Origin: Armatimonas rosea
GTDB taxonomy: Bacteria > Armatimonadota > Armatimonadia > Armatimonadales > Armatimonadaceae
Assembly: GCF_014202505.1 (NCBI RefSeq)
Contig: NZ_JACHGW010000004.1
Location: 248,001-312,000 of the forward strand
Direction: 5' to 3'
Length of the DNA stretch: 64,000 nucleotides
The notes under the pieces: generated by a model
The model's database searches: none
The model's input: only the letters and a program-made list of their open reading frames with translations
What the model was told of the DNA's origin: nothing
Part shown: one piece after another, positions 1-64,000 of the stretch
How the letters are laid out: every line of letters begins with the position of its first letter
Numbering within the stretch: position 1 is the stretch's first letter
Translations under genes and position numbers: made by a program

Positions 1-1068
1 CCCCTCCTGTTCCTTGAGAATCCTGGGTGGCTGGAGACCACGCTCCCTCAGCGCCATCAGCAGCAAGTCCTCAATCTCCCGCAGCTCCCACGCTCGGTGG
101 TTGAGGGTTTTACGCGGAGTCCTTCCCTTCATCTCCAGGTAGCAGCAGAGATGCACATCGCTATTGGGACAGCGCAGCTCGGTTGGGAGCGTGAGATTGC
201 CCAACGAATTGCCTCGCTGAGTTGCACCGTCGATGACCAGCGGTGCCTCGCAGCGAATGGTCTGATTCCTGCCTGGCTCACGCCTCACCTGCGCGTCTTG
301 CCTCTAAAAAAGGCTCCTCGGGCGACATCCCGGGCTCTCCCTCGTGCCGAACAAGAACAGCTCACGGGTCTTTCCAGTACGGAGAAAGAAAACCTCGCCC
401 GTCGTGCTCGTCGCCCGGAGGTCCTGGCCCTTCTCGGGACTGAGCCAGACCGTGCTGTCCTGCAAGCCGTCGCGGACAACCCCAACACGCCTATCGAAAC
501 CTTAGCGCGGCTCGCGGAGCTTCCCGAGACATGCATGACGGTCCTGCGGAATCCTAGCGCGACGGTCGAGGTGCTCACCAAGGCGCTGGAGGCAGTCGTC
601 GCACTCAACCTCACCACCCACGTCTCAGGCCGGCTTTCTTGCCTCGCGTGGCATCCCCAGGTCGATGCGGCACTGGCGCATCGGCTCTGGGAAAACTACC
701 AAGTCGCGGTGCCCCGGCTCCTTCCGGTGCCGATCCTCCTCGAGCAAATAGAGGCGGGCAAGCTCCCCAAGACGGTGGCTCTGGGCCGCGACGATACCCC
801 GCTCTGGCTTCGGGGGGAGGCGATGATGGCGAGCGCAACCAACCGCGGTGCCTACCTGGTCTGGTTTTGTGGCCTCCTTGCCACAGAGACTCCCAAGCGC
901 CTCACCGATGCCGCCCGCTCCGAGGCTTGGTTTACCCGCTTTGCCGCCGCGATCCACCCGCTGACCAAGCAAAAATCTCTGGAGCGCCTTGCCAACGATG
1001 GGAACCGCTACGTCCGTGCCGCAGCCCAAAGCCGGCTCGCCGACCCCAGCTGGAGATTTGCGCCATGA
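1..1068 (+). CDS. LRV-like repeat protein, 5' end outside window
   Basis: First of three tandem paralogous repeat proteins. The frame is open from base 1 and its translation aligns with the middle of the next two genes, so the gene starts upstream and the GTG at 97 is not a credible start. The repeats carry the motif DNPNTPIETLARLAELP, typical of leucine-rich-variant (LRV) alpha-solenoids. The C-terminus has the signature NDGNRYVRAAAQSRLADP followed by a WRF tail, shared by all three paralogues. No catalytic motif is visible; a protein-binding scaffold is inferred. It overlaps the next gene by ATGA, so translation is probably coupled to the MoxR/vWA pair downstream. Confidence 0.8.
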   Translation, partial: PLLFLENPGWLETTLPQRHQQQVLNLPQLPRSVVEGFTRSPSLHLQVAAEMHIAIGTAQLGWEREIAQRIASLSCTVDDQRCLAANGLIPAWLTPHLRVLPLKKAPRATSRALPRAEQEQLTGLSSTEKENLARRARRPEVLALLGTEPDRAVLQAVADNPNTPIETLARLAELPETCMTVLRNPSATVEVLTKALEAVVALNLTTHVSGRLSCLAWHPQVDAALAHRLWENYQVAVPRLLPVPILLEQIEAGKLPKTVALGRDDTPLWLRGEAMMASATNRGAYLVWFCGLLATETPKRLTDAARSEAWFTRFAAAIHPLTKQKSLERLANDGNRYVRAAAQSRLADPSWRFAP

Positions 1069-1943
1069 CTCCCGCTCTTGCCCTTCAGCTCGCCGAGGAC
1101 CCGCACTCGACCCTGGAGCAGCTGGTGGCGACACAAGTATTCCTCAGCCGTCCCGCGATTGCACAGGCTCTGGCCACCAATCCCAACACGCCCCCCGAGA
1201 CACTCGCCAAGCTACTGGCACGCTACCCGGAGCGGGTTTTCGCCAATCCCGCCCTGCCCTTGATCGTGCTCACCGGAGCATCGTTCTTAGAGGCGGTGGA
1301 CCGTAAAGAGCTGGTGCAGCTGCTTCAGCGCCTGGACGTCCCTGAGTTTTTTCTGCGAGCGCTCACCGTCCACCGCGATCCCAAGGTTGCGGAGACTGCG
1401 GAGCTCCATATCCGGCTGGGAGCGGCTCAACCCGGCTGGGAGGACGATCTCGTGCGGCGGCTCTCACGACTAAAACTAGACCACGCCGAGCGCCAGCTCC
1501 TTGTCGCACGTCGGCTCCTTCCTTCCTGGCTTGAGAGCGCCCTTCCCCCCTCGAAACAGCCCCTCACCGTCCCGAAACCGGGAGAGAGCCTCACGAACGC
1601 GCAGCTCCTCAGTGCCATCCCTATCAAGCATCGGGGAGTCTACGACACGCCGCAGCTCCTGAGCATGGAGACTCCCCTTCAAACTTGGCTTGAGGAGACC
1701 ATCCAAACGTGCCTGCAAAACAGCGGCGTGCTTGTCTGGTTCGTCTGCGCCCTCCACCTAGATTCGCTGGAGAAGCTCACGACAATCGCACGCTACCCAA
1801 CCTGGTACCTGCGGTTAGCCATCGCCTTAAATGTTCATACGGATATGACAACACTAACCCTTCTGACAAACGATGCCAATCGCTATGTCCGAGTGGTAGC
1901 CCAAAATCGACTAGACGATGCAAGCTGGAGATTTACACGATGA
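1065..1943 (+). CDS. LRV-like repeat protein (second paralogue)
   Basis: About 292 aa. The ATG at 1065 overlaps the preceding TGA (ATGA). The frame stays open further upstream, but the paralogue alignment and the overlap favour this start. The repeat motif TNPNTPPETLAKLLARYP lies near residues 38-56, with a second degenerate region in the middle. The C-terminal signature NDANRYVRVVAQNRL plus a WRF tail matches the flanking genes. No signal peptide or membrane segment, so it is probably cytoplasmic. The role is inferred only from context: a scaffold or substrate adaptor for the ATPase/vWA pair in the same operon. Confidence 0.85.
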   Translation: MTPALALQLAEDPHSTLEQLVATQVFLSRPAIAQALATNPNTPPETLAKLLARYPERVFANPALPLIVLTGASFLEAVDRKELVQLLQRLDVPEFFLRALTVHRDPKVAETAELHIRLGAAQPGWEDDLVRRLSRLKLDHAERQLLVARRLLPSWLESALPPSKQPLTVPKPGESLTNAQLLSAIPIKHRGVYDTPQLLSMETPLQTWLEETIQTCLQNSGVLVWFVCALHLDSLEKLTTIARYPTWYLRLAIALNVHTDMTTLTLLTNDANRYVRVVAQNRLDDASWRFTR

Positions 1944-3142
1944 CAGTTGACCAAGCGCTCTCGTTGGCGCAGGACTCCTCGACGGATGCGGCGACCTTGG
2001 AGCGGGTGGCGCAGGTGTTGCGTCCTGGCTTGAAGGACGGAACCGCGCTCGCCCTGGCAATCGCAGCCAACCCGAACACCCACCCCGAGACCCTGATTGC
2101 CCTGCTCACCGACCGCCCGAGTGGGAGCCACGGACTGGCACAGAACCCCGCCACTGCGCTCTTTCTACTCGACGATCCCTTGTTCTTTGAGAAAGTGCCT
2201 TCTCCCGTTCTGCGGCGGACGCTGAACCTCCCCGACCTGCCCCGCTGGCTAGTCGAGCACTTGGCGGGCCATAACGATGCGACGGTCGCGCTGGCGGCAC
2301 GCCTACACCGTGTGGTTCGACCCGAGGTGAAAATGGGCTGGGAGGTCGAGGCAGCGCGCCTGATCGGGACCCTGCCACTAGCTGACCTAAGTGGGTACCC
2401 AGGAGGCGACTGGCCGCACGTGTGCACGGCTTGGAGCGAGGGTTATGCTCCCCAGAGTGTCGGGGAGCGCCTTGCCTCGTCGCACCTGCGCCCTCTGCGC
2501 GAGAGCATCTTCGGCAACGAGACTAGGGGGCGACTTACCTCGTTTTACGAGCTCCTGCAACGCGCCACCGGTAGCCCAACGCTCGAACGCATCCAGCCCA
2601 AGTTTGCACACGATCTCACCGAAGCCGAGCTGATCCGGCTCGCGCGTGGTGGCGTTTGGGCACGCCAGCTCGCGGCTCGTCACCCCGCCGCCTCACCAGA
2701 GCTCCTGGCGATTCTGGCCGGCGACAACGAGGAGGTACGGAAAAAAGTGCTCAAGAACCCTGCCACACCAGACTCCATTCGCACCGCCCTCGCCGAGCCG
2801 ACAAGCCATGGCTATGCGGTCGTGCGAAAGCTGGAGCTGCCACCTCTCCCCCGAGATGACCACCCTCTCTACTCCGTCTTGCTCAGCGTGCGCTTCAATA
2901 TTGACTCCGCCCCCGTGTTTCTCTCACGCTTCTTCGGCGGTGCTTCGCGGCAGCGAGAGGCGAGCTCCGTGACCTGGCAGGTACGGTTCGCCAGCGCGTG
3001 CCTCGATTCACTTCCCGAAAAGACACTGGAGCGGCTCGCTGGCGATGCCAATCGCTTGGTGCAGGCGGCAGCAAAAAACCGGTTGCAGGATCCGGATTGG
3101 CGCTTCCGTTTTGCCGCGATTTTGGAGAGTAGGAATCCATGA
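1940..3142 (+). CDS. LRV-like repeat protein (third, longest paralogue)
   Basis: About 400 aa, with an ATG at 1940 overlapping the previous stop by ATGA. It has LRV-like segments near residues 40-55 (AANPNTHPETLIALLTDRP) and again near 230-275, where ARHPAASPELLAILAGDNEE and LKNPATPDSIRTALAEP are consecutive repeats. The C-terminal signature GDANRLVQAAAKNRLQDP plus WRF is kept. It is about 110 aa longer than its neighbour because of this extra repeat block. Its stop overlaps the MoxR start by ATGA. Function is unknown; tandem expansion of a scaffold family is the likeliest reading. Confidence 0.85.
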   Translation: MTVDQALSLAQDSSTDAATLERVAQVLRPGLKDGTALALAIAANPNTHPETLIALLTDRPSGSHGLAQNPATALFLLDDPLFFEKVPSPVLRRTLNLPDLPRWLVEHLAGHNDATVALAARLHRVVRPEVKMGWEVEAARLIGTLPLADLSGYPGGDWPHVCTAWSEGYAPQSVGERLASSHLRPLRESIFGNETRGRLTSFYELLQRATGSPTLERIQPKFAHDLTEAELIRLARGGVWARQLAARHPAASPELLAILAGDNEEVRKKVLKNPATPDSIRTALAEPTSHGYAVVRKLELPPLPRDDHPLYSVLLSVRFNIDSAPVFLSRFFGGASRQREASSVTWQVRFASACLDSLPEKTLERLAGDANRLVQAAAKNRLQDPDWRFRFAAILESRNP

Positions 3143-4152
3143 CACCACGCGAGCTTCGTACCTATCTGGACCGCTTAGTTGCCGAGCGGCTCTTTCTCTC
3201 CGTGATGCTCTGGGGGCCGCCCGGAGTCGGGAAATCGTCGATCGTGGCCCAGGTGGCCGCGAGCCACGGGCTGGACTTTGTGGATGTTCGCCTCTCCCAG
3301 CTCGCGCCGACGGACCTGCGCGGCTTGCCCGTCCCTGACCACGAGAGCCGCGTCTCGCGGTGGTTTGCGCCCGAGTTTCTGCCCCAGACCACCGGGCGGG
3401 GCGGGATTCTCTTTTTGGACGAGCTCAACATGTCTCCCCCGACCATGCAGGGGATCGCGCAGCAGCTGATTCTGGACCGCAAGGTGGGTAGCTACACGGT
3501 CCCCGACGGCTGGTTTATCTGGGCGGCGGGCAACCGCAAGGAAGACCGTGCGGCGGTCTTTGAGATGCCCGCGCCGCTCGCCAACCGCTTTCTGCACCTC
3601 TCGGTCGGGCCGGACATGGACAGCTTTAAGGCATGGGCACTCGAGCGCGGCCTGACCGAGGAGGTGATCGCCTTTCTCGCCTTTCGCCCCAGCCTGCTCC
3701 ACAAGCCCGATCCCCAGCAGCCCGCGTGGCCATCGCCGCGCTCCTGGGAGCTGGCGGGAAAGCTGCTTGCGGCGCGGCTCGATATCGCACCCGCAGTGGG
3801 CGAGGGCGCGGCGGCGGAGCTCGATGCCTACAAGAAGGTCTACCAGGAACTCCCGAGTCTGGAGGCAATCCTGAGTGGCAAGGGGAGCAAGCTGCCCTAC
3901 CCCGACGAGCCCAGTGTGCGCTATGCGGTCGCCATTGGCCTCACGGCGCGGGCAAAGACTCCGGAGCAGGCCCTCCACGGCTTTCTCTGGCTCGTGGAGC
4001 GCGCGCCCGCCGAGTGGGTCCAGCTCTTTATCAGCGACCTACTACGGCTCTGGCGTGCCCAAGGCCGCATGGGCGAGCTCGCCGAGCTCTTCGCCACCGA
4101 GCCTCGTCTCAAGAACCTCGCCGCAGAGTACCTGCAGCTCATGGGGAAATAG
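3139..4152 (+). CDS. MoxR-family AAA+ ATPase
   Basis: 337 aa, AAA_5/MoxR type. Walker A GPPGVGKS is at residues 26-33 and Walker B with ILFLDELN near residue 93. A sensor region AAGNRKEDRAAVFEMP precedes an Asn-Arg (LANRFLHL) typical of MoxR arginine and sensor segments. MoxR ATPases act as chaperone-like remodelers that pair with vWA proteins, and the next gene is one, six bases downstream. The start overlaps the third repeat gene by ATGA, so all five genes form one coupled operon. The substrate is unknown; the repeat proteins are the obvious candidates for adaptors or targets. Confidence 0.93.
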   Translation: MTPRELRTYLDRLVAERLFLSVMLWGPPGVGKSSIVAQVAASHGLDFVDVRLSQLAPTDLRGLPVPDHESRVSRWFAPEFLPQTTGRGGILFLDELNMSPPTMQGIAQQLILDRKVGSYTVPDGWFIWAAGNRKEDRAAVFEMPAPLANRFLHLSVGPDMDSFKAWALERGLTEEVIAFLAFRPSLLHKPDPQQPAWPSPRSWELAGKLLAARLDIAPAVGEGAAAELDAYKKVYQELPSLEAILSGKGSKLPYPDEPSVRYAVAIGLTARAKTPEQALHGFLWLVERAPAEWVQLFISDLLRLWRAQGRMGELAELFATEPRLKNLAAEYLQLMGK

Positions 4153-4157
4153 GGGCC

Positions 4158-5279
4158 ATGGACGATAAAGCGCTACAGGACCGGCTCTCGGGGGCGCTCT
4201 TGCGCCTGCGTGCTCGGCAGCCGTTCTTTGCGGCGCTGGCGCTCTTTGCCGGCTCCGCCCTCTCCGATGCGGTTCCCACGGCGGCCACCGATGGGCGGCG
4301 GATCTTCTGGAACCGGGAGTTTCTGGCGGGACTGAAGAGCGATGAGGTCGATGGTGTCTTGTTGCACGAGGTACTCCACGCCGCGCTCCTGCATGTCACA
4401 CGTCGTGGCACGCGCGACCCGCTCCTCTGGAATATCGCCGCCGATATCGTGGTCAATGGCATGGTAGAGGCGGCCAAGCTCAAGCTCCCGGCGGGTGCGG
4501 TTCGGGAGAAGAAGTGGGAGAAGCTCGCGGTGGAGGAGGTCTACGAGCTCCTTGAAAAGAGTGCAACGACACTCCTGCTCGGGGAGGGGTGGCGCGATCT
4601 TCTCCCGCCCGGTGTGGGGGAGGCGGAAGCGCTCGCGGCGCACTGGCGCGCGGCAAACGCACAAGCACGAGCCCTGATGATGTCGACCGGACAGGGGACC
4701 ATGCCCGCCGGCTGGGACCGGGAGCTGGGCGCACTGGAGCCCGCGCAGCTGGACTGGCGCAGCTACCTCTGGCGGCATCTCGTGCGCACCCCCACCGACT
4801 TCTCTGGCTTCGACCGACGCCTGATCCACCAGGGACTGTATCTCGAAACGCTAGAGGGCGAGTCCGTGCGGGTCTGTGTCTGCATCGACACGTCGGGCTC
4901 CATCGGCCCCAAGCAGCTCTCACAGTTTCTCGGGGAGGTCGTGGGCATCCTGCGCTCCTACCCCCACCTCGTCTGCAATCTCTCCTACGCCGATGCGGCT
5001 CTCTACGGCCCCTACCCACTCACCGGCGACACTCCCATCTCTGAGCTTCCCGCCCCCAAAGGCGGCGGCGGCACGGACTTTCGCCCCTTCTTCGCCGCAG
5101 TCGCCGAGGCAGAACAGAACGGGGACAGCGCCGCCGTCTGTGTCTACCTCACCGATGGCTTCGGCGCGTTCCCCGAACGCCCGTCGGAGGGCCCGACTCT
5201 CTGGGTGGTCAATGCAGGCGGTCTGGGAGCGGAGGAATTTCCCTTTGGTGAGGTCGCGCGCCTACTTCTGGACACCTGA
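4158..5279 (+). CDS. vWA-like protein with DUF2201-type metallopeptidase-like N-terminus
   Basis: 373 aa; the ATG at 4158 follows the MoxR stop by 5 nt. The N-terminal half contains H70-E-V-L-H74, the zinc-binding HExxH motif seen in the DUF2201 N-terminal domain. The C-terminal half is a vWA fold with a MIDAS start CIDTSGS (Asp near residue 244) and a later GGGGTDFRPFF segment. The family is commonly encoded beside AAA_5 ATPases, as here. The pairing suggests an ATP-driven complex in which the vWA domain binds a metal-dependent partner. Whether the HExxH is proteolytically active cannot be told from sequence. The 3' end overlaps the convergent gene by 18 nt. Confidence 0.88.
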   Translation: MDDKALQDRLSGALLRLRARQPFFAALALFAGSALSDAVPTAATDGRRIFWNREFLAGLKSDEVDGVLLHEVLHAALLHVTRRGTRDPLLWNIAADIVVNGMVEAAKLKLPAGAVREKKWEKLAVEEVYELLEKSATTLLLGEGWRDLLPPGVGEAEALAAHWRAANAQARALMMSTGQGTMPAGWDRELGALEPAQLDWRSYLWRHLVRTPTDFSGFDRRLIHQGLYLETLEGESVRVCVCIDTSGSIGPKQLSQFLGEVVGILRSYPHLVCNLSYADAALYGPYPLTGDTPISELPAPKGGGGTDFRPFFAAVAEAEQNGDSAAVCVYLTDGFGAFPERPSEGPTLWVVNAGGLGAEEFPFGEVARLLLDT

Positions 5280-6008
5280 GACGAGCGCTTGGAAGTTTTT
5301 AATGCCCGTGGCCTCGCGCACGTCGCCGGTCTGGAGATCGCGCACCCAGAAGGTCGGGGTCTGCTTGATGCCATGGGCTTTTGCGCCATCCCACTGGGTC
5401 TGAACACGTCGAAAGGCAGCCATGTGCTCCTCGTTGTAGTTCGTCATGTTGAGCTTGAGGCGCTTGCAGATATCCGCATCGCTGAGAGTCTTGAGTGTGT
5501 CGAAATCCCGCTCGAAGGCATCAGCAGTCGAAGAAAAGCGTCCTTGAGCGATCGCCAGCTCCATAATCCAAGCAAACCGAAACGCATCAGGGTGTATAGT
5601 CACGAGGGGAAAAGGGCAAATGCTCAGCCGAATCTGCGGGAGCTTACGCACCTGGGAATGGGCCACCTTGCACGACGGACACTCAAAATCGGTGAACAGA
5701 ATCACGTCGTAGCGGGCGTCCTTTGGGGCAGTGACGGGCGTCAGGAGCGCTTGGATCGCCTTGAAGTCACGCGGCAAGTCCGCGCTCTGTTGCTCCGTGA
5801 TGCGGCTCGTGGTGGTAGTGCCAAGGCGATGTCTGTTGACAAAGCCCACGCCCAGCCCAATGCCAACGACGGCGGCGAGGCTGTAGCGCACCACCAAGGG
5901 AACCGGACGTCGGGGTGCCTCTGGGGGACGCTGGCTCAGGCGAGTGCGCACGGCAGGGCTGAGCCGGGCATCGGCGTGCCAGGCTTGGGTTTTCTCATCA
6001 AGGTTCAT
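5262..6008 (-). CDS. Membrane-anchored DsbA/thioredoxin-fold protein, putative sigma regulator
   Basis: 248 aa. About 38 N-terminal residues precede one membrane segment (VVRYSLAAVVGIGLGVGFV), followed by an extracytoplasmic thioredoxin-like domain with the redox motif FECPSCK and a cis-proline loop KQTPTFWV, as in DsbA-type proteins. The start overlaps the sigma gene (ATG within the sigma stop region), which is the usual position of an anti-sigma factor. No zinc-binding ZAS motif is visible in the short cytoplasmic part. Thiol oxidoreductase activity is supported by motifs. A role in redox-responsive control of the sigma factor is inference from position and from the second locus at the right end. 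Confidence 0.82.
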   Translation of the reverse strand: MNLDEKTQAWHADARLSPAVRTRLSQRPPEAPRRPVPLVVRYSLAAVVGIGLGVGFVNRHRLGTTTTSRITEQQSADLPRDFKAIQALLTPVTAPKDARYDVILFTDFECPSCKVAHSQVRKLPQIRLSICPFPLVTIHPDAFRFAWIMELAIAQGRFSSTADAFERDFDTLKTLSDADICKRLKLNMTNYNEEHMAAFRRVQTQWDGAKAHGIKQTPTFWVRDLQTGDVREATGIKNFQALVSGVQK

Positions 6009-6490
6009 CGGAAGTCCTCCTCAGACAGAAGCTCGCGCAGGCGCAGGGTGGCATCGTGGACGCGGCTCTGGACGGTTCCTTGCGGCACGCCCAAGAGCGC
6101 GGCGGCCTCTTTATGGGTGAGCCCCTCGGCCTTTACCAGCACAAACGCCGCCCGCTGTAGCTCGGTAAGCTGCGCGACTGCGGCGTCCAGGCTGAGACGC
6201 GTGAGGTGCGCCGCGATCGCATTGCCGGGAGCAGAGTCGGTCTCAAGAAGCGGGAGTGCCTGCGGTGGGGCAGCACGGAGCCGCTTGCGCCAGCAGTTGA
6301 CCGTCACCGCATGGAGAAATGTCGACACCTTCGCCCGTCCTGCAAACCGTGGCCGGCTCTGAAACGCCGCGATCAGCGCCTCTTGCGCCAGGTCCTCCGC
6401 ATCGGCGTAGCAGCCCGCACAAAGTCGCAAGCTCAACCGAAAAACCCGGTCCCCGTGATTGTCAAGCCAGTGCTCCCAGTTCTTATCCAC
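6005..6490 (-). CDS. ECF-type RNA polymerase sigma factor
   Basis: 161 aa from a GTG at 6490. The longer in-frame extension to 6649 would overlap the upstream gene by over 100 nt and adds no family-like sequence, so the GTG is preferred. Region 2 contains YADAEDLAQEALIAAFQSRP, and region 4 has a helix-turn-helix (LTHKEAAALLGVPQGTVQSR). A strongly similar region 4 occurs in the sigma gene at the right end of the window, so the two are paralogues. It is translationally coupled to the DsbA-like gene, which may regulate it. Confidence 0.92.
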   Translation of the reverse strand: MDKNWEHWLDNHGDRVFRLSLRLCAGCYADAEDLAQEALIAAFQSRPRFAGRAKVSTFLHAVTVNCWRKRLRAAPPQALPLLETDSAPGNAIAAHLTRLSLDAAVAQLTELQRAAFVLVKAEGLTHKEAAALLGVPQGTVQSRVHDATLRLRELLSEEDFR

Positions 6491-6542
6491 GCCTGTTAGT
6501 TCCGTTTTCCCACCCGTTTGTTGGGTGCCCGGAGCAAATTTT

Positions 6543-7418
6543 TCAACGCGGCGTGTCAAAGACCTGTTCGAGCTCCGTGGCGAAGTCAGCAAGCTCGCTC
6601 GACCACGAGACAAAGGTTCGCGGCAGAGACGCGGGTCGCTCCGCACCAAAACTCAGTGCTCCCTGAGACTCGTCCTCGTTGTCGTAGAGGCGAATCTCCA
6701 GCTTGACGAGCTCGCCTTTGACATCGAAGCCGCGTGTCACCTCAGCGCGAGCGAGCTTCGTCCAGGGGACCTCGTGCCGCACCCCGCCTCGAAACCAGAC
6801 AATGCCCCGTGCATCCACACGAACAAGCGCACCACCCGAGCGTAGCGCGGCAAGGGACATCAAGAGGCCAGCCAGTCCCATACCCGCCACCCCCGCCAGG
6901 ATCACGAGGGTAACCAGCACCGAGAGCAGCTGTCGTCCGAGAGGTTGGTCAGGCTGGGGGAGGACTCCAAAACGGAGACTTGTCCAGACCAGCCCTACGA
7001 GAAGCCCCACAAAGAGCAGTGTCCCCAGTGCACCCGCAACCCGCGTGATAGGGAATGTCTCCCCAATCCCAAACGGGCGGATCGCCTCCGTCGACGCCTG
7101 CGGTTTCCGCCGCCAGACCGTGTGCTCCTGCCGCTCCAGCGAGATCCCTTGCCTCCGACAGGCCCAGCGCCCGTAGTAGTGCCCCGCCAGGAGCGCAACC
7201 GGAATCGGGTAGATCACCTTAAAGTAGTCATCGAGTAAGAAGAATTTCTCATAGGGAGGGAGATGATGGGCGAGACGATAGGCCGTGATGCTCCCTAGGA
7301 TCAGCAAGATAGGAAAGGCAACTTTAGCAGCCGCGCGGTGGTACGCCGCTTGGGCCTGCTCTCGATCCTGGGAGCTGACGGTGCGTGGTTCTTGGGCAAT
7401 CCGTTGGTGCTGGCGCAT
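6543..7418 (-). CDS. Hypothetical membrane protein with C-terminal PH-like domain
   Basis: 291 aa from the ATG at 7418. An earlier ATG at 7427 lies inside the -10 box TATAAT (7426-7431), so it would not be transcribed. Four hydrophobic segments are visible: AAAKVAFPILLILGSITAY, YPIPVALLAGHYYG, TLLFVGLLVGLVW and LLSVLVTLVILAGVAGMG. About 90 soluble C-terminal residues (VRVDARGIVWFRGGVRHEV onward) look like a small beta-rich PH-type domain. I do not recognise a named family with certainty. It sits directly upstream of the sigma gene in the same direction. Confidence 0.7.
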   Translation of the reverse strand: MRQHQRIAQEPRTVSSQDREQAQAAYHRAAAKVAFPILLILGSITAYRLAHHLPPYEKFFLLDDYFKVIYPIPVALLAGHYYGRWACRRQGISLERQEHTVWRRKPQASTEAIRPFGIGETFPITRVAGALGTLLFVGLLVGLVWTSLRFGVLPQPDQPLGRQLLSVLVTLVILAGVAGMGLAGLLMSLAALRSGGALVRVDARGIVWFRGGVRHEVPWTKLARAEVTRGFDVKGELVKLEIRLYDNEDESQGALSFGAERPASLPRTFVSWSSELADFATELEQVFDTPR

Positions 7419-7425
7419 TTCTGGC

Positions 7426-7439
7426 ATTATACGGATAAT
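7426..7439. promoter_or_regulatory. Back-to-back leaderless promoter pair
   Basis: Two -10 boxes face away from each other in 14 bp. On the minus strand TATAAT (7426-7431) is 7 nt before the ATG at 7418; on the plus strand GATAAT (7434-7439) is 6 nt before the ATG at 7446. Both spacings put the transcription start at or within a base or two of the start codon, so both mRNAs are predicted to be leaderless. Any -35 elements would lie inside the opposite gene's first codons. Confidence 0.6.
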
Positions 7440-7445
7440 ACAGAC

Positions 7446-8243
7446 ATGAAATTTATTGTCTTCACCAAACCCTACAAAGACGAGATCCCTGCCCTCGGTA
7501 AGCGCGTCGCCGCGCTGGGTGTCGATGGCGTCGAGCTACCCGTGCGCCCGGGCTACCCGGTGACGATGGACAACGCGGCGACCGAGCTTCCCAAGGCGGC
7601 CAAGCTCCTAAAAGACGAGGCGGGGATCACGATTGAGAGTATCGCGCCCAGCTTTACCAGCGATGGTGCCGAGCTGACACCGCGGCTCTTTGAGGCCTGT
7701 GGCAAGGCAGGAGTGCCCATCATCCGTGTCTGCCCAATGCCGCGTGCCGGTGAGAGCTACCCCGATGCCGAGAGGCGCTGGCAGAAGCTCTTTGCCGGAA
7801 TGGTCCCCGCGCTGGAGAGCAACAATGTCGCCATCGGCATCCAGAACCACTCCGGGCGCAATGTTCCTGTCCACGCCTTTGGTCTGCGCTCGCTGCTGGC
7901 TCCCCTGCCCGCCAAGTCTATCGGGGCGGTCTGGGACGCGGCGCACAACACGCTCGAGGGCGAGGGGACCGGGTTTGCGCTGGAGCTGATCTACGGGCCC
8001 TACTTTAAGATGCTCAACCTAAAGAACGGGTACAAGAAGCGCGGCGACGATGGCAAGTGGCGGACGGTTTGGTGCAAGGGCGACGAGGGCTTGGCGGACT
8101 GGAAGGCCGTTGCGGGGGATCTCAAGAAGCGGGGCTTTATGGGGACGGTGTGCCTGACTGCGGAGTACAGCGAGGCGGGCGGCGTCGAGAAGTACCTGAA
8201 GGACGATATTGCCTACGCGAAAAAACTCTTTGGATCAAGCTAA
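7446..8243 (+). CDS. Sugar phosphate isomerase/epimerase-like TIM-barrel protein
   Basis: 265 aa. The ATG at 7446 is 6 nt after a GATAAT box. The pattern fits the xylose-isomerase-like AP endonuclease 2 superfamily: strand VDGVELPVRPGY, a central NVAIGIQNHSGRN, VWDAAHNTLEGEG with metal-type Asp and His, and a C-terminal CLTAEYSEAGG. The family binds divalent metal and isomerises or epimerises sugars, but substrates vary too widely to predict. It is followed after 38 nt by the pterin synthase gene, yet no direct metabolic link is evident. Confidence 0.82.
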   Translation: MKFIVFTKPYKDEIPALGKRVAALGVDGVELPVRPGYPVTMDNAATELPKAAKLLKDEAGITIESIAPSFTSDGAELTPRLFEACGKAGVPIIRVCPMPRAGESYPDAERRWQKLFAGMVPALESNNVAIGIQNHSGRNVPVHAFGLRSLLAPLPAKSIGAVWDAAHNTLEGEGTGFALELIYGPYFKMLNLKNGYKKRGDDGKWRTVWCKGDEGLADWKAVAGDLKKRGFMGTVCLTAEYSEAGGVEKYLKDDIAYAKKLFGSS

Positions 8244-8281
8244 GTGGGAACCAGCCCCTCCTTCCTGCGTTCTTAATAAGC

Positions 8282-9118
8282 GTGGCCCAACTTGCTCTAC
8301 GCCGAAAGGCGATGTTCTCCGCTGCACATGCCTACTGGCTCCCGGCGCTCTCCGACGAGGAAAACCGGGCACTCTTTGGGAAGTGGGCATCGAAGTGGGG
8401 GCACGGCCACAACTATGAGGTGGAGCTGACGGTAGCGGGGACGCTCGACGAGCGCTCGGGGATGGTGGTCAATATCACAGATGTCGATAAGGCGCTCAAG
8501 CGAGCCCTCCGGCCCCTGCGGGATAAGCACCTGACCTACGAGGTGCCCTACTTCGCGCAGAATCCCCCCACCACAGAGAATATTGTCCGGTATATCGCCA
8601 CGGCCTTTCGCACCGAGTTCACCGACCCCGCGGCGACTCTGACAAAACTTTTGGTCTGGGAGACCCCCACCCTTTCCGCTTTTATGGACTTTCAGGAGAG
8701 TGACACGATGATCGCCTTGACCCGCACCCTCGACTTTGCCGCCGCCCATCGGCTCCATGCGCCAGGCTTGAGCGACAGCGAGAATCTTGCGGTCTTTGGA
8801 AAGTGCAACAACCCCCATGGGCATGGGCACAACTACGGTGTCGAGGTGACGGTGATCGGGGAGCCCGACCCAAAGACCGGGATGATTGTCGATCTGATCG
8901 CCCTAGACAGAGTTCTTGAGACCGAGATCATGGCACGCTACGACCACAAGCACCTCAACGACGACACCGACGATTTTCGGGAGTCTAACCCAACCAGTGA
9001 GAACCTGACCCTCGCCATCTGGCGTCACCTAGAGAACAAGATCCCGGCTCCCGCGCGGCTCCATAAAGTGGTCGTGCGCGAGACCGACCGTAACTACTTC
9101 GAGTACACCGGAAACTAA
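8282..9118 (+). CDS. Tandem double-domain 6-pyruvoyl-tetrahydropterin synthase/QueD-like protein
   Basis: 278 aa from a GTG at 8282; the next ATG (8312) would cut into the first beta strand. Two full PTPS folds are fused. Domain 1 (about 1-135) keeps the zinc His pattern FSAAH and GHGHNY but has FGKWASKW where the catalytic Cys should be. Domain 2 (about 140-278) has [21 protein letters not shown] and a C-terminal Glu, so all zinc and catalytic residues are present, and it resembles eukaryotic-type PTPS. The enzyme acts on 7,8-dihydroneopterin triphosphate, the FolE2 product, and folE2 follows 65 nt downstream. Domain 1 is probably structural or regulatory. Confidence 0.9.
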
Positions 9119-9130
9119 ATTTTTTGGAGA

Positions 9131-9183
9131 GCCCGCACGGTTCGTCGGCAACAACCGGCAGGCTCCAGAGAGGAACCACTACC
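9131..9183 (+). promoter_or_regulatory. Candidate THF-II (folE-motif) riboswitch
   Basis: The leader of folE2 folds into one hairpin. GGTTC (9139-9143) pairs with GAACC (9173-9177), GTCGG (9144-9148) pairs with CCGGC (9155-9159), and the loop is CAACAA. An unpaired 13-nt segment AGGCTCCAGAGAG (9160-9172) sits on the 3' side only. The Shine-Dalgarno-like GAGAGGA (9168-9174) lies in this bulge and the closing stem, 9 nt before the ATG, so ligand-stabilised folding would hide it. Single-hairpin architecture, SD sequestration and position before a folE gene all match the THF-II class. I could not compare it base by base with the published consensus. Confidence 0.55.
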
Positions 9184-10182
9184 ATGTCAAAACCGACCCC
9201 TTCCTTGACGCCGTCGCCCCGTATGTTCTTTCACGACACCGACTCCCCCGCGCAGCCCCTCGTGGAGCGGCGTTATGATAGCGATTTTGTCCCGTCCGAA
9301 GAGTACCGCGCCTCGCTCCCGGACATGACCCTGACCCGCAATGCGATCCAAGGCGCCAATGTCCCTATCCAGCAGGTCGGCATCTCGGGCTTCCGCCTGC
9401 CCCTGCGCTTTGTCACCGAGAGCGGCGAGCACACCACGCTCGAGGCACGCGTCACCGGCTCCGTCTCCCTAGAGGCCAACCTCAAGGGCATCAACATGAG
9501 CCGCATCATGCGCACCTTCTACGAGCACAAAGACGCTGCCTTTACGCCGGACACGCTCACGGCGATCTTGCGCGACTACCAGGCGCAGGTCGGTGGGCTC
9601 CATGCGCGGCTGAAGGTCGGCTTCTCCTACCCCATGCTCCAGCAGAGCCTTCGCAGTGGGCTCGCCGGCTACCAGTACTACACGGTCAGCTACCAAGCCA
9701 GCCTCGATGCCCGTGGCACCCTGCGCCGCTTCATTAACTTTGATTTTGTGTACTCGTCGGCGTGCCCCTGCTCCGCCGAGCTGGCCGAGCACGCCCGCCT
9801 GACCCGCAATGTCTACGCCATCCCGCACAGCCAGCGCTCCAAGGCCCGCATCCAGCTTGAGCTCACCGAGGGGGCGACGCTGACGGTGGAGGAGATCCAG
9901 CGTCACTGCCTCGCCGCCCTCCAGACCGAGACCCAGGTCATGGTCAAGCGAGAGGACGAGCAGGCCTTTGCGGAGCTCAACGGCACCTACATCAAGTTTG
10001 TGGAAGATGCGGCACGGCTACTCTTTGAGCGCTTCGATAGCGACCCACGGGTGAAGGACTTTGAGATCGCCTGTGCGCACCTGGAGAGCCTTCATAGCCA
10101 CGATGCGGTCAGTGTGATCTGCAAGGGAATCGAGGGCGGGTACCAGGCGGACTTTGTGGATTTTGAAACACTGATCTGCTAG
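9184..10182 (+). CDS. folE2: GTP cyclohydrolase FolE2 (type IB)
   Basis: 332 aa. It converts GTP to 7,8-dihydroneopterin triphosphate, the first step to folate, queuosine or biopterin-type pterins. Family features include [14 protein letters not shown] near the N-terminus, [17 protein letters not shown], the metal-ligand segment [16 protein letters not shown] and the late [14 protein letters not shown]. FolE2 enzymes use varied metals, unlike zinc-dependent FolE. The ATG at 9184 is chosen because it follows the Shine-Dalgarno in the leader hairpin; an in-frame TTG at 9124 lies inside the leader. The upstream PTPS gene makes this a two-step pterin unit. Confidence 0.95.
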
Positions 10183-10271
10183 CCTCGCGGGGAAGGTGAG
10201 AATTTGGCTCAATTTCGGGGTAAGATGGGATAGCATTGCGCCCTAGCGCACATCGAAAGGATCCCCTCAGC

Positions 10272-11669
10272 ATGCCCGTGTCCCCAGCGGACCCGTCCCA
10301 TACCCAGTACTCGTTTCGTTTTCTGGAGCACCAGCATGCCCTTGAGCTACGTTGTGGAAGTGCGTCCGAGGCGAGCACCGCACTCGCACAGCTTGCACAG
10401 CGACAGGCAGCGCAGGCGGCCACGCAGCTCTCAACTCTGCAGACCGAGCATCCCCCCGCGCCGGATCCCGTCGCCGGGGAGAGCCTCTTTGCCGATGCCC
10501 AAGAGCAGCAGGCGACCTTTGAGGCCCTGACGGTCAACTACGATCCGATGCTCCGTGAGATGGCGATTCAAGGGCGGCAGGCGCTGAAGAATGGGATCTG
10601 CCTCACGGGGCGAGAGCAGGTTGAGGAGCTCCGCGATGCCCTCAAGCTCTTGCAAGGGGTTCTGGCCAATCCTATCGGGAGCCGTAACTACGCGGTCTGG
10701 TTTGAGGTTGCCTGGCTGCAGTGGTCTCTGGGTCTTCCCCTGACAGAGGCCACGGACAGCTTCTACCACACAGCTCGCCTCTCGAACAACACCAATCCTG
10801 GCTACCGACTCCGTGCGCTCCGCCACCAAGCCTTCTTGCTCGGCGAGCAGGGTAAGTGGGACGAGGCATGGACCGTGGGTCAAACCGCGACCGAGCTATC
10901 TACCGTGAGCGATCCCCACTTCTGGATTGAGCAGGCACGCTACGCGCTTCTGGCCGGCCACCCCGACGAGGCCACGACCCTCTTGAAGCGTGCGCTCGAC
11001 CACGATCCCACCAGTGCCTTTGCCCTCTACTCGGAGCCCGACCTCGCCCCGCTCTACGGAACCTGTAGCACGATCCTCGATTCTTTTGCCGCGTCGGCCC
11101 GTGAGACCGCCCACCAGGAGCTGGAGCGCCTTCAGGAGGCCAGGAAACTCAATGCGTACCTAGAGCAGCAGCTTGGGATCACCCTAGAGCTCCCCACTCC
11201 CCTGGTTGTCCCTGAGAACTTCGCCCAGAGCGGCATCTTTCAGGCACACAGCCTCGCACGCCGCGCCCACCGCGAGGCGACTCAGATTCTCGACACCGCG
11301 ATTGCTCGGGTTGAAAAAGAGAAGGAGGTCGCGCAGGGCAATGCGCGGCGCCTGAAGATCCAGATCGACCAAGCCCTCTCAGAGAAGACCTACTACGAAG
11401 GTAGCCTGAAAAACATCGAGGAGCATGCCCGCGAGTCGGGGTTCTCGCTGCACCCGTATACCTTCAACAACCCCTTCTTCCGACGGCGCAACCAGAAGGC
11501 AGAAGACGTCCGGTTTGCCTACGAGTCGTTCAAGCAGAAGCTCACCCAGTGCGATCAGTTCCTCAAGGAGCACCTCCCCGCCATGGAGGCGACCTACGAC
11601 AAGCAAGAGTCTCGGCACCAGCAGGTAGCCGCTGTACTCGAGCAGCTTATCGCCCAGCGCGCGGCTTAG
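10272..11669 (+). CDS. TPR-like protein with C-terminal coiled coil
   Basis: 465 aa; the ATG at 10272 follows an AAAGGA about 11 nt upstream, whereas the in-frame TTG at 10236 has no ribosome-binding site. Residues about 130-280 contain helical repeats resembling TPRs (EQARYALLAGHPDEATTLL followed by KRALDHDPTSAFALY). Residues about 310-460 are heptad-rich (RVEKEKEVAQGNARRLKIQI and similar), predicting a long coiled coil. No signal peptide, so cytoplasmic. The function is unknown; assembly or scaffolding is a guess. The 3' end overlaps the convergent lipoprotein gene by 23 nt. Confidence 0.75.
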   Translation: MPVSPADPSHTQYSFRFLEHQHALELRCGSASEASTALAQLAQRQAAQAATQLSTLQTEHPPAPDPVAGESLFADAQEQQATFEALTVNYDPMLREMAIQGRQALKNGICLTGREQVEELRDALKLLQGVLANPIGSRNYAVWFEVAWLQWSLGLPLTEATDSFYHTARLSNNTNPGYRLRALRHQAFLLGEQGKWDEAWTVGQTATELSTVSDPHFWIEQARYALLAGHPDEATTLLKRALDHDPTSAFALYSEPDLAPLYGTCSTILDSFAASARETAHQELERLQEARKLNAYLEQQLGITLELPTPLVVPENFAQSGIFQAHSLARRAHREATQILDTAIARVEKEKEVAQGNARRLKIQIDQALSEKTYYEGSLKNIEEHARESGFSLHPYTFNNPFFRRRNQKAEDVRFAYESFKQKLTQCDQFLKEHLPAMEATYDKQESRHQQVAAVLEQLIAQRAA

Positions 11670-12234
11670 GGAGCGTGTAGCCGGAGAAGAACTCGCGCCG
11701 CGCCAGCTCGTGGCCATCACTGGCGGCGGTTAGGACAAGGCGTGCCATCAGCAGCGTCTGGTTCTTCCCCTCGGCCCGCTCCTGTGGCCCGCCCGTCTCC
11801 AGTGTTGTCGGCGTGAGAGTTGCCAGCACGGTCCGCGCTCTCTCGGACTCGTCGCAGGTAGCGGGAAAGCCACTCACGGTACAGGAGAGCCGCCTGCGTC
11901 GCAGCTCATTGTTGAGCTCGCGCCCAATCCTGTCCACGACGGAGCGGACATCTTGCGGACGGATGCCCTGCCCAATCACCTGAACGAACGCCGCTTCGTC
12001 GGCGGCCAAGACAACACGGGTTCGTGGCCCGCCCAGCAACGGCGGATCGGGCGTGGCCGAGAGGGATCGGGTCATCGGTCCCAGGAGTGTCTCCCCGATC
12101 TGCGCCGTGACCAGGGGGATCATGGAGTCGAGCTCTGGTCGGCTTGGCCCCCGCCCTCCCCGGCACCCCGCCACCAACACGAGCCCACAGACAGCCCCAA
12201 GAACCTCAAATCGCTTCCGGTGCGTAGGTTTCAT
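11647..12234 (-). CDS. Hypothetical lipoprotein
   Basis: 195 aa. The start MKPTHRKRFEV at 12234 is preceded by GGGAGAG at good spacing; an ATG at 12249 has its purines too close. The signal peptide ends in the lipobox LVLVAGC, so membrane anchoring after lipidation is expected. Two cysteines (LSCTVSGFPATC) lie mid-protein and could form a disulphide. No recognised domain. It is divergent from the PEP-CTERM gene across an A/T-rich promoter region (12250-12390). Confidence 0.75.
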   Translation of the reverse strand: MKPTHRKRFEVLGAVCGLVLVAGCRGGRGPSRPELDSMIPLVTAQIGETLLGPMTRSLSATPDPPLLGGPRTRVVLAADEAAFVQVIGQGIRPQDVRSVVDRIGRELNNELRRRRLSCTVSGFPATCDESERARTVLATLTPTTLETGGPQERAEGKNQTLLMARLVLTAASDGHELARREFFSGYTLPKPRAGR

Positions 12235-12359
12235 ATCGTACTCTCCCATTCCCTCTTTTAGATAATCTATATAGGTATTTCATTCAGTTTATCATCCGCA
12301 GAATTACTAGGTTTTCGCCCAAAGCGAACAAAGCTCCTCGCAATTCGTGTCTGACATTG

Positions 12360-12365
12360 TATAAT
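12360..12365 (+). promoter_or_regulatory. Promoter -10 box for PEP-CTERM gene
   Basis: A consensus TATAAT lies in the A/T-rich divergent region, 25 nt before the GTG start, leaving room for a leader with the AAGGGAGA ribosome-binding site. No clear -35 is seen 17 nt upstream. The opposite strand carries TATAGATTAT-like sequence near 12268 that could serve the lipoprotein gene. Confidence 0.5.
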
Positions 12366-12390
12366 AAGGCCGATGATTAAGGGAGACAGT

Positions 12391-13224
12391 GTGAAGAAGT
12401 TTACATTCGTTGTGGTGAGTGGCTTTGGCTTGTTGTCGGGAGTCTATGCCCAAGAGGGGCAAGAAGGGACACCGACACTGGTTGCGCCTGCACCTGTACT
12501 TCCGGTCTTTACCCCCCAGAGTGTTCGCCCGGGTCGCGACCGCTTTAGCAACTCTCCTGCCCTCACCCTCGATGGCCTCGTGGAGACACTCAAGACCAAC
12601 GCGACCTTTCGCAAGAACCTCTCCAAGCACTTCGCCATTCCCGAGGACCGCCTCCTGGGTTTTGTGGCCGATGCGCTCGTCCCTCAGGTCCTCTCCGCCG
12701 ACTCCCGGGTTCAAAACTACGGCGTGACCAAGAGTGGGCTAATCTACCACAAGAACACGACACTCAAGAAGGGAACTCGTGTCTGGGGCCTGCGCGATGG
12801 CACTCCGATCCTCAAGTGGGACTGCTCCAATCCCTTGCTCCTTGAGCTACCGGTCAAGCGGCGCGTTCCGAAACCCACCCCGGTTGGTCTCTGGAAGGAA
12901 AAGGGAATCGCTCCGCCCGAGGCGACCCTCCTGCCTCCCACGGAGCTCGGGGCTCCTATGGGGATCACGCTTGCGCTGGAGAAGCCAGGCGACCCTCTCC
13001 TTCCACCGCCCCCGTTTACACCGACCCCGACACCCGGCAACCCGACATCTCCGCGCTCGTCTAGCATGATCACCCGGTCTGGGGTTCCCCTGTTGCCGGT
13101 TGCCGGGGTCTTTGGGCTCGTTGTGCGAAGCCAGACTGCCCCCACGAGTGTCCCTGAGCCCACAACAATCGCTCTCCTTGGGCTAGGTGCACTCGGCCTG
13201 CTCACCCTGCGCCGACAGCGGTAA
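12391..13224 (+). CDS. PEP-CTERM exported protein
   Basis: 277 aa from a GTG at 12391 with AAGGGAGA 5-6 nt upstream; an in-frame ATG at 12373 lacks a site. An N-terminal signal peptide (VKKFTFVVVSGFGLLSGV) ends near AQ. A Pro-rich stretch around 200-230 precedes the C-terminal sorting signal VPEPTTIALLGLGALGLL and a basic tail RRQR. PEP-CTERM proteins are processed by exosortase and placed in the envelope or extracellular matrix. The middle domain is not recognised. The cyclase gene starts 34 nt downstream but has its own -10 box. Confidence 0.85.
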   Translation: MKKFTFVVVSGFGLLSGVYAQEGQEGTPTLVAPAPVLPVFTPQSVRPGRDRFSNSPALTLDGLVETLKTNATFRKNLSKHFAIPEDRLLGFVADALVPQVLSADSRVQNYGVTKSGLIYHKNTTLKKGTRVWGLRDGTPILKWDCSNPLLLELPVKRRVPKPTPVGLWKEKGIAPPEATLLPPTELGAPMGITLALEKPGDPLLPPPPFTPTPTPGNPTSPRSSSMITRSGVPLLPVAGVFGLVVRSQTAPTSVPEPTTIALLGLGALGLLTLRRQR

Positions 13225-13246
13225 CGACGGAGCTGCCAGGGTTAGG

Positions 13247-13252
13247 TACACT
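13247..13252 (+). promoter_or_regulatory. Leaderless -10 box (TACACT) of cyclase gene
   Basis: GGTACACT with the hexamer exactly 6 nt before the ATG at 13259, matching the window-wide GGTANANT-N6-ATG pattern. No Shine-Dalgarno is present. Confidence 0.55.
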
Positions 13253-13258
13253 GGTAGC

Positions 13259-15838
13259 ATGCGATCACTCTGGCGTCGGCCCTGGGTCTGGGGCCTGCTG
13301 TTCTTTCTCGGTCTCCTGGTGGTCTGCCGTGGCTCGGGAGCGACCCCCGCTGTTTTGATCGAGCTAGCGTGCCTTAGTGTCGTCTTCGTCATGGCCGCTA
13401 CCTGGGGCATCTTCCACCCCAAGCGAATCTTTCCCCATGGCAGTGTCGCCGTCCGAGATGCCCTGCTCGCCTCGGTCGTTGTCTTTTTCCTCACCCGCGG
13501 GATCCTTGCCATCGCCTCCGTCAACAACGACCGCCTCTCCACCGACATCCCCGCGATGGGCCCTTACTTCCCGCTCCTAGCCTCTGGGGTTCTCAGCATA
13601 TTGCTATTTCCCGTGTTGCTCTGGTTCAACCTGACCCTCGTTGCGCTCGCAGGAATGGCCAGCAAGAGTGCCCCCGCTGCAGAGCGCTCGATCCTCCCTC
13701 TCTTTTGGCCGGTTCTGTTTGTCTCTGTCATCTTGGACATCCTGATTCTTGCTGCGGGTAAGACGAGTGGCCCAGGAGGCGTCAACCGCGCGGAGCACCT
13801 CTGGCCAACGATGGGTGCGAGTGTCTTCTCTCCCTTGACAGCACTCTTTCTCACCCTTGAGCTACAAGGGCATGGGAAGGACTTCTCGCACGTAACCCAG
13901 CGCCTCCGCGTGTTTCTCCAGCGTCGGTGTACCCGACAGCGGGGCTGGGGCCCCCGAGACTTTCGTGGTCTCGTCCTAGGCGGTATCACGGGAGTCCTCA
14001 CCCTCACTCTTCTATCGTCGCCGCTTCTCTACGCCTTTATTGCCCCCTACGAAGGGATTGCCTACTCCGCTGCCACCCAGCTTGGTAACCAGTCCAGCAT
14101 CCTGAGCGGTGCTCTAGAGACAAACGAGCGCCTCTCGATCCCTGCTCTGGCAGCCGTACTCCCAAAGAACCCCGAGCGGCTCCAGGCACTGCAGAAGATG
14201 GTGCTGATCTCCTACGACGATAGCGCACGGCACATGGCCCTCAAGACATCGGAGGCCCATGTCCAAGCGCAGCTATTGAAGCATATCGCCGTCGGCCACC
14301 CTAGGGCGATCACGCTTCCCTTTAGCCACGATGATCCCGATGCCCCGCTGGGGACACTGATAAAGTCTGCTCTCCCACGCGCGGAGCCCGGCCGCCCCCG
14401 TGAGAGTAGCGACTACCCCGAGCTCGCAAAGGCGATCAAGGCCGCAGGGTGCGTCTATCTGCTTCCTCTCTCAAGCCTAGACAACGATGCCAAGACAGAG
14501 AGCTCACCCCGTGCGGCCCTCTTCCAGAGTGCCTACAAAGTTGCGTCGCACCGCCTGGACATCAGCGGCTCACCGGATATCCCCGCCCTCAATCTCAAGC
14601 AGTCGCCTCCCCCCCTTGCCCTCGCACTGGCGCAAGGGGAACGCTCCAGCATGCCCCAAGGCGAGCAAGTGCTGATCGACTACCGCCACGAGCTGCCGCA
14701 AGTCCGCCTCCCCATCGCGGCCTCACAGATTCTCCAGGAGCAGAGCCTCTACGACCCGGTGAGCCGTACGTGGAAGCCAGCGAAGGAGTTCTTCACCGAC
14801 AAGTATGTCTTTATCGAGCCGCTCTCACCGCGGCTCCGCGCCACCCCGCTCGGGCTTCGTAACGAGATGGAGGTGCATGCTCAAGCAACCGCGACATTGT
14901 TACAGAAAACGCACTTTACAGACTCTCCCCCGCTCTCGACCGTCCTCCTTACCCTTGTGGTAGCCGCGCTCGTGGGGCAGCTCTGTGTCGGGCGTGCGCC
15001 CCTGGAGTCACTCTGGAAGATCGCTCTTCCGCTTCTTTTAGTGATCGGGGTGGGAGTCGTCTTCACCGCGTTTACTCCCCAACGGGTTAATCCCGTGCTG
15101 CCCATCCTTGGCGGGATTCTCTCCTTTGTGACGGTCACGCAGTTTACGTTTGCGATGGAGCGCGACGAGCGCACGCGCAACCGGGAGCTTCTTGGGCGCT
15201 TTGTCGCACCGCAAGCAATCGACGAGATCCTCAAAGACCCGGAGGGCAAGCTGGGGCTGGGTGGAACGCGCCGCCGGATTGTCGTGCTGTTTGTGGATGT
15301 GCGCGGCTTCTCTGGCTTTGCGGAGAAGCGAACGCCGGAAGAGGTGGTGACGACGATGAACCGCTACCTGGCGATCATGACCGATGTGCTCAATTTCCAC
15401 GAGGGCATCCTGGATAAGTACACAGGAGATGGCCTCATGGCTCTGTTTCTCGTGGAGGAGGTGACCCAGTCGATTGACGTGCTGCGCGCCGTCGAGGCGG
15501 CCCAAGACATGGCACGAGAGGTCCAGGCACTCGCTCAGACCATGAAAGCGGAGGGAGGAGACGCACTTGCGGTGGGAATGGGCCTACACTACGGCGAGGC
15601 CGTTGTGGGAATGGTGGGCCACCCTACGCGCCAGATCAACTACACCGCCCTGGGTCACACCGTCGTGGTGGCCGCACGTCTCCAGACCCTTGCTGCGGGC
15701 GGAGAGATCATCCTCAGTGAGGCGGTCTACCGTGCCCTCCCCCCTGGCAGTATCGCCGGCGAGCTGGGCGAGTCCGTGACAGTCAAGGGCGTGGCCGAGC
15801 CCGTGCCGATCTACCGAATGCGAGTCCCGGAGAAATGA
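13259..15838 (+). CDS. CHASE2-type class III adenylate/guanylate cyclase homologue
   Basis: 859 aa. N-terminal membrane segments (about 1-270) come first, then a CHASE2-like extracytoplasmic sensor region (about 280-560). Three further membrane helices near 575-650 are followed by a class III cyclase catalytic domain (about 670-850). Metal-binding aspartates are present (LFVDVRGFSGF and KYTGDGLMALF), and the conserved Arg remains in VVVAARLQ. However, the usual IGDTVNLAARL region reads LGHTVVVAARL: the substrate-selecting Asp is His and the transition-state Asn is Val. The fold is clear; cAMP/cGMP output is uncertain. The start follows a leaderless -10 box. Confidence 0.88.
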   Translation: MRSLWRRPWVWGLLFFLGLLVVCRGSGATPAVLIELACLSVVFVMAATWGIFHPKRIFPHGSVAVRDALLASVVVFFLTRGILAIASVNNDRLSTDIPAMGPYFPLLASGVLSILLFPVLLWFNLTLVALAGMASKSAPAAERSILPLFWPVLFVSVILDILILAAGKTSGPGGVNRAEHLWPTMGASVFSPLTALFLTLELQGHGKDFSHVTQRLRVFLQRRCTRQRGWGPRDFRGLVLGGITGVLTLTLLSSPLLYAFIAPYEGIAYSAATQLGNQSSILSGALETNERLSIPALAAVLPKNPERLQALQKMVLISYDDSARHMALKTSEAHVQAQLLKHIAVGHPRAITLPFSHDDPDAPLGTLIKSALPRAEPGRPRESSDYPELAKAIKAAGCVYLLPLSSLDNDAKTESSPRAALFQSAYKVASHRLDISGSPDIPALNLKQSPPPLALALAQGERSSMPQGEQVLIDYRHELPQVRLPIAASQILQEQSLYDPVSRTWKPAKEFFTDKYVFIEPLSPRLRATPLGLRNEMEVHAQATATLLQKTHFTDSPPLSTVLLTLVVAALVGQLCVGRAPLESLWKIALPLLLVIGVGVVFTAFTPQRVNPVLPILGGILSFVTVTQFTFAMERDERTRNRELLGRFVAPQAIDEILKDPEGKLGLGGTRRRIVVLFVDVRGFSGFAEKRTPEEVVTTMNRYLAIMTDVLNFHEGILDKYTGDGLMALFLVEEVTQSIDVLRAVEAAQDMAREVQALAQTMKAEGGDALAVGMGLHYGEAVVGMVGHPTRQINYTALGHTVVVAARLQTLAAGGEIILSEAVYRALPPGSIAGELGESVTVKGVAEPVPIYRMRVPEK

Positions 15839-15850
15839 CAGAAACGACGA

Positions 15851-15880
15851 AGAGCCACAGAGCAATTGCTCTGTGGCTCT
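15851..15880. terminator. Perfect 30-nt palindrome, bidirectional terminator-like
   Basis: Arms AGAGCCACAGAGCAA and TTGCTCTGTGGCTCT are perfectly complementary with no spacer. It lies between the convergent cyclase (ends 15838) and small lipoprotein (ends 15904) genes, as expected for a shared terminator. No long T-tract follows on either strand, so it may instead protect 3' ends or bind a protein. Confidence 0.6.
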
Positions 15881-15903
15881 CGATATCCGTTCTCGGTTAA
15901 AAC

Positions 15904-16107
15904 CTACGGAGGCGGGGGCTGCATCCCCTTCGGCGCGGTGCCGGCCGGGGGCTTTACCTGGGTGGAGACATTGGCAGCGTTCTTGGCCGCCTCCGACTCC
16001 TCCTTGGACTGCTTCTCGCCACAGCCTGCGAGCACCAGGAGAGGTGCCGCCACCGTGAGGGCAAGAAGGAAAAGGGAGATTCGCTTGATCATATTGATTG
16101 AGCTCAT
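15904..16107 (-). CDS. Small lipoprotein
   Basis: 67 aa (62 if the second ATG at 16092 is used). Signal peptide ISLFLLALTVAAPLLVLAGC with the lipobox LAGC, then a short charged region (GEKQSKEESEAAKNAA) and a Pro-rich tail ending PPPP. It lies 40 nt downstream of the prepilin gene on the same strand, behind a strong hairpin that touches the first ATG. Neither start has a clear ribosome-binding site. An envelope role is inferred from the lipobox; nothing more can be said. Confidence 0.7.
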   Translation of the reverse strand: MSSINMIKRISLFLLALTVAAPLLVLAGCGEKQSKEESEAAKNAANVSTQVKPPAGTAPKGMQPPPP

Positions 16108-16129
16108 CCCGGGGGCCAGGCCCCCGGGA
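16107..16129 (-). terminator. Strong G/C hairpin between prepilin and lipoprotein genes
   Basis: TCCCGGGGGCC and GGCCCCCGGGA are separated by one base, a perfect inverted repeat of 11 bp that reaches the first base of the possible ATG at 16107. No T-run follows, so partial termination, mRNA stabilisation or translation control of the lipoprotein are all possible. Confidence 0.5.
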
Positions 16130-16147
16130 CTTCCTTTCTGAGGACGA

Positions 16148-17032
16148 TTACTGCTGAGGACCAGACTCGAAGCGGGGATCCCACAGGTACTTCGAGTAGT
16201 CGGTCACGCGGGTTGCGGTACAGTTCAGCGCCAGGTTGACGTTGTTGGTACCGGAGGCCATGTAGCCCACCTTCTGGAACTTAGCATGGCCATCGGCGAA
16301 GGTCACGTTACCACCCTCGTTGTGACGGAACGCGAAGCCATCAGTATTGCCCCACTTGCCGTTGACAGCACCACCCGCGGTGGAGTAGTAGCTGACACAG
16401 CCGATTCCCCAGCCTACACCGGAAGGACCGTAGAAGTACTTCTGGGAAGGATAGGCATCGGGCGGGTTGACGGTACCACCCAGGACGGTAGCGGCACCGA
16501 AGGCATCGCGTGCACCGGAGTCGGTGACGGCGACGATGTCCGCGGGGCGGCCGATCGAAGCGACGGAGACGCCACTGAAGTACTGCAGCGCGGCGTTACC
16601 CGGGTCGCCGGAGGGGTTCAGGGTGCTGAGGTAGCCGTAGTTGTAGCCGTAGCTAACCAGGTAGCAAGCCGTGAAGGCGTCGGTGGACTGCGGCTTGTCC
16701 GACGGGCAGCTGTAGATGCCCCAGTTCTTAAGATAAGGATAGATGGCGACGGTCCACATCATACGGGGTGCAGCAGCAGCAGCATTGATGGGGTTGACCG
16801 GGCGGGGGCTCTGGTTGGTGAAGTGCAGCGGGTAGGTTTCATCGTAGTCCTGGGCATACATCATCATGCCAAGACCAATCTGCTTCATGTTGGACAAACA
16901 AGCTGTCGCGCGGGCCTTCTCACGAGCCTGTGCAAAAACAGGGAAGAGGATAGCAGCGAGGATAGCGATAATCGCGATCACAACAAGGAGCTCGATGAGT
17001 GTGAATGCTCCCCGTGTACGTTTTTGAGACAT
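16148..17032 (-). CDS. DUF1559-type prepilin-like protein (H-X9-DG)
   Basis: 294 aa. A class III prepilin leader MSQKRTRG precedes the methylation/hydrophobic segment [20 protein letters not shown]; cleavage after Gly is expected by a PilD-type peptidase. The C-terminal region has [18 protein letters not shown], the H-X9-DG motif of a family greatly expanded in Armatimonadota and Planctomycetota. It is likely a pseudopilin or surface-fibre protein. GGAAG precedes the ATG. The 177-nt upstream region contains TTGACA but no well-spaced -10. Confidence 0.93.
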
Positions 17033-17209
17033 AACTTCCGATACCTTTCGATTTTTCAGTCAATCTAAGAGATTACCAAGCCACCTGTCACCTCTGTGCC
17101 ACTCAGGTAGCTAAATAGAACTTTCCAAATGATTCAGGACAGTACCAGCCTGTATAGTGCCATAAATTCTGGTTTCTGTCAAATAATTCGGTAGCCTACT
17201 CAATTACGG

Positions 17210-17617
17210 TTAGACGGGCAACTCCTGCAGAAGTTCCAGGATTCCTTGCAGATACTCCGTCAACCGGTTGCTGGACTCTCCCTCCGCCAAGCGTCGGCTC
17301 AGCTTCTCAAAGGGACGAACTTCGACACCGCCACTTGCTCTTGGAACCACCACGGTAGACTCGTGCCACGCGGGGGCGAACTGCCAGAGCCCGTCCAAGG
17401 TTCGCACGATCACCTCACCGACATAGCACCCGGCGTAGAAGATAACCAGCTCCCGCTGGGCGTCTGGGAGCAGCGCGTAGTGCTCGTCGGAGCCGGCCAG
17501 CAGGCCGTCCAGCGTCCCGAGGGATGCCTGAGAGTAGTCCAGAAGGAGATTGCTTGCCGCGGCCTGGCGCACCAGAGTCTCGGCGTAGAGCCCCACGGTC
17601 TCGTGATCGAGCCTCAT
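17210..17617 (-). CDS. Hypothetical protein coupled to livF
   Basis: 135 aa; the start overlaps the livF stop by ATGA. It has no signal peptide or membrane helix. A hydrophobic core (RELVIFYAGCYVGEVIVRTL) is followed by a Leu-rich C-terminus. Homology is not recognised. Position as the last gene of the radA-livG-livF run suggests only shared transcription. Confidence 0.65.
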   Translation of the reverse strand: MRLDHETVGLYAETLVRQAAASNLLLDYSQASLGTLDGLLAGSDEHYALLPDAQRELVIFYAGCYVGEVIVRTLDGLWQFAPAWHESTVVVPRASGGVEVRPFEKLSRRLAEGESSNRLTEYLQGILELLQELPV

Positions 17618-18321
17618 TCCCCGAGATAGGCCTTCTTGACCTCAGGGTTGGTCCGCAGCTCGGCCGCAGGTCCCTGGAGCGTGATGCGCCCGGTCTCAAG
17701 GACGTAGCCCCGGTGTGCGACCGCAAGCGCCTTGTTTGCGTTCTGCTCGACGAGAAGAACGGCGACTTTTTGCTCCTGGTTGATGGTGGTGATGATGCGG
17801 AAGATATCCTGGACAATCACTGGGGCAAGCCCCAGCGACGGCTCGTCCATCATGAGGAGCTTGGGCTTGCTCATCAGCGCACGGCCAATCGCCAGCATCT
17901 GCTGCTCGCCGCCGGAGAGTGTCCCCGCACTCTGGGTGAGGCGCTCACGCAGGCGGGGGAAGAGGTTGAGCGCGTACTCGTAGTCCGAGGCGATCCCAGC
18001 CTTGTCTTTGCGCAGGTAGGCCCCCAGCTCCAGGTTCTCTTTCACCGTCATGTTGGCAAAGATCCGCCGCCCCTCCGGGCAGTGTACGAGGCCACGCGAG
18101 ACGATGGAGGCGATTGGCGTCCGGGTGATGTTCTCCCCCAGAAAGGTGACCGAGCCGGTCTTGGGGCGCACCATCCCCGAGGCACTGCGCAGGAGCGTGC
18201 TCTTTCCCGCTCCGTTGGCCCCGATCAGGGTGACAATCTCGCCCTCATCCACCGTGACACTCACGCCGCGCAGGGCATGGATCGCGCCATAGAAGACATC
18301 CAGGTTCTCAAGCTTAAGCAT
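17614..18321 (-). CDS. livF: ABC transporter ATPase, LivF type
   Basis: 235 aa starting MLKLENLDVFYG; longer upstream frames run through livG in another frame and are rejected. Walker A GANGAGKST, signature LSGGEQQMLAIGRAL and Walker B LLMMDEPSLGLAP are intact, and VHCPEGRRIFANMTVKENL is the LivF-specific segment. LivF with LivG powers high-affinity uptake of branched-chain amino acids or related amides. No permease (livH, livM) or binding protein is in the window, so the partners are elsewhere. It overlaps livG by 8 nt. Confidence 0.93.
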   Translation of the reverse strand: MLKLENLDVFYGAIHALRGVSVTVDEGEIVTLIGANGAGKSTLLRSASGMVRPKTGSVTFLGENITRTPIASIVSRGLVHCPEGRRIFANMTVKENLELGAYLRKDKAGIASDYEYALNLFPRLRERLTQSAGTLSGGEQQMLAIGRALMSKPKLLMMDEPSLGLAPVIVQDIFRIITTINQEQKVAVLLVEQNANKALAVAHRGYVLETGRITLQGPAAELRTNPEVKKAYLGE

Positions 18322-19117
18322 CGGCCTTGCCCCCCACATCCCCGAGCCCATCGCCGTCTTCATCGCCGAGGTAGGCCTGAATGACCTTCGGATTGCTCTG
18401 GATCTCCTCGGGCGTCCCATGGGCGATTGGTTGCCCATAGACCAGCACCGTGATGTTCTCACAGACTCCCATCACCACATTCATGTCGTGCTCGATCAGC
18501 AGGATCGTCACTGAGAACTCATCACGGAGCCGCCGGATCAAGTGCATGAGATCGTCGGACTCTTGTGGGTTCATGCCCGCCGCGGGCTCGTCGAGAAGCA
18601 ACAGACGGGGCTTGGTTGCCAGCGCCCGCGCGATCTCGAGGCGGCGCTGGGCACCGTAGGGGAGATTCTTGGCCTGCTCGTCCTTAAAGTTGTAGAGCCC
18701 GAGCAGCTCCAGCAGGTGTCCCGCATCGGCGGTAGCGCTCTTCTCGACTTTCTCAAAGCCAGGTGTGCGGAACACAGTTGCGGCGAGGCCGATCTTCTCC
18801 CGGACAGCGGCGGCGGTGCGGACATTGTCCAGAACCGAGAGCTCGCTAAATAGTCGGATATTCTGAAAGGTCCGGCAGACCCCGCGCTGGGCGATCTCAT
18901 GGGGTTTCTTGCCCGCAATCGAGGCCCCCTCAAAGAGAATATCGCCCTCGGTTGGGGCGTAGACCCCGGTGAGGAGGTTAAAGACCGTGGTCTTCCCTGC
19001 GCCATTGGGGCCGATCAGCCCGGCAAGGGCTCCCTGCTCGATCGTCAGGTTGACCCCGTTGACCGCGGTCAGTCCCCCGAAGCGCTTGATAACATTTTTG
19101 CATTCCAGAAGCGGCAT
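18314..19117 (-). CDS. livG: ABC transporter ATPase, LivG type
   Basis: 267 aa from the ATG at 19117 (a TTG at 19126 is in frame). Walker A GPNGAGKTTVFNLLTG, signature LPYGAQRRLEIARAL, Walker B LLLLDEPAAGMNPQE and the C-terminal extension typical of LivG (VLVYGQPIAHGTPEEIQ) are present. A TATACT box (19128-19133) lies 10 nt before the ATG, so livGF may have a promoter with almost no leader in addition to read-through from radA. Substrate specificity cannot be read from the ATPases. Confidence 0.93.
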   Translation of the reverse strand: MPLLECKNVIKRFGGLTAVNGVNLTIEQGALAGLIGPNGAGKTTVFNLLTGVYAPTEGDILFEGASIAGKKPHEIAQRGVCRTFQNIRLFSELSVLDNVRTAAAVREKIGLAATVFRTPGFEKVEKSATADAGHLLELLGLYNFKDEQAKNLPYGAQRRLEIARALATKPRLLLLDEPAAGMNPQESDDLMHLIRRLRDEFSVTILLIEHDMNVVMGVCENITVLVYGQPIAHGTPEEIQSNPKVIQAYLGDEDGDGLGDVGGKADA

Positions 19118-19144
19118 ACGAGGCAAGAGTATACCACAGCGACA

Positions 19145-19657
19145 CTATTCTTGAGGGACATCGTCGTCGAACAGCCCGTCGGTATCCAGAATATGGGCCG
19201 CGACCTCGGTGGGGAACTCCTGGCGCACCCAGTCCTCGGCGGCGATCACCTCGGCATCGTGCCGTCCCCGCCAGAACACCATCTTCCGGTAGCCACGCCT
19301 CAGGTTTGCGATCTGAGCAGTCTGTTGCTCCCGCAGGATATCCAGCTCATCTTCCAGCCGTGCCACCGCGACATCTTGGGCGTAGAGCCCCTCCAGCCCC
19401 TCCGTGAGCTCGGAGATCAGCCGCTTTGCCGCCTCTTTTTTCTCCGCAGACTCCCCAGACTCGGCCTCGTGACGCTCAAGCCAGCCTCGCAGGTAGGCGA
19501 TCAGAGACTCACCATCACGGCGCGGGTCCCCCCCCATCCGCGTGATAAACGCCGTGAATGCCTGTCGGTCCTCAAAAACTTCGTCCGGGATATCCATCGC
19601 GTGCTCCGTACCTACCGACACTTGGAACTCCCCGACGGTTGCAAAGGTTTTTTTCAC
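19145..19657 (-). CDS. Hypothetical protein downstream of radA
   Basis: 170 aa from a GTG overlapping the radA stop (GTGA). Acidic and helical, with a possible coiled coil around residues 65-125 (EKKEAAKRLISELTEGLEGL and ARLEDELDILREQQTAQIA). No signal peptide and no recognised family. Translational coupling to radA hints at co-expression, not function. Confidence 0.7.
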   Translation of the reverse strand: MKKTFATVGEFQVSVGTEHAMDIPDEVFEDRQAFTAFITRMGGDPRRDGESLIAYLRGWLERHEAESGESAEKKEAAKRLISELTEGLEGLYAQDVAVARLEDELDILREQQTAQIANLRRGYRKMVFWRGRHDAEVIAAEDWVRQEFPTEVAAHILDTDGLFDDDVPQE

Positions 19658-21087
19658 ACGTCGGCTGCGGGCTTCACCGCCGGGTTGGCCTGCGGTGCCA
19701 GCAGAGCCCTCTCAACCGCCTGGCGTACGGTCTCGACACCAAAGAGCTCTAGACCAATCCCCTGCGACTCCCGCCCGATGTTTTTTTGTGGCAAGATCGC
19801 CCCCCCGAAGCCGAGCCCAGCGGCCTCTCGGAGGCGCTTCTCGATCTGCGTGCAGCTGCGCACCTCGCCGGAGAGGCCGATCTCCCCCAGGAAGACATGG
19901 TTGCCCCCCACCGGCCGGTCCAGAAAGCTCCCCGCCACCGCGAGCGCGATCGCCAGGTCCGCCGATGGCTCCTCGACCCGAACGCCACCCGCGACCGAGA
20001 CAAAGACATCCATGTTGGCTAGGGTCAGCCCCAAGCGCTTCTCCAGAACGGCTAGCACCAGCGCCACCCGGTCCCGGTTCACGCCGTTGGTGACCCGCCG
20101 CGGGCTGTTGAGGTAGCTCTGGGCCACGAGCGCCTGCACCTCGACTAACAGCGCCCGAGAGCCCTCCATGGTGGCCGTGACAGTCGAGCCGGGGCTGCCG
20201 ATGGGGCGCTCCGCAAGAAACGCCGCCGACGGATTCTCCACCCCGACCAGCCCCTCGCTGCGCATCTCAAAGATCCCTAGCTCGTCGGTGGAGCCAAAGC
20301 GGTTCTTCACGGCGCGCAGGATGCGGTAGGTCAGGTGGGCGTCGCCCTCAAAGTAGAGCACGGTGTCCACCATGTGCTCCAGGACACGTGGCCCGGCGAT
20401 CGCCCCCTCCTTGGTGACATGCCCCACCAGAAAGATCGGGATGCGCTTGCCCTTTGCCAGCGCCGCGAGAGCACTGGTTGCCGCCCGCACCTGGGAGACC
20501 GTCCCCGGCGCGCTGTCCACATCGGGCGAGATCATGGTCTGGATCGAGTCGATGACCAGGTACTTGGGCTTTAGCTGCTCCACAAAACTGGCGATCACCC
20601 CGATATCGGTCTCCGATGCCAGCAATAAGTCCGAATGCAGCGCCGAGAGCCGCACCGCCCGTAGCTTGATCTGCTCCACCGACTCCTCGCCCGAGATATA
20701 GAGCGTCGTCCCGTACTGCGCCGCAAGATTGCCGCACAGCTGACTCATTAACGTGCTTTTTCCCACCCCTGGTTCCCCCCCAATCAGGGTAAGGGAACCA
20801 GGGACAATCCCTCCGCCGAGGACGCGGTCAAACTCGGCAATGTGGGTGGACTGGCGCTGGCGCTCGCTGATCTCGATCTCGGTGATGGGCCGGGGACGAG
20901 ACTGCGCCGCGCCCATATGAGAGAAGCTCCCTCCACCGGCACGAATCTGCGCTGTGAGCGTCTTGGTCTCGCGGATCGCCTCTTCGACAAGGCTGTTCCA
21001 CTCCCCACAGCTCGGACAGCGCCCGGCCCACTTGGGCTCGACATGAGCGCACTGCTGACAGACAAATCGGGTGGTTGCTTTGGCCAA
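19654..21087 (-). CDS. radA: DNA repair protein RadA
   Basis: About 477 aa. The chosen start is the TTG at 21087 (reading MAKATTRFVCQQC), because family members begin this way and GGAG lies 7 nt upstream; an ATG at 21126 would add a non-family extension. N-terminal C4 zinc finger (FVCQQC, CPSCGEWN), Walker A GGEPGVGKST, the RadA-specific KNRFGSTDELGIFEM and a C-terminal Lon-like domain are all present. RadA/Sms is a hexameric helicase that extends recombination intermediates. The gene directly follows a 34-codon ORF. Confidence 0.96.
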   Translation of the reverse strand: MAKATTRFVCQQCAHVEPKWAGRCPSCGEWNSLVEEAIRETKTLTAQIRAGGGSFSHMGAAQSRPRPITEIEISERQRQSTHIAEFDRVLGGGIVPGSLTLIGGEPGVGKSTLMSQLCGNLAAQYGTTLYISGEESVEQIKLRAVRLSALHSDLLLASETDIGVIASFVEQLKPKYLVIDSIQTMISPDVDSAPGTVSQVRAATSALAALAKGKRIPIFLVGHVTKEGAIAGPRVLEHMVDTVLYFEGDAHLTYRILRAVKNRFGSTDELGIFEMRSEGLVGVENPSAAFLAERPIGSPGSTVTATMEGSRALLVEVQALVAQSYLNSPRRVTNGVNRDRVALVLAVLEKRLGLTLANMDVFVSVAGGVRVEEPSADLAIALAVAGSFLDRPVGGNHVFLGEIGLSGEVRSCTQIEKRLREAAGLGFGGAILPQKNIGRESQGIGLELFGVETVRQAVERALLAPQANPAVKPAADV

Positions 21088-21091
21088 TATC

Positions 21092-21196
21092 CTACTCCAC
21101 CCTAAGCTCAGACCAGGTCGCGACATCAAGGACGCGCTCCAGTACGTTTCGACTCATGAGTTTCTCCAGTAAGTGCTTGGGATGTTTCTGTCCCAT
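21092..21196 (-). CDS. Small ORF (34 aa) immediately upstream of radA
   Basis: ATG at 21196 with GGAGG (21204-21208) at an ideal 7-nt spacing, stronger than any site before radA; the stop TAG ends 4 nt before the radA TTG. The peptide begins MGQKHPKHLLEKLMS and ends in ELRVE, a basic then amphipathic helix. It may be a genuine microprotein or a leader ORF that delivers ribosomes to the weak TTG of radA. No homology recognised. Confidence 0.6.
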   Translation of the reverse strand: MGQKHPKHLLEKLMSRNVLERVLDVATWSELRVE

Positions 21197-21393
21197 CAAA
21201 AGTCCTCCCAAGTCCTCACCTAAAGTTTTGGGGCTGGGGCGGCTGGTAACTCCCTAAGCACTCCGTAAGGCGGAAAGGTGTTGACGCCAAAGACTCGATG
21301 TTTTTGTCGAGGAACTAAAAGCGCTTGGGCACGCTGTAAGTATACGGGAAAACAAACGAAAAGTCCCCGTCCGCAGGTGAGGTGAGGTGGTCT

Positions 21394-21418
21394 TAAAGGA
21401 GAGACAACACTGTCTCCC
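21394..21418 (-). terminator. Probable terminator of PEP-CTERM gene
   Basis: On the minus strand GAGACA-GTGT-TGTCTC forms a stem, extended to 8 bp by G.U and G-C pairs (21399-21418), followed by a short TTT. It lies 19 nt after the PEP-CTERM stop. The rest of 21197-21436 has no gene that I can support. Confidence 0.5.
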
Positions 21419-21436
21419 AGTCGTCAAAAGCTGCGC

Positions 21437-22030
21437 TTAGTGGGACTTACGGCGACGAACAATCGGGACTACCAAAATAGTGGTTCCCAGAAGTGCCAGC
21501 GTTCCTGGCTCAGGAGCAGACGCTCCCACCAGAGAGAGAGTTGTAGCCGTGGTACTGGAGATGCGAGTGGTGATGGGTCCAAAAGCACCATTACTAAAAG
21601 TTGTCGTAACAAGAATGTAGGTAGTGCCCCCAGTAAGAGCGCGGGACATCTGAGAGAGTGCCCCGACCCCGGTGTCATCATCGGCAACGAGTGCATTGGT
21701 AAGCGGACTCGCTGGATTGAAAGAGCCCTGATACAGAACCAGAAACGTATCATCTGCCGTTCCAGGAGATAGCGTTGCCGCTATAGTCTCGAACGTGTAG
21801 GTCTGCGTGGAGTTCGGGATGAACGTGAGAGCTCCGTAGCTAACCGCCGTTCCTACACCACTGAGCCCCGTGGGCGGTGTACCTGTCAGTGGTCGGTTGA
21901 AGGTCGGAGATGCTGCCGAGAGTGTGGTGACGTAGCTATAGGGGGTCGCAACGGTTTGGGCGCGTGCATTGGGTGTGAGGGATGCAAATGCCGCAATACT
22001 TACAAGGAGAGTGAGAGAGCGAGAAAACAT
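21437..22030 (-). CDS. PEP-CTERM exported protein
   Basis: 197 aa; AAGGAG lies 10 nt before the ATG. The signal peptide ends near NARAQ. The mature part is a Ser/Thr-rich beta domain with a repeat-like core (TFIPNSTQTYTFETIAA, FLVLYQGSFNPASPLTNAL), then the sorting signal APEPGTLALLGTTILVV and the tail RRRKSH. It is paralogous along its full length to the gene at 22758-23351. Likely a surface or matrix protein processed by exosortase. Confidence 0.85.
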   Translation of the reverse strand: MFSRSLTLLVSIAAFASLTPNARAQTVATPYSYVTTLSAASPTFNRPLTGTPPTGLSGVGTAVSYGALTFIPNSTQTYTFETIAATLSPGTADDTFLVLYQGSFNPASPLTNALVADDDTGVGALSQMSRALTGGTTYILVTTTFSNGAFGPITTRISSTTATTLSLVGASAPEPGTLALLGTTILVVPIVRRRKSH

Positions 22031-22137
22031 GAGACAAACTCCTTAAGGAAGGGTTAGTTCAGAGATCGGTCTATTCCGATTGCGGTGAGTATGACAGAAG
22101 AAACCTATAAACGCAAACACTATTTAATAAAGCACTA

Positions 22138-22749
22138 CTACCGGTGTAGGCTCTCGGAGATTTGCACGAAGCGGAAACCCCGTCGCCGCAGCAACGCAAC
22201 TATCTCGGGGAGGGCTTCGGGGGAGTGCCAGCCACGGCCGTTCATGTGCTGGATGACGATCGAGCCGGGCTTGGTCTGACGACTGACCTCCCGCAGAATC
22301 TCTTTGGCGGAGCTCTTGGGGTCCGGGTCGCCGGTCTCGACATCCCAGAGAACCGTGGCGAGCCCGTAGCTCTCAGCGACCTTGACCGTGAGGGGGTTCT
22401 GCTCGCCGTAGGGAGGGCGGAACGCCTTGGGCTTGCGCCCGGTGAGCTTCTGGTGCACCGCTAGCGCCTGCTCCAGGTCCGCACGCATCTGCTTCTCGGT
22501 GAGCTTGGGAAAGTGCGGGTGGAGGTAGCTGTGGGTGGCAAGCTCAAAGAGCGGGTCACGCGCAAGGCTTCTTGTGACATCCGCGTGCCACTCCATCCAG
22601 CGCCCCCCGAGAAACAGAGTCGCCGGAACCCGCTCCCGCCGCAGGATCGCGATGATCTCAGGCGCATAGCCTGCCGGTTTGAGGGTCTGGCAGGCATCGA
22701 AGGTGAGCGCGACGACGTTCTCTGTGGTGGGGAGGCGGCGGAGGAGCAT
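22138..22749 (-). CDS. Polysaccharide deacetylase (NodB domain)
   Basis: 203 aa, essentially one NodB domain. Motifs: ALTFDACQT (catalytic-base Asp, with Ala in place of the second Asp), HSYLHPH for metal binding, FRPPYGEQN, LWDVETGDPDP and IVIQHMNG. Family enzymes remove N- or O-acetyl groups from chitin, peptidoglycan or xylan. No signal peptide is seen from this start, so either it is cytoplasmic or export is unusual. A TAAGAT box lies 5 nt before the ATG. Confidence 0.87.
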   Translation of the reverse strand: MLLRRLPTTENVVALTFDACQTLKPAGYAPEIIAILRRERVPATLFLGGRWMEWHADVTRSLARDPLFELATHSYLHPHFPKLTEKQMRADLEQALAVHQKLTGRKPKAFRPPYGEQNPLTVKVAESYGLATVLWDVETGDPDPKSSAKEILREVSRQTKPGSIVIQHMNGRGWHSPEALPEIVALLRRRGFRFVQISESLHR

Positions 22750-22754
22750 GCCCT

Positions 22755-22760
22755 ATCTTA
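22755..22760 (-). promoter_or_regulatory. Leaderless -10 box (TAAGAT) of deacetylase gene
   Basis: TAAGAT lies 5 nt upstream of the ATG at 22749, with no Shine-Dalgarno. It also overlaps the 3' end of the upstream PEP-CTERM-like gene, including its stop. Confidence 0.45.
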
Positions 22761-23351
22761 ACACTTGCGCCAACGAAAGAGCGGAACGGCGGCCAGCCCG
22801 GCGAGAATCAGGACAGAGCCAGGGGCCTCAGGAGTAACGGTGGTCTGTAGCTTGGCACCACCGGGACCACTAATCCGGTTGGTGATCTGGCCCCCCAGCC
22901 GCGGGTCGGATGTCGTGGTCACGAGGGTGTAGCTCGATCCCGCACTAAGGTTGTAGTCGAAGGAAACCAAGTTGTCCGCCAGGCCCCCGCCTCCCGGAGA
23001 GGAGATCGCGTAGAGCGCGTTGACGAGCGACTGGGTCGGGTCGAAGCTCCCTTGGTAGAGCACCAGTGCGGTCGGTATGAAGCCCCCTCTTTGACTGGTA
23101 GTATTGATCGTCTCCAGCGTGTAGAGTCCCGTTGTATCAGGCGTAAAGGTCAGAGAGCGGAACAGAAACTCACTAAGCCCCGAGGCAACGGTGGGAGGCG
23201 CACCATCATCGGGCCGAGCGAAACGCGGGCTCGATAGATCGAGCACCGAGAGATACGTGTACGGAGTCGCGACAACCTGCGCGTGTGCAAGCGCCCCGAA
23301 GGAGAGCGCCGAGAGCACGATGGCAAAACGAGTGATGAAAGAAGTACCCAT
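22758..23351 (-). CDS. PEP-CTERM-like exported protein with altered signal
   Basis: 197 aa, paralogue of 21437-22030. Both begin their mature part with Q-V-ATPY-Y and share LVLYQGSFDPTQSLVNAL. Signal peptide FAIVLSALSFGALAHAQ. The C-terminal anchor is TPEAPGSVLILAGLAAVPLF plus RWRKC: PEAPGS replaces the canonical PEP, and the protein ends in Cys. It could still be an exosortase substrate or have lost recognition. A weak CAGAAT box lies 6 nt before the ATG. Confidence 0.78.
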   Translation of the reverse strand: MGTSFITRFAIVLSALSFGALAHAQVVATPYTYLSVLDLSSPRFARPDDGAPPTVASGLSEFLFRSLTFTPDTTGLYTLETINTTSQRGGFIPTALVLYQGSFDPTQSLVNALYAISSPGGGGLADNLVSFDYNLSAGSSYTLVTTTSDPRLGGQITNRISGPGGAKLQTTVTPEAPGSVLILAGLAAVPLFRWRKC

Positions 23352-23423
23352 GCCCCAATTCTGGGTTCGTGCCGTGGCCGTAACGTGGTCGAGATCTCCC
23401 GTTTTAGCGCTTTTTGTAAAAGT

Positions 23424-24743
23424 TTACTCCGGCTCGGCGCTGCCTTCCAGCACGAGCCCCTTGGTCTGGGGGAACTTCTCGTACCAGAGCGCGAGCACAT
23501 CGCGCAGGTGCTTGGCGTAGCGGTAGTGCGCCCCCGTCCCCGTACGTAGCTCCGCCTCGTAGAGAAACTTATCGGCGGTCGTGGTGTGCTCAAAGGGAAA
23601 CTGCGTCCCCAGAAGCGTCTCGTAGATATAGGCAGGGTCATTTTGGAGCAGGCGTAGCTCTGCCAGCTCGCTTGCCTTCTCGCCCACCTCGGCCCAGTGG
23701 TCCGCATGCGGATGCTCGTCCTGAGCGGCGTAAAACCCAACCGGACGCAGGGGGCAGTACTTCGTTCCCGTGCGGTGTCGGTTCAGGTCGCGAATCTCCG
23801 CAAAGGCAATTCCATCCCAGCCAAAACGCACCGCCGTCCGTCGTAGTCCCTCCCCGATATAGGCGTAGCGGTTGTTGTGAAAGGCAAGATCGGCGGCAAA
23901 GTCGAGCGCCCCCGAGGGCAGCATTACGTCCAGAAACGCTTGGGCCTGGGCTTTCTTCCCGCTGTGCCACTGCGCACTCACTTGCTCCGCAGCCAGCCCG
24001 ACCACGGTATTCTCCAGCTTTCGGGCGTGCTTGATCAGCCGCGGCGCGGAGAGGCCCAGCTCCTCACGGATGCGCTCGCCGCAGCGGACGGCCTCGGGGA
24101 GCGGGTGCGAGAGAAGGTGCTGGCACACACTCACCCAGGCCCGCGCCGACTGGACCAGCATGGCGTTGGTACGCACAGCAACCGGCAGAAAGTAGCGCGC
24201 TCGGTCAAAGGCGAAGTTGCGCCGCATCCGCGCCGCCGCCTTCTCGTTCACCCCCGCCGGAATCCGCACGCGCTCGGGCTCATCGAGTGCCACCTGCTCC
24301 CAGTAGGCAAGCGCCTCCCGGTAGGCCGCAAACGCCGCGCCCATGCGCTCCTGCCACGCGTCGCCGTCGGGGATTCCCAGCTCCTCCGCCGAGAGAAGCC
24401 CCTCCTCATCAAGCTTGATGTAGCGCGTGCTGCTCTCCTGCCCCCCGGCGGTCGGGCTGATGCGGAAGAGCTCGTAGGCAAGCCACATGGAGATGCCGTC
24501 GATAAAGAGCGCCACTGGGGTCATGTCCGCAATACTGGCGTGACCGTAATCAACCATCTTGAAGATGCCATCGACGGACTTATCCAAGTTGTTCGGGTCG
24601 ATCCGCGCTAGGATCGCCTCCAGCCCTTCATTGGAGCGGGAGTAGCGCGCGCCCGTGGCAGCGAGCAGCTCGGGAGTGAGAGCCGGACGACCGGCGGCAT
24701 TGGAGGCTTCGGTGGGCCGAAGCGAAACATTGGTAACACGCAT
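23424..24743 (-). CDS. FAD-dependent thymidylate synthase-like protein, double domain
   Basis: 439 aa, twice the usual ThyX length. The N-terminal half has FRISPTAGGQESSTRYIKL and the C-terminal half EIRDLNRHRTGTKYCPLRP, each resembling the ThyX substrate motif (RHR...S.RY) in degenerate form. ThyX makes dTMP using FAD and methylenetetrahydrofolate. Here the internal duplication and motif drift suggest a ThyX-like protein of altered activity; such proteins exist in Thy1-complementing families. A decayed duplicate of its 5' end lies 290 bp upstream (25036-25233). Confidence 0.75.
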   Translation of the reverse strand: MRVTNVSLRPTEASNAAGRPALTPELLAATGARYSRSNEGLEAILARIDPNNLDKSVDGIFKMVDYGHASIADMTPVALFIDGISMWLAYELFRISPTAGGQESSTRYIKLDEEGLLSAEELGIPDGDAWQERMGAAFAAYREALAYWEQVALDEPERVRIPAGVNEKAAARMRRNFAFDRARYFLPVAVRTNAMLVQSARAWVSVCQHLLSHPLPEAVRCGERIREELGLSAPRLIKHARKLENTVVGLAAEQVSAQWHSGKKAQAQAFLDVMLPSGALDFAADLAFHNNRYAYIGEGLRRTAVRFGWDGIAFAEIRDLNRHRTGTKYCPLRPVGFYAAQDEHPHADHWAEVGEKASELAELRLLQNDPAYIYETLLGTQFPFEHTTTADKFLYEAELRTGTGAHYRYAKHLRDVLALWYEKFPQTKGLVLEGSAEPE

Positions 24744-24769
24744 GAAAAATCGTGCTATAATATCAGAAT

Positions 24770-24797
24770 GCCCCTCTGGTCGCCAAACCAGAGAGGC
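24770..24797. repeat. Inverted repeat, imperfect hairpin
   Basis: CTCTGGT (24774-24780) and ACCAGAG (24787-24793) flank a 6-nt loop, extended outward by GCC/GGC across one mismatch. It lies just upstream of the ThyX-like start on the opposite side of its TATTAT-like promoter sequence. Confidence 0.5.
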
Positions 24798-24904
24798 AAT
24801 TGCTACTTGTTGCTAGTGCTTGATAAATCGCAGGACCGACTCAACGATCTTTACGATTGACGCGAGCACTCCCAAGACAGTAGCAGACGATTGAAGCCAA
24901 CGCT

Positions 24905-24979
24905 TCAGTTTACTGTTGAAAGAGCGGGTATCTGATTGAGCTTGCCGGCATGGATCAGATACCCTTTCCGTTTATTCAT
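24905..24979 (-). CDS. Candidate 24-aa ORF
   Basis: Begins MNKRKGYLIHAGKL; GAAGAGGAAG lies 4-5 nt before the ATG. The coding part contains both arms of the 24926-24964 inverted repeat. An overlapping frame without a standard start encodes a hydrophobic amphipathic tail (LQSSATVLGVLASIVKIV), so a frameshifted older gene is also possible. Evidence for expression is only the ribosome-binding site. Confidence 0.3.
   Translation of the reverse strand: MNKRKGYLIHAGKLNQIPALSTVN
24926..24964. repeat. Perfect 11-bp inverted repeat
   Basis: GGGTATCTGAT (24926-24936) and ATCAGATACCC (24954-24964) are exact complements around a 17-nt loop. No T-run follows. It could be a stem of a small RNA or an operator. 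Confidence 0.5.
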
Positions 24980-25035
24980 TTTTCTTCCTCTTCGGTGATG
25001 TCACCGATTTAGTTTTTAATTGCCATACGCATCCC

Positions 25036-25233
25036 TCAACCTCCCCACAGGTAACCACCAGATAATGGTGCAACCTGGGTGACACGCACAACGGGAGATT
25101 GTATCGCCTCCAACCCTTCATTCGTGCGAGAGTATCGCGTGCCTGTCGGGGCGAACTGCTCCGACGAGAGGGCAAGACTACCGGCACCATTGGAGGCTTC
25201 GGTGGGCCGCAGAGCGACCTGGGTAACACGCAT
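25036..25233 (-). pseudogene. Decayed 5' duplicate of the ThyX-like gene
   Basis: From the ATG at 25233 the frame reads MRVTQVALRPTEASNGAG and later TRYSRTNEGLEAI, nearly matching the first 45 residues of the intact gene at 23424-24743. It then breaks after EAIQSP and repeats a start-like VVRVTQVAP before a stop. Only about a tenth of the gene is left. The region around its start codon is duplicated again at 25070-25106, so two rounds of duplication are visible. Confidence 0.8.
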
Positions 25234-25481
25234 AACGGGCCTATTATATCGGCACAGAAATCGTGCGGCTATCATTCAGCATGATCGAAAAATGTCCCGC
25301 GAGCCGGGATGGAAATCATCCGGCTATGGGGCCTTCGGCCACCTCCTCGTGCCTCATCGGTACACTCTTGTTCCGAACGAAGCGAGGCGGCGCAACGCGC
25401 CCTACAGCAGGACGTTTACCGTCCCTGGGGACAAAAAATGTATGTTACAATCGTGACTACCCAGCCACCAAGGAGCCACCG

Positions 25482-26027
25482 ATGCAACATACAAGAGGAA
25501 AGTTTGCGATACTACTTAGCCTAATCGTGTGTCTGGTCTGTCTGGGGGCAGGGTGGGCGGTTCGGCGCGAGCTGGCACAGCGGGCTCTGAACCGGACTCT
25601 GGTCGAGGCGGCGCGGCGCGACGACCTCCGCGGGGTCCGCGCTGCCCTACAGCGGGGCGCAAGCCCCAATACCCGCGCAACGTACCAAAACCAAGTGACC
25701 TCACTGCCAGATGTCTGGAAGTGGCTCCGACACGATGAGGAACTCTTCTGGCACGACGCCCCCCTGATCGGCGAGGTGGCCGAGAACGGGGGCAAGAACG
25801 ACGAGGCTATCCTCAAAGCTCTCCTCGATGCCGGGGCCGACGTGAACTCCTGTGATAACCTCCAGCGTACGGCGCTCATGGGGGCTGCCGGGGGAGATCG
25901 TGTCCCCTTGGTGCGCCTCTTGCTTCGCTATGGTGCCGATAGATCCCTTGTCTCGCGGCGCGGCTGGACAGCGCTCGACGAAGCCAAGGAGTACAACCGC
26001 ACCCGAATTCTCCCCCTGCTTCGCTAG
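25482..26027 (+). CDS. Membrane-anchored ankyrin repeat protein
   Basis: 181 aa from the ATG at 25482, with AAGGAG 7 nt upstream; upstream in-frame sequence is not protein-like. An N-terminal membrane anchor (FAILLSLIVCLVCLGAGWAV) is followed by three or four ankyrin repeats, for example LKALLDAGADVNSCDNLQRT and VRLLLRYGADRSLVSRRGW. Ankyrin domains mediate protein contacts; the repeats would face the periplasm. The preceding 25234-25481 has TACAAT-like promoter sequence and no supportable gene. Confidence 0.85.
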   Translation: MQHTRGKFAILLSLIVCLVCLGAGWAVRRELAQRALNRTLVEAARRDDLRGVRAALQRGASPNTRATYQNQVTSLPDVWKWLRHDEELFWHDAPLIGEVAENGGKNDEAILKALLDAGADVNSCDNLQRTALMGAAGGDRVPLVRLLLRYGADRSLVSRRGWTALDEAKEYNRTRILPLLR

Positions 26028-26089
26028 AGACAGGGCCTGAAAGGCCCCGTCTTGGCCGCTCCGTTCGTTCCTCACTTCGCGAAGCGGCC
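26028..26089. terminator. Double hairpin after ankyrin gene
   Basis: AGACAGGGCC (26028-26037) pairs with GGCCCCGTCT (26043-26052) with one mismatch. A second stem has GGCCGCT (26054-26060) and AGCGGCC (26083-26089). It sits between convergent genes ending at 26027 and 26117, so a bidirectional terminator or REP-like repeat is likely. Confidence 0.5.
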
Positions 26090-26116
26090 CGAGGCCGCAC
26101 CGAATTCCGCCACCCG

Positions 26117-26713
26117 CTATTTGGGCGCAACCTGCCGAAACTCCGATGACAGGCCGTTGTAGACGGGCTGCCAGCGTGCTTGGAGTGTTGCCCAGTCGGT
26201 CTCCTGCGCCGCCCAGAGCTCGTCCCAGTAGGCGTTGGCGGCAGAGAAGTTAGTCAGGGCACTGGTCTGGGCGAGCTCGATCCCAAAGGTGAGAATCCGC
26301 AGGCTATGGAAGAGGCTCTTCCAGCCCGTGAGAGACTCCCCCTCCACCGTGATCTTTTTCTTCGCCTTCACAAAGCTGTGGGATGCCTTTTGTGCAAGCG
26401 AGTGGCGCAGGGTCGGGAGACTAAGGGTGAACGTGCAGTACGACCGCAAGGGGCTTTCGGGAACAAAGTAGGCTTCGAGCGCGTTGATCTGGTGAGCATC
26501 AAGGTGTGCCTGCAGATCAACCAGGTTGTAGGTCTGGAAATCACATCCATCAAACACTAGTTCACTAAAACTCACACCATTATTTGCAGGAAAAACAACG
26601 AAATAATCAGAATCAGAGTCAGGACGTCTGGTCCCGTAGACCTGGGAGCCAAAGGGGATGTAAAAGGTCTCGGGGGGCCACTGATTTCTGAGAGTCAGCT
26701 CATGAAATTTCAT
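26117..26713 (-). CDS. Nucleotidyltransferase-fold protein
   Basis: 198 aa from the ATG at 26713 (AGGGA 5 nt upstream). The N-terminus carries PFGSQVYGTRRPDSDSDYF, matching the GS-x-YG...SDxD signature of polymerase-beta-like nucleotidyltransferases with two metal-binding aspartates. The rest is helical (SHSFVKAKKKITVEGESL, HSLRILTFGIELAQ), as in stand-alone proteins that modify small molecules or RNA. No HEPN or other antitoxin-type partner is adjacent, so a MNT/HEPN toxin pair is not supported. The substrate is unknown. Confidence 0.8.
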   Translation of the reverse strand: MKFHELTLRNQWPPETFYIPFGSQVYGTRRPDSDSDYFVVFPANNGVSFSELVFDGCDFQTYNLVDLQAHLDAHQINALEAYFVPESPLRSYCTFTLSLPTLRHSLAQKASHSFVKAKKKITVEGESLTGWKSLFHSLRILTFGIELAQTSALTNFSAANAYWDELWAAQETDWATLQARWQPVYNGLSSEFRQVAPK

Positions 26714-26768
26714 AGATTCCCTATCGCCATGCATGAACCCTCTGTTAAGTGGGTAGAATCACAATAAC

Positions 26769-27638
26769 ATGGAGTTCACTCTTGAGGTGCTGGCAGACTA
26801 CGCTTGCCAAACAGGTGAGGGGCCACTCTACCATGCCGAAGAGAATGCGGTCTACTGGACCGATATTCCCAATGGGCTTATCTTTCGCTACTTCCTGGAG
26901 ACCGGGAAGCACGAGGCCTTTGGGATCGGGCACCAGGTGGGAGGCTTTACGCTCCAAGAAGACGGAAAATTCCTTCTCTTTCTGGACCGGGGCGCAGTCG
27001 CGCTCTGGACACCGGGCGGCGAGCTGGAGTTTCTGATCGAGCAGATTCAAGACGAGGTCGAGACACGCTTCAACGATGTCATAGCCGATACCGAGGGGCG
27101 TGTCTACTGCGGGACCATGCCCACCAAGGCGCGCCAAGGACGGCTCTACCGGCTCAATCTCGATGGCAACCTCACAAAGCTCCTGGATGGAATCGGGTGC
27201 TCCAACGGGCTGGGACTCTCCCCCGACCACCGTTTCCTCTACTACACGGACTCGGCGGCACGTAAGATCTTCCGGTTCCTCTACGACGAAGAAAACGGGG
27301 GGATTCGGCGCCAGAAGACCCAGATTATCACCGAGGAGGGCGGCGGAGTGCCGGATGGCATGACGGTCGATGCCGCGGGAAATGTCTGGAGTGCGCGCTG
27401 GGACGGGAGCTGCCTGGTGGGCTACACCGCCCAAGGTAGGGAGTTCGCCCGAATCCCCTTCCCGGTCAAGAAGGTCTCCAGTGTGACGTTTGGCGGCCCC
27501 GAGTACGACCAGCTGTTTGTGACAACGGCCGGAGGCAACCAGAAAGAGCTCGATGGCCCACTCGCCGGAGCGCTGTTCCGTCTGACCATCCCCGGAGTCA
27601 CCGGGCGCCCCGAGTTTGTCTCCCGCGTGGGGCTGTGA
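26769..27638 (+). CDS. SMP-30/gluconolactonase-like protein
   Basis: 289 aa, six-bladed beta-propeller of the SMP-30/Gluconolactonase/LRE family. Motifs: GEGPLYHAEENAVYWTDI near the N-terminus (metal-binding Glu), RFNDVIADTEGRVYCGTM (Asn), GCSNGLGLSPDHRFLYYTDS (Asn and Asp) and PDGMTVDAAGNVW. Family enzymes hydrolyse sugar lactones with a divalent metal. TAGAAT lies 9 nt upstream of the ATG. The serine hydrolase gene starts 1 nt after its stop. Confidence 0.92.
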   Translation: MEFTLEVLADYACQTGEGPLYHAEENAVYWTDIPNGLIFRYFLETGKHEAFGIGHQVGGFTLQEDGKFLLFLDRGAVALWTPGGELEFLIEQIQDEVETRFNDVIADTEGRVYCGTMPTKARQGRLYRLNLDGNLTKLLDGIGCSNGLGLSPDHRFLYYTDSAARKIFRFLYDEENGGIRRQKTQIITEEGGGVPDGMTVDAAGNVWSARWDGSCLVGYTAQGREFARIPFPVKKVSSVTFGGPEYDQLFVTTAGGNQKELDGPLAGALFRLTIPGVTGRPEFVSRVGL

Positions 27639-27639
27639 C

Positions 27640-28638
27640 GTGCGCCAGGTGGGGCAGTTGCCCTCGGAGGTTCTCAGCCGGCTAGACCGACAGCTCAACC
27701 GGGTCCGCGACGAGACCGGCGTTCCGGGGTTTATCCTCGCCGTCGCACAAGGGAAGCGCACCGTGCTGGTGCGCGGCTACGGCACGCAAGACGGGCGTCC
27801 CCTTGAGCCGACACTCCCCGCGATGCTCTGTAGCCTCTGTAAGCCCCTGACCGCCCAAGCGTTTTTGTTGCTCGCCGACGAGGGCAAGCTCACCCTCGAC
27901 GATCCCGCGGCCCGCTGGCTCCCCATCGACCCGGCGATCACCCTCCGCCACCTGCTCACCCACCGCAGCGGACTGGCGGCCAAGTTCCCCGAAGGCAGCC
28001 GTGCCCCCAGCGAGGCGGAGCATGTCAAGCTCGCCTTACGTGAGCCGCTTGCGTTTGCCCCCGGCACGGCGTTTCTCTACTCCAATGTAGGCTACCAAGC
28101 GCTGGGGCGTATCCTCGAAGCACTCACCGGTGAGCGCCCCGATCGGTTTCTCCAGCGCCGCATCCTCGACCCCCTTGGCATCAAGAGCTACTTTGTCGCC
28201 ACCTATCTCCCCCCGGACCAGCAGCGCCGCTACGACAGTGGAGTCCTTCCCTACCTAACACCGCAGCGCTGGGACAAGGCAACCGGGCAGTATGTCGCCG
28301 TCCGCGACCGGATCGCCCGCCTCGCCCAGGAGGCACCGGGGAGCGCCGACACCAGCGGCGCGGGCTGCATGAGCGCCCCGGACTACCTGACGTTTTTGCT
28401 ATCGCTCCCCCCCCGCCAGCGCCAGCTCATCCGCAAGAGCGCGGTCGAGGGCTACGGCCTTGGCTGGATGCTTCGCGATGGTGGCCTCGCCCACACGGGG
28501 ATTGGGTCGGGGGAGACCCACTACGCCCTGACCCGTGACAATGGCCTCAGCCTTGTCTGTTTTATTCCCTCCAGCGACGATACCGCGTGTGAGAAAGTCC
28601 TGGAATCGGTCAAGAGCGCGGTAAAATACATCCCATGA
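27640..28638 (+). CDS. Beta-lactamase-family serine hydrolase
   Basis: 332 aa from a GTG at 27640 directly after the lactonase stop. Class C/DD-peptidase fold: S-x-x-K as LCSLCKPL, Y-x-N as LYSNVGYQALG and H-T-G as LAHTGIGSG. Members act as esterases or peptidases and usually not as antibiotic-resistance enzymes. No signal peptide is seen, suggesting cytoplasmic action on a small ester or amide. It overlaps the esterase gene by ATGA, so three hydrolases form one operon. Confidence 0.9.
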   Translation: MRQVGQLPSEVLSRLDRQLNRVRDETGVPGFILAVAQGKRTVLVRGYGTQDGRPLEPTLPAMLCSLCKPLTAQAFLLLADEGKLTLDDPAARWLPIDPAITLRHLLTHRSGLAAKFPEGSRAPSEAEHVKLALREPLAFAPGTAFLYSNVGYQALGRILEALTGERPDRFLQRRILDPLGIKSYFVATYLPPDQQRRYDSGVLPYLTPQRWDKATGQYVAVRDRIARLAQEAPGSADTSGAGCMSAPDYLTFLLSLPPRQRQLIRKSAVEGYGLGWMLRDGGLAHTGIGSGETHYALTRDNGLSLVCFIPSSDDTACEKVLESVKSAVKYIP

Positions 28639-29408
28639 ACACTGTCGTCCCCCTCTACCCCGAAGGCCAGGTCCCCTTTGCTCTTGGCACCGGCCCCGAA
28701 GACACTCCCACACTCACGCTCTACCCCCCCGACAAGCCCAACGGTGCCGCGGTCGTGGTCTGTCCCGGCGGCGGCTACGGCGGCCTCGCCGGCCATGAGG
28801 GCGAGCCTATCGCCAAGTGGCTCAACACCCTGGGAGTCTTTGCCGCCGTGCTCAAGTACCGGCTTGGCCCCAAGTACCACCACCCTGCGGAGATGACCGA
28901 TGCGCTCTCCGCGATCAAGCTGGTCCGTAGCAAGGGCCGCGAGTGGGGAGTCGATCCCAAGCGGGTCGGGATTCTGGGCTTCTCCGCCGGAGGGCACCTC
29001 ACCAGCACCGCCGCGACCCACTTCACCGGCCCCGAAGACCGCCCCGATCTCGCGGTCTTGGTCTATCCCGTGATCACCCTGGAGGGCAAGGCCGCGCACG
29101 CAGGCTCACGCCGCAACCTCCTAGGCGACTCCCCCTCCCCCGAGCTGGTCCGCGATCTCTCCAACCACCTGAAGGTCACCAAGAACACCCCACCCTGCTT
29201 TATCATGCACACCGCCGATGATGCCGTCGTGCCGGTCGAGAACGCGCTCTTGTTCGCATCGGCGCTCGCGGCCAATGGCGTCCCCTTCGCGCTCCAGGTC
29301 TACGAGCACGCTCCCCACGGAGTCGGCCTGGGACGCGCGGAGTTCCCGGAGACCCTGGCATGGCCGGAGCAGTGCGCCCGCTGGTTTAAGCAACGCGGGT
29401 TTGTCTAA
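28635..29408 (+). CDS. Alpha/beta hydrolase (BD-FAE/acetylxylan-esterase-like)
   Basis: 257 aa. The oxyanion region VVVCPGGGYGGLAGHEG precedes the nucleophile elbow GFSAGGHL. Asp in HTADDAVVPVEN and His in YEHAPHGVGL complete the triad. This subgroup deacetylates or de-esterifies sugars. No signal peptide. Coupled by ATGA to the serine hydrolase and third in the lactonase operon, consistent with processing of acylated sugar derivatives inside the cell. Confidence 0.9.
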   Translation: MNTVVPLYPEGQVPFALGTGPEDTPTLTLYPPDKPNGAAVVVCPGGGYGGLAGHEGEPIAKWLNTLGVFAAVLKYRLGPKYHHPAEMTDALSAIKLVRSKGREWGVDPKRVGILGFSAGGHLTSTAATHFTGPEDRPDLAVLVYPVITLEGKAAHAGSRRNLLGDSPSPELVRDLSNHLKVTKNTPPCFIMHTADDAVVPVENALLFASALAANGVPFALQVYEHAPHGVGLGRAEFPETLAWPEQCARWFKQRGFV

Positions 29409-29466
29409 AAGCCCGTACGAATCCCGGAAAATGTAGAACTTAGGGCAGGATGACAGAATAATCCTG

Positions 29467-29472
29467 TATACT
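29467..29472 (+). promoter_or_regulatory. Leaderless -10 box (TATACT)
   Basis: TATACT exactly 6 nt before the ATG at 29479, with no Shine-Dalgarno between. It would start the cyclodeaminase/FGGY/glycerate kinase operon at its first codon. Confidence 0.6.
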
Positions 29473-29478
29473 TCGACC

Positions 29479-30429
29479 ATGCCACTCTTTTTAACGGAAG
29501 ACGATGTGGCGTCCGTGCTGACGATGCCGGATGCCATTGCTGCACTGGAGACGGCCTTCGCTGCTCAGGCCCAGGCAGATGCTTTAAACCTCCCACGCCA
29601 GCGATTTTACCTACCTAACGGCGACCTACACAGCATGGCTGCTGCGCTTCCGGCCCTAGGTGTGCTCGGAACGAAGACGTATACATCGTTTGCCGACGGA
29701 ACCCGCTTCTATGTGGAGCTCTACTCGGCAGAATCGGGTGAATTACTTGCATTTCTCGAAGGAAACCGCCTAGGTCAGGTGCGTACCGGGGCTGCAACGG
29801 GGGTTGCCATCAAACACATGGCCCTCACCGAGACCCCCACGGCAGCGCTCTTTGGCACGGGATTTCAGGCGGAGACCCAGGCCGAGGCCCTCGCCGCGAC
29901 CCTGCCCAACCTCCGCGAGATCCAGGTCTATGGGCGCGATGTTGCGCGGCGCCTGGAGTTTTGCCGCCGCATGACCGCGCTTCTCAATGTTCGCTGCACG
30001 CCCAAGGAGAGCCCCGAAGCGACTGTCCGCAACGCCAAGGTGATTGTCACGGCGACCAGCGCCCGCGAGCCGATCCTGCGGGGTAGCTGGCTCACCCCAG
30101 GAGACTTTATCGCGGCCGTGGGTGCCAACCGCCTCTCGGCGCGCGAGCTCGATGAGGATACCGTGGCCCGGGCGAGCGTGGTGGCGGTGGACGATGTCAG
30201 CCAGGCCCAGACTGAGGCGGCGGAGCTCCTCTTTGCCTACGAGCGCCGTAAGTTCCTCTGGAAGCGTGCCATCCCGCTCTCCGCGATCGTGATCGGCCGC
30301 GCCAAGGGCCGCCCGGACAAAGACGCCATCACGCTGTTTAAGTCGCTCGGTGTCGCGCTCGAAGACATTGCGGTGGCAAGCGTAGTCTACGAGAAAGCAA
30401 AGGCAATGGGGCTCGGTCGGCAGCTTTGA
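29479..30429 (+). CDS. Ornithine cyclodeaminase/mu-crystallin family protein
   Basis: 316 aa. N-terminal substrate domain with LPRQRFYLPNGDLHSMAA and LGTKTYTSF (Lys), GNRLGQVRTGAATGVA (Arg), then a Rossmann domain ALFGTGFQAETQAEAL. The family includes ornithine cyclodeaminase, alanine dehydrogenase and ketimine reductases, all NAD(P)-dependent. The exact substrate cannot be fixed. First gene of a three-gene coupled operon with two sugar-acid kinases. Confidence 0.9.
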   Translation: MPLFLTEDDVASVLTMPDAIAALETAFAAQAQADALNLPRQRFYLPNGDLHSMAAALPALGVLGTKTYTSFADGTRFYVELYSAESGELLAFLEGNRLGQVRTGAATGVAIKHMALTETPTAALFGTGFQAETQAEALAATLPNLREIQVYGRDVARRLEFCRRMTALLNVRCTPKESPEATVRNAKVIVTATSAREPILRGSWLTPGDFIAAVGANRLSARELDEDTVARASVVAVDDVSQAQTEAAELLFAYERRKFLWKRAIPLSAIVIGRAKGRPDKDAITLFKSLGVALEDIAVASVVYEKAKAMGLGRQL

Positions 30430-31829
30430 GAGCTCTTCTTGCCATCGACCTTGGCACCTCGTCCACCCGCGCCCGGCTCTACGACGTGGAGTCGGGCAGG
30501 CCCATCCCGGGTGCGTTCTCGCAGCTCAGTCACACACCCCAGACCACGCCCGACGGTGGCTCGACCCTCGATGCCGATGCCCTTGTCCGAGAGGTGGCCG
30601 CCTGCGCCGACGAAGCACGCGAGAAGGCCCCGGCGGGCTGCTGGCTGGTGGGTGTCGGGCTGAGCTGCTTCTGGCACTCGATTGTCGGAGTTGATGCAAA
30701 CGAGGACGCCCTCACGCCCGTTCTCCTCTGGAACGACCGGCGGAGCGCCGCGCATGTCGCACAGCTCAAGGCCGAGCAGCCCGAGCTCCCGACCTGCACG
30801 GGCTGTCCCTGGCACACGAGCTATGTCTACGGTCGCCTGACCTGGCTGCGCGAGACCCAGCCCGAGCTCTTTGGGCGCTGCAAGCAGTTCCTCACCCCCG
30901 CGGCCTATGTCCTACGCAAGCTCGTTGGAGCGACCGGCGAGTCTACGTCGATGGCGTCGGCGTCGGGGCTCTGGGACCAGACCACGCAGGCCTGGCTCCC
31001 GGAGTGGGCCGATCTCCTCCCCCCAGTCCAAGACACACCGGTCTCCGCGCCCAGCTCCCCGTTCTTGCCTCGGCATCTTGCGCAGCTCCCGTGGTGCGCA
31101 CCAGTCGGGGATGGGATGGCGTCGAACCTGGGCTGTGGCGCGGTCACCCCGGAGCGGCTCGCCCTGATGATCGGCACGAGCGGCGCGATGCGTGTCGTCT
31201 TGCCGCCATCGCGCCCCGCTCTCCCCCCAGGCCTCTGGCGCTACCAGTTGGACTCCGAGCGCTACGCCCTTGGGGGTGCCCTCACCAACGGCGGCTCGGT
31301 CTGGGCCTGGCTGGAGAGCCTGCTCAAGCTCCCGGAGACGCTCCCCGACGCCGCCCCCGATAGCCACGGCCTCACGGTCCTGCCGTTTCTGGCGGGCGAG
31401 CGCGCCCCGCTCTGGCGCGACGATCTCACGGCGGCGGTGATCGGGCTGGGTACGAGCACGACTCCGGCGAGCCTGGCGCGTGCCCACCTAGAAGCGGTCG
31501 CGTACCGCTTTGCCGCCCTGCGCGACTTCCTGCGCCCGGTCGCCCCGCAAGCCGAGCTAATCGGCACGGGCGCGGGCCTGCTCGCCTCCCCGCTCTGGCA
31601 GCAGATCCTCGCCGATGTCCTAGGGGAGACCATTCTCGTCAGTAGCGAGGAAGAGGCATCGTCGCGTGGGGCCGCGCTCTGGGCACGGGAGCAGCTGGGC
31701 TTGGGGACGATCTACGAGGCTCCTCTCCCGGAGATTCTGCACCAGGTCACGCCCAATCCTGCCCACGCCGAGGCCTACACCGCCGCCCGTGTGCGCCACG
31801 AGAGCCTGCTCTCTTTGCTCTGCCAATGA
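30426..31829 (+). CDS. FGGY-family carbohydrate kinase (gluconokinase-like)
   Basis: 467 aa from a TTG overlapping the previous stop (TTGA). ATPase-fold phosphate-1 motif AIDLGTSSTRARLYD, the VLLWNDRRSAAHV region with the catalytic-type Asp, and LPFLAGERAPLWRDD are typical of gluconate kinases of the FGGY group. GTGAGLLASPLWQQILADVL is the C-terminal FGGY signature. The family phosphorylates sugars or sugar acids; gluconate is favoured by the GERAPLW segment. Coupled to a glycerate kinase. Confidence 0.9.
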   Translation: MRALLAIDLGTSSTRARLYDVESGRPIPGAFSQLSHTPQTTPDGGSTLDADALVREVAACADEAREKAPAGCWLVGVGLSCFWHSIVGVDANEDALTPVLLWNDRRSAAHVAQLKAEQPELPTCTGCPWHTSYVYGRLTWLRETQPELFGRCKQFLTPAAYVLRKLVGATGESTSMASASGLWDQTTQAWLPEWADLLPPVQDTPVSAPSSPFLPRHLAQLPWCAPVGDGMASNLGCGAVTPERLALMIGTSGAMRVVLPPSRPALPPGLWRYQLDSERYALGGALTNGGSVWAWLESLLKLPETLPDAAPDSHGLTVLPFLAGERAPLWRDDLTAAVIGLGTSTTPASLARAHLEAVAYRFAALRDFLRPVAPQAELIGTGAGLLASPLWQQILADVLGETILVSSEEEASSRGAALWAREQLGLGTIYEAPLPEILHQVTPNPAHAEAYTAARVRHESLLSLLCQ

Positions 31830-32857
31830 AGGTCCTGGTCTGCCCCGACTCCTTCAAAGGCGCACTCTCAGCTCCCGAGGTGGCGAGCGCGATGGCGACA
31901 GGCTGGCAACGCGTCTTCCCCGATGCCGAGCTCGTCCTCCTTCCCGTGGCGGATGGAGGTGAGGGCACGCTCGATGTCCTCCTGAGTGCCACGGGTGGCC
32001 AGCGCCTCACCGAGACCGTCACCGGCCCGCTCGGTGAGCCTGTCTCCGCCGCGTGGGGCCTCCTCCCCGACGGCACCGCTGTGGTCGAGCTTGCGCAGGC
32101 TGCGAGCCTGAGCCTCGTCCCCCTGGAGAGGCGCGACCCCAAGCACACGACAACCTACGGGGTCGGGGAGCTGCTTTTACGAGCGACGCGGCGCTCCCAA
32201 AAACTCCTCATCACCCTCGGCGGCTCGGCCACTAACGACGGCGGCGCAGGGGTTTTAGAGGCGTTTGGCCACCGCCAACAGCCGGGCCACTCGGTACGAA
32301 TCGCCTGCGACGTAGACAACCCGCTCACCGGACCTCGTGGGGCGAGTGCGGTCTTCGGACCACAGAAGGGCGCGACGCCCGACGATATCCCCCTGCTCGA
32401 TGCGCGACTTGCGGCACTGCGCGACAGGCTCGCTCTCCCAGAACAACCCGGCGATGGGGCGGCGGGTGGGGCGGCCTACGGTCTGCGGTGGCTCTTTCCG
32501 GGAGCGCAGCTCGTTCCGGGGATCGAGCTAGTGCTGGATGCGATTGGCTTTGACCAGCACCTCGCAGGTGCCGACCTCGTGCTCACCGGCGAGGGCCGAC
32601 TCGACAGCCAGACCCTCGGCGGGAAAGCCATCGCGGGCGTGGCGCGCAGAGCACGAGCGGCCAATGTCCCCGTGCTCGCGCTGGTCGGGAGCCTCGGCAA
32701 CGACATCCGCGGCACCCAGCTCGCCGATGCGGGGATTACAGCGGCGCTTCCTCTTGCCCCCGGCCCCTGCACACTTGCGGAGTCCCTGGCGAATACCGCT
32801 CCCTGGCTCGCGGATGCTGCGGAGCGAGCGGCGCGGCTTACGCGGCTCTACTCGTAG
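31826..32857 (+). CDS. Glycerate kinase (GlxK/GarK type)
   Basis: 343 aa; ATG overlaps the preceding stop by ATGA. Begins VLVCPDSFKGALSAPEVASA, with PVADGGEGTLDVL and LLITLGGSATNDGGAGVLEA, all hallmarks of the type I glycerate 2-kinase family. The product 2- or 3-phosphoglycerate enters glycolysis. With the gluconokinase-like gene it suggests a sugar-acid salvage operon. The 3' end overlaps the convergent protease gene by 10 nt. Confidence 0.94.
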   Translation: MKVLVCPDSFKGALSAPEVASAMATGWQRVFPDAELVLLPVADGGEGTLDVLLSATGGQRLTETVTGPLGEPVSAAWGLLPDGTAVVELAQAASLSLVPLERRDPKHTTTYGVGELLLRATRRSQKLLITLGGSATNDGGAGVLEAFGHRQQPGHSVRIACDVDNPLTGPRGASAVFGPQKGATPDDIPLLDARLAALRDRLALPEQPGDGAAGGAAYGLRWLFPGAQLVPGIELVLDAIGFDQHLAGADLVLTGEGRLDSQTLGGKAIAGVARRARAANVPVLALVGSLGNDIRGTQLADAGITAALPLAPGPCTLAESLANTAPWLADAAERAARLTRLYS

Positions 32858-33546
32858 ACATAGGCATCGTTGATGTAGGGGCGCAGGTAGGAATCGCTCA
32901 TGTAGCCAAAGCCCTTGTCGCTCCAGTCCGGCCCCGCCCAGTTGGCAAAGACCCAGAGCTTGGCATCGTCGGAGTAGCCCACCAGGACAATCGAGTGGCC
33001 GTCGAAGACATCCTGCGCGGGGATAAAGTCCATCGCGCTCAGCCCCTCCACGACCACATTCTTGCCCTTGCCCCCCTTGGGCCAGCGTAGCCCAATCGCC
33101 ACCGGTATCCCGCGCTTCAGCATCGCCTTGAGCTCCGCCACTTGCGCCTCCGTGATGACTTCCTTAGTGCTCCAGGGCTTGAGAAAGCGTCCCTTGAGCC
33201 GCGGGGTCTGCTTGGCCTTCTCCAGGAGCGCAGGCTCGGGGCTGAGCTCGGCATCGTAGCGGGAGGCGTAGGGTAAGGCGCTCTCCCCCGCCATTCCAAA
33301 GCGCTCGTAGCCCGCCGCGATCCGGTCGAAGAAGTCGCCGTCTTTTTTCTGGCCGGTCGCGGTATTCTTCGCCCAGTTCAGAAACTCCACCGAGAGTGGC
33401 TCGGCGAGCTTGCGCTTCTTGCGGAGCATGAACTCAATGCAGAAGGTCATCGCAAAGACACTGCACGTCCCCCGGCTCCCCTGCGAGCGCGCCGTCATCC
33501 TCAGCCTCGCGACCTCTGGTCGCAGATCCACATCGAACTTCATCAC
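32848..33546 (-). CDS. Papain-like (C1) cysteine peptidase
   Basis: 232 aa; AAGGAG lies 7 nt before the ATG. Catalytic features: Gln and Cys in ARSQGSRGTCSVFAMTF, His in FDGHSIVLVGYSDD and Asn in FANWAGPDWSDKGFGYMS. There is no signal or propeptide, and the enzyme is smaller than secreted papains, so it is probably an intracellular C1-like peptidase without autoinhibitory prodomain. It may belong with the DUF4288-like gene 18 nt upstream. Confidence 0.88.
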   Translation of the reverse strand: MMKFDVDLRPEVARLRMTARSQGSRGTCSVFAMTFCIEFMLRKKRKLAEPLSVEFLNWAKNTATGQKKDGDFFDRIAAGYERFGMAGESALPYASRYDAELSPEPALLEKAKQTPRLKGRFLKPWSTKEVITEAQVAELKAMLKRGIPVAIGLRWPKGGKGKNVVVEGLSAMDFIPAQDVFDGHSIVLVGYSDDAKLWVFANWAGPDWSDKGFGYMSDSYLRPYINDAYVYE

Positions 33547-33564
33547 TGTCTCCTTTGCAAACGC

Positions 33565-33975
33565 CTACCCCAGAAGCTCCGGGTGGTACGCGTCCCCGTT
33601 CTCCTCCAGCCCACCCGGCTCACAGACAACGCGCACAGGTCTTCCCTGGAGCAGGCTCTCCAGGTCGGCCATATCTTTCACCGAGTACTGTACCCAGGTT
33701 ACCTCATCGCCATCACGGGGTGCCCCCTCCAGGAGCCCCACGACGTTTCTAACTCCGACAAACCGCCAGCGAGCCGGTCTCTCGTCAAAGGTAAGCCCCT
33801 CACTCCCGACCCGCGCTTCCTCTAGCCCGAGCTGTTCGGCACGCTCCCAGGCCTCGTCGTGGCTGGCGGCGTGGACAAGATAGATGTTCTCCCAGACAGG
33901 GAGGTAGCCCAAGTCCCCCTCCAGCAACTCGGTGGTGAGGAGAACATGGACAGCGAACCAGCGTCTTTCGGCCAT
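33565..33975 (-). CDS. DUF4288-like hypothetical protein
   Basis: 136 aa; AGAGAAGAA precedes the ATG. The N-terminal WFAVHVLLTTELLEGD, a central VWENIYLVHAASHDEAWERA and RWRFVGVRNVVGLLE resemble the small DUF4288 family, which is often found near polymorphic toxins. No catalytic motif. An immunity function is possible but no toxin is visible next to it. Confidence 0.55.
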   Translation of the reverse strand: MAERRWFAVHVLLTTELLEGDLGYLPVWENIYLVHAASHDEAWERAEQLGLEEARVGSEGLTFDERPARWRFVGVRNVVGLLEGAPRDGDEVTWVQYSVKDMADLESLLQGRPVRVVCEPGGLEENGDAYHPELLG

Positions 33976-33986
33976 CGTTCTTCTCT

Positions 33987-34820
33987 CTAGGGAAAGGGTA
34001 GTGAGGGTGCCTGCTCCACCGTCACTTTTACCGGCGGCGAGTAGAGATAGCTTAGCTTCCCGCTGGCATCGGGGCTGTCTTGGGCGTTGCGTGCGCCGAC
34101 ACGCAGGTAGAGCGAGGTCGGGGCCTGGAGGCGCGGGAACAGCGCTACGAGGTCGATGGTGCCTCGGAAGACGTAGCTCACCCGCGTCTCGGGGGAGCTA
34201 GTGAAGCTCACGGGCCCCAGGGTCTTCACCGATTCAAAATCCGCGGTCGTGGAGAGCTCGGCGACATAGCGGTTGGCCCCGACCACGGGGAGAAAGTTAA
34301 ACCCAACCTTTTCGTGTGCGTACCGCCAAAACAGCGGTGCATCGTCCACAGAGGGATACCAGATCGCGGTGGCAATGGTGTCCGTGGGTAAGAGCGGGCG
34401 CTCCTCCACCGTGCTCCCGAAGCGTGCCAGGAAAGATACCCGGTAGCGCATGGGCGTGTAGAGTGGCATCGGAGTCGGGGTCAGTGTCCGTGATTCCAGC
34501 GCGCCCGCGGCACTAGGCTGCTGGTAGGTAACGGGTCGTGGTGCCGCCCCATCCACAAACACCCGCTGAGATGGCGCTGCCACCCCAACGAGGTCGTCGT
34601 CGCGCCAGACATGGTACTCAATCACCGCGTCTTCCTTGGCCGTGGTGGGTGGCTCCCAGGTGAGGATAATCCTTAGGAGCGAGCCGTCGTTTGGGGTGCT
34701 GGGCGGCGTGTCCGCCAGGAGGGCGCGTGCCTGGACACTGGTTGTCACGGGCAGTGTTACGCCTCCACAGCCCGCCAGCAAGGGAACTCCCCCCAAAAGA
34801 GTACGACGTGAGAGCTTCAT
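33987..34820 (-). CDS. Hypothetical lipoprotein with twin-arginine-like leader
   Basis: 277 aa. Leader MKLSRRTLLGGVPLLAGC combines a twin-Arg-like SRRTLL with the lipobox LLAGC. The mature part has fibronectin-type-III-like strands (RIILTWEPPTTAKEDAVIEY, YTPMRYRVSFLARFGS) and may have two such domains. It is likely anchored outside the cytoplasmic membrane. TATAAT lies 6 nt before the ATG. Confidence 0.78.
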   Translation of the reverse strand: MKLSRRTLLGGVPLLAGCGGVTLPVTTSVQARALLADTPPSTPNDGSLLRIILTWEPPTTAKEDAVIEYHVWRDDDLVGVAAPSQRVFVDGAAPRPVTYQQPSAAGALESRTLTPTPMPLYTPMRYRVSFLARFGSTVEERPLLPTDTIATAIWYPSVDDAPLFWRYAHEKVGFNFLPVVGANRYVAELSTTADFESVKTLGPVSFTSSPETRVSYVFRGTIDLVALFPRLQAPTSLYLRVGARNAQDSPDASGKLSYLYSPPVKVTVEQAPSLPFP

Positions 34821-34826
34821 GGGGTG

Positions 34827-34832
34827 ATTATA
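34827..34832 (-). promoter_or_regulatory. Leaderless -10 box (TATAAT)
   Basis: Consensus TATAAT exactly 6 nt upstream of the ATG at 34820, with CACCCC between and no Shine-Dalgarno. Confidence 0.62.
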
Positions 34833-34835
34833 CGG

Positions 34836-35144
34836 CTATTCGTCCTCCCCGATCTTGATCGCTTTCCCGTAGATGGTGTGCTTGCCGACCCAGCCGTTGA
34901 TCCCGCCACGGTTGTTGCCGATCTGGAACCGCTCACCGTCGATGGCCTTGATGAGATGCAGGTAGTCCTTGCCGTTGCAGCGCACTTGGACCACATCGCC
35001 CACCGAGAGCTCCGAGAGCGCAACGGGAGCGACAGTGACTAACTGCCCGTCGTTGACGCGGCCTTTCATGGAGTGCCCACGGGGGCGAATCTGCACGGTC
35101 TCGCCGCGCTGTAGGCCCTCAATCGCAAACTTCGCCCAGCTCAT
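34836..35144 (-). CDS. S24/LexA-like peptidase-fold protein
   Basis: 102 aa; GAAGGA lies 4 nt before the ATG. RPRGHSMKGRVNDGQLVTVA matches the Ser-centred S24 motif (G-x-S-M-x...DGD), and LSVGDVVQVRCNGKDYLHL follows as in LexA/UmuD C-terminal domains. The second catalytic residue would be a Lys around HLIKAID. There is no DNA-binding domain, so it could be a stand-alone self-cleaving or simply S24-fold protein. Target unknown. Confidence 0.7.
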   Translation of the reverse strand: MSWAKFAIEGLQRGETVQIRPRGHSMKGRVNDGQLVTVAPVALSELSVGDVVQVRCNGKDYLHLIKAIDGERFQIGNNRGGINGWVGKHTIYGKAIKIGEDE

Positions 35145-35165
35145 CGGTCCTTCTCCCTGTGCCTT

Positions 35166-36071
35166 TTATGGTTCTCCCGGTTTAGCCCCGAGTTCCTTGA
35201 GCGCCGCAAGCGTATTGTCTTGGACTCCCATACCATCTTTGTACTTCCGTCCCGGGATGGCATAGTCTAGCGGCGTGTAGCCCTCGTTGTCGGGCGTGTT
35301 GATCGTCCCCAGAAGCGGCCCCAGTTTCTTCAGGAGCGTGACCTTGCCCTTGTCCTCGAATACCCAGCGTCCACTTGCGGCGGCATGGAGCAGTGTCGCA
35401 CCATCGGGAGTCTTCTCCTTGGGGTCCGCTCCTGCAGCTAGCATCCGCTCACAGACAAGCGGAAGCCCGCACTCGGTTGCCAGGTAGAGCGGCGTGCGCC
35501 CGTCCTTGTCACGAAGGTCGAGCTTTGCTTCCGCCTTGATCAGAAGGGCAAACTTGGGTGCCAGAGCCGTATCTTCCCAGCCCTGGTACTCCTCCACCTC
35601 TTGAAAGGGTCCGTGCAGGGGTGTCGCGCCTTCCTTATTTTTGAGATTGGGATCGGCACCACGCGCCAGCAAAAGCTCGAGAATCTCTTCCCCTTGGTGG
35701 TGCATGACCAAGTGAAGGGGCGTGTTCTCAAACCCATCGCGACTATTGGGAGACACCCCTGCATCCAAGAGAGCCCAACAGGTGGCAAAGTCCTCCGCCA
35801 TAACCGCCTTGTGAAGCGGCGTTTGCTCATCGTAAGCATCAAGCTGGTTCGGACTCACGCCAAGTAACAGGAGGAGCTGAACCCTCGCCGCACTCTCGCC
35901 GGGTTCTTTCTGAAGCATCAACGAAGTCCCCCCCACCGTCAGCGACTTCTGCTGTCCAATCGCATTGTAGAGAAGCTTGGGCCCACCAACAAAGCGCCAC
36001 CAGCCGAAGCCGACCAGCAACGCGATCCCACTTAGTATCCAGATAGTAGGTTTGAGCCAGCGCCGTTTCAT
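35166..36071 (-). CDS. Membrane-anchored ankyrin repeat protein
   Basis: 301 aa. N-terminal anchor KPTIWILSGIALLVGFGWW, then at least five ankyrin repeats (QTPLHKAVMAEDFATCWALL, NTPLHLVMHHQGEEILELLL, RTPLYLATECGLPLVCERML and others), predicted outside the cytoplasm. GGAGG (36080-36084), part of which is the edge of a palindromic repeat, lies 8 nt before the ATG. No other domain. Similar in layout to the shorter ankyrin protein at 25482. Confidence 0.88.
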   Translation of the reverse strand: MKRRWLKPTIWILSGIALLVGFGWWRFVGGPKLLYNAIGQQKSLTVGGTSLMLQKEPGESAARVQLLLLLGVSPNQLDAYDEQTPLHKAVMAEDFATCWALLDAGVSPNSRDGFENTPLHLVMHHQGEEILELLLARGADPNLKNKEGATPLHGPFQEVEEYQGWEDTALAPKFALLIKAEAKLDLRDKDGRTPLYLATECGLPLVCERMLAAGADPKEKTPDGATLLHAAASGRWVFEDKGKVTLLKKLGPLLGTINTPDNEGYTPLDYAIPGRKYKDGMGVQDNTLAALKELGAKPGEP

Positions 36072-36082
36072 CTACATATCCT

Positions 36083-36152
36083 CCCCCCCTAACCCCCGTC
36101 CGACGGGGGGACAAAGAGGAATCCTTCCCCCCGCTGGGCGGGGGTTAGGGGG
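36083..36152. repeat. REP-like double palindrome, copy 1
   Basis: Two G/C hairpins (CCCCCG..CGGGGGG and CCCCCCGC..GCGGGGG) are bracketed by inverted ends CCCCCTAACCCCC and GGGGGTTAGGGGG. A related, inverted copy is at 52148-52228. The element provides the TAA of dusB (36145-36147) and part of the ankyrin gene's ribosome-binding site. Confidence 0.75.
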
Positions 36153-37164
36153 CAACGATCTCGCTCTCTTTATCGCCGAGGGTCTCGTGCCACTCCATCG
36201 CTTGATCGAGGGTCGCCTCCACTTGGGCGAGCGTGCGGGTCTCGCCGCTGGTGATGACGCCGCGCAGGCGGGTGGCGCCGGGGATTCCCTTGAAGTAGTG
36301 CGGGAGCAGGCCGCGTAGCTCGCGGACTCCGATATTCTCGCCTTGCTGGGCGCACTGGAGCCGCGCGTGCTGTCGGGCAATCGCGAAGCGCTCCTCGATA
36401 GACGGGCCGGGGCCGTAGGTGCCGGTGGCAAGATAGTCGGCGATTTGCTTCAGGAGCCAGGGATTTCCCAGCGCCGCGCGGCCCACCATCACGCCATCGC
36501 AGCCGGTCTCGCGCACCATGCGTGCGGCGTCCTCGGGGGTCTCGATATCGCCGTTTCCGACCACGGGAATCAGGTCCCCGACTTCGTCCTTGACCCGCGC
36601 GATAATGCTCCAGTCCGCTGTCCCCGAGAAGCCCTGGCTGGCAAAGCGTGCGTGCACCGCGATGGACTTGGCCCCGAGTTGGGCGGCGGACTTGGCAAAC
36701 TTGATCGCCGTGATATGGGGCTGGTCGAAGCCCGCGCGCACTTTGACGGTCACCGGCTTGTGTGGGACTGCCTTCACCACCGCATCGACCACGGCCTCGG
36801 CCTGGCAGATGTCCTTGAGCAGCGCCGCGCCCGCGCCGGTCTTGGCGACTTTGGGCACCCAGCAGCCCATGTTGATGTCCACGCCATCGGCACCGGCATC
36901 GCAGACAATCCGCGCGGCCTCGGCCATTACTTGCGGATCGGCACCAAAGAGCTGGCAAAAGCTCGGGTACTCGTCGGCGCTCCAGTCGAACATCCCGAAG
37001 GTCTTCTCGTTCTTGTAGTGGATCGCCATGGAGCTAATCAGCTCGGTGACCACCAGCCCGACCCCGCCGAGCTGCTTGCAGATCACACGGAATGGGTGGG
37101 CGGTGATTCCGGCCATGGGGGCCAGAATGACATTGGGGACGATATCAATAGTATCTATTCGCAC
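36145..37164 (-). CDS. dusB: tRNA-dihydrouridine synthase (DusB-like)
   Basis: 339 aa from a GTG. FMN-binding start VILAPMAGITAHPFRVICK, the catalytic Cys region DINMGCWVPKVAKTGAGAAL, HARFASQGFSGTADW and VVGNGDIETPEDA are all DusB-type. It reduces uridines in tRNA D-loops. Where most family members have MGCP, this one has MGCW. The stop codon lies in a palindromic repeat, so the last residues (VAP) may come from the insertion. TAGAAT lies 6 nt before the GTG. Confidence 0.94.
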   Translation of the reverse strand: MRIDTIDIVPNVILAPMAGITAHPFRVICKQLGGVGLVVTELISSMAIHYKNEKTFGMFDWSADEYPSFCQLFGADPQVMAEAARIVCDAGADGVDINMGCWVPKVAKTGAGAALLKDICQAEAVVDAVVKAVPHKPVTVKVRAGFDQPHITAIKFAKSAAQLGAKSIAVHARFASQGFSGTADWSIIARVKDEVGDLIPVVGNGDIETPEDAARMVRETGCDGVMVGRAALGNPWLLKQIADYLATGTYGPGPSIEERFAIARQHARLQCAQQGENIGVRELRGLLPHYFKGIPGATRLRGVITSGETRTLAQVEATLDQAMEWHETLGDKESEIVAP

Positions 37165-37170
37165 GACACT

Positions 37171-37176
37171 ATTCTA
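37171..37176 (-). promoter_or_regulatory. Leaderless -10 box (TAGAAT) overlapping a stop codon
   Basis: TAGAAT is 6 nt before the dusB GTG. Its first three bases (37174-37176) are the TAG stop of the upstream cytochrome gene. Confidence 0.55.
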
Positions 37177-38265
37177 TCGTGTGGGCTTGCCGTCTTTGTA
37201 AATGCGAATGAAGTGATCGGCCATCTTGATCGGAAAGCTCGTCCCGGGAAAGACCTTGGCAGTCGGCATGTGGCAGGAGACACACTTCTCCTTGGGATTC
37301 ACCGGGCAGGCTTTCTTGGGCGCGGCGTGGCACGAAACACAGACCGCCTCGTAGCGCTTCGTGTCCGTAGACGCGTCCTCGTGCGGGTTGTGGCACGTCA
37401 CGCAGCTTAGCTTGTCGTTGCTCTGTTTGAAGCACTGGCTCAGCGAGAGGCCGTAGGGCATGAACCGGCTAGTCGCCTGCTTGGAGAGCTCGTCCATGTG
37501 CTCCACATCGGCGGGGGCGCGGTGACAGCGGCCACAGACCTCGTTGAGGCGCTTGCCCCCCGTGCCGCGGAGGGCGGTGAGCAGGACGCCCTTGGACTTA
37601 TCGCCCTTTTGCATCGCCGCGACGTGCTCGCTCCCTGGACCGTGGCAAGACTCGCACCCCACCCCGAAGAACTTCCGCTCCGGCATCAAGGAGTCCGGGG
37701 GCAAGACCACGGCATGGCAACCGACGCAGCGCTGGGAGTCGTCCTTGGGATGGATCCAGCCCACGGAGGTGGCCTCAAACTTCTCCTGACCCGGCGTGAC
37801 GATCCACTGTTTGGTGTGCGGGAAGTAGCTATGGCGCAGCTCCAAGCTCCCCTCAGAATCGACAGCCAGAAAGGTGATCCCCGTCTTCCCCGAGCCCAAA
37901 GCAAGATCTAGGGGCGCAGCAAGCGTCATATTGGTCTGCTGGGCGGGCGCGACCACATTGAGCTGGCCTTTTTCCCAGGCCAGCGCACTCTCACCGGGGA
38001 GCGGACCAGCGGGCGGCGCAAGCGCCCCCAGCTCGGACTGGGTGGCTTTTCGCAGGGTCTGCATGTGCCGGGTATTCGTATGGCTCTTAAACTCCGCCGC
38101 GTGACACGGCTTGCAAGCATCGTTGCCGAGAAACTGCGCCGTATTGGGTGTGGGAGCGGGACTCGGTGCGGTCTCCGACTTCGGCGTGGTGGGAGTACAG
38201 GCCGCCACCCAAAGGACAATGAGCGGAAGAAGGGCTGCGGGGACAAGGGTACGAGGAGGCATCAT
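37174..38265 (-). CDS. Heptaheme cytochrome c lipoprotein, paralogue 5
   Basis: 363 aa. Lipobox LWVAAC, then seven CxxCH haem motifs: CKPCH, CVGCH, CESCH, CGRCH, CVTCH, CVSCH, CVSCH. Fits the multihaem cytochrome c554-like group: periplasmic or outer-envelope electron carriers. The segment from CVTCH to the last haem (37265-37416) is nearly identical at DNA level to the four upstream paralogues. TATACT (38277-38282) lies 11 nt before the ATG, so it may have a short leader. Physiological partner unknown. Confidence 0.92.
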   Translation of the reverse strand: MMPPRTLVPAALLPLIVLWVAACTPTTPKSETAPSPAPTPNTAQFLGNDACKPCHAAEFKSHTNTRHMQTLRKATQSELGALAPPAGPLPGESALAWEKGQLNVVAPAQQTNMTLAAPLDLALGSGKTGITFLAVDSEGSLELRHSYFPHTKQWIVTPGQEKFEATSVGWIHPKDDSQRCVGCHAVVLPPDSLMPERKFFGVGCESCHGPGSEHVAAMQKGDKSKGVLLTALRGTGGKRLNEVCGRCHRAPADVEHMDELSKQATSRFMPYGLSLSQCFKQSNDKLSCVTCHNPHEDASTDTKRYEAVCVSCHAAPKKACPVNPKEKCVSCHMPTAKVFPGTSFPIKMADHFIRIYKDGKPTR

Positions 38266-38284
38266 TGACGTCGCTTAGTATACT

Positions 38285-39379
38285 CTACTTCCGAAAAACC
38301 CGGATAAAGTGGTCGGCCATGCTCACGGAAAACTCCGCATTGGCAAACGCCGAGCGCGTGGGCATGTGGCAAGACACGCACTTCTCCTTGGGATTCACCG
38401 GGCAGGCTTTCTTAGGCGCGGCATGGCACGAGACACAGACCGCCTCGTACTGCTTCGTATCCGTAGACGCGTCCTCGTGCGGGTTGTGGCATGTCACGCA
38501 GCTCAGCTTGTCGTCGGACTTCTGGAAGCACTTGCTCAGCGAGAGACCGTACGGCTGGAAGCGATTGGTTGCGGTCTTGGAGAGGTTATCTTGGGTGATC
38601 GACTCCAGGGTCTGGTGGCACTTGCCGCAGACCGCGCTCACTTTCTTCCCGCCAACACCACGAAGAGCCGTGAGCAGGAGCCCCTTGGACTTATCGCCCT
38701 TTTGCATGGCGGTGGCGTGTGCACCGCCCGGCCCGTGGCAGGACTCGCAGCCCACCCCGAAGAAACGGCGCTCCGGTAGAAGCGGGGCATCGGGCGGGGA
38801 GACCGCGTGGCACGCAATGCACTTGACCGTCTCCGGCGCACTCAGGCTCGCGGCGACCACGTTTTTTTCGTAGCGCTCCATCCCCGGCGTGAAGAACCAC
38901 TTTTTCTCCGGGGGAAAGTAGCTCTTGCGCAACTCGACACTGCCTTGATCATGAACCGCGAGGCAGGTCATTCCGGTCTTCCCCGAGCCCAGCACGAGAT
39001 CAATGGGGACCGGAACGGGCGCCCCCGTGTCTTTGTTTGGGACGATCACGGTTAGCTGGCCTTGGTCCCAGGTCACCTCGCCCCCCGCGCCCGGAATCGG
39101 TCCGGCGGGAGGCGCGAGCGGTCCCAGTGCCGCCTGCGTCCCCTCGCGGAGGGTCTGCATGTGACGGGTGTGTGCGTGGCTGGCAAACTCGGTTTCGTGG
39201 CACGGCTTGCAAGCATCATTGCCGACGAAGCCCGATGCGGTTGCCGCCACGGAGGGCTCGGTGCCCCAGCCCTTTCCGCCCGCTTCACCTCCCGGCTCGG
39301 GGGCGCTCGGGGTGCAGGCGGCAAAGGCGAGCAGGAGCAGGGGTAGAGCCAGCGCCCCGAGGCGAGCCCCGGCTCTCAT
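38285..39379 (-). CDS. Heptaheme cytochrome c lipoprotein, paralogue 4
   Basis: 364 aa; ATGA overlap with paralogue 3. Lipobox AFAAC and seven haem motifs (CKPCH, CIACH, CESCH, CGKCH, CVTCH, CVSCH, CVSCH). A Gly-rich linker follows the lipidation site. The middle contains LVLGSGKTGMTCLAVHDQG, a segment shared by the set. The conserved 3' block lies at 38361-38512. Confidence 0.93.
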   Translation of the reverse strand: MRAGARLGALALPLLLLAFAACTPSAPEPGGEAGGKGWGTEPSVAATASGFVGNDACKPCHETEFASHAHTRHMQTLREGTQAALGPLAPPAGPIPGAGGEVTWDQGQLTVIVPNKDTGAPVPVPIDLVLGSGKTGMTCLAVHDQGSVELRKSYFPPEKKWFFTPGMERYEKNVVAASLSAPETVKCIACHAVSPPDAPLLPERRFFGVGCESCHGPGGAHATAMQKGDKSKGLLLTALRGVGGKKVSAVCGKCHQTLESITQDNLSKTATNRFQPYGLSLSKCFQKSDDKLSCVTCHNPHEDASTDTKQYEAVCVSCHAAPKKACPVNPKEKCVSCHMPTRSAFANAEFSVSMADHFIRVFRK

Positions 39380-40470
39380 TTCTTAAAGACCCGAATAAAG
39401 TGATCGGCCATTTTGGTGGGGATGGTGGTTCCCGCAAACACCTGGCGCGTGGGCATGTGGCAGGAGACGCACTTCTCCTTGGGATTCACGGGGCAGACGG
39501 TCTTGGGCGCGGCATGGCACGAGACACAGACCGCCTCGTAGCGCTTCGTATCCGTAGACGCGTCCTCGTGCGGGTTGTGGCATGTCACGCAGCTTAGCTT
39601 GTCCGCAGATTTCTGAAAGCACTTACTCAACGAGAGACCATACGGCTGGAAACGCTGGGTTTGCTGAGAGCTCACCGGATCGTTGCGGTCGATAGTGGCG
39701 GCGGTTCGGTGGCACTTCCCACAGGTCTCCAGCACGACCGAGCCAGGGGCGGCCTTGAGTCCTTCGATCAGTGCCTTGCTCGGCTTCCCCGCTTCTGCAG
39801 CGGCGACATGGGCGCTTCCGGGGCCGTGGCACGCCTCACAGCCGACCCCGATAAAGCGCTTCTCCAGTCCCAGCCGATCCGGCGGCAGGGTGACGGCGTG
39901 GCAGAGGACACACTTGCGAGCAATCGCCCCAGGGACATGGTCCCCCGGCGCGGTGCTGGGGACTTTTTCCTGGCCGGGCGTGGTGTACCAGGTCTTGGTG
40001 GAGACAAAGTAGCTCTTGTGGAGCTCGGTCAGGGTGCCATCCGCAAAGGCGGTCGCGTAGGTAACTCCGGTCTTCCCCGAGCCAAAGGCCAAATGAAGTG
40101 GCAGGGCAACCTTGCCTCCTGCCAGCACAAACCGTCCCTCGGCACGCTTGAGGGAAAACGGGGTTCCAGGGATCTTCCCCACGGGCGGAGTGAGCTCTCC
40201 CAGCTCGCCCTCCACGGCGCGGCGCAGGGTCCGCATGTGCCGGCTTTCTCCATGGGTCTTGGCGAGCTCGGCATGGCAGGGGCTACACGCGGGAGTCCCA
40301 ACAAACTCTGCCTCGTCGAGAGCACTCAGGCTCGCCGCCGTCTCCGCCACTGGGGGCGCGGCGGTGGGGAGCGGTGTCGGAGAGGCCACGGGCGGCGCTT
40401 CTTGTTGGCAACCCGGAGCCAGAAGCAGGCACACCAGGAGGGCCAAGGGGCCAAGCAGACGCCAGATCAT
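39376..40470 (-). CDS. Heptaheme cytochrome c lipoprotein, paralogue 3
   Basis: 364 aa. Lipobox LLAPGC and seven haem motifs, with CSPCH and CVLCH as variants; the most diverged in its N-terminal half (GTPACSPCHAELAKTHGESR), yet its 3' block (39452-39603) matches the others closely. TAAAAT (40477-40482) lies 6 nt before the ATG, giving it a promoter of its own. Confidence 0.93.
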   Translation of the reverse strand: MIWRLLGPLALLVCLLLAPGCQQEAPPVASPTPLPTAAPPVAETAASLSALDEAEFVGTPACSPCHAELAKTHGESRHMRTLRRAVEGELGELTPPVGKIPGTPFSLKRAEGRFVLAGGKVALPLHLAFGSGKTGVTYATAFADGTLTELHKSYFVSTKTWYTTPGQEKVPSTAPGDHVPGAIARKCVLCHAVTLPPDRLGLEKRFIGVGCEACHGPGSAHVAAAEAGKPSKALIEGLKAAPGSVVLETCGKCHRTAATIDRNDPVSSQQTQRFQPYGLSLSKCFQKSADKLSCVTCHNPHEDASTDTKRYEAVCVSCHAAPKTVCPVNPKEKCVSCHMPTRQVFAGTTIPTKMADHFIRVFKK

Positions 40471-40476
40471 GGGGGG

Positions 40477-40482
40477 ATTTTA
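40477..40482 (-). promoter_or_regulatory. Leaderless -10 box (TAAAAT) overlapping a stop codon
   Basis: GGTAAAAT with six C residues before the ATG at 40470; bases 40480-40482 are the TAA stop of cytochrome paralogue 2. Confidence 0.6.
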
Positions 40483-41601
40483 CCGTGTTTTTTGGCTCTC
40501 GCGGAAGACCCGGATGAAGTGATCCGCCATGGCGATGGGAATGGCACTCTTGTCCTTGGGGAACAGCCGCCGCGTGGGCATGTGGCAGGAGACGCACTTC
40601 TCCTTGGGATTCACGGGGCAGGCTTTCTTGGGCGCGGAGTGGCACGAGACACAGACCGCCTCGTACTGCTTCGTGTCGGTCGACGCATCCTCGTGCGGGT
40701 TGTGGCATGTCACGCAGCTTAGCTTGTCCGCAGATTTCTGAAAGCACTTGCTCAGCGAAAGACCGTACGGCTGGAAACGCTGGGTGGAGTCCTTGGGCAG
40801 GTTGTTCTCCGCGACGGTCTTGGCGGTCTGGTGGCACTTTCCGCAGACCTCGTTGAGGCGTGCGCCGCCGATCCCCGAGAGAGTGGGAAGACGCAGCCCC
40901 TTGGACTTGTCGCCCGTCTCCATCGCCGTGACATGCTCGCGGCCCGGCCCGTGGCACGACTCGCACCCCACGCCAAAGAACTTCCGCTCGGGCAGGAGCT
41001 CGGTGGAGCCAGGGACGGTATGACACCCCACACAGCGGCGGGTCTCGGCGACACTGTGAGACTGGCCCACAACCGTGCTCTCAAAGGTCTCCTGGCTGGG
41101 GGTAACAATAAAGTTCTTGGTGTGAGGAAAGTAGCTCTGGCGAATCTCCACACTGCCCTGGTCGTGCACCGCCAGGAAGGTCAGCCCCGTCTTCCCCGAG
41201 CCCAGCACGAGATCCAGAGGGACGGGCACAGGCTCGCCGTTGTCCTTGCTTGGCGCGATCAGGGTGAGCTGCCCCTGGTCCCACGCAAGCTCCCCCGCCC
41301 CAGGAAGCGGCCCCGCCGGAGGGGCCAGCTCGCCCAGAGCCGCTTGTGTCGCGGGACGCAGGGTCTGCATGTGCTTGGTGGGGGCGTGCATCGAAAACTC
41401 CGCAGAGTGGCACGCTTTACAGGAGTCGTTGCCGACATAGGGATTGGTCGCCACGGCACTACTCGCCGTGGCCCCCTCCCCCCAGCCCTTGCCGCTCGAC
41501 GCGCTTGGGGTATCCGAGGCCGTGGGAGTACAAGCGGCGACCACGAGTACAGCCATGGGGAGAAGCAAGGCAAGAAACACACGGAGGGATCGAAACGTCA
41601 T
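40480..41601 (-). CDS. Heptaheme cytochrome c lipoprotein, paralogue 2
   Basis: 373 aa, the longest of the set because of a C-terminal extension (ESQKTR) and a Ser-rich linker. Lipobox VVAAC; haem motifs CKACH, CVGCH, CESCH, CGKCH, CVTCH, CVSCH, CVSCH. ATGA overlap with paralogue 1. Conserved block 40577-40728. Confidence 0.93.
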   Translation of the reverse strand: MTFRSLRVFLALLLPMAVLVVAACTPTASDTPSASSGKGWGEGATASSAVATNPYVGNDSCKACHSAEFSMHAPTKHMQTLRPATQAALGELAPPAGPLPGAGELAWDQGQLTLIAPSKDNGEPVPVPLDLVLGSGKTGLTFLAVHDQGSVEIRQSYFPHTKNFIVTPSQETFESTVVGQSHSVAETRRCVGCHTVPGSTELLPERKFFGVGCESCHGPGREHVTAMETGDKSKGLRLPTLSGIGGARLNEVCGKCHQTAKTVAENNLPKDSTQRFQPYGLSLSKCFQKSADKLSCVTCHNPHEDASTDTKQYEAVCVSCHSAPKKACPVNPKEKCVSCHMPTRRLFPKDKSAIPIAMADHFIRVFRESQKTR

Positions 41602-42683
41602 TTTTTGAAAACTCGGATAAAGTGATCGGCCATGGCGATGGGAATCTCGCTCTTGGCCGTGTTAAAGATACGGCGCGTGGGCATGTGGCAGGAGACACAC
41701 TTCTCCTTGGGATTCACTGGGCAGGCTTTCTTGGGCGCGGCGTGGCACGAGACACAGACCGCCTCGTACTGCTTCGTATCCGTAGACGCGTCCTCGTGCG
41801 GGTTGTGGCATGTCACGCAGCTTAGCTTGTCCGCAGACTTCTGGAAGCACTTACTCAACGAAAGACCGTACGGCTGGAAACGCTGGGTCATCTCGCGTGC
41901 CCCCGCATCCATCGCCGCGACATCGCTGGGGGTGCGGTGGCAGGTCCCACAGGCCTCGTTGAGGCGCTTGCCCCCGACACCACGGAGAGCGGTGAGCAGG
42001 ACGCCCTTGGACTTGTCGCCCTTTTGCATCGCCACCACATGCTCGCTTCCCGGACCGTGGCAAGACTCACACCCCACCCCGAAGAAACGGCGCTCCGGCA
42101 GGAGGCGGCTCTGGGGAAGGGTCACACAGTGGCAGGTGAGGCACTGCATCGTGGCATCCTTGGTGTAGATGCGCCCGTTGTGGCCCTCCTGCGCCCGCTC
42201 CTGCCCCGGCGTCAGAAACCACTTTTTCTCGTGGGGGAAGTAGCTCTGGCGAATCTCCGCGCCGGTCTCCGTAAAGAGCGCCATAAAGGTCATCCCGGTC
42301 TTACCCGAGCCCAGCACGACGCTCAAGGGAACCCGCTCCCCTGGCTTCAGTGCGATGGGTGAGTCGGCGTGGAAGCGGCCCTGCTCAAGGGTGAAGGTGC
42401 CGCCCCCGGGGACGGCACCAGGTGTGGGTGCGAGCTCCCCCAGGTCTTCCTGCGTGGCCTCGTGGAGGGTCTGCATGTGCTTGGTGTGCGCGTGGCTCGT
42501 GAACTCTGCGGCGTGGCACGGCTTGCAAGCGGCGTTGCCCATGAAGAGTGTGGGTTCCAGGGAGGCCGGGTCTGGAGTCGCCACGGGAGCGCTGGGAGCG
42601 GGGGGCTCGGGAGCCTTGGGTGTACAGGCGGCGAGTAGCAACACCAAAATCGGGGCGATCCCACAGAGCACACGCCAGGTCAT
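41598..42683 (-). CDS. Heptaheme cytochrome c lipoprotein, paralogue 1
   Basis: 361 aa, first gene of the array. Lipobox LLAAC; seven haem motifs (CKPCH, CLTCH, CESCH, CGTCH, CVTCH, CVSCH, CVSCH). Expected on the outer face of a membrane after lipidation and haem attachment, in respiratory or extracellular electron transfer. No cytochrome maturation or terminal reductase gene is nearby. Conserved block 41680-41831. TAGAAT lies 6 nt before the ATG. Confidence 0.93.
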   Translation of the reverse strand: MTWRVLCGIAPILVLLLAACTPKAPEPPAPSAPVATPDPASLEPTLFMGNAACKPCHAAEFTSHAHTKHMQTLHEATQEDLGELAPTPGAVPGGGTFTLEQGRFHADSPIALKPGERVPLSVVLGSGKTGMTFMALFTETGAEIRQSYFPHEKKWFLTPGQERAQEGHNGRIYTKDATMQCLTCHCVTLPQSRLLPERRFFGVGCESCHGPGSEHVVAMQKGDKSKGVLLTALRGVGGKRLNEACGTCHRTPSDVAAMDAGAREMTQRFQPYGLSLSKCFQKSADKLSCVTCHNPHEDASTDTKQYEAVCVSCHAAPKKACPVNPKEKCVSCHMPTRRIFNTAKSEIPIAMADHFIRVFKK

Positions 42684-42689
42684 GCCCGT

Positions 42690-42695
42690 ATTCTA
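42690..42695 (-). promoter_or_regulatory. Leaderless -10 box (TAGAAT) of cytochrome array
   Basis: GGTAGAAT with the hexamer 6 nt before the ATG at 42683. It would drive the first cytochrome pair as a leaderless transcript. Confidence 0.6.
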
Positions 42696-42771
42696 CCGAA
42701 AAATGGAGAGTGAGCTATCCCACTGGTTGGCTCAGAGCGCATTTGGTATATTTCTCCTAACCTATCTACCC

Positions 42772-42777
42772 GATAAT
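42772..42777 (+). promoter_or_regulatory. -10 box (GATAAT) of lipoprotein gene
   Basis: GATAAT 7 nt upstream of the ATG at 42785. A GGAG directly after the box could also act as ribosome-binding site for the ATG at 42791, so the leaderless reading is less certain here. Confidence 0.4.
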
Positions 42778-42784
42778 GGAGTCT

Positions 42785-43423
42785 ATGGACATGAAAAAAT
42801 TTGGTTTCTCGATGCTTGGTGTGGCGTGCGTGGCCCTGAGTGGCTGTGGTGCGGTCAACAATGCAATTAACTCCGCCATCCCCGAGATCGACAATCTGGC
42901 ACAGCTCAATGGCTCTAATGTCAATGCAACTGTGGGCTCGGGCCGCGCGGTGATCTCGGGCAACGTCAGCCGCAGTGTCACCTTCCCCGACCGCGACCTG
43001 CCCCAGGTCAGCCAGCTCAAGACCCTGCGCCTGCGCCAGAGCCTCGACCAAGCGATCCAGGTGGACATGCCCAGCGGCGCGAGCTACCCCGCCGCGTTCA
43101 CGCTGAGCAATATCACCCTCCAGATCCGGCTCTCCGACGGCGACGGCAGCCGCTTCACGGAGTCCTCGGCGACCTATGCCGGCCCGGTGACCTTTACCCG
43201 CGACGGCACCACCAATATCTACCGCACGACAGCCACGGTCGAGGTCTCCAATATCACGTTCTCGGGCTCCGGGTTTAGCTCGGCCCGCGATATTATCACG
43301 ACCGCGCCCTCGTCCAACTCCGCCAGTGGCCGACTGAGCTTCGATGCCGACGATACCCAGCTCCCCAATGGGACGGTCCTCAAGTTCACGTTTGCCAATG
43401 GCAAGGCCAAGGTAGAGCTCTAG
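42785..43423 (+). CDS. Hypothetical lipoprotein
   Basis: 212 aa from the ATG at 42785 (or 210 from 42791). Signal peptide MKKFGFSMLGVACVALSGC with the lipobox ALSGC. The mature domain is beta-rich (GSGRAVISGNVSRSVTFPD, FTLSNITLQIRLSDGDGSR), possibly one all-beta domain. No enzyme motif. The 3' end overlaps the convergent PurA-like gene by 38 nt. Confidence 0.75.
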   Translation: MDMKKFGFSMLGVACVALSGCGAVNNAINSAIPEIDNLAQLNGSNVNATVGSGRAVISGNVSRSVTFPDRDLPQVSQLKTLRLRQSLDQAIQVDMPSGASYPAAFTLSNITLQIRLSDGDGSRFTESSATYAGPVTFTRDGTTNIYRTTATVEVSNITFSGSGFSSARDIITTAPSSNSASGRLSFDADDTQLPNGTVLKFTFANGKAKVEL

Positions 43424-44678
43424 CCACGCCACGCTTGTCGCTCGCCGTCTTCCCCCACGAGGTGACGGCGAGTGGCCTCTCCAGCGCCGCCGCGAGCGCC
43501 ACTGCATGTGCCTCCGCCGAGCCGGCCCAGGTTTTATAGAGTGGGCGGGCGCTCCGAAGCGACTCCGTCAGCGATTCCTGGTAGCCAAGATCCTGCCACG
43601 GGCCAGGACTCAGCGTCAGATTCTCGTAGCCATCCCCCACCTTCCATTCCGCACCCGCTGCCTCCATGCGATCGAGACAGGTCACCGCCAGGCATTCCAC
43701 GCGCCCCGCGACCCTGAGGCTATAGCGCAGGAGCTCCAGATCGGGCCACCCGACCCGCAGTGCCCCCTGCCACGGATTCTCCGGGTTGGTATCGTCGGGG
43801 AGGGTAGTGGTCAGCGCCGCATCTTCGGTAGGAAACGGCCCGGCACCGTGGCGTGTCGCGTAGCCGCGGATCACCCCCAGCGATACGACCTGCGCCCCAC
43901 TTCCTTCGAGCAAGCGGTAGGCATTCTCTGTCGTGACAGTCGACCAGGTGGTGTAGGGATGAAACCCGCGCCACTCGTCGAGCAGGACCCCCTGCGCCCC
44001 TTCAAAGACCGTCGCCGCCGCCGGGTTGCGCAGGTGCCGCAGGAGAAAGCCAGGATCGGCCACGGTCGCACTGCCCAGGAGCCCCTGGCAGAGCGCGATC
44101 CACGCCTCCGCCTCTTCGTCCTCCGCCTCCATGACTAAGCCGGGACACTCGGCATGCTTGCGGGCACGGTGCCGGTTCAGGCGCTCCGGGAGAGTCCTGG
44201 GGTTGAGTAGGTCCCGCACCCGCAGGGCATCGTCGGGGACAGCGAGCGCTTCTGCCTGGGTCTCCCCAATCCCCAGCCCGCAGGAGCCATGCCGACCAGC
44301 CCCGCGCCGCTGCTCTCTGTAGCGGTTGGCGGCCATGTGCCAGGGTGTCGTCACCAACGCATCTGGGTGCAGGATCAGGCGGCTTAGAGCGTCCGTAACC
44401 CCCACGGCTCTCAGCAGCTCGCTCTCCCAAAACAGCGTGAGCGGATTGACCAGCATGTGCTCCGAGAGGTAGGTTCGCACGCCTGGGACAAAGCTCCCCG
44501 AGCCAAGCTGCTGGAAGGTGTGCGCTCTGCCATCAGGGGTCAGGACGGCATGGGCCGCCTGTGCGCCGCCGCTGTGGCGGACAATCAGGGGGAGGCGCCC
44601 GGAAGCGGCAAGCTCCCGGGTCGCCCAGTCGACCATGGTCCCTTTCCCACTGTCACCAAAGAGGAGGTCCGTGACAAT
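43386..44678 (-). CDS. Divergent adenylosuccinate-synthetase (PurA)-like protein, start unclear
   Basis: About 430 aa. GTP P-loop LLFGDSGKGT, the catalytic-type His in GGAQAAHAV, FEGAQGVLLDEWRGFHPY and GYATRHGAGPFPTE match PurA segments, but the rest is far diverged. PurA couples GTP hydrolysis to joining IMP and aspartate; a paralogue may act on another nucleotide. The P-loop lies upstream of the first ATG (44636). Between it and an in-frame TAG (44697-44699) the only near-cognate starts are ATT (44678) and ACG. An AUU start, read-through from the vWA gene or a sequence error are possible. ATT is used here as a provisional start. Confidence 0.75.
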   Translation of the reverse strand: MVTDLLFGDSGKGTMVDWATRELAASGRLPLIVRHSGGAQAAHAVLTPDGRAHTFQQLGSGSFVPGVRTYLSEHMLVNPLTLFWESELLRAVGVTDALSRLILHPDALVTTPWHMAANRYREQRRGAGRHGSCGLGIGETQAEALAVPDDALRVRDLLNPRTLPERLNRHRARKHAECPGLVMEAEDEEAEAWIALCQGLLGSATVADPGFLLRHLRNPAAATVFEGAQGVLLDEWRGFHPYTTWSTVTTENAYRLLEGSGAQVVSLGVIRGYATRHGAGPFPTEDAALTTTLPDDTNPENPWQGALRVGWPDLELLRYSLRVAGRVECLAVTCLDRMEAAGAEWKVGDGYENLTLSPGPWQDLGYQESLTESLRSARPLYKTWAGSAEAHAVALAAALERPLAVTSWGKTASDKRGVARALPWPCHWQT

Positions 44679-44696
44679 GAGGGCCTGGTGTGTGGT

Positions 44697-45656
44697 CTAG
44701 AGACGAACGGCGCGACCGCCGCCCTCCAGCCCCACCAGCGCGTTGCTCGCCACCGGCACGAGGCTTCCGGGGGCGATGGTCCCAAGCGAGCTCGCCGCCG
44801 CCGCCACGCGTCCGGCATCGAAGCCATGCTTCTTGAGCGCTATCGCCGAGTCTGTGACCGTCCGCCCCGCCAGCGCCCCGATCGTCATGGCGAGCTGGGG
44901 GACGATCTGCTCACGCTCGGCGGCTCGGATGACGTGCTGTGCGGGCAGTAGCTCTTTCCAGGACTGCTCGATCCCCTTGTCGTCGAAGTGGTACGTGCCA
45001 CCGGGACGGATCAGAAAGACATTCCAGCGCCGCTGCAGCTCCTCGGCGAGCTGGGCGGTCGGGATGTCCTGCCCGATCTCCTCGCCCAGCCAGTTCTTCA
45101 CGGCATCGCGGCTGACGTTTTTATAGTAGTTCTCGTCGCCGATCAGAAAGAGAGCGCCTTTTGTGCCGCGCTTCTCCCAGGCATCGGTCTGGACATGGCG
45201 GGCGAAGAAGTACAGCGCCAGGTCGTATGACTCCTCGTGGGTTCCGCCACCACCGCCCTCCAGGTAGATCTGCGAGAGGCACGTCTCCACCAAGGCATCG
45301 TCGGCCTCAAACTCCCCCATCTGGAGCGGAGCGGAGTCGCAGAAGGCATCCCCGACCGCGCCAAAGCAGAGCTGTGGGTTGGCGACAATGCTCTCCTTGA
45401 GGACAAAGCCCATGAGCTTGCCCAGCTCTTTTTGGAGGTAGTTCGGGATATCGCGCATCGAGCCCGTGACATCGAACATCACGGCGATCGGAAAGGAGAG
45501 CGGGCTGTCGGCGTTGTCGCGCGACTCCCGGTAGAGCTTGTCACGAACGTCCATCTTCTTGTGCAAGCCACTGTGCGTAAAGAGCGAGGTTCCCGTTGCT
45601 GCCCGAGCCGCGGCGCGGGCGCTGTAGCTGACGGTATCAAAGTATCCAGATCCCAT
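44697..45656 (-). CDS. vWA-domain protein
   Basis: 319 aa. MIDAS motif in AVMFDVTGSMRDIPN (D-x-T-G-S) and a later GGGGGTHEESYDLAL (Thr) support metal-dependent ligand binding. The N-terminal 30 residues are Ala/Ser rich and the C-terminus is helical (VPQLAMTIGALAGRTVTDS). GGGG precedes the ATG at modest spacing. It lies 35 nt after the kinase-like gene and its TAG is in frame with the PurA-like gene. Probable cytoplasmic scaffold of a complex with its neighbours. Confidence 0.88.
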   Translation of the reverse strand: MGSGYFDTVSYSARAAARAATGTSLFTHSGLHKKMDVRDKLYRESRDNADSPLSFPIAVMFDVTGSMRDIPNYLQKELGKLMGFVLKESIVANPQLCFGAVGDAFCDSAPLQMGEFEADDALVETCLSQIYLEGGGGGTHEESYDLALYFFARHVQTDAWEKRGTKGALFLIGDENYYKNVSRDAVKNWLGEEIGQDIPTAQLAEELQRRWNVFLIRPGGTYHFDDKGIEQSWKELLPAQHVIRAAEREQIVPQLAMTIGALAGRTVTDSAIALKKHGFDAGRVAAAASSLGTIAPGSLVPVASNALVGLEGGGRAVRL

Positions 45657-45691
45657 AGTAATTGCCCCCTTTCCCTAGATATCAGGGAAAG

Positions 45692-46801
45692 CTAAGGAAC
45701 GATAAACTCGGCAAAACGACGATTCCCCAGGAGAGTACCGAGGCTCTCGTGGGCTCGTTCGGCGTCGGAGAGGCGCCGCGTTGGGTCGGGGAGGGTGCAC
45801 TGCTCCAGGAAGCGCTGCAGGGGCGCATCGAGGGTCGTTGCATAATCTCCCAGGAGATAGAGTGCGGTCTTGGCCGCTTGAAAGAGATCACTGCTGGTGC
45901 TGGCAGGGGCGCGACTGAGGAGCTCCGGCGGTGCGAACCCTTTCCAGGATGCATCGTAGACGGGAACCGGCTCGTGCCCGAGGCGGCTCGCGCAGGTCCA
46001 GTCGAGGAGTACAATCCCGTGTGCCTCGGGGTAGATCAGGAGGTGATCGGGAGTGACCGCGCCGTGGGCGTAGCCCTTGAGATGCGCGAGCCAGAGGGTC
46101 AGAAACAGCCGCCGCAGGATCCACCAGACCTGCCTTGGCTCGACCCCCACCTGGAATTTCTCATCGCGAAGCTGCTGCGCGGTGAAGCAGCGTCCCTCAG
46201 GAACCGAGAGGAGATTCACCGCTTGACGCCCCCCCGCAAGCCCGGCAACCGTGAAGTGGGCGTAGGAGACGGGGACATAGGCGCGCTGCTTGGCGTAGAA
46301 CTCCCGCTCGACAACAGGGTCCCGGTGGGGCGTGTGGAGCACCCGTAGCGCCTGGAACTCACGCTCCAGCAGGTCGTTGTCCGCTGGCTCACGACAGACC
46401 TTGGCAAAGACGCGCTGCCCCGGCACGGCGGCGGTGAAGTGCGCCTCGTAGACCGTGCTCACCAGCCCTGCCGCGTGGATTCCCGTGAGCGTGAGGAGCT
46501 CATCGCCCAGGAAGAGCTCCTGCGGCTCGAACAGCGGCTTCTGGTCGCCGTAGGTCTCCAGCTCCAGCTTGCGCTCCGCCTGCCCGCGCCAGGAGTTGAG
46601 CAAGCGAAAGACCTCCGCTGCCAGGGCCTGGTCGCTCTCAGGGACGCGATCCGGGTGGCAGTTCTTGGCCAGGGATCGAAAGACCTCCGAGAGCGCCTGG
46701 CGTAGGGTCGTGGCGCTGTAGCCCTCAAGCCGGCCAAAGACTTGCTCCGGGCACGTGACCTGCTCCAGGTGGAACTTAAGTGTCTCCAGGTTTTCTCGCA
46801 T
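45692..46801 (-). CDS. J-domain-like/protein-kinase-like fusion, probably degenerate kinase
   Basis: 369 aa from the ATG at 46801. N-terminal SLAKNCHPDRVPESDQALAA has the HPD of J-domains with flanking helices (about 15-75). From about 90 a protein-kinase fold begins: RVFAKVC (Lys), HGAVTPDHLLIY in place of the HRD catalytic loop, and LLDWTCAS in place of DFG, with the metal Asp kept. The HRD Asp shifted or missing suggests weak or no kinase activity. It heads the minus-strand operon with vWA and PurA-like genes and is divergent from DUF4291. Confidence 0.72.
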   Translation of the reverse strand: MRENLETLKFHLEQVTCPEQVFGRLEGYSATTLRQALSEVFRSLAKNCHPDRVPESDQALAAEVFRLLNSWRGQAERKLELETYGDQKPLFEPQELFLGDELLTLTGIHAAGLVSTVYEAHFTAAVPGQRVFAKVCREPADNDLLEREFQALRVLHTPHRDPVVEREFYAKQRAYVPVSYAHFTVAGLAGGRQAVNLLSVPEGRCFTAQQLRDEKFQVGVEPRQVWWILRRLFLTLWLAHLKGYAHGAVTPDHLLIYPEAHGIVLLDWTCASRLGHEPVPVYDASWKGFAPPELLSRAPASTSSDLFQAAKTALYLLGDYATTLDAPLQRFLEQCTLPDPTRRLSDAERAHESLGTLLGNRRFAEFIVP

Positions 46802-46902
46802 AGTTATTGTCACAATCACAATTTATCGCATTTTTAGGATTCCGCCATAGTATTTTTGGTATATTTTAGCGCTTGGTGTAGGTGTCTCGATAGAGCACTG
46901 CC
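46802..46902. promoter_or_regulatory. A/T-rich divergent promoter region
   Basis: 101 bp between the kinase-like and DUF4291 genes, strikingly A/T rich. TTGGTATATTTTAG (near 46856-46869) has TATATT as a plus-strand -10 candidate, and GATAAA on the minus strand lies upstream of the kinase ATG. A shared regulator for both sides is plausible; no operator palindrome is evident. Confidence 0.5.
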
Positions 46903-47496
46903 ATGCCCGAGCTCTATGCGATCCGCGCCACCTACGACAAAGAGACCATCACGGTCTACCAGGCCTACAACGACACCATCGCCGATGCGGCTCTAGCGGC
47001 CCAGACCTTTGTCGCGCCGTTCTCGTTCCAGCGCATGACCTGGATCAAGCCGTCGTTCTTGTGGCTCATGGAGCGGAGCAACTGGGGCCAGAAGTCGGGG
47101 CAGGAGCGCATCCTCGCGATCCGCATCAAGCGCGCCGGCTGGGAAGAAGCCCTCGCGCTGGGCGTCCTCACCCACCCCGAGCCCGCGCTCTGGCCCAACC
47201 CGGACAGCTGGCGCACCGCCTTTGCAGCCGCGAAGGTTCATGTCCAGTGGGACCCGGAGCGCAGCCTGCGCGGCGCTGCCCTGCCCTACTTCTCCATCCA
47301 AGTCGGCCTCAGCCGAAACCTAATCCAGCGCTACACCGACGACTGGATCGTGGGAATTGACGACAAAACCCCGCTCGTGCGCAAGCTCCACAAGCTAATC
47401 CAAGCGGGCAGCGCCGCTGCTGCCCTCAAGCTCCTGCCTCGCGAACGGGTCTACGAACCTAGAGTGTCCGAAGATGGAAGCCGCCATCGATATTGA
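46903..47496 (+). CDS. DUF4291 family protein
   Basis: 197 aa. The match to DUF4291 rests on [37 protein letters not shown] and [18 protein letters not shown], which appear in this order in family members. The family is of unknown biochemical function, with conserved Arg, Tyr, Trp and Lys in the first half. Divergent from the kinase/vWA/PurA-like operon. The 3' end overlaps the convergent SDR gene by 38 nt. Confidence 0.75.
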
Positions 47497-48220
47497 TAAC
47501 TTCTCCCGTTGAGAAGGGAAAGTCCCCGCGGGCGATGGCGGCGACCGCGCGCCCGATGTCCTCGGGGAGGCCCCAGCGGCGAATCGGCCACGCGCCGCCC
47601 GCAATCGCGCTGTCGTACTTTTCTTTCACGCCCGCCGTCATGTCGGTGGCGATCACGCCGGGCCGCAGCTCATAGACCCGAATCCCGTACTCCGCCAGCC
47701 GCGCCGCCCAGAGCGCGGTGGTCATTCCCAGCCCCGCCTTGGAGATGCAGTAGTCCCCCCGGTTCACCGATGCCGTAAACGCAGAGATCGACGAGACCGT
47801 GATGATCTGGCCACCCGTACCACGTCCGATCATCTCCTTGGCGACACGCTGCGTCAGAAAGTACGGCCCCTTGAGGTTGATGCTCATCAGCCTGTCGAAG
47901 CTCTCCTCGCTCGCCTCCAGTACATCGGCACGGACGCTCGGCGCGACCCCCGCGTTGTTGACCAGCAAGTCGATCCGATCCGCCACGCCCAGAGTCGCGT
48001 TCACAAGCCGGTCGCGATCTTCCGCTACCGAAACATCGGCGCGCACCGCAATCGCCTCGCCTCCAGCCTCCCGCACCAGCGCGACGCACTCGTCGGCGGC
48101 TGCGGCGTTGCCGGCGTAGTTCACCACCACGAACCACCCGAGCTTACCCAGCTCAATGGCGATCCCGCGCCCAATCCCACGCCCCGCGCCGGTCACCAGC
48201 GCCACTTGTCGATTATTCAC
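47459..48220 (-). CDS. SDR-family oxidoreductase (FabG-like)
   Basis: 253 aa from a [23 protein letters not shown] binds NAD(P), LVNNAGVA follows, and Ser plus YCISKAG (Y-x-x-x-K) form the active site. [20 protein letters not shown] and NIDGGF are typical C-terminal segments. The substrate is not defined; position in the GH88/DapA-like cluster suggests a sugar-acid or uronate dehydrogenase. Its start overlaps the stop of the 59-aa gene by 8 nt. Confidence 0.93.
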
Positions 48221-48392
48221 TTCGTTTCTTTTCCATTCCTTGCTTCCATCGATCCAAACTCAGTCGCTTACGGAGACGACAAATTGCAACTTCCATCGCT
48301 GCAAGATACTCGGGATTGCGGTAATTTCCTAGAGGCAACTGGCTCGACCAATAGCGTCGTCCTACGTTGTCATCCCGGTGCTTTTGATTCAT
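48213..48392 (-). CDS. 59-aa hypothetical protein
   Basis: ATG at 48392, 12 nt after the HEAT gene stop; TAA within the first codons of the SDR gene. Basic and with several aromatics: [19 protein letters not shown] then [19 protein letters not shown]. Lower G+C and more AAA/CGA codons than the flanking catabolic genes, like the HEAT gene. No homology recognised. Coupling to both neighbours supports it as real. Confidence 0.6.
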
Positions 48393-48404
48393 GGCAGGAC
48401 GTGC

Positions 48405-49079
48405 CTATACAAATTCACTATGAATCCGTTCCAGTTCTGCCAGAACACACTCGTCACCAACTTCGCCTAGAACCAGCACCAATTCCTCGGCATCCTTTTG
48501 CCCCCAGACATCATATCGTTGCTTGGCAATCTCGCCGTAGATCGTCCAATACCGCGTAAGCACAGGAAGTGCCCGAATATCTGGTAGTCGGCGAAGTGCC
48601 TGAAAAATCTCCTTCAAGAGTGGCGAGTCTTTGCCGACAACAAGTCCACTCTCTAAAAGAGCAACAAGCGTGGGAACGGCTGCGTTGTCCCCAATTAGCC
48701 CAAGAGATCGGACAGCATCGGGCACACCACGCCGTGCATGTTTACGCAGCACTTCGACCGCCTCTGGTGCTCGAAGGCGTCCCAACGCCCATGCCACCTT
48801 TGCCACATTGAGTGGTTCGGGATTTTCGAGGTGGGTTATGAGAGCACCAACCGCTTCTTCTCCACCTAATTTGGAGATCCCGCGTGCCGCCTCTCCGACA
48901 ATCCACTCATCGGGGAAATCCAAAAGTGCAACCAATGGACTTAAGTCGTCATCGCTTGCCCGTTGACGGGCACGACGAACCGCACTTCGTGCAGCCTCAA
49001 GTGCACGCACAGAAATAAACGGGTTCCAGTGACGACAGCGCTCGATCCAATTCTTGACCATCGCCACTGACGTTCCCAT
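48405..49079 (-). CDS. HEAT-repeat protein
   Basis: 224 aa. PBS-lyase/HEAT-type repeats: LVALLDFPDEWIVGEAARGI, ITHLENPEPLNVAKVAWALG, EVLRKHARRGVPDAVRSLG and LVALLESGLVV. Protein scaffold or bilin-lyase-like fold without catalytic residues. Its G+C is visibly lower than that of the GH88 gene 3 nt upstream, suggesting later acquisition. It forms an insertion with the 59-aa gene between catabolic genes. Confidence 0.83.
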   Translation of the reverse strand: MGTSVAMVKNWIERCRHWNPFISVRALEAARSAVRRARQRASDDDLSPLVALLDFPDEWIVGEAARGISKLGGEEAVGALITHLENPEPLNVAKVAWALGRLRAPEAVEVLRKHARRGVPDAVRSLGLIGDNAAVPTLVALLESGLVVGKDSPLLKEIFQALRRLPDIRALPVLTRYWTIYGEIAKQRYDVWGQKDAEELVLVLGEVGDECVLAELERIHSEFV

Positions 49080-49082
49080 TTA

Positions 49083-50291
49083 CTATTTCGTAGCTCCATC
49101 CACCGGCGAGGCGACATCTTCCTCGGTGGGGCCATCCACCCAGGTCTTGAACTGCGCCGGGAGCGAGTCCTCAGGGTACGGGGTGACGACAGCGGGTATG
49201 GGTTTCGCGCTGGGCCGGATGGCTTTCCAGAGGGCCTCGACAAAGAAGTACTCGCTGAAGAGACACGCTTCGTGGACACCAATGTTCTTGTGGATGTGGT
49301 AGATCGAGCCGTTGAGAATTCCCTCAAAGCCCGGTGTCTTATCCCCGAGATACTGCTCGCAGCAGAGCTCCAGGCTACGAATCGCCCAGGCGCGGTAGGC
49401 GGCCCCCTTCACGGGATCGGGGCAGACGGCAGCGAGGTCGAGAAGGCCCGAGGCGGCGATGGCGCTCCCCGACGAGTCTATGTCCTGGTTGGGGGCGTCG
49501 AAGTCCCAGGTCGTGACACCGCCGCCGGGGAGCTGAGTCAGGAGGTAGTCCGCGTTGGCCATGGCGGTCTGCAGGTAGAGCGCGCGGCCTGTCTGCTGGT
49601 AGGTGCGGGTGAAGCCGTAGAGCGACCACGCCAGGCCACGCGCCCAGCAGGAGTCGCCGCGCCAGCCTTGGTGGGTGCTCTGGCGCAGGCACTCGCCGGA
49701 GGTCAGGTCAAAGAGCGCCTCGTGGCTAGTCGAGCCATCGCCGCGGACAATCGTCCGGCGCGTGGTCTCGCAGTGGCGGTGCGCCACAGCCAGGAGGTGC
49801 TCGTCGGAGAGGCGAAGGCCGGCCTGGAAGATCGTCCCGACATTCATCATGATGTCGATAAACAGGCTCGCGGGCTCGACAAAGCTGCGCAGGTACTGGC
49901 CCTTCTCCATGAAGCGCATCGCCATGGTCTTGCCGGCTTGGTCGAGGAGCGCGTTGATATGCGCCTCGGGGCCACCGAGCTCCAGCCAGCGCAGGTGCGT
50001 GGAGAAGAAGAGAAAGCCCAGGTCGTGGACCGCGCGGTCGTACTGGCGCGGCTCTAGCGGCGTGCTGCGCTTCACGGCTTCGTCGAGCCAGAAGCTCTCG
50101 CCCGTGGCCTCGGCAAAGAGGAACATCATGCCCGGGTAGAAGCCGTCGCACCAGTGCGTCCAGCGCTTCGTGTCCTGGCCAAACTTGCCATGGACGGTGT
50201 ACATCGGGTAGTAGTCGGCGGGATACGCCGCGATCAGGGCTCTCACCTGGGCCTGTGCAAAGGCAAAGGCGCTCTCAAGGGTTGCGTTCAC
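49083..50291 (-). CDS. GH88-like unsaturated glucuronyl hydrolase
   Basis: 402 aa from a GTG. The (alpha/alpha)6-barrel family signatures are [33 protein letters not shown] (Asp), FIDIMMNVG (catalytic Asp region), [20 protein letters not shown] and [22 protein letters not shown]88 enzymes remove 4,5-unsaturated uronic acids from oligosaccharides released by lyases. No signal peptide, so intracellular. TAAACT lies 7 nt before the GTG. Confidence 0.92.
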
Positions 50292-50298
50292 GCTCCCC

Positions 50299-50304
50299 AG
50301 TTTA
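50299..50304 (-). promoter_or_regulatory. Leaderless -10 box (TAAACT) overlapping a stop codon
   Basis: GGTAAACT 7 nt before the GH88 GTG; its TAA (50302-50304) is the stop of the upstream membrane protein gene. Confidence 0.5.
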
Positions 50305-51129
50305 CCCGATTTGCGCCTCCAAAAACCGGTTTACTCCCCAGTCACGCTCCAGCATTTCCCAGTGGGCGAGGAGCTCCCGGTGCTCGGCGAGCATGGCGTG
50401 GGCGACATCGCGTACCGTGGCCAGCTCTTCGGGCCAGACCGGCTTGACCGGCTGCTCGACAACAAATGTCCAGCACAGCCAGACCACGATGGCACTGAGG
50501 ATCACCCGCGAGCCAATCGTCACATCGATATTCTTCCAGAGTACGTAGGTCAGTACGGCCCAGATTCCCAGCCCCGCCCACGTCCGCTCCGAGAGGGGCC
50601 ACCAGACCGTCTTCATCGCGACCGCCGGCCAGAGCGTGCCCCACGGCTCCGGGAGCTTCTCCCAGAACCCCGCCAGCTGGGCCTCGGGAATCAGCTCCGC
50701 GATAGCTTCATCGCCGGTGAGCGTCTGGCCCACCGCCCGCCCGAGCATGTCGAACACCTGCTCGTCGGTGATGCTGACCGCCGCCATGAGGCGCCAGTGC
50801 TCCAGAAACGTCTCCTCTACCTGTGCGATCAGCTGCCCCAGGCGTAGCGTCGTGGGAAACTGGCTCGGCTCATGGAGCTGGAGTAGCTCCCAGATCCCAC
50901 TAACCGCCGCCTCGATCCCGTCACCGTAGCTGTAGTCCGTGTCTTCTTCGGCGACTTTGGGATCAAAGAGGATGATATTCCAGTCGCTTACCCGCAGCCT
51001 CTGCTCCTGGCACTCCGTTACCACGATCCGGGTCAGAGCCAGCCGCGAGAGCGGTGGAGTGATCCCTTGCGGCCACTCGGTCGGCTGCCCTGCGGCCTCG
51101 CGGAGCGTACGTGCTTCTTCCAGCGTCAT
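50302..51129 (-). CDS. Hypothetical membrane protein
   Basis: 275 aa. Soluble N-terminal region of about 175 residues with [20 protein letters not shown], then two hydrophobic segments ([18 protein letters not shown] and [18 protein letters not shown]) and an acidic helical tail. Family not recognised. It sits between catabolic enzymes but has its own leaderless-type box. Confidence 0.65.
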
Positions 51130-51135
51130 ACCAAC

Positions 51136-51141
51136 ACTCTA
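51136..51141 (-). promoter_or_regulatory. Leaderless -10 box (TAGAGT) overlapping a stop codon
   Basis: GGTAGAGT 6 nt before the ATG at 51129; its TAG (51139-51141) is the stop of the DapA-like gene. Confidence 0.55.
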
Positions 51142-52245
51142 CCGCAACCAGGTGTCGAGGTGTTCCGCGATAAAGTCATCGTCGGGCTGGGCGAGGTGCG
51201 GGTAGGCGGCGCGGACCCGGTCTATTTCCTCGCGCTGACCGGGCGAGAGCCCCTCGTTTTCATCAAGGCACCAGGTGCCCTCCAGCAAGCCCTGCTGCTG
51301 CAAGACATAGTGAATCCCCGCGATGCAACCGTGGAAGCCGTGGGCGGCATCGAAGATCGCGGCGTTCCGATCGGTCTCGGCGATCCCGGTCTCGAGAAGG
51401 GCGGCGGGGACAGTATCCGTGACCGCTTGGCAGGTTTTCAGAAGCGCGACCGCATTTTTTGTCCAGCAGGCCCAGTGCCCGAGGAGCCCCCCGACAATCC
51501 GGCGACCGAAGTAGGGCGTCACCAAGTCCGCCACAATCGCATCGTCGTTGCCCGTGTAAAGCGCGACATCGTCGCGGCCGGTCGCCACCAGGGCGCGCAC
51601 CACATCGAGGGTCTGGTAGCGGTTGAAGGGCGCGATCTTCACGGCGACCACGCTCTCGATCTCAAAGAAGCGCCGCCAGAAGGCGTAGGGCAAGACGCGC
51701 CCGCCGACCGCGGGCTGGAGATAGAAGCCGACAAGTGGGATGACCTCCCCCACCGCGCGGCAATGCGAGAGAAGCGTCTCGTCATCGGCGTTTTTGAGCG
51801 CCGCCAGCGAGAGCAGCCCCGCATCGTAGCCCAGCGACTTGAGCAGGCTCGCCTCAGCGACAGCTTGCTTGGTCTCGCCACAGACCCCACCGATCCGAGT
51901 GACTTCACGCCCCGCCCGGTCCATTTCTTCTTTGGCGAGGGCAAGGACGGGCTCAAATAGCCCCACCTTTGGGTCTCGGATCGCGAACTGCGTCGTATGC
52001 ACCCCGACCGCAAGCCCCCCGGCTCCCGCCGCCAGGTAGTAGCGTGTCAGCGCCCGCTGCCGACGCTCGTCGAGCTTGCGGTTTGCGGTCAGCGCCAGCG
52101 GCTGTGCGGGAATGGCGAGGCCACGCAAGAGCTCCCCGGCCTTTCTTCCCCCCCCTGCCCCCGCCGGGCGGGGGGGAGAAAAGGAATTAGATTCTGCTTT
52201 GTCCCCCCGCTCGGCGGGGGCTAGGGGGTTCTCAAAACTTTCCAT
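51139..52245 (-). CDS. DapA-family aldolase with in-frame palindrome insertion
   Basis: 368 aa. Dihydrodipicolinate-synthase/N-acetylneuraminate-lyase family: GLAIPAQPLALTANR, GAGGLAVGVHTTQFAIRD, VGFYLQPAVGGRVL (Tyr) and the Schiff-base Lys in VVAVKIAPFNRYQ. Family members cleave or form keto-acids, fitting uronate catabolism. After the first five codons (MESFE), residues about 6-34 (NPLAPAERGDKAESNSF and following) are encoded by a palindromic repeat; homology resumes at AGELLRG. The start overlaps the epimerase stop by 14 nt. Confidence 0.9.
   Translation of the reverse strand: MESFENPLAPAERGDKAESNSFSPPRPAGAGGGRKAGELLRGLAIPAQPLALTANRKLDERRQRALTRYYLAAGAGGLAVGVHTTQFAIRDPKVGLFEPVLALAKEEMDRAGREVTRIGGVCGETKQAVAEASLLKSLGYDAGLLSLAALKNADDETLLSHCRAVGEVIPLVGFYLQPAVGGRVLPYAFWRRFFEIESVVAVKIAPFNRYQTLDVVRALVATGRDDVALYTGNDDAIVADLVTPYFGRRIVGGLLGHWACWTKNAVALLKTCQAVTDTVPAALLETGIAETDRNAAIFDAAHGFHGCIAGIHYVLQQQGLLEGTWCLDENEGLSPGQREEIDRVRAAYPHLAQPDDDFIAEHLDTWLR
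52148..52228. repeat. REP-like double palindrome, copy 2, inside coding sequence
   Basis: Same architecture as 36083-36152 in inverted orientation: CCCCCGCTCGGCGGGGG and CCCCCGCCGGGCGGGGG hairpins around GACAAAG and GGAAT-like cores. About 81 bp, a multiple of three, leaving the DapA-like frame open. Confidence 0.75.
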
Positions 52246-53236
52246 CGCGCACCTCGAATTTCGTGGGCTTGCCTAGAGTGGGGCCGCCGTTCTTGATCCA
52301 CGCCGCGGTCCACTCGAGAACCTGCTCGATAGGGACGGTCGGGTAGCCAAAGACGCGGTGGGCTTTCTGGCCGTTGGAGAGCAGGGCCAGCGGCGCTTCC
52401 TCTCCCTCGAAGTGCGGCTCTTTCCCGAGGAGCTTCCCGAGCTGGGTGGCAAGCCGGCGCACGGAGAGCTGCTCCGGGCCAGCGAGGTTGAAGATGGCCG
52501 CAGGCGATGATGCGTGGGCGAGGCTCTGGAGCGCCCACGCATTAGCATCGCCCTGCCAGACCACATTGACGGCGGCCATCGCCACGGAGATCGGAGTCCC
52601 CTCCCAGACCTTGCGGGCGAGATCGCACAGGACACCGTAGCGCAGCTCGACCGCGTAGTTGAGGCGTAGGAGGGAGACCGGGGTCTCGTAGGTATTGGCA
52701 AAGTACTCAAAAATCCGCTCGCGGCCCAGGCAACTCTGGGCGTACTCCCCCACCGGCCCCGGCGCGTCGGCCTCGACACTGCCACCCTGGTGGAGCGGGG
52801 TCAGGGGATAGACATTGCCGGTCGAGAACGCGGCGATCCGGCTCGTGGTGAAGCGCTGGCAGACCAGACCGGGCAGGAAGCTATTCATCGCCCAGGTCAG
52901 GGGCTCGTTGCCGGTTGCGCCGAACTTCATCCCCGCCATGAAGACAATGTTCTCCACATCGGGGAGCGCGAGCAGGGCATCGACATCCAGCAGGTCCGCG
53001 CCGATAGTCTCCACCTCAGCTAGCTCAAGCGCGGCGCGTGTGGCGGGGTCGGAGAAGCGGCTCACGGCGATCACGCGGCGCTTCTTGCCCACCGCACGCT
53101 TGGCCATTCGTGCCAGGGTCGGCCCCATCTTCCCCGCCGCCCCAAGAATCAGAAAGTCACCGTCGAGGGCATCCAGCGCCGCCACCACCGCCGGCGTCGG
53201 CTCTGACAGGCGCTCCTCAAGTTCGTCTATAGTCAT
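52232..53236 (-). CDS. NAD-dependent epimerase/dehydratase-like protein
   Basis: 334 aa from the ATG at 53236 (a GTG at 53254 is in frame). Rossmann motif FLILGAAGKMGPTLARM, an extended-SDR body (ENIVFMAGMKFGATGNE, AAFSTGNVYPLTPL) and PEQLSVRRLATQLGKLLG near the C-terminus. The usual YxxxK is not clear near EYAQSCLGRERIFEYF, so catalysis may differ. It precedes the DapA-like gene by overlap and is likely part of the same sugar-acid pathway. Confidence 0.83.
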   Translation of the reverse strand: MTIDELEERLSEPTPAVVAALDALDGDFLILGAAGKMGPTLARMAKRAVGKKRRVIAVSRFSDPATRAALELAEVETIGADLLDVDALLALPDVENIVFMAGMKFGATGNEPLTWAMNSFLPGLVCQRFTTSRIAAFSTGNVYPLTPLHQGGSVEADAPGPVGEYAQSCLGRERIFEYFANTYETPVSLLRLNYAVELRYGVLCDLARKVWEGTPISVAMAAVNVVWQGDANAWALQSLAHASSPAAIFNLAGPEQLSVRRLATQLGKLLGKEPHFEGEEAPLALLSNGQKAHRVFGYPTVPIEQVLEWTAAWIKNGGPTLGKPTKFEVRDGKF

Positions 53237-53275
53237 GCCGCCACGATTCACCACCGCAGCGGCATTTTCCTTGGC

Positions 53276-53755
53276 TCAGTTGTCGGGGGTCTCCTCGCCC
53301 AGGAGGTGCCGGACCGTGTAGATCTGCCCTGTGTGATAGGCCACATGGAAGACCATGTACCCAAGGACCTCGGCGTAGGTTCGTCCCGGCGAGTTTTCGG
53401 GAGCCGCACTCGCCAGGTCCAGGTTGCGTGCCTTGAGGTGCTCCACTGCCTCCGTATGAACCCGAACCAGCTCCGCGTAGACCTCCGCGGCGGTCAGCGC
53501 GCGCTGCTCCTCCGAGGGCGGTGTCGCCAGGGTGCGCGGGTAGTACCAGAAGCGCGGGTCGATCAGCGGGCTGGTCAGCACGCCCTCGCCGGCAAACCGA
53601 CTGGCCTCCCCGTTGGCGATATGCCCCGCCAGCTCCCCCACCGAGAGAATCCCCTCTGCAGGCCGCTTCCAGACATGGGCATCGGCGAGCCCCTTGAACG
53701 CCTCCCCGAGCTCAAAATAGGCCAGCTCCAGCCCCGTCGAATAGTGCTCAAGCAC
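53276..53755 (-). CDS. DinB-family protein
   Basis: 159 aa four-helix bundle of the DinB/YfiT type. The His triad is seen as VGELAGHIAN and MVFHVAYHTGQI, which bind a metal. Many members are thiol transferases or of unknown role. Start overlaps the VOC gene end (53748). No signal peptide. Confidence 0.85.
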   Translation of the reverse strand: MLEHYSTGLELAYFELGEAFKGLADAHVWKRPAEGILSVGELAGHIANGEASRFAGEGVLTSPLIDPRFWYYPRTLATPPSEEQRALTAAEVYAELVRVHTEAVEHLKARNLDLASAAPENSPGRTYAEVLGYMVFHVAYHTGQIYTVRHLLGEETPDN

Positions 53756-54131
53756 CGGTGGCCTCCTGGCCTTGGAGCGGCTGCATCAGCCCCGAGACAA
53801 TCCCCTCCGTGTCGGTGAAGTAGGCCAGCCAGCCCACACCGGGGATCTCGTGCTTCTCCATCGTAATGGTGCCCCCGGCCGCCTTGACCGCCGCAATGGC
53901 ATCGTCGATTGCCACCACGTCGATCACATTAATCGGGGCCTTTGGCATCTCCGGCTGCTGGGCGGCTAGCCCTCCGTTGATTCCAAATGCCTCCGCTGGG
54001 CCGGTGGTTACCAGCCAGTAGTCCATCGGACCTTCCCATTTCTGAAACTGCCAGCCAAATACCTGGCTGTAAAACGCCATCGCCCGCTCCGGGTTCTCCG
54101 CCGGGAGCTCAAAATGAATCACACGAGACAT
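53748..54131 (-). CDS. VOC/glyoxalase-fold protein
   Basis: 127 aa from the ATG at 54131, with AAGGAGG 8 nt upstream; longer frames lack this site. HFELPAENPERAMAFYSQVF and the second half (VGWLAYFTDTEGIVSGLMQP) give the paired beta-alpha-beta repeats of vicinal oxygen chelate proteins. Substrate unknown. Coupled with the DinB gene. Confidence 0.88.
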   Translation of the reverse strand: MSRVIHFELPAENPERAMAFYSQVFGWQFQKWEGPMDYWLVTTGPAEAFGINGGLAAQQPEMPKAPINVIDVVAIDDAIAAVKAAGGTITMEKHEIPGVGWLAYFTDTEGIVSGLMQPLQGQEATGA

Positions 54132-54226
54132 GGTCTCTTCCTCCTTTGACAGTAGTGTATCGCCTCTAGCAAACACAAGTTTACACAAGACGCGAAATTT
54201 GTCAATGGAATTTTTTAGGATTCGTT

Positions 54227-55327
54227 TTAGCCGAGGCCCAGCAGTGCCCGGCCCTCGCTCGCAAACGCCGCGATCCGCTCGGCGGGGGTGGCGTAGCCAG
54301 GGCACAGCATGCCATCGGCGAGGACGTAGCCGGGCTTGCCCTGCGTGCTCCGGTGCTGGTGGGCGACAATCACCGCAACTCCCTCGAGGAAGATCGCCTC
54401 TAGGTCGTCGGGGATGGGAACCCCGTTCAAGCAGGTGGGAACCAGCGGGGAGAGCTCGGGGGTGTTGTGCTCGGTCCCCGCCGTGACCACAATCCCCGCG
54501 CCGCGGAGCGCTGTGACATAGCGGCGCAGCACCTCGGGCGAGTTGCGGGTGGGAATGAGCTCCGCCGCATAGATCCCCCGGGCGACAAGCTCCGGGATCA
54601 GGCAGTCCAGCTCCTCAAACGGACAGATCGGGCTGGCTCCATCGGCGAGGGTCGGGTAGGTCGGGATTCCCCCTAGCGCGAGGATGAGCTGGTAGGCATG
54701 GTCAAAGCCCACAAAGGTCTCGGGGACATAGCCCGGCTTGCCTGCCTTCATGAGCTGCGAGCGGATCGCATTCTGGTCCAAGGCACCGTCGCGGCCCTGG
54801 AGCGCCGCCTCAAACGCCTGGGCGACATGGCGCTCCTGGAGAAAGACTGTCTCCACGGGGCAGCCGTGCCGCGCCGCGATCGCCTCGCGAATCTGAGTCG
54901 CGTCTAGCGGGACCTCCAAGAGCTCGGCCAGTCGGTCCACCATCGCCGCCATGCGCTCCGAGTCGCTGGTGCGAATCACCGAGAGTAGCGCCTCTGCCTT
55001 GGAAGAGAGCGGCGCAAGCTGCGTGATTCCCTTCCCACAGAGATAGAACTTGCCCGGGTTGCCAGGGTCGTTGATCTTCACGCCCGCCGCCTGCAGCTGC
55101 GGGACGAGGCAGATCACCTCCAGGCCAAAGAGGGGCGTGATCCCCTTCTCGCCCGCCAGGCGTGCAAACTCGGCGTAGACACTCCAGTCGTAGTAGTTGC
55201 TTGCACCCAGCACGGAGAGGCCCTCCGCCTCGGCAAGAGCCACCGCCTGCGCGACACTGGCAAAGGCGGAGAAGTTGGGGGGAAGGTGGACATGGGCATT
55301 GAGCCGGGGGGTACTCGGTGTAGTCAT
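54227..55327 (-). CDS. PHP-domain metal-dependent hydrolase-like protein
   Basis: 366 aa. Metal-binding HxH in LNAHVHLPPNF, Glu in PLFGLEVICL and late His in TAGTEHNTP fit a PHP domain. In the middle, a helical insert (RMAAMVDRLAELLEVPLDAT) is unusual. PHP proteins are phosphoesterases or sugar-phosphate hydrolases; here uronate degradation is possible from context. TAAAGT lies 6 nt before the ATG. Confidence 0.78.
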   Translation of the reverse strand: MTTPSTPRLNAHVHLPPNFSAFASVAQAVALAEAEGLSVLGASNYYDWSVYAEFARLAGEKGITPLFGLEVICLVPQLQAAGVKINDPGNPGKFYLCGKGITQLAPLSSKAEALLSVIRTSDSERMAAMVDRLAELLEVPLDATQIREAIAARHGCPVETVFLQERHVAQAFEAALQGRDGALDQNAIRSQLMKAGKPGYVPETFVGFDHAYQLILALGGIPTYPTLADGASPICPFEELDCLIPELVARGIYAAELIPTRNSPEVLRRYVTALRGAGIVVTAGTEHNTPELSPLVPTCLNGVPIPDDLEAIFLEGVAVIVAHQHRSTQGKPGYVLADGMLCPGYATPAERIAAFASEGRALLGLG

Positions 55328-55333
55328 GGTGCT

Positions 55334-55339
55334 ACTTTA
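55334..55339 (-). promoter_or_regulatory. Leaderless -10 box (TAAAGT)
   Basis: GGTAAAGT 6 nt before the ATG at 55327, with no Shine-Dalgarno. Confidence 0.55.
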
Positions 55340-55410
55340 CCGTATTTCCCCCGCACTCCGATTCCGGCTTGCTTGCCGGAAAAGTTAATATCTGGTATCC
55401 TACCCCTGCT

Positions 55411-56544
55411 TTGAAAGCCGTTCTGGTCCCCAATCTGGTGGAATACCACTCGGTCAGCATGAAGCGCTATGCGCAAGAGCTGACACAAGCCCTCCTCAAC
55501 CTCAACACCCCTGGCTGGCAGTATGAGTCCCTCACCTGTCACCATGTCGAGCCCATCGCCAAGCTACTACCGGGCAACCTGGGGGTGCAGACTGCGGAGC
55601 GGCTGGGGCGGCTGGTGCGCTATCCGCTTGTCGCCAAGCAGGCAAAGGGCGATCTGTTCCACATCTTAGACCATAGCCACGCGCACTTGATCGACTCGCT
55701 CACGCCCGAGCGCACCCTGATCACCTGCCACGACATCATCCCCCTTCTGGCCAGCCGGGGCAAGATCGATATCCCGGTCACCCCCAACGCCCGCCGTAAC
55801 TTCCCCAAGATAATCGCGAATCTCGAGCGCGCCCGCGCCGTGCTGGCGATCTCGGAGTCTACCAAGGCGAACCTGCTGGAGTACACCAAGATCCCCGCCG
55901 AGAAGATCCACGTGGTCTACTACGGGGTCAACCCGCGCTTCACCGCCACCCCGCCGAATGGTCAGACCCGGGAGCAGGAGCGCACTGGGGTGCTCGCGGA
56001 GTACAAGATTCCTGCCGATGCCCGGGTGCTGATGCATGTCGGAACCACGGGGCGCTATAAAAACAATCCCGCGCTGGTGAAGCTACTGCACGCCCTCGAT
56101 CCCAATACCTACTTGCTCCGGGTGGGAGCGCCGTTCTACGACGACGAAGAGGCGCTGGTGGATAGCCTGGGAGTGCGCTCGCGGCTGATCCAAGCGGGGA
56201 AGATCTACGACGATGCCCGGCTGGCGGCACACTACCGCGCGGCGGACTTGTTTGTTTTTCCTTCAATTTGGGAAGGATTTGGCTGGCCGCCTCTGGAAGC
56301 CATGGCCTGCGGGACCCCCGCGGTCACCAGTAATGTCGCCTCGCTCCCGGAAGTGGTCGGGAGTGCGGGGGTGACAGTCGGCCCCCATGATCATGCTGCC
56401 CTGGCCGCTGCGGTCGACTCGCTCCTGAAGGACACTTCCCGCCTGGAAGCCCTGCGGGTTCAAGCGGTCGCGCAGGCCGCACGCTTCACCTGGGAGCGCT
56501 GCGGGAGCCAGACACAGGCGGTGTATGAGAAAGTGACACGATGA
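55411..56544 (+). CDS. Glycosyltransferase family 4
   Basis: 377 aa, provisional TTG start at 55411 reading MKAVLVPNLVEYHSVSMKRY; a first ATG at 55459 would lose the first strand. GT-B fold: TCHDIIPLLASRGKID, the donor segment PSIWEGFGWPPLEAMACGTP with the EX7E-like acid and VTSNVASLPEVVGSAG. TATCCT lies 9 nt before the TTG. ATGA overlap with the epimerase gene suggests a cell-surface polysaccharide pathway. Confidence 0.9.
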   Translation: MKAVLVPNLVEYHSVSMKRYAQELTQALLNLNTPGWQYESLTCHHVEPIAKLLPGNLGVQTAERLGRLVRYPLVAKQAKGDLFHILDHSHAHLIDSLTPERTLITCHDIIPLLASRGKIDIPVTPNARRNFPKIIANLERARAVLAISESTKANLLEYTKIPAEKIHVVYYGVNPRFTATPPNGQTREQERTGVLAEYKIPADARVLMHVGTTGRYKNNPALVKLLHALDPNTYLLRVGAPFYDDEEALVDSLGVRSRLIQAGKIYDDARLAAHYRAADLFVFPSIWEGFGWPPLEAMACGTPAVTSNVASLPEVVGSAGVTVGPHDHAALAAAVDSLLKDTSRLEALRVQAVAQAARFTWERCGSQTQAVYEKVTR

Positions 56545-57575
56545 AGGTAATTATTACAGGAGTCGCCGGATTTATCGGTGGCCATGCGGCGCGACGGTTT
56601 CTCGCACAGGGTGCCGAGGTGGTGGGAATCGACAACCTCTCCCGGCGCGGCAACGCGGAGAACCTCGATGAGCTTCGCCAGCTTCCGGGCAAGTTCACGT
56701 TTGTCTTTGGCGATATCCGCAATGAAAACGACATGATGCGGGTCTTCGCCGCGCACACGGACGCAGACGTGGTGCTCCACCTTGCCGGCCAAGTCGCGGT
56801 GACAACCTCGGTGACCAACCCCCGCATGGACTTTGAGGCCAACGCGCTCGGGACCTTCAACCTCCTGGAGGCCACCCGCCAGCACTGCCCCACCGCCGCC
56901 TTTCTCTACTCGTCGACCAACAAGGTCTACGGCGGGATGGAGCAGATCGTCATTATCGAAAAAGACGGCCGCTATGCCTACCGCGATATCCCCGAGGGGA
57001 TGGTCGAGGAGACCCCGCTAGACTTCCACTCCCCCTACGGCTGCTCCAAGGGCACCGGCGACCAGTATGTCCGGGACTACGCCCGCATCTACGGCCTCAA
57101 GACCGTGGTCTTCCGCCAGAGCTGTATCTACGGCACCCACCAGTTCGGGATCGAGGACCAAGGCTGGGTCGCCTGGTTCACGATCGCAACTATCCTGGGC
57201 AAGCCCATCACGCTCTACGGCGATGGCAAGCAGGTGCGTGATGTGCTCTGGGTGGACGATCTCATCGACCTCTACCAGGCCGCGATCGCCAAGATCGATG
57301 TCGCCGCGGGGAAGGTCTACAACGCGGGCGGTGGCCTCGCCAACACGATGTCCCTGCGTGAGCTCCTGAGCTACCTCGAAGAGCTCGCGGGCCATCCCAT
57401 CCGCCCCGCCGAGGCACAGTGGCGCCCCGGCGACCAAAAAGTGTTTATCGCCGACTGCACCCGAGTCCGTGAAGAGCTCGGCTGGAGCCCCAAGGTCGGC
57501 CCGAAAGAAGGTGTCGGGCGGCTCTGGAGCTGGACCCACCCCAACCGCGCCCTCCTGGAAAAAGTGCTCGGATAG
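56541..57575 (+). CDS. CDP-paratose 2-epimerase-like NAD-dependent epimerase
   Basis: 344 aa. GVAGFIGGHAARRFLAQGAE binds NAD, SSTNKVYGGMEQ and YGCSKGTGDQYVRDYAR (YxxxK) are the active site, and QSCIYGTHQFGIEDQGWVAW is typical of the CDP-tyvelose epimerase (RfbE-like) group. A sugar-nucleotide epimerase feeding the neighbouring glycosyltransferases is likely; the exact sugar cannot be confirmed. Confidence 0.85.
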   Translation: MKVIITGVAGFIGGHAARRFLAQGAEVVGIDNLSRRGNAENLDELRQLPGKFTFVFGDIRNENDMMRVFAAHTDADVVLHLAGQVAVTTSVTNPRMDFEANALGTFNLLEATRQHCPTAAFLYSSTNKVYGGMEQIVIIEKDGRYAYRDIPEGMVEETPLDFHSPYGCSKGTGDQYVRDYARIYGLKTVVFRQSCIYGTHQFGIEDQGWVAWFTIATILGKPITLYGDGKQVRDVLWVDDLIDLYQAAIAKIDVAAGKVYNAGGGLANTMSLRELLSYLEELAGHPIRPAEAQWRPGDQKVFIADCTRVREELGWSPKVGPKEGVGRLWSWTHPNRALLEKVLG

Positions 57576-57603
57576 CGCCTCCCACTCTTTAATTATCGCG
57601 CCG

Positions 57604-57642
57604 TAACAGTAGCTGAGTCGTCTCAGCTACTGTTATTTTTTT
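57604..57642 (+). terminator. Rho-independent terminator
   Basis: TAACAGTAGCTGAG (57604-57617) pairs exactly with CTCAGCTACTGTTA (57622-57635) over the loop TCGT, followed by seven T (57636-57642). It ends the glycosyltransferase/epimerase operon. Confidence 0.93.
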
Positions 57643-57847
57643 GTCTCCCCTCTTCATATAAGCCCCCAAAGTAGGCCTCAGCAAATAGAACAACACTCTA
57701 TCTTGACCTCAAAAACAGTTTTGAGAGTGTGTATTTTTACACACCAGTAAACATTCTGTATAGATACTCGTCCATCAGATCCAGTTCCATGTCACTATCA
57801 AAATGCATCATACATACTAAATTAAACTAACTAAATAAAAAGTTATC
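57643..57847. promoter_or_regulatory. A/T-rich leader region with hairpins
   Basis: No ORF supported. CTCAAAA-ACAG-TTTTGAG (57708-57725) and GTGTGTA-TTTT-TACACAC (57727-57744) are adjacent perfect hairpins, preceded by TTGACC and followed by CTGTATAGATACT at 57755 onward, a -10-like region. Possibly an operator or attenuator of the second glycosyltransferase. Confidence 0.5.
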
Positions 57848-59152
57848 ATGGGACAGGCTATGAAAACCAAGAAAAAGCCCGTACGTGTCCTGTATCTGGA
57901 TCATACAGCACAACTAAGTGGCGGAGAGATCGCACTACTCCGGCTTATCAGTAACTTAGATCGATCACTCGTCGAGCCCGTCGTCGTTTTGGCAGAAGAA
58001 GGACCGCTGGTCGCCCGTCTTCGTGCCCAGCGGATTGAGACTCATGTTGTCTTACTCACGGAGAAGATTCATCAGGTCCGGAAAGACGAGCTAACCTATA
58101 AAGGCTGGGTAAAAGCACTCGGCAATGTCCCTCTGTTCTGGCACTATGCGCAGACGGTTGCCACGTTTGCCCGGCAAAACTCGATCGAACTAATCTATAC
58201 CAACTCCCTGAAGTCCGACTTCTACGGCGCACTGGCAGGGCTGCAGGCACGCCTCCCTGTGATCTGGCATGTCCGCGATCGGATCGAGTCGAGCTATCTC
58301 CCGAAGCCGGCGACGGCCCTAGTTCGCCTGTTTGCCCAGTGGCTTCCCGTCTGCGTCGTGGCCAACTCCCACGCGACACTGGAGACCCTTCAGCTGCCCT
58401 CGACGAAGCCCTCGGAGGTCGTCTATAGTGGCTTCACGCCCGAGTTTTGCGCGTGCTGTCAAGAGCCACGTGCTCAAAACGAGCGCCCACAGGTGGGACT
58501 AGTCGGGAGGATCGCGTCGTGGAAGGGGCAAGAGATTCTGATTCGCGCCGCAGCACAGCTCCTGAGCCGCGGCACACAAGCACACTTTCGGATCATTGGT
58601 GCCCCGCTTTTCGGGGAGGACGAAGAGCTCGAGCGGCTGAAGCACCTTGTCGGTGAGCTCGGGATTGAGAGCCATGTCTCGTTCTTGGGCTTCCAGCCCG
58701 ATATCCCACAGCAGCTACTCCAGCTCGATATCCTGGTCCATGCCAGTACGACACCGGAGCCCTTTGGACAGGTCGTTGTTGAGGGAATGCTGGCCGGGCT
58801 TCCGGTGATCGCAACCGACGGCGGCGGGGTTCGGGAGATTATCACCCACGGCCAGACGGGGCTCCTGGTTCCCTGCGGCGATGTCGATGCACTCGCCCAG
58901 AGCCTCCAGCGGCTTCTTGATAGCCCCGCTGAGGCCGCAGAGCTTGCCGCTAAGGGACGTGCCCATGCGCAACAAACCTTTACCATCGCGCACTCGGCCC
59001 GTGCCAGTGAGCAGCTCTACCGGCGCGTCCTTGACCATTGGCAGGCGGCGGCACAAAAAACCGCTACCCCACCCCGACAGCTTATCTATGCGGGCTGGGC
59101 AGCGGTTGTGGTGGTGCTGTTTGCGCTGGGGGAGCTACAGATTTTTCAGTAG
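57848..59152 (+). CDS. Glycosyltransferase family 4 with C-terminal membrane anchor
   Basis: 434 aa (430 from the second ATG at 57860). GT4 features: LYLDHTAQLSGGEIALLRLI, GLVGRIASWKGQEILIRAA, HASTTPEPFGQVVVEGMLAG with the EX7E motif. A hydrophobic C-terminal tail (IYAGWAAVVVVLFALGELQI) suggests membrane attachment. It has its own A/T-rich leader. The 3' end overlaps the convergent peptidase by 18 nt. Confidence 0.9.
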   Translation: MGQAMKTKKKPVRVLYLDHTAQLSGGEIALLRLISNLDRSLVEPVVVLAEEGPLVARLRAQRIETHVVLLTEKIHQVRKDELTYKGWVKALGNVPLFWHYAQTVATFARQNSIELIYTNSLKSDFYGALAGLQARLPVIWHVRDRIESSYLPKPATALVRLFAQWLPVCVVANSHATLETLQLPSTKPSEVVYSGFTPEFCACCQEPRAQNERPQVGLVGRIASWKGQEILIRAAAQLLSRGTQAHFRIIGAPLFGEDEELERLKHLVGELGIESHVSFLGFQPDIPQQLLQLDILVHASTTPEPFGQVVVEGMLAGLPVIATDGGGVREIITHGQTGLLVPCGDVDALAQSLQRLLDSPAEAAELAAKGRAHAQQTFTIAHSARASEQLYRRVLDHWQAAAQKTATPPRQLIYAGWAAVVVVLFALGELQIFQ

Positions 59153-61201
59153 GAAGCTCAGCATCAGGCGGCGGGAGTGGCGGCTCTGGGCAAAGTCTCC
59201 AATCCCATGGCGGCTGGTGGGCGACGGATAGTACATCATCTCAAAGTCCTTCCCGGCCTTCTGGAGCTGGTAGATCAGCTGCACCGAGTTCTGTAGGTGG
59301 ACATTGTCGTCCATCATCCCGTGCACCAGCAGCAGTTTTCCGTGGCAGTTGGCCGCGCCCTCCAGACACGAGGCGGCGCGGTAGCCATCGGGGTTGAGCT
59401 GTGGGGTGGACATGTAGCGCTCGGTGTAGATCGTGTCGTAGAGAGCCCAGTCGGTGGGCGGTGCGCCCGCGATCCCGCACTTGAACATCTTCGAGTGGGT
59501 TAGGGCGTAGGCGGTCATAAAGCCCCCAAAGCTCCAGCCCTCGATGGAGAGCCTGTCCTTGTCGGCATAGCCCTGGTCCACCAGGTAGGTCAGCGCGTCC
59601 TCGATATCTTGCAGCTCGCGTACACCAAACTGCTTGTAGCTGCACTTCTGCGCCGCGGTGCCGCGCGGGTTGGCGGTCCGGTTGTCGCACTTGAAGACAA
59701 TGATCCCGTTTTGGGCGAGGAACTGGTCGCGAACACTCCCATTGACACTTCCGTAGCTATTGCGCGCCGTTGGGGCACTCGGTCCGGCGTAGACCGGCAT
59801 GTAGACCGGGTAGCGCTTCTTGGGATCGTAGCCGGGCGGCAGGAGCAGGGTGCCCTCCAGGACATAGCCATCGCGCGCCTTGATCGTCACAAACTTGCCC
59901 GTCCCGAGCCGGTACTGCGCACCCGCGGTCGGGGGGTCGTACTTGATCACCGTCTTGAGAACCGCCCCTGTCTTGCCGTCGCAGAGGCGCACCATACCGG
60001 GATTCTCGGCGGTCGAGTAGGTATCGAAGTAGAACTCCTCGGTTGGGGAGAAGCTGACCGCGTGGGTCCCCATACCCTGAGTCAGGCACTGCGGCGGGGT
60101 CTTTCCATCGAGCGGCGCTCGGTAGAGGTGGCTCCCGGAGACATCGACCCCATTGCCTTGGAAGTACACCAGCCCCTTGGCCTCATCGAGTCGCGTGACT
60201 CCCTTCATGTCATACGCGCCCTTGGTGACCTGCGCGACCAGCGTCCCGTCTTGCTTGTAGCGGTAGAGGTGCCGGAAGCCATCGCGGTCGCTGGTCCAGA
60301 GGAAGGTGCCATCGGCGAGCCACGTGGGATCGTCGGTGACATCGATCCACTGGGCGCTTTTCTCGGAGATCAGCGTGCGGGAGTCGTTGCCGGTGAGGGC
60401 ATCGGCGCTACGGAGCTCGAGCTGGCTCTGGATTCGGTTCTGGAGCTGGTAGTAGAGGCGCTTGCCATCGGGGGTGAAGGCAAAGCGGACGATCAGCAGG
60501 TCCTCAGCGACAAAGGGGCGCGTGTCCACAAAGACCGGCTCGCCGCCGTCCACCGAGACGATTCCTAGCTTTGCGGTCGGGTTGGGATCGCCGGGGAGCG
60601 GGTAGTCCCAGTCCTCGGTGGCGTCTTGCTGGCGCTTGGTGTGGTCCTGAATCCGGTACTTCTTCACCCCGGACTCATCGAGGCGCAGGAAGGCGACATG
60701 CTTGCTATCGGGGCTCCAGCGAATGGCGTAGCGACTCCCCCGCCCGTAGACCTCTTCGTCGTAGACCCAGTCCAAGATGCCGTTTAAGATGGTCGCGGAG
60801 CCGTCCTTGGTGAGCTGCTTGTCGTCGCCGCCCTGGCTATCCTTGACATAGAGGTTGTTGTTCTTGACAAAAGCCGTGTAGCGCCCATCGGGGCTGGTCA
60901 GCCCTGTCCCCACGGCCCGTCGCCCGCGCCGGCCTGCTACTGTTACCCGAGAGGTGTCCTCCACGGTACTGTCCTTGGGTTTTGGCACTTCCTTGCCGGT
61001 TCGGGCGTCGATATAGCGGTCCACTCCGTCTTTGGAGAGCTTGTAGACACTCCCGCTCGCCCAGGTCACCGCCCCCTGCGGAGTCGCCGAGAGGCTCACC
61101 CCCGCCCCCCCGAGGGCCTCGTCGAAGGTGAAGACCTTTGTCTGAGCAAAGGCGGGTGCCGCGCACACGAGGGCTGCGGCGAAGAGAAGAGAAGCTCGCA
61201 T
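59135..61201 (-). CDS. Dipeptidyl-peptidase IV-like serine peptidase (S9B)
   Basis: 688 aa. Signal peptide MRASLLFAAALVCAAPAFAQ, an eight-bladed propeller containing LDWVYDEEVYGRGSRYAIRW (the DPP-IV glutamate motif), and a C-terminal hydrolase domain with IEGWSFGGFMTAYAL (Ser), VHGMMDDNVHLQNS (Asp) and SRHGIGDF (His). It removes N-terminal X-Pro dipeptides outside the cytoplasm. TATAAT lies 5 nt before the ATG. Confidence 0.95.
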   Translation of the reverse strand: MRASLLFAAALVCAAPAFAQTKVFTFDEALGGAGVSLSATPQGAVTWASGSVYKLSKDGVDRYIDARTGKEVPKPKDSTVEDTSRVTVAGRRGRRAVGTGLTSPDGRYTAFVKNNNLYVKDSQGGDDKQLTKDGSATILNGILDWVYDEEVYGRGSRYAIRWSPDSKHVAFLRLDESGVKKYRIQDHTKRQQDATEDWDYPLPGDPNPTAKLGIVSVDGGEPVFVDTRPFVAEDLLIVRFAFTPDGKRLYYQLQNRIQSQLELRSADALTGNDSRTLISEKSAQWIDVTDDPTWLADGTFLWTSDRDGFRHLYRYKQDGTLVAQVTKGAYDMKGVTRLDEAKGLVYFQGNGVDVSGSHLYRAPLDGKTPPQCLTQGMGTHAVSFSPTEEFYFDTYSTAENPGMVRLCDGKTGAVLKTVIKYDPPTAGAQYRLGTGKFVTIKARDGYVLEGTLLLPPGYDPKKRYPVYMPVYAGPSAPTARNSYGSVNGSVRDQFLAQNGIIVFKCDNRTANPRGTAAQKCSYKQFGVRELQDIEDALTYLVDQGYADKDRLSIEGWSFGGFMTAYALTHSKMFKCGIAGAPPTDWALYDTIYTERYMSTPQLNPDGYRAASCLEGAANCHGKLLLVHGMMDDNVHLQNSVQLIYQLQKAGKDFEMMYYPSPTSRHGIGDFAQSRHSRRLMLSFLLKNL

Positions 61202-61206
61202 GGGAT

Positions 61207-61212
61207 ATTATA
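61207..61212 (-). promoter_or_regulatory. Leaderless -10 box (TATAAT)
   Basis: GGTATAAT 5 nt before the ATG at 61201, with no Shine-Dalgarno. Confidence 0.6.
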
Positions 61213-61223
61213 CCGGGGGTGCT

Positions 61224-61280
61224 CGGGGATTGAAATCCCCGGCACAGATTAGGGAGCGCCCCGGGGGCGCGGGAAAACAC
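61224..61280. repeat. Palindromic repeat left of tandem pair
   Basis: CGGGGATT-GA-AATCCCCG (61224-61241) followed by GGCAC and then AGGGAGCGCCCCGGGGGCGC (from 61251). Both parts recur on the right side at 62185-62270. Confidence 0.6.
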
Positions 61281-61333
61281 AGCGTATCGTCCCTTGAGCG
61301 CTTGGGGCCGCACAGCCGATACTGTTATCAGCC

Positions 61334-61735
61334 ATGCCTGATAGATCGCCGAAGCGCTTTAAGTCCGCCCGCCGCCCCGTGTTGAAGGTGCGAAGAACCC
61401 CTCGGTTTCTTCGTCGTTTTGTCTTCGATGGCGAGCCCTATGTTGGCGTTGTGTCCGCAATTGCTCTGGGCAACTATCGCTACCACCAAGCCTTTCTACT
61501 CTGGCGAGGCGACAATAAGGCCAACCAGCCACTACGGATTATCTGGACGATGCCACGCTATGATTATTGGCTCTGCGATATGGATAAGATTCCGCCCGAA
61601 ATTGCGCTCCCACACCGTGACATCCTTCCTCGTGAGCTCGTAGTCTGTGTTCGTCAAGCGCGTCAGGCAGGTTGGACAGGTGAGCTTCGCACTCATGCCC
61701 CGTTTGACTGGGTCGTAGACGATCATGCCCGATAA
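61334..61735 (+). CDS. Hypothetical protein, tandem paralogue 1
   Basis: 133 aa. Basic N-terminus (RSPKRFKSARRPVLKVRR), then RRFVFDGEPYVGVVSAIA, QAFLLWRGDNKANQPLRIIW, a CVRQARQAGWTGELRT segment and a C-terminal DWVVDD. The same skeleton occurs in the next gene. No family recognised. TACTGTT precedes the ATG but not at leaderless spacing. The last 11 nt overlap the next ORF. Confidence 0.65.
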   Translation: MPDRSPKRFKSARRPVLKVRRTPRFLRRFVFDGEPYVGVVSAIALGNYRYHQAFLLWRGDNKANQPLRIIWTMPRYDYWLCDMDKIPPEIALPHRDILPRELVVCVRQARQAGWTGELRTHAPFDWVVDDHAR

Positions 61736-62165
61736 GACCCCAAAACGCCACCAGATTCCCCGTCGCCCGGTTGTCAAGAAGACAAAAGCACGACTCCCCC
61801 TCCGTCGGTTTGTCTTTGACGGAGAGCTTTATGTTGGCTTGGTAACGCCTGAGATTTATCCACCGATGCAACACTACTGGTGCCAGCAGGCGTATACCCT
61901 CTGGCGTGGCGAACGTAAGCGCTCCCAGCCCCTCAAGATCCTCTGGCCCGGTTTAAAGGAATACCATTTTTGCCCTTGTGGCTACTGTGATCCTCCGCCT
62001 GAGTACCGTCTCCACTCCATCACTCCTCGTGAGCTCGCTGGCTATGTGCGTCAGGCACGAGAGCAAGGTTGGACGGGTGCGCTTCGAACTCCCATACCTT
62101 TTGAGCTTGTCGTGGATGATGTGTCAGAAGATCATTCGCGGATGGGAATAAGCGTCGGGCAGTAA
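61725..62165 (+). CDS. Hypothetical protein, tandem paralogue 2
   Basis: 146 aa, coupled to paralogue 1 by an 11-nt overlap. RRFVFDGELYVGLVTPEI, QQAYTLWRGERKRSQPLKIL, YVRQAREQGWTGALRT and ELVVDD match it. It also has CPCGYC, three Cys that could bind metal and that are absent from paralogue 1. Function unknown. Confidence 0.65.
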   Translation: MPDKTPKRHQIPRRPVVKKTKARLPLRRFVFDGELYVGLVTPEIYPPMQHYWCQQAYTLWRGERKRSQPLKILWPGLKEYHFCPCGYCDPPPEYRLHSITPRELAGYVRQAREQGWTGALRTPIPFELVVDDVSEDHSRMGISVGQ

Positions 62166-62184
62166 ATTACCCGCCTACGGTTAA

Positions 62185-62270
62185 GGGAGCGTCCCGAGGA
62201 CGCGCGAAACGCTGAGTTCTCCGCGCCCACGGGACGCTCCCAACCTGCTGCCGGGGACTTTAGCCCCCGG
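62185..62270. repeat. Palindromic repeat right of tandem pair
   Basis: GGGAGCGTCCCG (62185-62196) and its inverse CGGGACGCTCCC (62230-62241) frame a stem-loop, followed by CCGGGGACTTTAGCCCCCGG (62251-62270) and CAC. Related to 61224-61280. Confidence 0.6.
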
Positions 62271-62276
62271 CACGCG

Positions 62277-63617
62277 TCATTTTCCAAACACCCCTGGTGG
62301 GTCGGGGAAACCTTCCTGAACCTCGGCGAGCTGTACAAAAAAGAGGCGTGGCGTCCCGTCGGGGAGGGTGCGGAAAAAGAGCCGATGGACGTGCATTCCG
62401 CCTGCGGTACGTGCCTCGACCTCGGCCTTGATCCACTCCGGCTCCCCAACGGGACGGTAGAGTAGCGGCGCGGCAGAGGTCGAGAGCGCCCCGACTCGCT
62501 TGGCGGAGGTAAGCTCCCAGTGCTGGATATCGGTCGTGGGGAACCTCTTGGAGAGCGCTTGCAGGCGCTTCTGCCAGTAGCTCTTTTGCTGCTCCGCAAA
62601 CGGGTGCAGGGAGTAGGAGCTACCAGGATTGGCGTAGAGGGTGGGCAGGTAGGCAAAGTCAAACTCCGCCGCCAGCGCCGCGGAATCTCGCTGTGCCCAG
62701 GCTCTCTCAATGCGGGCAATTGCTGCCCGCAGGGCGGGCAGCTCGGACTCAGGAAGGGAAGTGGGAGCCTTACTAAGATCGGCGCTCACAAAACAGCGGG
62801 CTCCTGCGGGCGGACGCGGCGCGAAGGTCCCCGGCGGAATGGGCTGGTCGTAGCGAAAGTTGGCGGAGACCTGCAGCATCCCTGTCTTCCACCAGTGGTA
62901 CTCTCGCTCTTCACGGATCAGCAAGTGGGTTTTCGGGTCGGCCCAGAGAAAGACCGTGTCGTTACGACGAACCGTGCCCCCCTTGCCCGTATAGAGCGAG
63001 ATGCTTCGATGACTCTGAGCGGAGAACTGCAAGGTCGGCCTGCCCTGTCGGACACGCGGTTGCCGGGTCCAGGTGAGTCCTTGGGTGTTCGTGACCGGGT
63101 CGAGGATTCTCTTTTGGTTTGCCTTCCGCATACGCAAGACCTCGGCGGGGGCTGCACTCGTCGAGCCCTCGAAGATCAGATAGGCATCCTGCTTGGAGTC
63201 GTAGCACCAAGAGCCCTCCGGGGTCCAGACAAAGACTCCCTCGTTCACCCCTGCACTATCTACCGTTGTCTCGATGCGGATTGCGGGAGGATTGATCCGA
63301 AGGGTATGGTGCGAGACCATCCTCTGTGTGTCTTTTTTCTCGTCCCAGGCCCGTAGCGTGCTGTCCCATGACGCGGTATTGACTCTTCGCAGAGCCTTTT
63401 CCACAGGAGCCAGCGCCGAGGCAGGATGCGGCACCAAGACAATGCCCGCCACGATCCCGACAACTGCCGCCGTCCCAGCGAGTGCCAAGAGGAGCCGATA
63501 GGGTGGTCGGCCACTCGGTGGTGGCAGAGCCTTTAGCGTGCGGTCACGGAGTGCCGGGGCGGGTTTTGCATCGGCGTAGAGCTGCTGGGCCTGCTGCTCC
63601 AGCTCAGAATTATCCAT
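62277..63617 (-). CDS. Membrane-anchored protein after ECF sigma gene, putative regulator
   Basis: 446 aa from the ATG at 63617, overlapping the sigma stop by 8 nt; longer frames run through the sigma gene. Short cytoplasmic part (ELEQQAQQLYADAKPAPALR), one membrane helix (LLLALAGTAAVVGIVAGIVL), then an extracytoplasmic beta-rich domain resembling LolA/RseB-type lipoprotein-binding proteins (ALRRVNTASWDSTLRAWDEK, NEGVFVWTPEGSWCYDSKQD), and a C-terminal NTF2-like stretch (AIARIERAWAQRDSAALAAE). Likely anti-sigma-position regulator. Confidence 0.75.
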   Translation of the reverse strand: MDNSELEQQAQQLYADAKPAPALRDRTLKALPPPSGRPPYRLLLALAGTAAVVGIVAGIVLVPHPASALAPVEKALRRVNTASWDSTLRAWDEKKDTQRMVSHHTLRINPPAIRIETTVDSAGVNEGVFVWTPEGSWCYDSKQDAYLIFEGSTSAAPAEVLRMRKANQKRILDPVTNTQGLTWTRQPRVRQGRPTLQFSAQSHRSISLYTGKGGTVRRNDTVFLWADPKTHLLIREEREYHWWKTGMLQVSANFRYDQPIPPGTFAPRPPAGARCFVSADLSKAPTSLPESELPALRAAIARIERAWAQRDSAALAAEFDFAYLPTLYANPGSSYSLHPFAEQQKSYWQKRLQALSKRFPTTDIQHWELTSAKRVGALSTSAAPLLYRPVGEPEWIKAEVEARTAGGMHVHRLFFRTLPDGTPRLFFVQLAEVQEGFPDPPGVFGK

Positions 63618-64000
63618 GAAAAGCCTCCTCAGAGAGAATGGTCCGTAGTTTTCCGACCGCCTCATAGACTTGGCTCTGGACAGTCCCGATAGGCAACTGT
63701 AGAACCTTGGCCGCCTCTTTATGGGTAAGCCCCTCCGCCTTGACCAGCAAGAACGCCTCACGCTGCGCCTCACTCAGACACACGAGAGCGCTCGCAAGTG
63801 TCAGACGAACGAGTATCTGAGACTCACTCCCGACAAGCGGAAGGTCGGTGAGTGGCGCAAGGGGAAGACGCTCGCGGCGCTGGCGAAGGGCACGGGAGCG
63901 AAACACGGCGATACGGAAGAGCCAGGTCTGGTGGGTCGAGCGCCCCGCAAACCGGGGAAGGCTCTCCAGTGCAGCGAGAAATACCTCCTGCGTGAGGTCT
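63610..64000 (-). CDS. ECF sigma factor, 5' end outside window
   Basis: At least 130 codons; the frame stays open to the right edge. Region 2 includes DLTQEVFLAALESLPRFAGR and THQTWLFRIAVFRSRAL, region 4 AEGLTHKEAAKVLQLPIGTV. Region 4 is nearly the same as in the sigma gene at 6005. The GTG at 63906 is inside region 2 and is not the start. Confidence 0.9.
   Translation of the reverse strand, partial: DLTQEVFLAALESLPRFAGRSTHQTWLFRIAVFRSRALRQRRERLPLAPLTDLPLVGSESQILVRLTLASALVCLSEAQREAFLLVKAEGLTHKEAAKVLQLPIGTVQSQVYEAVGKLRTILSEEAFHG

Follow-up and report, generated by a model that had tools for sequence, protein, structure and literature searches.

A preQ1-I-like pseudoknot as a candidate riboswitch in the folE2 leaders of Opitutae and of an Armatimonadota family

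The leader of folE2 in Armatimonas rosea raises the question of which regulatory RNA lies before this gene, for which a THF-II riboswitch was proposed in a sequence-only reading of the window, i.e. the whole stretch of 64,000 nt analysed here, with all the features given below on its forward strand. The identity of the gene was confirmed, as the reading frame with its ATG at 9184 (9184-10182) matched NF010200 with 276 bits (cut-off 215), that is, folE2, encoding GTP cyclohydrolase type IB. A gene of two fused PTPS/QueD-family domains (8294-9118, start approximate; PF01242 in two stretches, E 1.3e-60; TIGR00039/TIGR03367) ends 65 nt before it, and the same gene was found before folE2 in the loci L002, L003 and L004. 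In these tandem genes (window 8294-9118, L002 577-1428, L003 2635-3531 and L004 2683-3552), the second domain keeps CxxxHGH and the first is without that cysteine, so the first may be a partner that is not catalytic or has another mode of action. Moreover, the whole folE2 leader folded better than shuffled sequences (z -2.37, 2/200).

To begin the comparison, folE2 relatives were gathered from the window's family, its phylum and 84,980 species genomes, and a common motif was found in 41 distinct folE2 leaders, 38 of them from Verrucomicrobiota (mostly Opitutae) and three from the window's own Armatimonadota family. In this motif, a hairpin whose loop, UUAUCGUC, hardly varies precedes AAAAACGA, which adjoins the start codon. 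Within stem P1, the loop was laid out as UU-A-UCGU-C(A/C)C, and the linker from the start of the P1 3′ strand to the A-run varied from 15 to 28 nt. The loop UCGU is complementary to the tail ACGA (P2), giving an H-type pseudoknot by sequence complementarity. Stem P1 appeared as GGUUG/CAACC, GAUUG/CAAUC, GGUG/CACC, GCGG/CCGC, ACGG/CCGU and CGG(UU)/(AA)CCG. In the 11 gap-free distinct copies, all P1 positions were paired (100%), both partners had changed at three of the four pairs, and the covariation of P1 was 0.377 compared to 0.130 in shuffles, none of 500 reaching the score. Over all 41 leaders, 136 of 164 combinations at the first four P1 pairs were standard pairs (shuffle maximum 128). The 4-bp complementarity of P2 was kept in nearly all family leaders, including L034, where loop and tail both read ACGU and the pairing was maintained through a base change on each side, and pairing was likewise kept in the GUCGG/CCGAC variant of the window and its congener G001; one pair was lost in L058 and in L062/L070. 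P2 was invariant in most members, its covariation being that of two or three variants only. Furthermore, UU followed the P1 5′ strand in 40 of the 41 tabulated leaders (UC in L034), as well as in the window and G001, and most copies had AA inserted before the P1 3′ strand, the commonest form being able to pair UU with AA (CGGUU/AACCG).

A covariance model (R1) built from 17 relatives' copies of the commonest form found 11 of 15 held-out forms, with E-values from 8e-13 to 3e-5. The pseudoknot family is absent from Rfam, as a search of 15 motif loci (~97 kb) gave no match; RF_site1 (E 5.5), the sole Rfam match at E<=10 in one leader searched (L044), was discarded as chance. The strict pattern GTTATCGT-N14-44-AAAAACGA matched in 17 of 291 Armatimonadota genomes, only three of them at folE2 (G002, G007 and G008), the remaining matches being near the level of the reversed control, and around two thirds of the 34 matches in Verrucomicrobiota looked real by their hairpin. 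In these scans, convincing copies were found only before folE2. The motif was absent from other Opitutae folE2 leaders, which mostly had no room or no PTPS upstream; one such leader, L056 (2900-3040), carries CGGTTACGAACCG without AAAAACGA and is possibly a decayed copy. In the open literature, nothing was found on a folE2-leader RNA in Opitutae, most subscription papers being outside the scope of this search. Overall, the comparison of leaders well supports a conserved structured RNA before folE2 in Opitutae and in the window's family, a candidate riboswitch of preQ1-I-like design present in two phyla.

The FolE2 proteins of the window's family were 56-67% identical to their counterparts in Opitutae and in L005 and L006, two further Armatimonadota genomes, and only ~23-31% identical to those of other Armatimonadota, which suggests that folE2 and its leader RNA moved horizontally between Verrucomicrobiota and the window's family. 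In both L005 (1411) and L006 (1411), the tandem PTPS-folE2 pair has overlapping genes, leaving no room for a leader RNA.

In the window, the counterpart of the family hairpin lies at 9130-9164. In the MFE fold, its P1 5′ strand is AGCCCGC-A-CGG (9130-9140), with AGCCYGCACGGTT conserved in G001 and ACGGTT common to the relatives, and its P1 3′ strand is CCGG-CAGGCU (9155-9164), also conserved in G001. The conserved UU follows the CGG of P1 at 9141-9142, and the proposed loop strand of P2, GUCGG (9144-9148), aligns with AUCGU of the relatives. Its exact complement, CCGAC (9193-9197), is identical in G001, lies in folE2 codons 4-5 and gives a 5-bp pseudoknot by complementarity. Directly before it, an A-run in codons 2-3 (9189-9192) is the counterpart of the poly-A before P2, the two together forming AAAACCGAC at 9189-9197, within codons 2-5 (TCA AAA CCG ACC, read as AAAA-CCGAC). 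The window sequence ACGGUU-C-GUCGG-CAAC-AACCG was thus aligned with ACGGUU-AUCGU-CAC-AACCG of the relatives, placing a cytosine (9152, in AC-AA-CCG against CAC-AA-CCG) where the specificity base of preQ1-I would be expected (PMC10622847), and the P2 pair at the poly-A end changed from U-A in the family to G-C in the window. The Shine-Dalgarno GAGAGGA (9168-9174), located 9 nt before the ATG, is identical in G001.

This diverged form (GUCGG/CCGAC) was found in two genomes only, and R1 recognised neither the window copy (2.6 bits, E 0.81 in 251 nt) nor that of G001, so membership of the window copy in the family had to be inferred from position, similarity and the A-run with its complement. Regarding position, the leader lies between PTPS and folE2; regarding similarity, its resemblance to the family hairpin was equalled by 8 of 3000 shuffles (13 of 3000 for G001). 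Some 5-mer complement of the loop occurred by itself in ~69% of shuffles, and only the adjacent A-run makes the match unusual: an A-run with the complement of any loop 5-mer was present in 31 of 20000 shuffled downstream sequences and in 10 of 3118 real window segments. Taken together, these features make the window copy, fairly probably, a diverged member of the family. It is rather unlikely that the switch has been lost from this leader, leaving no more than a stable hairpin ahead of an ordinary Shine-Dalgarno, with CCGAC matching by chance. Such a loss would fit the miss by the covariance model, the absence of AAAAACGA upstream of the window folE2 ATG together with a good Shine-Dalgarno, and the commonness of loop 5-mer matches; however, the window genome (G000) and G001 differ in the upstream flank and at two adjacent loop bases but not in the loop and tail strands, and the A-run with its complement is rare. 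In G001, conservation was also higher over the non-coding element than over the flank upstream of it. The identity of four folE2 start codons with G001 (11/162 comparable windows) gave weak support and was rejected as proof of selection on the RNA.

The genes around the motif were then considered with regard to the ligand. No QueC scored above the cut-off in any of the five genomes checked from the window's family or in the motif-carrying G564, and the window's family should therefore not make preQ1 de novo. QueC was present in four of the five Opitutae checked, preQ1 being a possible ligand in this group, and Tgt in all ten genomes checked. Type IA FolE was found in none of the ten, FolE2 being the only GTP cyclohydrolase I found, and FolB was not found in seven of them. 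PTPS-III enzymes are known to replace FolB, and PTPS may stand in for it in those seven genomes. An aromatic amino acid hydroxylase of the Biopterin_H family (PF00351) was present in G000 and G001. In most Opitutae loci that were long enough, the order was PTPS, motif, folE2 and SDR, and the best solved match of the SDR was sepiapterin reductase 2bd0 (E 1.8e-39, nearly full length), as would be expected for synthesis of the tetrahydrobiopterin type. Given the missing QueC in the window's family and the PTPS-folE2-sepiapterin-reductase-like operon of Opitutae, a pterin or folate is more likely to be the ligand than preQ1.

These same observations bear on a fourth type of preQ1-I sensing preQ1 or preQ0, with folE2 and the QueD-like gene controlled as queuosine-pathway genes. 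It would explain the type III layout, with UU after P1, a short loop, AC, a variable linker and four to five A before P2 (PMC10622847, PMC11625349), and it would agree with the PTPS genes scoring as QueD and with the distribution of Tgt and of QueC in Opitutae. We nevertheless consider it unlikely, as it is at odds with the missing QueC in the window's family and G564, with the sepiapterin-reductase-like SDR at the end of the Opitutae operon and with the restriction of convincing strict-pattern copies to folE2. Moreover, RF00522 had no match in the window, the 15 motif loci or the leader searched, while the Bacillus subtilis control did match.

With moderate confidence, the folE2 leader is interpreted as a cis-regulatory H-type pseudoknot that would act as a feedback OFF switch, probably on a pterin or folate, the window copy being a diverged member. 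This interpretation starts from the covariation of P1, the strict conservation of loop and tail, and the position before folE2 only, at the start codon. As in type III preQ1-I, the knot would be stabilised by a small ligand bound between P1 and P2, with a pterin or folate end product as the most probable candidate, and would close over the start region; the ribosome could then not start on folE2 and translation would be lowered. In the window lineage, P2 would be GUCGG/CCGAC with its tail strand in the coding sequence, and both the Shine-Dalgarno and the AUG would lie inside the linker between P1 and the P2 tail and be looped out by knot closure. More tentatively, these leaders could represent a new riboswitch class whose preQ1-I-like pocket would sense a tetrahydropterin (tetrahydrobiopterin-type) or folate and shut down folE2, the knot having moved in the window lineage with one strand now protein-coding; we regard this as possible but doubtful. 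Since pterins and preQ1 have the 2-amino-4-oxo-pyrimidine face in common, one and the same cytosine could recognise either of them. On the other hand, the hairpin and the A-rich tract might be an operator or translational enhancer within a protein-binding or attenuation element, and not a ligand sensor. The small size would suit such an element, as would the A-rich tract adjoining the AUG in leaders without a clear Shine-Dalgarno; it would need neither the strict loop-tail complementarity nor the preQ1-I-like arrangement of unpaired residues, and appears quite improbable.

A search of the open literature revealed no riboswitch for tetrahydrobiopterin or a pterin precursor, and RNA control of folE2 seems not to have been described there. 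Should a preQ1-I-like fold indeed have been adapted to pterins in Verrucomicrobiota and Armatimonadota, a small pocket would have changed its ligand through modest edits, and the folate/pterin pathway would have one more RNA solution for its sensing.

As for the 39-nt hairpin (9139-9177) on which the THF-II proposal was based, its sequence and pairs are as claimed, with an outer helix GGTTC (9139-9143)/GAACC (9173-9177), an inner helix GTCGG (9144-9148)/CCGGC (9155-9159) containing one G-U, the loop CAACAA, and a 13-nt 3′ bulge, AGGCTCCAGAGAG (9160-9172), which holds most of the Shine-Dalgarno. However, it is not the preferred fold: when forced, it reached -15.8 kcal/mol, compared to -20.3 kcal/mol for the incompatible hairpin 9129-9165 (4.5 kcal/mol difference). 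In G001, the outer helix was GGTTT/AAACC (GGUUU/AAACC in the RNA), one C-G to U-A change accompanied by an indel, which is a single event between two sequences, G001 being the only available congener. Since the outer helix was kept there, the hairpin may be an alternative fold or state of the leader that would disrupt P1, with the Shine-Dalgarno placed in the bulge, and it would be a candidate for the open state of the switch.

The folE2 leader of the window is not a THF-II riboswitch. In that class, the long and conserved junction is the 5′ one, J12, with only 1-2 nt in J21 (PMC9881143), while the junction in hairpin 9139-9177 has 0 nt on the 5′ side and 13 nt on the 3′ side. A THF-II assignment with P1 GGUUC/GAACC and P2 GUCGG/CCGGC could draw on the hairpin, on its outer helix retained in G001 and on the GTP cyclohydrolase context, but it has next to no probability, as the Rfam folE/THF-II covariance-model check gave no match in the leader at E<=10, the junction asymmetry is on the opposite side (PMC9881143), the competing fold is more stable and all 86 published representatives are from Rhizobiales or metagenomes (PMC6800512). 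RF02977 had no match in the genome, with control genomes likewise silent, and the search of the whole window at the gathering score of Rfam gave none either; mir-9191 and Sphinx_1 matched the window leader at E 8-9 and were discarded as chance. What stands of the proposal is a conserved candidate regulatory RNA in a folE2 leader outside Alphaproteobacteria, with a preQ1-I-like pseudoknot in place of the class THF-II.

Compared with known systems, the family RNA resembles THF-II (folE motif, RF02977) in lying upstream of a gene for GTP cyclohydrolase I, close to the ribosome binding site, and possibly in folate/pterin feedback. THF-II differs in having no pseudoknot, in its conserved residues in the 5′ junction, and in its occurrence before type IA folE in Rhizobiales, and it had no model match here. 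The residues concerned are G16-C46, U17-A45, A20, A21, C22, G25-C43 and U44, with A20, A21 and C22 forming the conserved bulge J12 between U17 and G25 (PMC9881143). The ligand class is possibly shared with THF-I, which is larger, has another architecture and had no Rfam match in the window.

Type III preQ1-I, described in a crystal structure paper (PMC10622847) and a review (PMC11625349), combines a UU next to the P1 5′ strand with a short loop; ahead of the P1 3′ strand stands AC, whose C is the specificity base, and after a linker that differs in length, four to five A immediately precede P2. Like the E. coli yhhQ leader (PMC10622847), the family RNA is an H-type pseudoknot near the start codon with a short P1, UU after its 5′ strand, a short loop, C (after A or C) before the P1 3′ strand, a variable linker and poly-A directly before P2. 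The A-rich segment precedes the P2 tail in a knot supported by complementarity, the pairing in the window being inferred. In contrast, P2 is CGU/ACG (or GUCGG/CCGAC) in the family, whereas preQ1-I pairs the Shine-Dalgarno AAGG; moreover, the family RNA precedes folE2, occurs in other phyla, has AA inserted before the P1 3′ strand in most copies and has no Rfam PreQ1 match, and its ligand is likely another. Its gene context is mixed, with an adjacent QueD-like PTPS, QueC missing in the window's family and a sepiapterin-reductase-type SDR in Opitutae. In the copies without AA, both the UU and the C before the P1 3′ strand are unpaired; in the AA form, the window included, UU/AA could pair, which would use the U that contacts the ligand in preQ1-I and is the main objection to an identical pocket. 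The shortest form of the motif, found in L034 (2948-2985) and L058 (2942-2979), has a 9-nt loop (UCACGUCAC or UUACGUCAC), a 6-bp GC stem and 16 nt from the P1 3′ strand to the A-run, and these two copies are the best candidates for structure determination. In particular, the nine positions of the L058 loop, UUACGUCAC, correspond to residues 6-14 of the E. coli RNA, pair 10-29 being G-C instead of C-G.

Follow-up and report, generated by a model that had tools for sequence, protein, structure and literature searches.

Members of the protein family phrog_1211 are annotated as PurA-like in Mycobacterium phages. In phage Sebata such a gene (gene 263, '2-aminooxy adenylosuccinate synthetase' or 'PurA-like adenylosuccinate synthetase') comes after genes for a kinase and a vWA protein, and its annotated start overlaps the preceding stop codon. 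The PurA superfamily also comprises canonical PurA (PF00709, TIGR00184, NF002223) and PurZ/DgsS (7odx, 6fko), phage-borne enzymes that serve in 2-aminoadenine synthesis. Proteins of the NUDIX and vWA kinds occur together in ARG-centred conflict systems (PMC9503650), and ADP-ribose is the molecule that NUDIX transcription factors of the NrtR kind detect in systems other than the present one (PMC9503650, section 3.8).

The locus described here lies in a 64-kb stretch of DNA, referred to as the window (genome G000, contig C4, positions 248001-312000), from a genome of 6.33 Mb assembled into 19 contigs (98.2% complete, 0.43% contamination). A kinase-like gene, a vWA gene and a PurA-like gene follow one another on the minus strand, in the gene order typical of the family and the same as that of Sebata (Table 1). 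The window protein and the product of Sebata gene 263 are 38.9% identical over 96% of the query and the kinase and vWA proteins of the two loci are related; Sebata differs in having an extra small gene between vWA and PurA and in having a start for its PurA-like gene, which the window copy lacks.

Table 1. Features of the kinase-vWA-PurA locus, in window coordinates
Feature	Position	Strand	Remarks
PurA-like frame, 436 aa, phrog_1211 family	43386..44696	-	no ATG, GTG or TTG ahead of the P-loop; open from 44696 to a stop ending at 43386
GDSGKGT P-loop of the PurA-like protein, residues 14-20	44637..44657	-	residues kept across the family
First ATG of the PurA-like frame, residue 21	44634..44636	-	behind the P-loop
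ATT, residue 7	44676..44678	-	sole strong near-cognate start; falls within beta-1, a predicted strand of residues 4-10
TAG stop of the vWA gene	44697..44699	-	in frame with the PurA-like frame and immediately ahead of it
vWA protein gene, 319 aa, phrog_2971 family	44697..45656	-	intact
Kinase-like gene, 375 aa, phrog_3043 'kinase'	45692..46819	-	intact; first in the cassette

The PurA-like protein matched PF00709 (E=1.4e-54) and, over residues 4-347, phrog_1211 (E=9.2e-66), and its AlphaFold2 model (pLDDT 89) showed the PurA fold. The NCBIfam cut-offs for PurA were missed widely, with scores of 127.6 of 395.55 bits and 151.9 of 402 bits, and the genome carries a separate canonical PurA. The P-loop, catalytic-histidine and guanine-aspartate positions (G14, D15, K18 and G19; H49; D342) are kept as in canonical PurA, whereas the positions equivalent to T129, R143, T300, T301 and R303 are replaced; the family majority differs at all five, each of which is kept by at least 26 of the 27 canonical PurA sequences of the phylum used for comparison. 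We take H49 and D342 to be the catalytic histidine and the guanine-binding aspartate, alongside the P-loop, and the five replaced positions to belong to the IMP and aspartate sites; R143L and R303L mutants are present among the PurA structures matched by fold. The protein is therefore not a canonical PurA, it is a member of the PurA-like family phrog_1211, and the name 'PurA-like' given to it in the original prediction holds at the superfamily level but does not extend to the substrate-site residues, which are altered in this family. PurZ/DgsS, a partial fold match, was matched much more weakly than PurA itself, and to our knowledge the vWA and kinase partners that characterize the window cassette are absent beside PurZ. 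The protein may help to make, or to sense, some molecule resembling a nucleotide.

Relatives came from four sources: 151 related genomes, the 291 phylum genomes available, a collection of GTDB contigs, in which 80 of 161 loci were retained, and IMG/VR (23 loci). A kinase match was found in 55 of the 83 cellular loci of the family, 50 of them ordered kinase-vWA-PurA; another 22 have vWA and no kinase match (some being short of upstream sequence), and 6 have no vWA match. Among the IMG/VR loci vWA was present in 22 of 23 and a kinase match in 15, while the terminase search exceeded its cut-off in 3 of the 23, so that most of these records are not thereby shown to be phage. The window protein was also matched by 226 of 50,697 phage records, 195 of them over at least 80% of the query, matches of all families being counted together. 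Bacteria and phages have the kinase-vWA-PurA cassette in common.

The cassette, whose PurA-like enzyme has the altered substrate-site residues, is spread over many bacterial phyla and often stands beside a gene of the NUDIX or NrtR type: two queries found such a gene in 25 of the loci searched. In one locus of the same phylum (L114, see below) an NrtR-type winged-helix gene adjoins the cassette. The vWA protein, together with the NUDIX-type regulator near some members, recalls the ARG-centred conflict systems as a resemblance only; PMC9503650 makes no mention of PurA. The matches from PADLOC were weak and confined to the kinase gene. In the literature searched, which took in few subscription journals, no description of the kinase-vWA-PurA-like cassette as a system was found.

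On the minus strand the vWA gene ends with CGT CTC TAG, and the PurA-like gene continues in the same reading frame with ACC ACA CAC CAG GCC CTC ATT GTC ACG GAC CTC CTC TTT, followed by the P-loop codons GGT GAC AGT GGG AAA GGG ACC and by ATG. Codon-by-codon reading of the 13 codons between the TAG and the P-loop revealed no ATG, GTG or TTG; just two of them, ATT and, at 44672-44670, ACG, differ from ATG by a single base. The original prediction, which had placed the P-loop ahead of the first ATG and named these two near-cognates, was thus borne out on both points. The junction contains no homopolymer.

Starts were counted in 81 of the 83 cellular loci; two loci without an N-terminal P-loop were dropped, one a degraded copy (L006) and the other (L085) having the P-loop segment in the middle of the protein. 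All 81 have an ATG, GTG or TTG 10-25 codons ahead of the P-loop, and all 23 IMG/VR orthologues likewise have a canonical start in that range. Among the 105 sequences compared the window copy alone lacks this feature, otherwise universal in the sample.

The vWA gene lies directly upstream of the PurA-like gene in 72 of the 81 cellular relatives, and in 26 of these 72 the two overlap by 4 nt at stop and start. The two genes share one frame across the stop in 12 of the 72, as they do in the window; the continuity of the frame across the TAG is therefore unremarkable and, taken alone, weak evidence. Since in some relatives (L050, L069) the vWA gene ends in an in-frame TAG and PurA then starts normally, the oddity is the missing start and not the TAG. 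The original prediction had expected that orthologues with normal starts and no TAG would speak against it; the orthologues do start normally, but some of them have the TAG. The vWA C-terminus, RL before the stop, is kept in 18 of the 72 relatives. One of them is the nearest relative (L004; same family, 56% identity), in which there is a spacer and the ATG precedes the P-loop by 15 codons; no closer orthologue was detected in the 291 genomes of the phylum, in plasmids or in IMG/VR. By comparison, it looks as if the window junction has lost the spacer or overlap together with the start codon and has retained the vWA end.

In the locus with the displaced segment (L085, a MAG of Uhrbacteria, about 4000-5320), the beta-1/P-loop segment (query residues 4-44) is located mid-protein, just ahead of an FE.AQGV motif, and the ATG start of the PurA-like gene precedes an NGGAQ motif. 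This is either a segment-permuted PurA or an assembly fault. A similar supply of the P-loop from elsewhere was rejected for the window copy, as no second P-loop segment was found within the 64 kb.

An unusual start codon, read-through of the TAG and an error in the sequence were the explanations offered by the original prediction. They were the right ones to choose between, but the list omitted the case that the decaying gene has genuinely lost its start, which we rank first, followed by sequence error, initiation at a non-AUG codon and read-through. That the start codon has been genuinely and recently lost, and that the PurA-like gene is unexpressed or barely expressed, we hold to be about an even chance. 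A small change at the vWA/PurA junction would have removed the start codon in a correctly deposited sequence; the last gene of the cassette, having lost its start, would then be untranslated, or would yield very little protein through stray initiation, and the vWA and kinase genes would remain intact while it was silenced. This reading is favoured because the 13 codons hold no start where every cellular and IMG/VR relative counted has one, and because no good alternative is at hand, the ATT cutting into beta-1 and the pairing with 16S rRNA being no better than random. The loss would be recent, as the remainder of the frame is still protein-like even in the codons upstream of the ATT: in the alignment the ALIVTD of the beta-1 region remains family-like. 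Of 79 columns with at least 95% conservation across 82 orthologues, 75 are kept. The four deviations place the window copy at rank 74 of 83; they neither show nor exclude relaxation, because the intact phylum relatives L004 and L005 have 5 and 4, and lost conserved residues were accordingly rejected as evidence of decay. The family is rare in the phylum (4 of 291 genomes), and decay has a precedent there, half of the four other copies being broken. Both are in genome G036, where assembly faults are possible: in L006 (contig C16) the N-terminal part is unreadable, and in L114 (contig C24) the kinase lies in two frames, vWA is absent and PurA begins only at residue 224. Speaking against a genuine loss, the window gene preserves its conserved residues about as well as the intact phylum relatives do, it has accumulated no stop or frameshift and its GC and GC3 resemble those of the neighbouring genes, so that nothing except the start shows decay; moreover, the sequence comes from one assembly. 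A deposited sequence that is wrong at the junction, in an organism with a normal start there, would agree with the presence of a start in every comparable orthologue and with the good preservation of the rest of the gene, and a start could be masked by as few as one or two erroneous bases. We consider such an error unlikely, although slightly less so than the first of the two explanations taken up below: the assembly looks good by contig number, completeness and contamination, the genes checked (canonical PurA, the two RF-1 family genes and infC) have no internal stops, the junction is not a homopolymer, and the vWA stop is not obviously wrong, because its RL end agrees with that of relatives.

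Initiation without AUG, either by a restart after the TAG at the neighbouring ACC or ACA or by a start at the ATT, could yield the PurA-like protein in low, useful amounts, and is in our judgement unlikely. The 4-nt overlap of the relatives is typical of coupled translation, and the codons upstream of the ATT are still coding-like. However, beta-1 spans residues 4-10 in the predicted structure, so that a start at the ATT would be expected to remove about half of this strand; a start at the first ATG would remove the P-loop. For the sequence upstream of the TAG the pairing energy predicted with the 16S tail was -2.9 kcal/mol, and for that upstream of the ATT it was -2.5 kcal/mol, values that 56% and 62%, respectively, of 2000 random 16-mers equalled or surpassed; neither site thus has Shine-Dalgarno support above random 16-mers. 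The ATT is found 18 nt past the vWA stop, at codon -7 from the P-loop as against -25 to -10 for the starts of relatives, so that it trails the start of each orthologue counted by 3 codons or more, and no near-cognate codon with a ribosome-binding site occupies the conserved start position. Genes with a natural AUU start, such as infC, have the near-cognate codon in common with the window frame, whereas the window ATT is off the family start position, lacks a Shine-Dalgarno sequence and is not conserved in orthologues; the infC frame of this genome itself has an ATG near the expected start. Translational coupling has been reviewed (PMC12548453). In published work, AUU ranks among the seven strongest start codons of E. 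coli, where some initiation occurs at 47 of 64 codons (PMC12350097, citing another study), and a frame-shifted cI gene is functional from ACA (PMC6397469); against this, reinitiation is all but lost when stop and start lie about 20 nt apart (PMC10666635), and natural switches to AUU affect 1 of 61,358 AUG starts and 1 of 5,080 GUG starts (PMC5622118). Reliance on a codon other than ATG, GTG or TTG was seen in none of the 81 cellular and 23 IMG/VR orthologues. AUU as the natural start, the first proposal of the original prediction, was rejected on account of its position inside beta-1 and past the stop and the missing Shine-Dalgarno sequence. From the pairing values and the published initiation and reinitiation data, low-level translation of the PurA-like gene is possible and ordinary expression unlikely. 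It is improbable that the full-length protein arises by restart at or next to the vWA TAG on a codon too unlike AUG to count as near-cognate (UAG, ACC, ACA or CAC), with strict upstream coupling and no start codon setting its beginning. Read-through of the TAG would produce a vWA-PurA fusion about 756 aa long; it is the least probable explanation, and very improbable in itself. The frames are continuous across the TAG and coupled neighbours might tolerate fusion, but relatives have the same-frame arrangement as well, and none of the 72 relatives with an adjacent vWA gene is fused. The genome has two RF-1 family genes, presumably RF1 and RF2 by their PxT and SPF motifs, and no CUA anticodon was called among 78 tRNA matches in this 98.2% complete genome (one tRNA being without a called anticodon and a few weak matches uncalled). 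With no fused relative, both presumed release factors and no such tRNA called, the fusion offered as an option in the original prediction is unlikely, and recoding of the TAG was set aside, no suppressor tRNA being seen among the tRNA matches.

Returning to the loss of the start codon, we infer that the change at the junction is real and silences or strongly lowers expression; probably the PurA-like gene is on its way to silence or loss, or else its reading is unconventional. Provided that the sequence is correct, the locus offers a clean natural case of an otherwise intact bacterial gene whose sole visible lesion is a start lost downstream of a gene to which it is normally coupled. It lends itself to simple tests of how well termination-reinitiation copes when the start codon is missing, and of how kinase-vWA-PurA cassettes decay.

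Some unusual tRNA genes were noted outside the window. On another contig (G000:C1:1185900-1189200), divergent tRNA genes with low scores form an array, and for one of them no anticodon was called. On the minus strand of the window's contig (C4:212680-212801) a tRNA gene, the outer part of which was read as Ile2/Met CAU-like, carries an insert of about 49 nt in the anticodon loop. It recurs with 98% conservation in G001, the other genome of the genus, and is absent from G005 and G010, where the halves are contiguous; in G008 the gap is about 280 nt. The insert gave no match to the Rfam intron families; group I introns are usually far longer. A second tRNA gene, read as Lys UUU-like (C4:624771-624900, minus strand), has an anticodon-loop insert of about 58 nt, which is 88% identical in G001, whereas the halves are contiguous in G002, G005, G008-G011 and G017; its fold is stable (z -4.07).

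Within the window, a DUF4291 gene (PF14124, E=4.2e-70) is located at 46903-47496 on the plus strand, divergent from the kinase gene; it was not found as a regular neighbour of other cassettes, with one weak match in L114. On the other side of the cassette, at 37174-42683 on the minus strand, five paralogous lipoprotein-like genes with multiple CXXCH motifs (multihaem cytochrome-like) stand in tandem, their C-termini near-identical by eye.

Follow-up and report, generated by a model that had tools for sequence, protein, structure and literature searches.

A dispersed palindromic element lying in frame in a DapA-like aldolase gene and in other unrelated genes of Armatimonas rosea

Results

The aldolase locus and its palindromic element

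The window, that is the whole stretch of 64,000 nucleotides of the Armatimonas rosea genome that was analysed (assembly GCF_014202505.1, contig NZ_JACHGW010000004.1, positions 248,001 to 312,000), contains a gene encoding a DapA-like aldolase and two copies of a palindromic element, with the following features; the sister species used for comparison is a member of the same genus.

36085–36152, no strand assigned: the window's second copy of the element, a 68-bp pair
36145–37164, minus strand: Dus-like gene (named from sequence motifs), its TAA stop supplied by the second element (36145–36152)
51139–52245, minus strand: DHDPS/DapA-like aldolase gene of 368 amino acids, with the element in frame at residues 6–33
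52126–52128, minus strand: in-frame TTG (codon 40), lying in helix 33–41 of the structure model; from the sequence, no other alternative start follows the element closely
52150–52228, no strand assigned: 79-bp palindromic element, left unit on the plus strand from 52150, right unit on the minus strand at 52204–52228
52232–53254, minus strand: NAD-dependent epimerase gene lying upstream, with a 14-nt overlap at the aldolase start, an arrangement that is the same in the sister species
52243–52245, minus strand: ATG start, located before the element and conserved in the sister species
52250–52255, minus strand: Shine-Dalgarno-like GAGGTG before the ATG, in identical context in the sister species

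The element in the aldolase gene consists of two inverted G/C hairpin units (CCCCCCTGCCCCCGCCGGGCGGGGGGG... and ...TCCCCCCGCTCGGCGGGGGCTAGGGGG) around an A/T-rich middle. The first-pass annotation had described an 81-bp G/C double palindrome after codon 5; this palindrome is present and in frame, but its core is 79 bp long and a start at 52148 adds two flanking C. Likewise, a second copy exists where one had been placed at 36083–36152, with limits of 36085–36152 and a length of 68 bp. Both copies are predicted to form near-perfect single long hairpins (folding z −6.2 and −6.5), and no match to Rfam was detected anywhere in the window. Elsewhere in the window, a tandem array of five paralogous stretches, each about 1.1 kb long, lies at 37189–42542 (direct repeats D1–D8).

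The open reading frame, which is assigned to the DHDPS family (PF00701, E 2e-6), translates through the element as MESFE-N-PLAPAERGDKAESNSFSPPRPAGAGGG-RKAGELLRGLAIPAQPL, giving the junction peptide MESFENPLAPAER; the peptide encoded by the element, in this and other enzymes, is about 27 amino acids long. Comparison with a relative lacking the insert, as had been proposed in the first-pass annotation, was possible in the sister species, where the aldolase orthologue is 88% identical and uninterrupted (ATGGTAAGTTTTAAGGCAGGC; MVSFKAGVAIPAQPL). Its start context GAGGTGCGCGATG is identical and it overlaps, as in A. rosea, the end of the upstream epimerase gene, and since a gene without the element retains the same Shine-Dalgarno sequence and ATG, the ATG before the element is taken to be the ancestral start. 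Without the element the aldolase N-terminus is of the usual length (e.g. MNNFDFRSPLQHGIAIPA compared with MESFE-KAGELLRGLAIPA). In a structure model built on an alignment of 38 sequences, residues 1–33 have pLDDT values below 50 and are predicted to be disordered, followed by a confident helix at residues 33–41 and an intact barrel.

A dispersed repeat family

About 190 units of the element family are present in the 6.3-Mb genome. A strict unit pattern gave 76 matches and its reversed form none, while the genome-wide search proposed beforehand, made with a relaxed pattern allowing up to three mismatches, gave 202 matches compared with 10 for the reversed control. A slightly different pattern with up to two mismatches was matched 148 times in this genome and 130 times in the sister species, with no control matches; these controls exclude a chance G/C palindrome. 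Among 61 genomes the family was found in one genus, being near-absent from the rest of the family and order, with nearly all other relatives having no matches and one genome (G029) having a few. Another genome, from a different family of the same phylum (G019), has 76 matches of a similar-looking unit, CCCCCTARCCCCCCGAnnTCGGGGGG, which differs in its loop and is possibly an independent family.

Among the matches listed, 87 clusters were sampled, comprising 54 head-to-head pairs, 33 single units and no tail-to-tail pair. The lengths of the sampled pairs centre on 79 and 76 bp, and each unit carries the tag CTAA or CTAG 5′ of its stem. The view that the element is a repeat and no gene-specific linker is thus upheld by its genome-wide dispersal, by its in-frame occurrence in at least 11 other genes and by the sister aldolase without it, which rules out such a linker.

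In-frame copies in other genes and copies at gene ends

Analysis of frame and coding potential identified genes reading through the element in frame at 12 of 82 sites among the matches listed, a case being called in frame where coding potential was found on both sides or where a start codon lies just upstream of the element. Two weaker candidates (C1:736087 and C1:882706) were excluded from the 12 for their poor match to the repeat. The hosts are the aldolase, metH, queG, a sulfatase, a PSCyt2/PSD1 protein, acpS, an M56 peptidase, a DUF1501 protein, a prepilin leader, a membrane protein and two hypothetical proteins. Support from Pfam exists for MetH (activation domain), QueG, sulfatase, PSCyt2, ACPS and M56, and the DUF1501 and prepilin hosts were named from sequence motifs. 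By Pfam these proteins are mutually unrelated, so that the repeat lies in frame in at least 12 unrelated genes, the pattern by which protein-coding palindromic elements are recognised.

All 12 cases read PLTPAxRGD...; the junction peptides of MetH and QueG are ...VLVSPLTPAER and ...QSYDFGPLTPAER. The typical 79-bp copy has one frame per strand that is open end to end (PLTPAxRGD...SPRxxGVRG), which is the commonest pattern, and the peptides of the consensus 79-mer are nearly alike on both strands (PLTPAQRGDNKESDSFFSPRSAGVRG and PLTPAERGEKKESDSLLSPRWAGVRG); it is this single open frame per strand and the near-identity of the two peptides that give the same motif in every in-frame case. The proportion of open frames was 0.82 in copies of the element and 0.55 where their middles were shuffled, an excess that is no proof of selection because the copies share their consensus by descent. 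From the reading frames, the element-encoded peptide would be expected to be part of the mature protein.

Regarding gene ends, the stop codon of at least 15 genes, among them the Dus-like gene of the window, is the TAA or TAG of the element's first unit, and at least 13 further reading frames terminate inside an element.

Comparison with the sister species

In addition to the aldolase, metH and the gene at C1:1002381 are uninterrupted in the sister species, and all three orthologues without the insert are otherwise intact. The inserts of the prepilin, the DUF1501 protein and C1:1594309 are common to both species and in frame in both, with lengths that differ by whole codons. Their pN/pS values are 2.4, 0.6 and 0.9 compared with 0.15, 0.22 and 0.35 in the flanks (rough values, from 27 codons each), which suggests that the frame of shared inserts is constrained while the peptide drifts nearly neutrally.

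At queG, PSCyt2 and acpS the sister species has a different insert at the same place, and queG of a third genus (G006) has yet another. The inserts at these places of queG, acpS and PSCyt2 are in frame and come from other, unrelated G/C-rich repeats, and two such inserts also lie in a PHP-like gene (loci L240, L256, L262 and L244 of the sister species and L239 of G006). These places are apparent insertion hot spots for several families.

RAYT and DUF559 genes

Seven matches to Y1 transposases (RAYT-like) were detected in the genome, but none of them, nor any of the four examined in the sister species, carries or adjoins a unit of this family, and a RAYT as the adjacent cognate transposase was therefore rejected. 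The RAYT genes are bracketed by other inverted repeats, as are the TIRtrons of PMC3733652, and some lie beside hairpins of related form, e.g. GTCCCCCCGTTCCAATCGGGGGGGCTTA. Just one gene was found to be enclosed by two inverted units of this family, and it encodes a DUF559 nuclease (C2:614517–615005; L155 in this genome, G000), and the orthologous site of the sister species also has a DUF559 gene, apparently truncated.

Across relatives, 12 of 29 DUF559 loci lie between inverted repeats whose score exceeds the 99th percentile of controls, a test that is conservative because the control pool included some RAYT and DUF559 loci. DUF559 genes bracketed by inverted REP-type palindromes were seen often and in several genera (L155, L228, L210, L217, L331, L232 and others); the bracketing palindrome is dispersed over about 13 places in G006 and confined to two arrays in G007. 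No paper treating DUF559 together with RAYT or with the term repetitive extragenic palindromic was found in the literature searched, and DUF559 is not mentioned in the papers listed for it under inverted repeat, transposase or endonuclease.

Discussion

Relation to known palindromic elements

In-frame, protein-coding palindromic insertions are known from Rickettsia (RPE; PMC3733652), as the first-pass annotation had pointed out, but this is not the sole precedent, as intragenic in-frame REPs of the GTAG/CGTC type, as well as stop codons supplied by REPs, have been reported from many bacteria (PMC3733652). As far as RPE is described in that source, the present element resembles it as a palindrome in frame in many unrelated genes, mostly with one readable frame and tolerated by its hosts; it differs in lineage, in its presumably unrelated sequence, in being shorter than RPE-1, in its two inverted REP-like hairpins and in also supplying stop codons at gene ends. 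With the GTAG/CGTC REPs it shares in-frame REP dimers of about 20–30 residues, a location of most copies near gene 3′ ends and unit ends that provide stop codons (PMC3733652). It differs from these superfamilies in having CTAA/CTAG rather than GTAG or CGTC at the stem, in a genus outside the families treated there, where Armatimonadetes are not mentioned, and in the insertion of different families at the same sites in sister species.

REPINs are REP doublets that form hairpins and are associated with RAYTs (PMC3116915). The present element is like them in being dispersed, in that its inverted doublets (the 54 head-to-head pairs of 87 clusters) fold to one long hairpin, in that singlets are likely remnants, and in the presence of RAYTs in the genome; unlike them, it has no RAYT flanked by the same repeat and has instead a DUF559 gene between two of its units. 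The element works like these families but is kept outside both, as it has neither tag and no RAYT carries its unit.

Interpretation and alternative explanations

The element is very probably a genus-specific, REPIN-type miniature mobile element that has spread by transposition and lies in frame in genes where flexible residues are tolerated. It would move probably in the form of hairpin DNA on which an enzyme acts in trans. The element is a pair of inverted hairpin units, usually of 79 or 76 bp; most copies are intergenic or located at the ends of genes, where the TAA or TAG of a unit can be used as a stop, with a minority inside genes. As the typical 79-bp copy is open in one frame per strand, intragenic copies would survive only in that phase and without a frameshift, at N-termini, loops and linkers that tolerate about 27 flexible residues; in the DHDPS-like gene the insertion would have extended the N-terminus by about 29 residues, predicted to be disordered. 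At the level of sequence, we take as established the dispersal and pairing of the units, the uninterrupted sister gene, the conserved start, the in-frame insertion in many genes and the keeping of the frame between species. In-frame palindromic insertion itself was already known; what looks new is the repeat family, its lineage and its apparent link with a nuclease gene and a recombination regulon.

Regarding the aldolase, the element could lie in an untranslated leader and be non-coding there, with translation starting at the TTG of codon 40, which is preceded at a distance of a few bases by GGGGAG; according to a caution given in PMC3733652, many REPs at N-termini are extragenic for such a reason. 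This is unlikely, since the ATG and its Shine-Dalgarno sequence are conserved in the sister species, where no further start precedes the conserved part, similar overlapping ATG starts recur in distant orthologues, no stop codon interrupts the stretch from the ATG to the aldolase, and a TTG start would cut the predicted N-terminal helix (residues 33–41) that is present in most orthologues. Moreover, it would leave the mid-gene elements in metH, queG and others unexplained.

Regarding the origin of the repeat, descent from a DDE insertion sequence with CCCCCTAACCCCCG ends, which would make it a classical MITE rather than a REPIN-like element, would account for the length, the terminal inverted repeats and the want of a RAYT with the same repeat, but we consider it improbable, since each end is itself a hairpin, single units stand alone in 33 of 87 clusters as REPs do, no obvious duplication was seen by eye in the 8-bp flanks, and RAYTs are present, some of them next to hairpins that are related in form, e.g. 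GTCCCCCCGTTCCAATCGGGGGGGCTTA. A selected function of the inserted peptide in its host proteins, e.g. in regulation or localisation, could be read from the three genes in which the insert has stayed in frame since the species split, and from the prepilin, where it forms the leader directly before the FTLIE segment. Such a function is very improbable and is disfavoured by pN/pS values near or above 1 between strongly constrained flanks; in addition, the host proteins are unrelated, and in other species the same sites have no insert or unrelated ones.

A possible link with competence and recombination

The RAYT and DUF559 genes have a common leader, TTTRTCAGA-N14-VCCGTTNTR, which is matched 24 times in this genome and 21 times in the sister species (controls 3 and 4); in six other genomes its numbers equal or approach those of the controls. 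The leader is also found before genes recognised by sequence as recA (L294/L338), radC (L318/L333), comEA (L324/L335/L339), comM (L329/L334) and recQ (L330/L341), before a sigma-factor-like gene (L327/L343) and, in this genome, in the rpsF region; most leader-gene pairs were found in both species. It is read as a putative ECF-type promoter of a competence/recombination regulon.

RAYT or DUF559 enzymes may move the element. We tentatively suggest, as a possibility that is rather less than even, that DUF559 (Vsr-like) proteins are a second class of REP-associated enzymes, with inverted REP-type palindromes bracketing their genes in several genera, that they mobilise or home REPIN-like elements, and that, as they and the RAYTs share the ECF-like promoter of recA, comEA, comM, radC and recQ, such elements spread, also into genes, in connection with competence or recombination. 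The link between palindromes and DUF559, together with the tie of both enzymes to this promoter, would make the old question of REP mobility directly testable. In addition, the element provides a clear natural experiment in which the addition of peptide segments to working enzymes by short mobile hairpins can be followed, its material being uninterrupted genes across two sister species, shared inserts constrained only in frame and permissive sites occupied by different repeats. One copy of the leader lies before comM, 0.9 kb past the right end of the window (G000:C4:312911).
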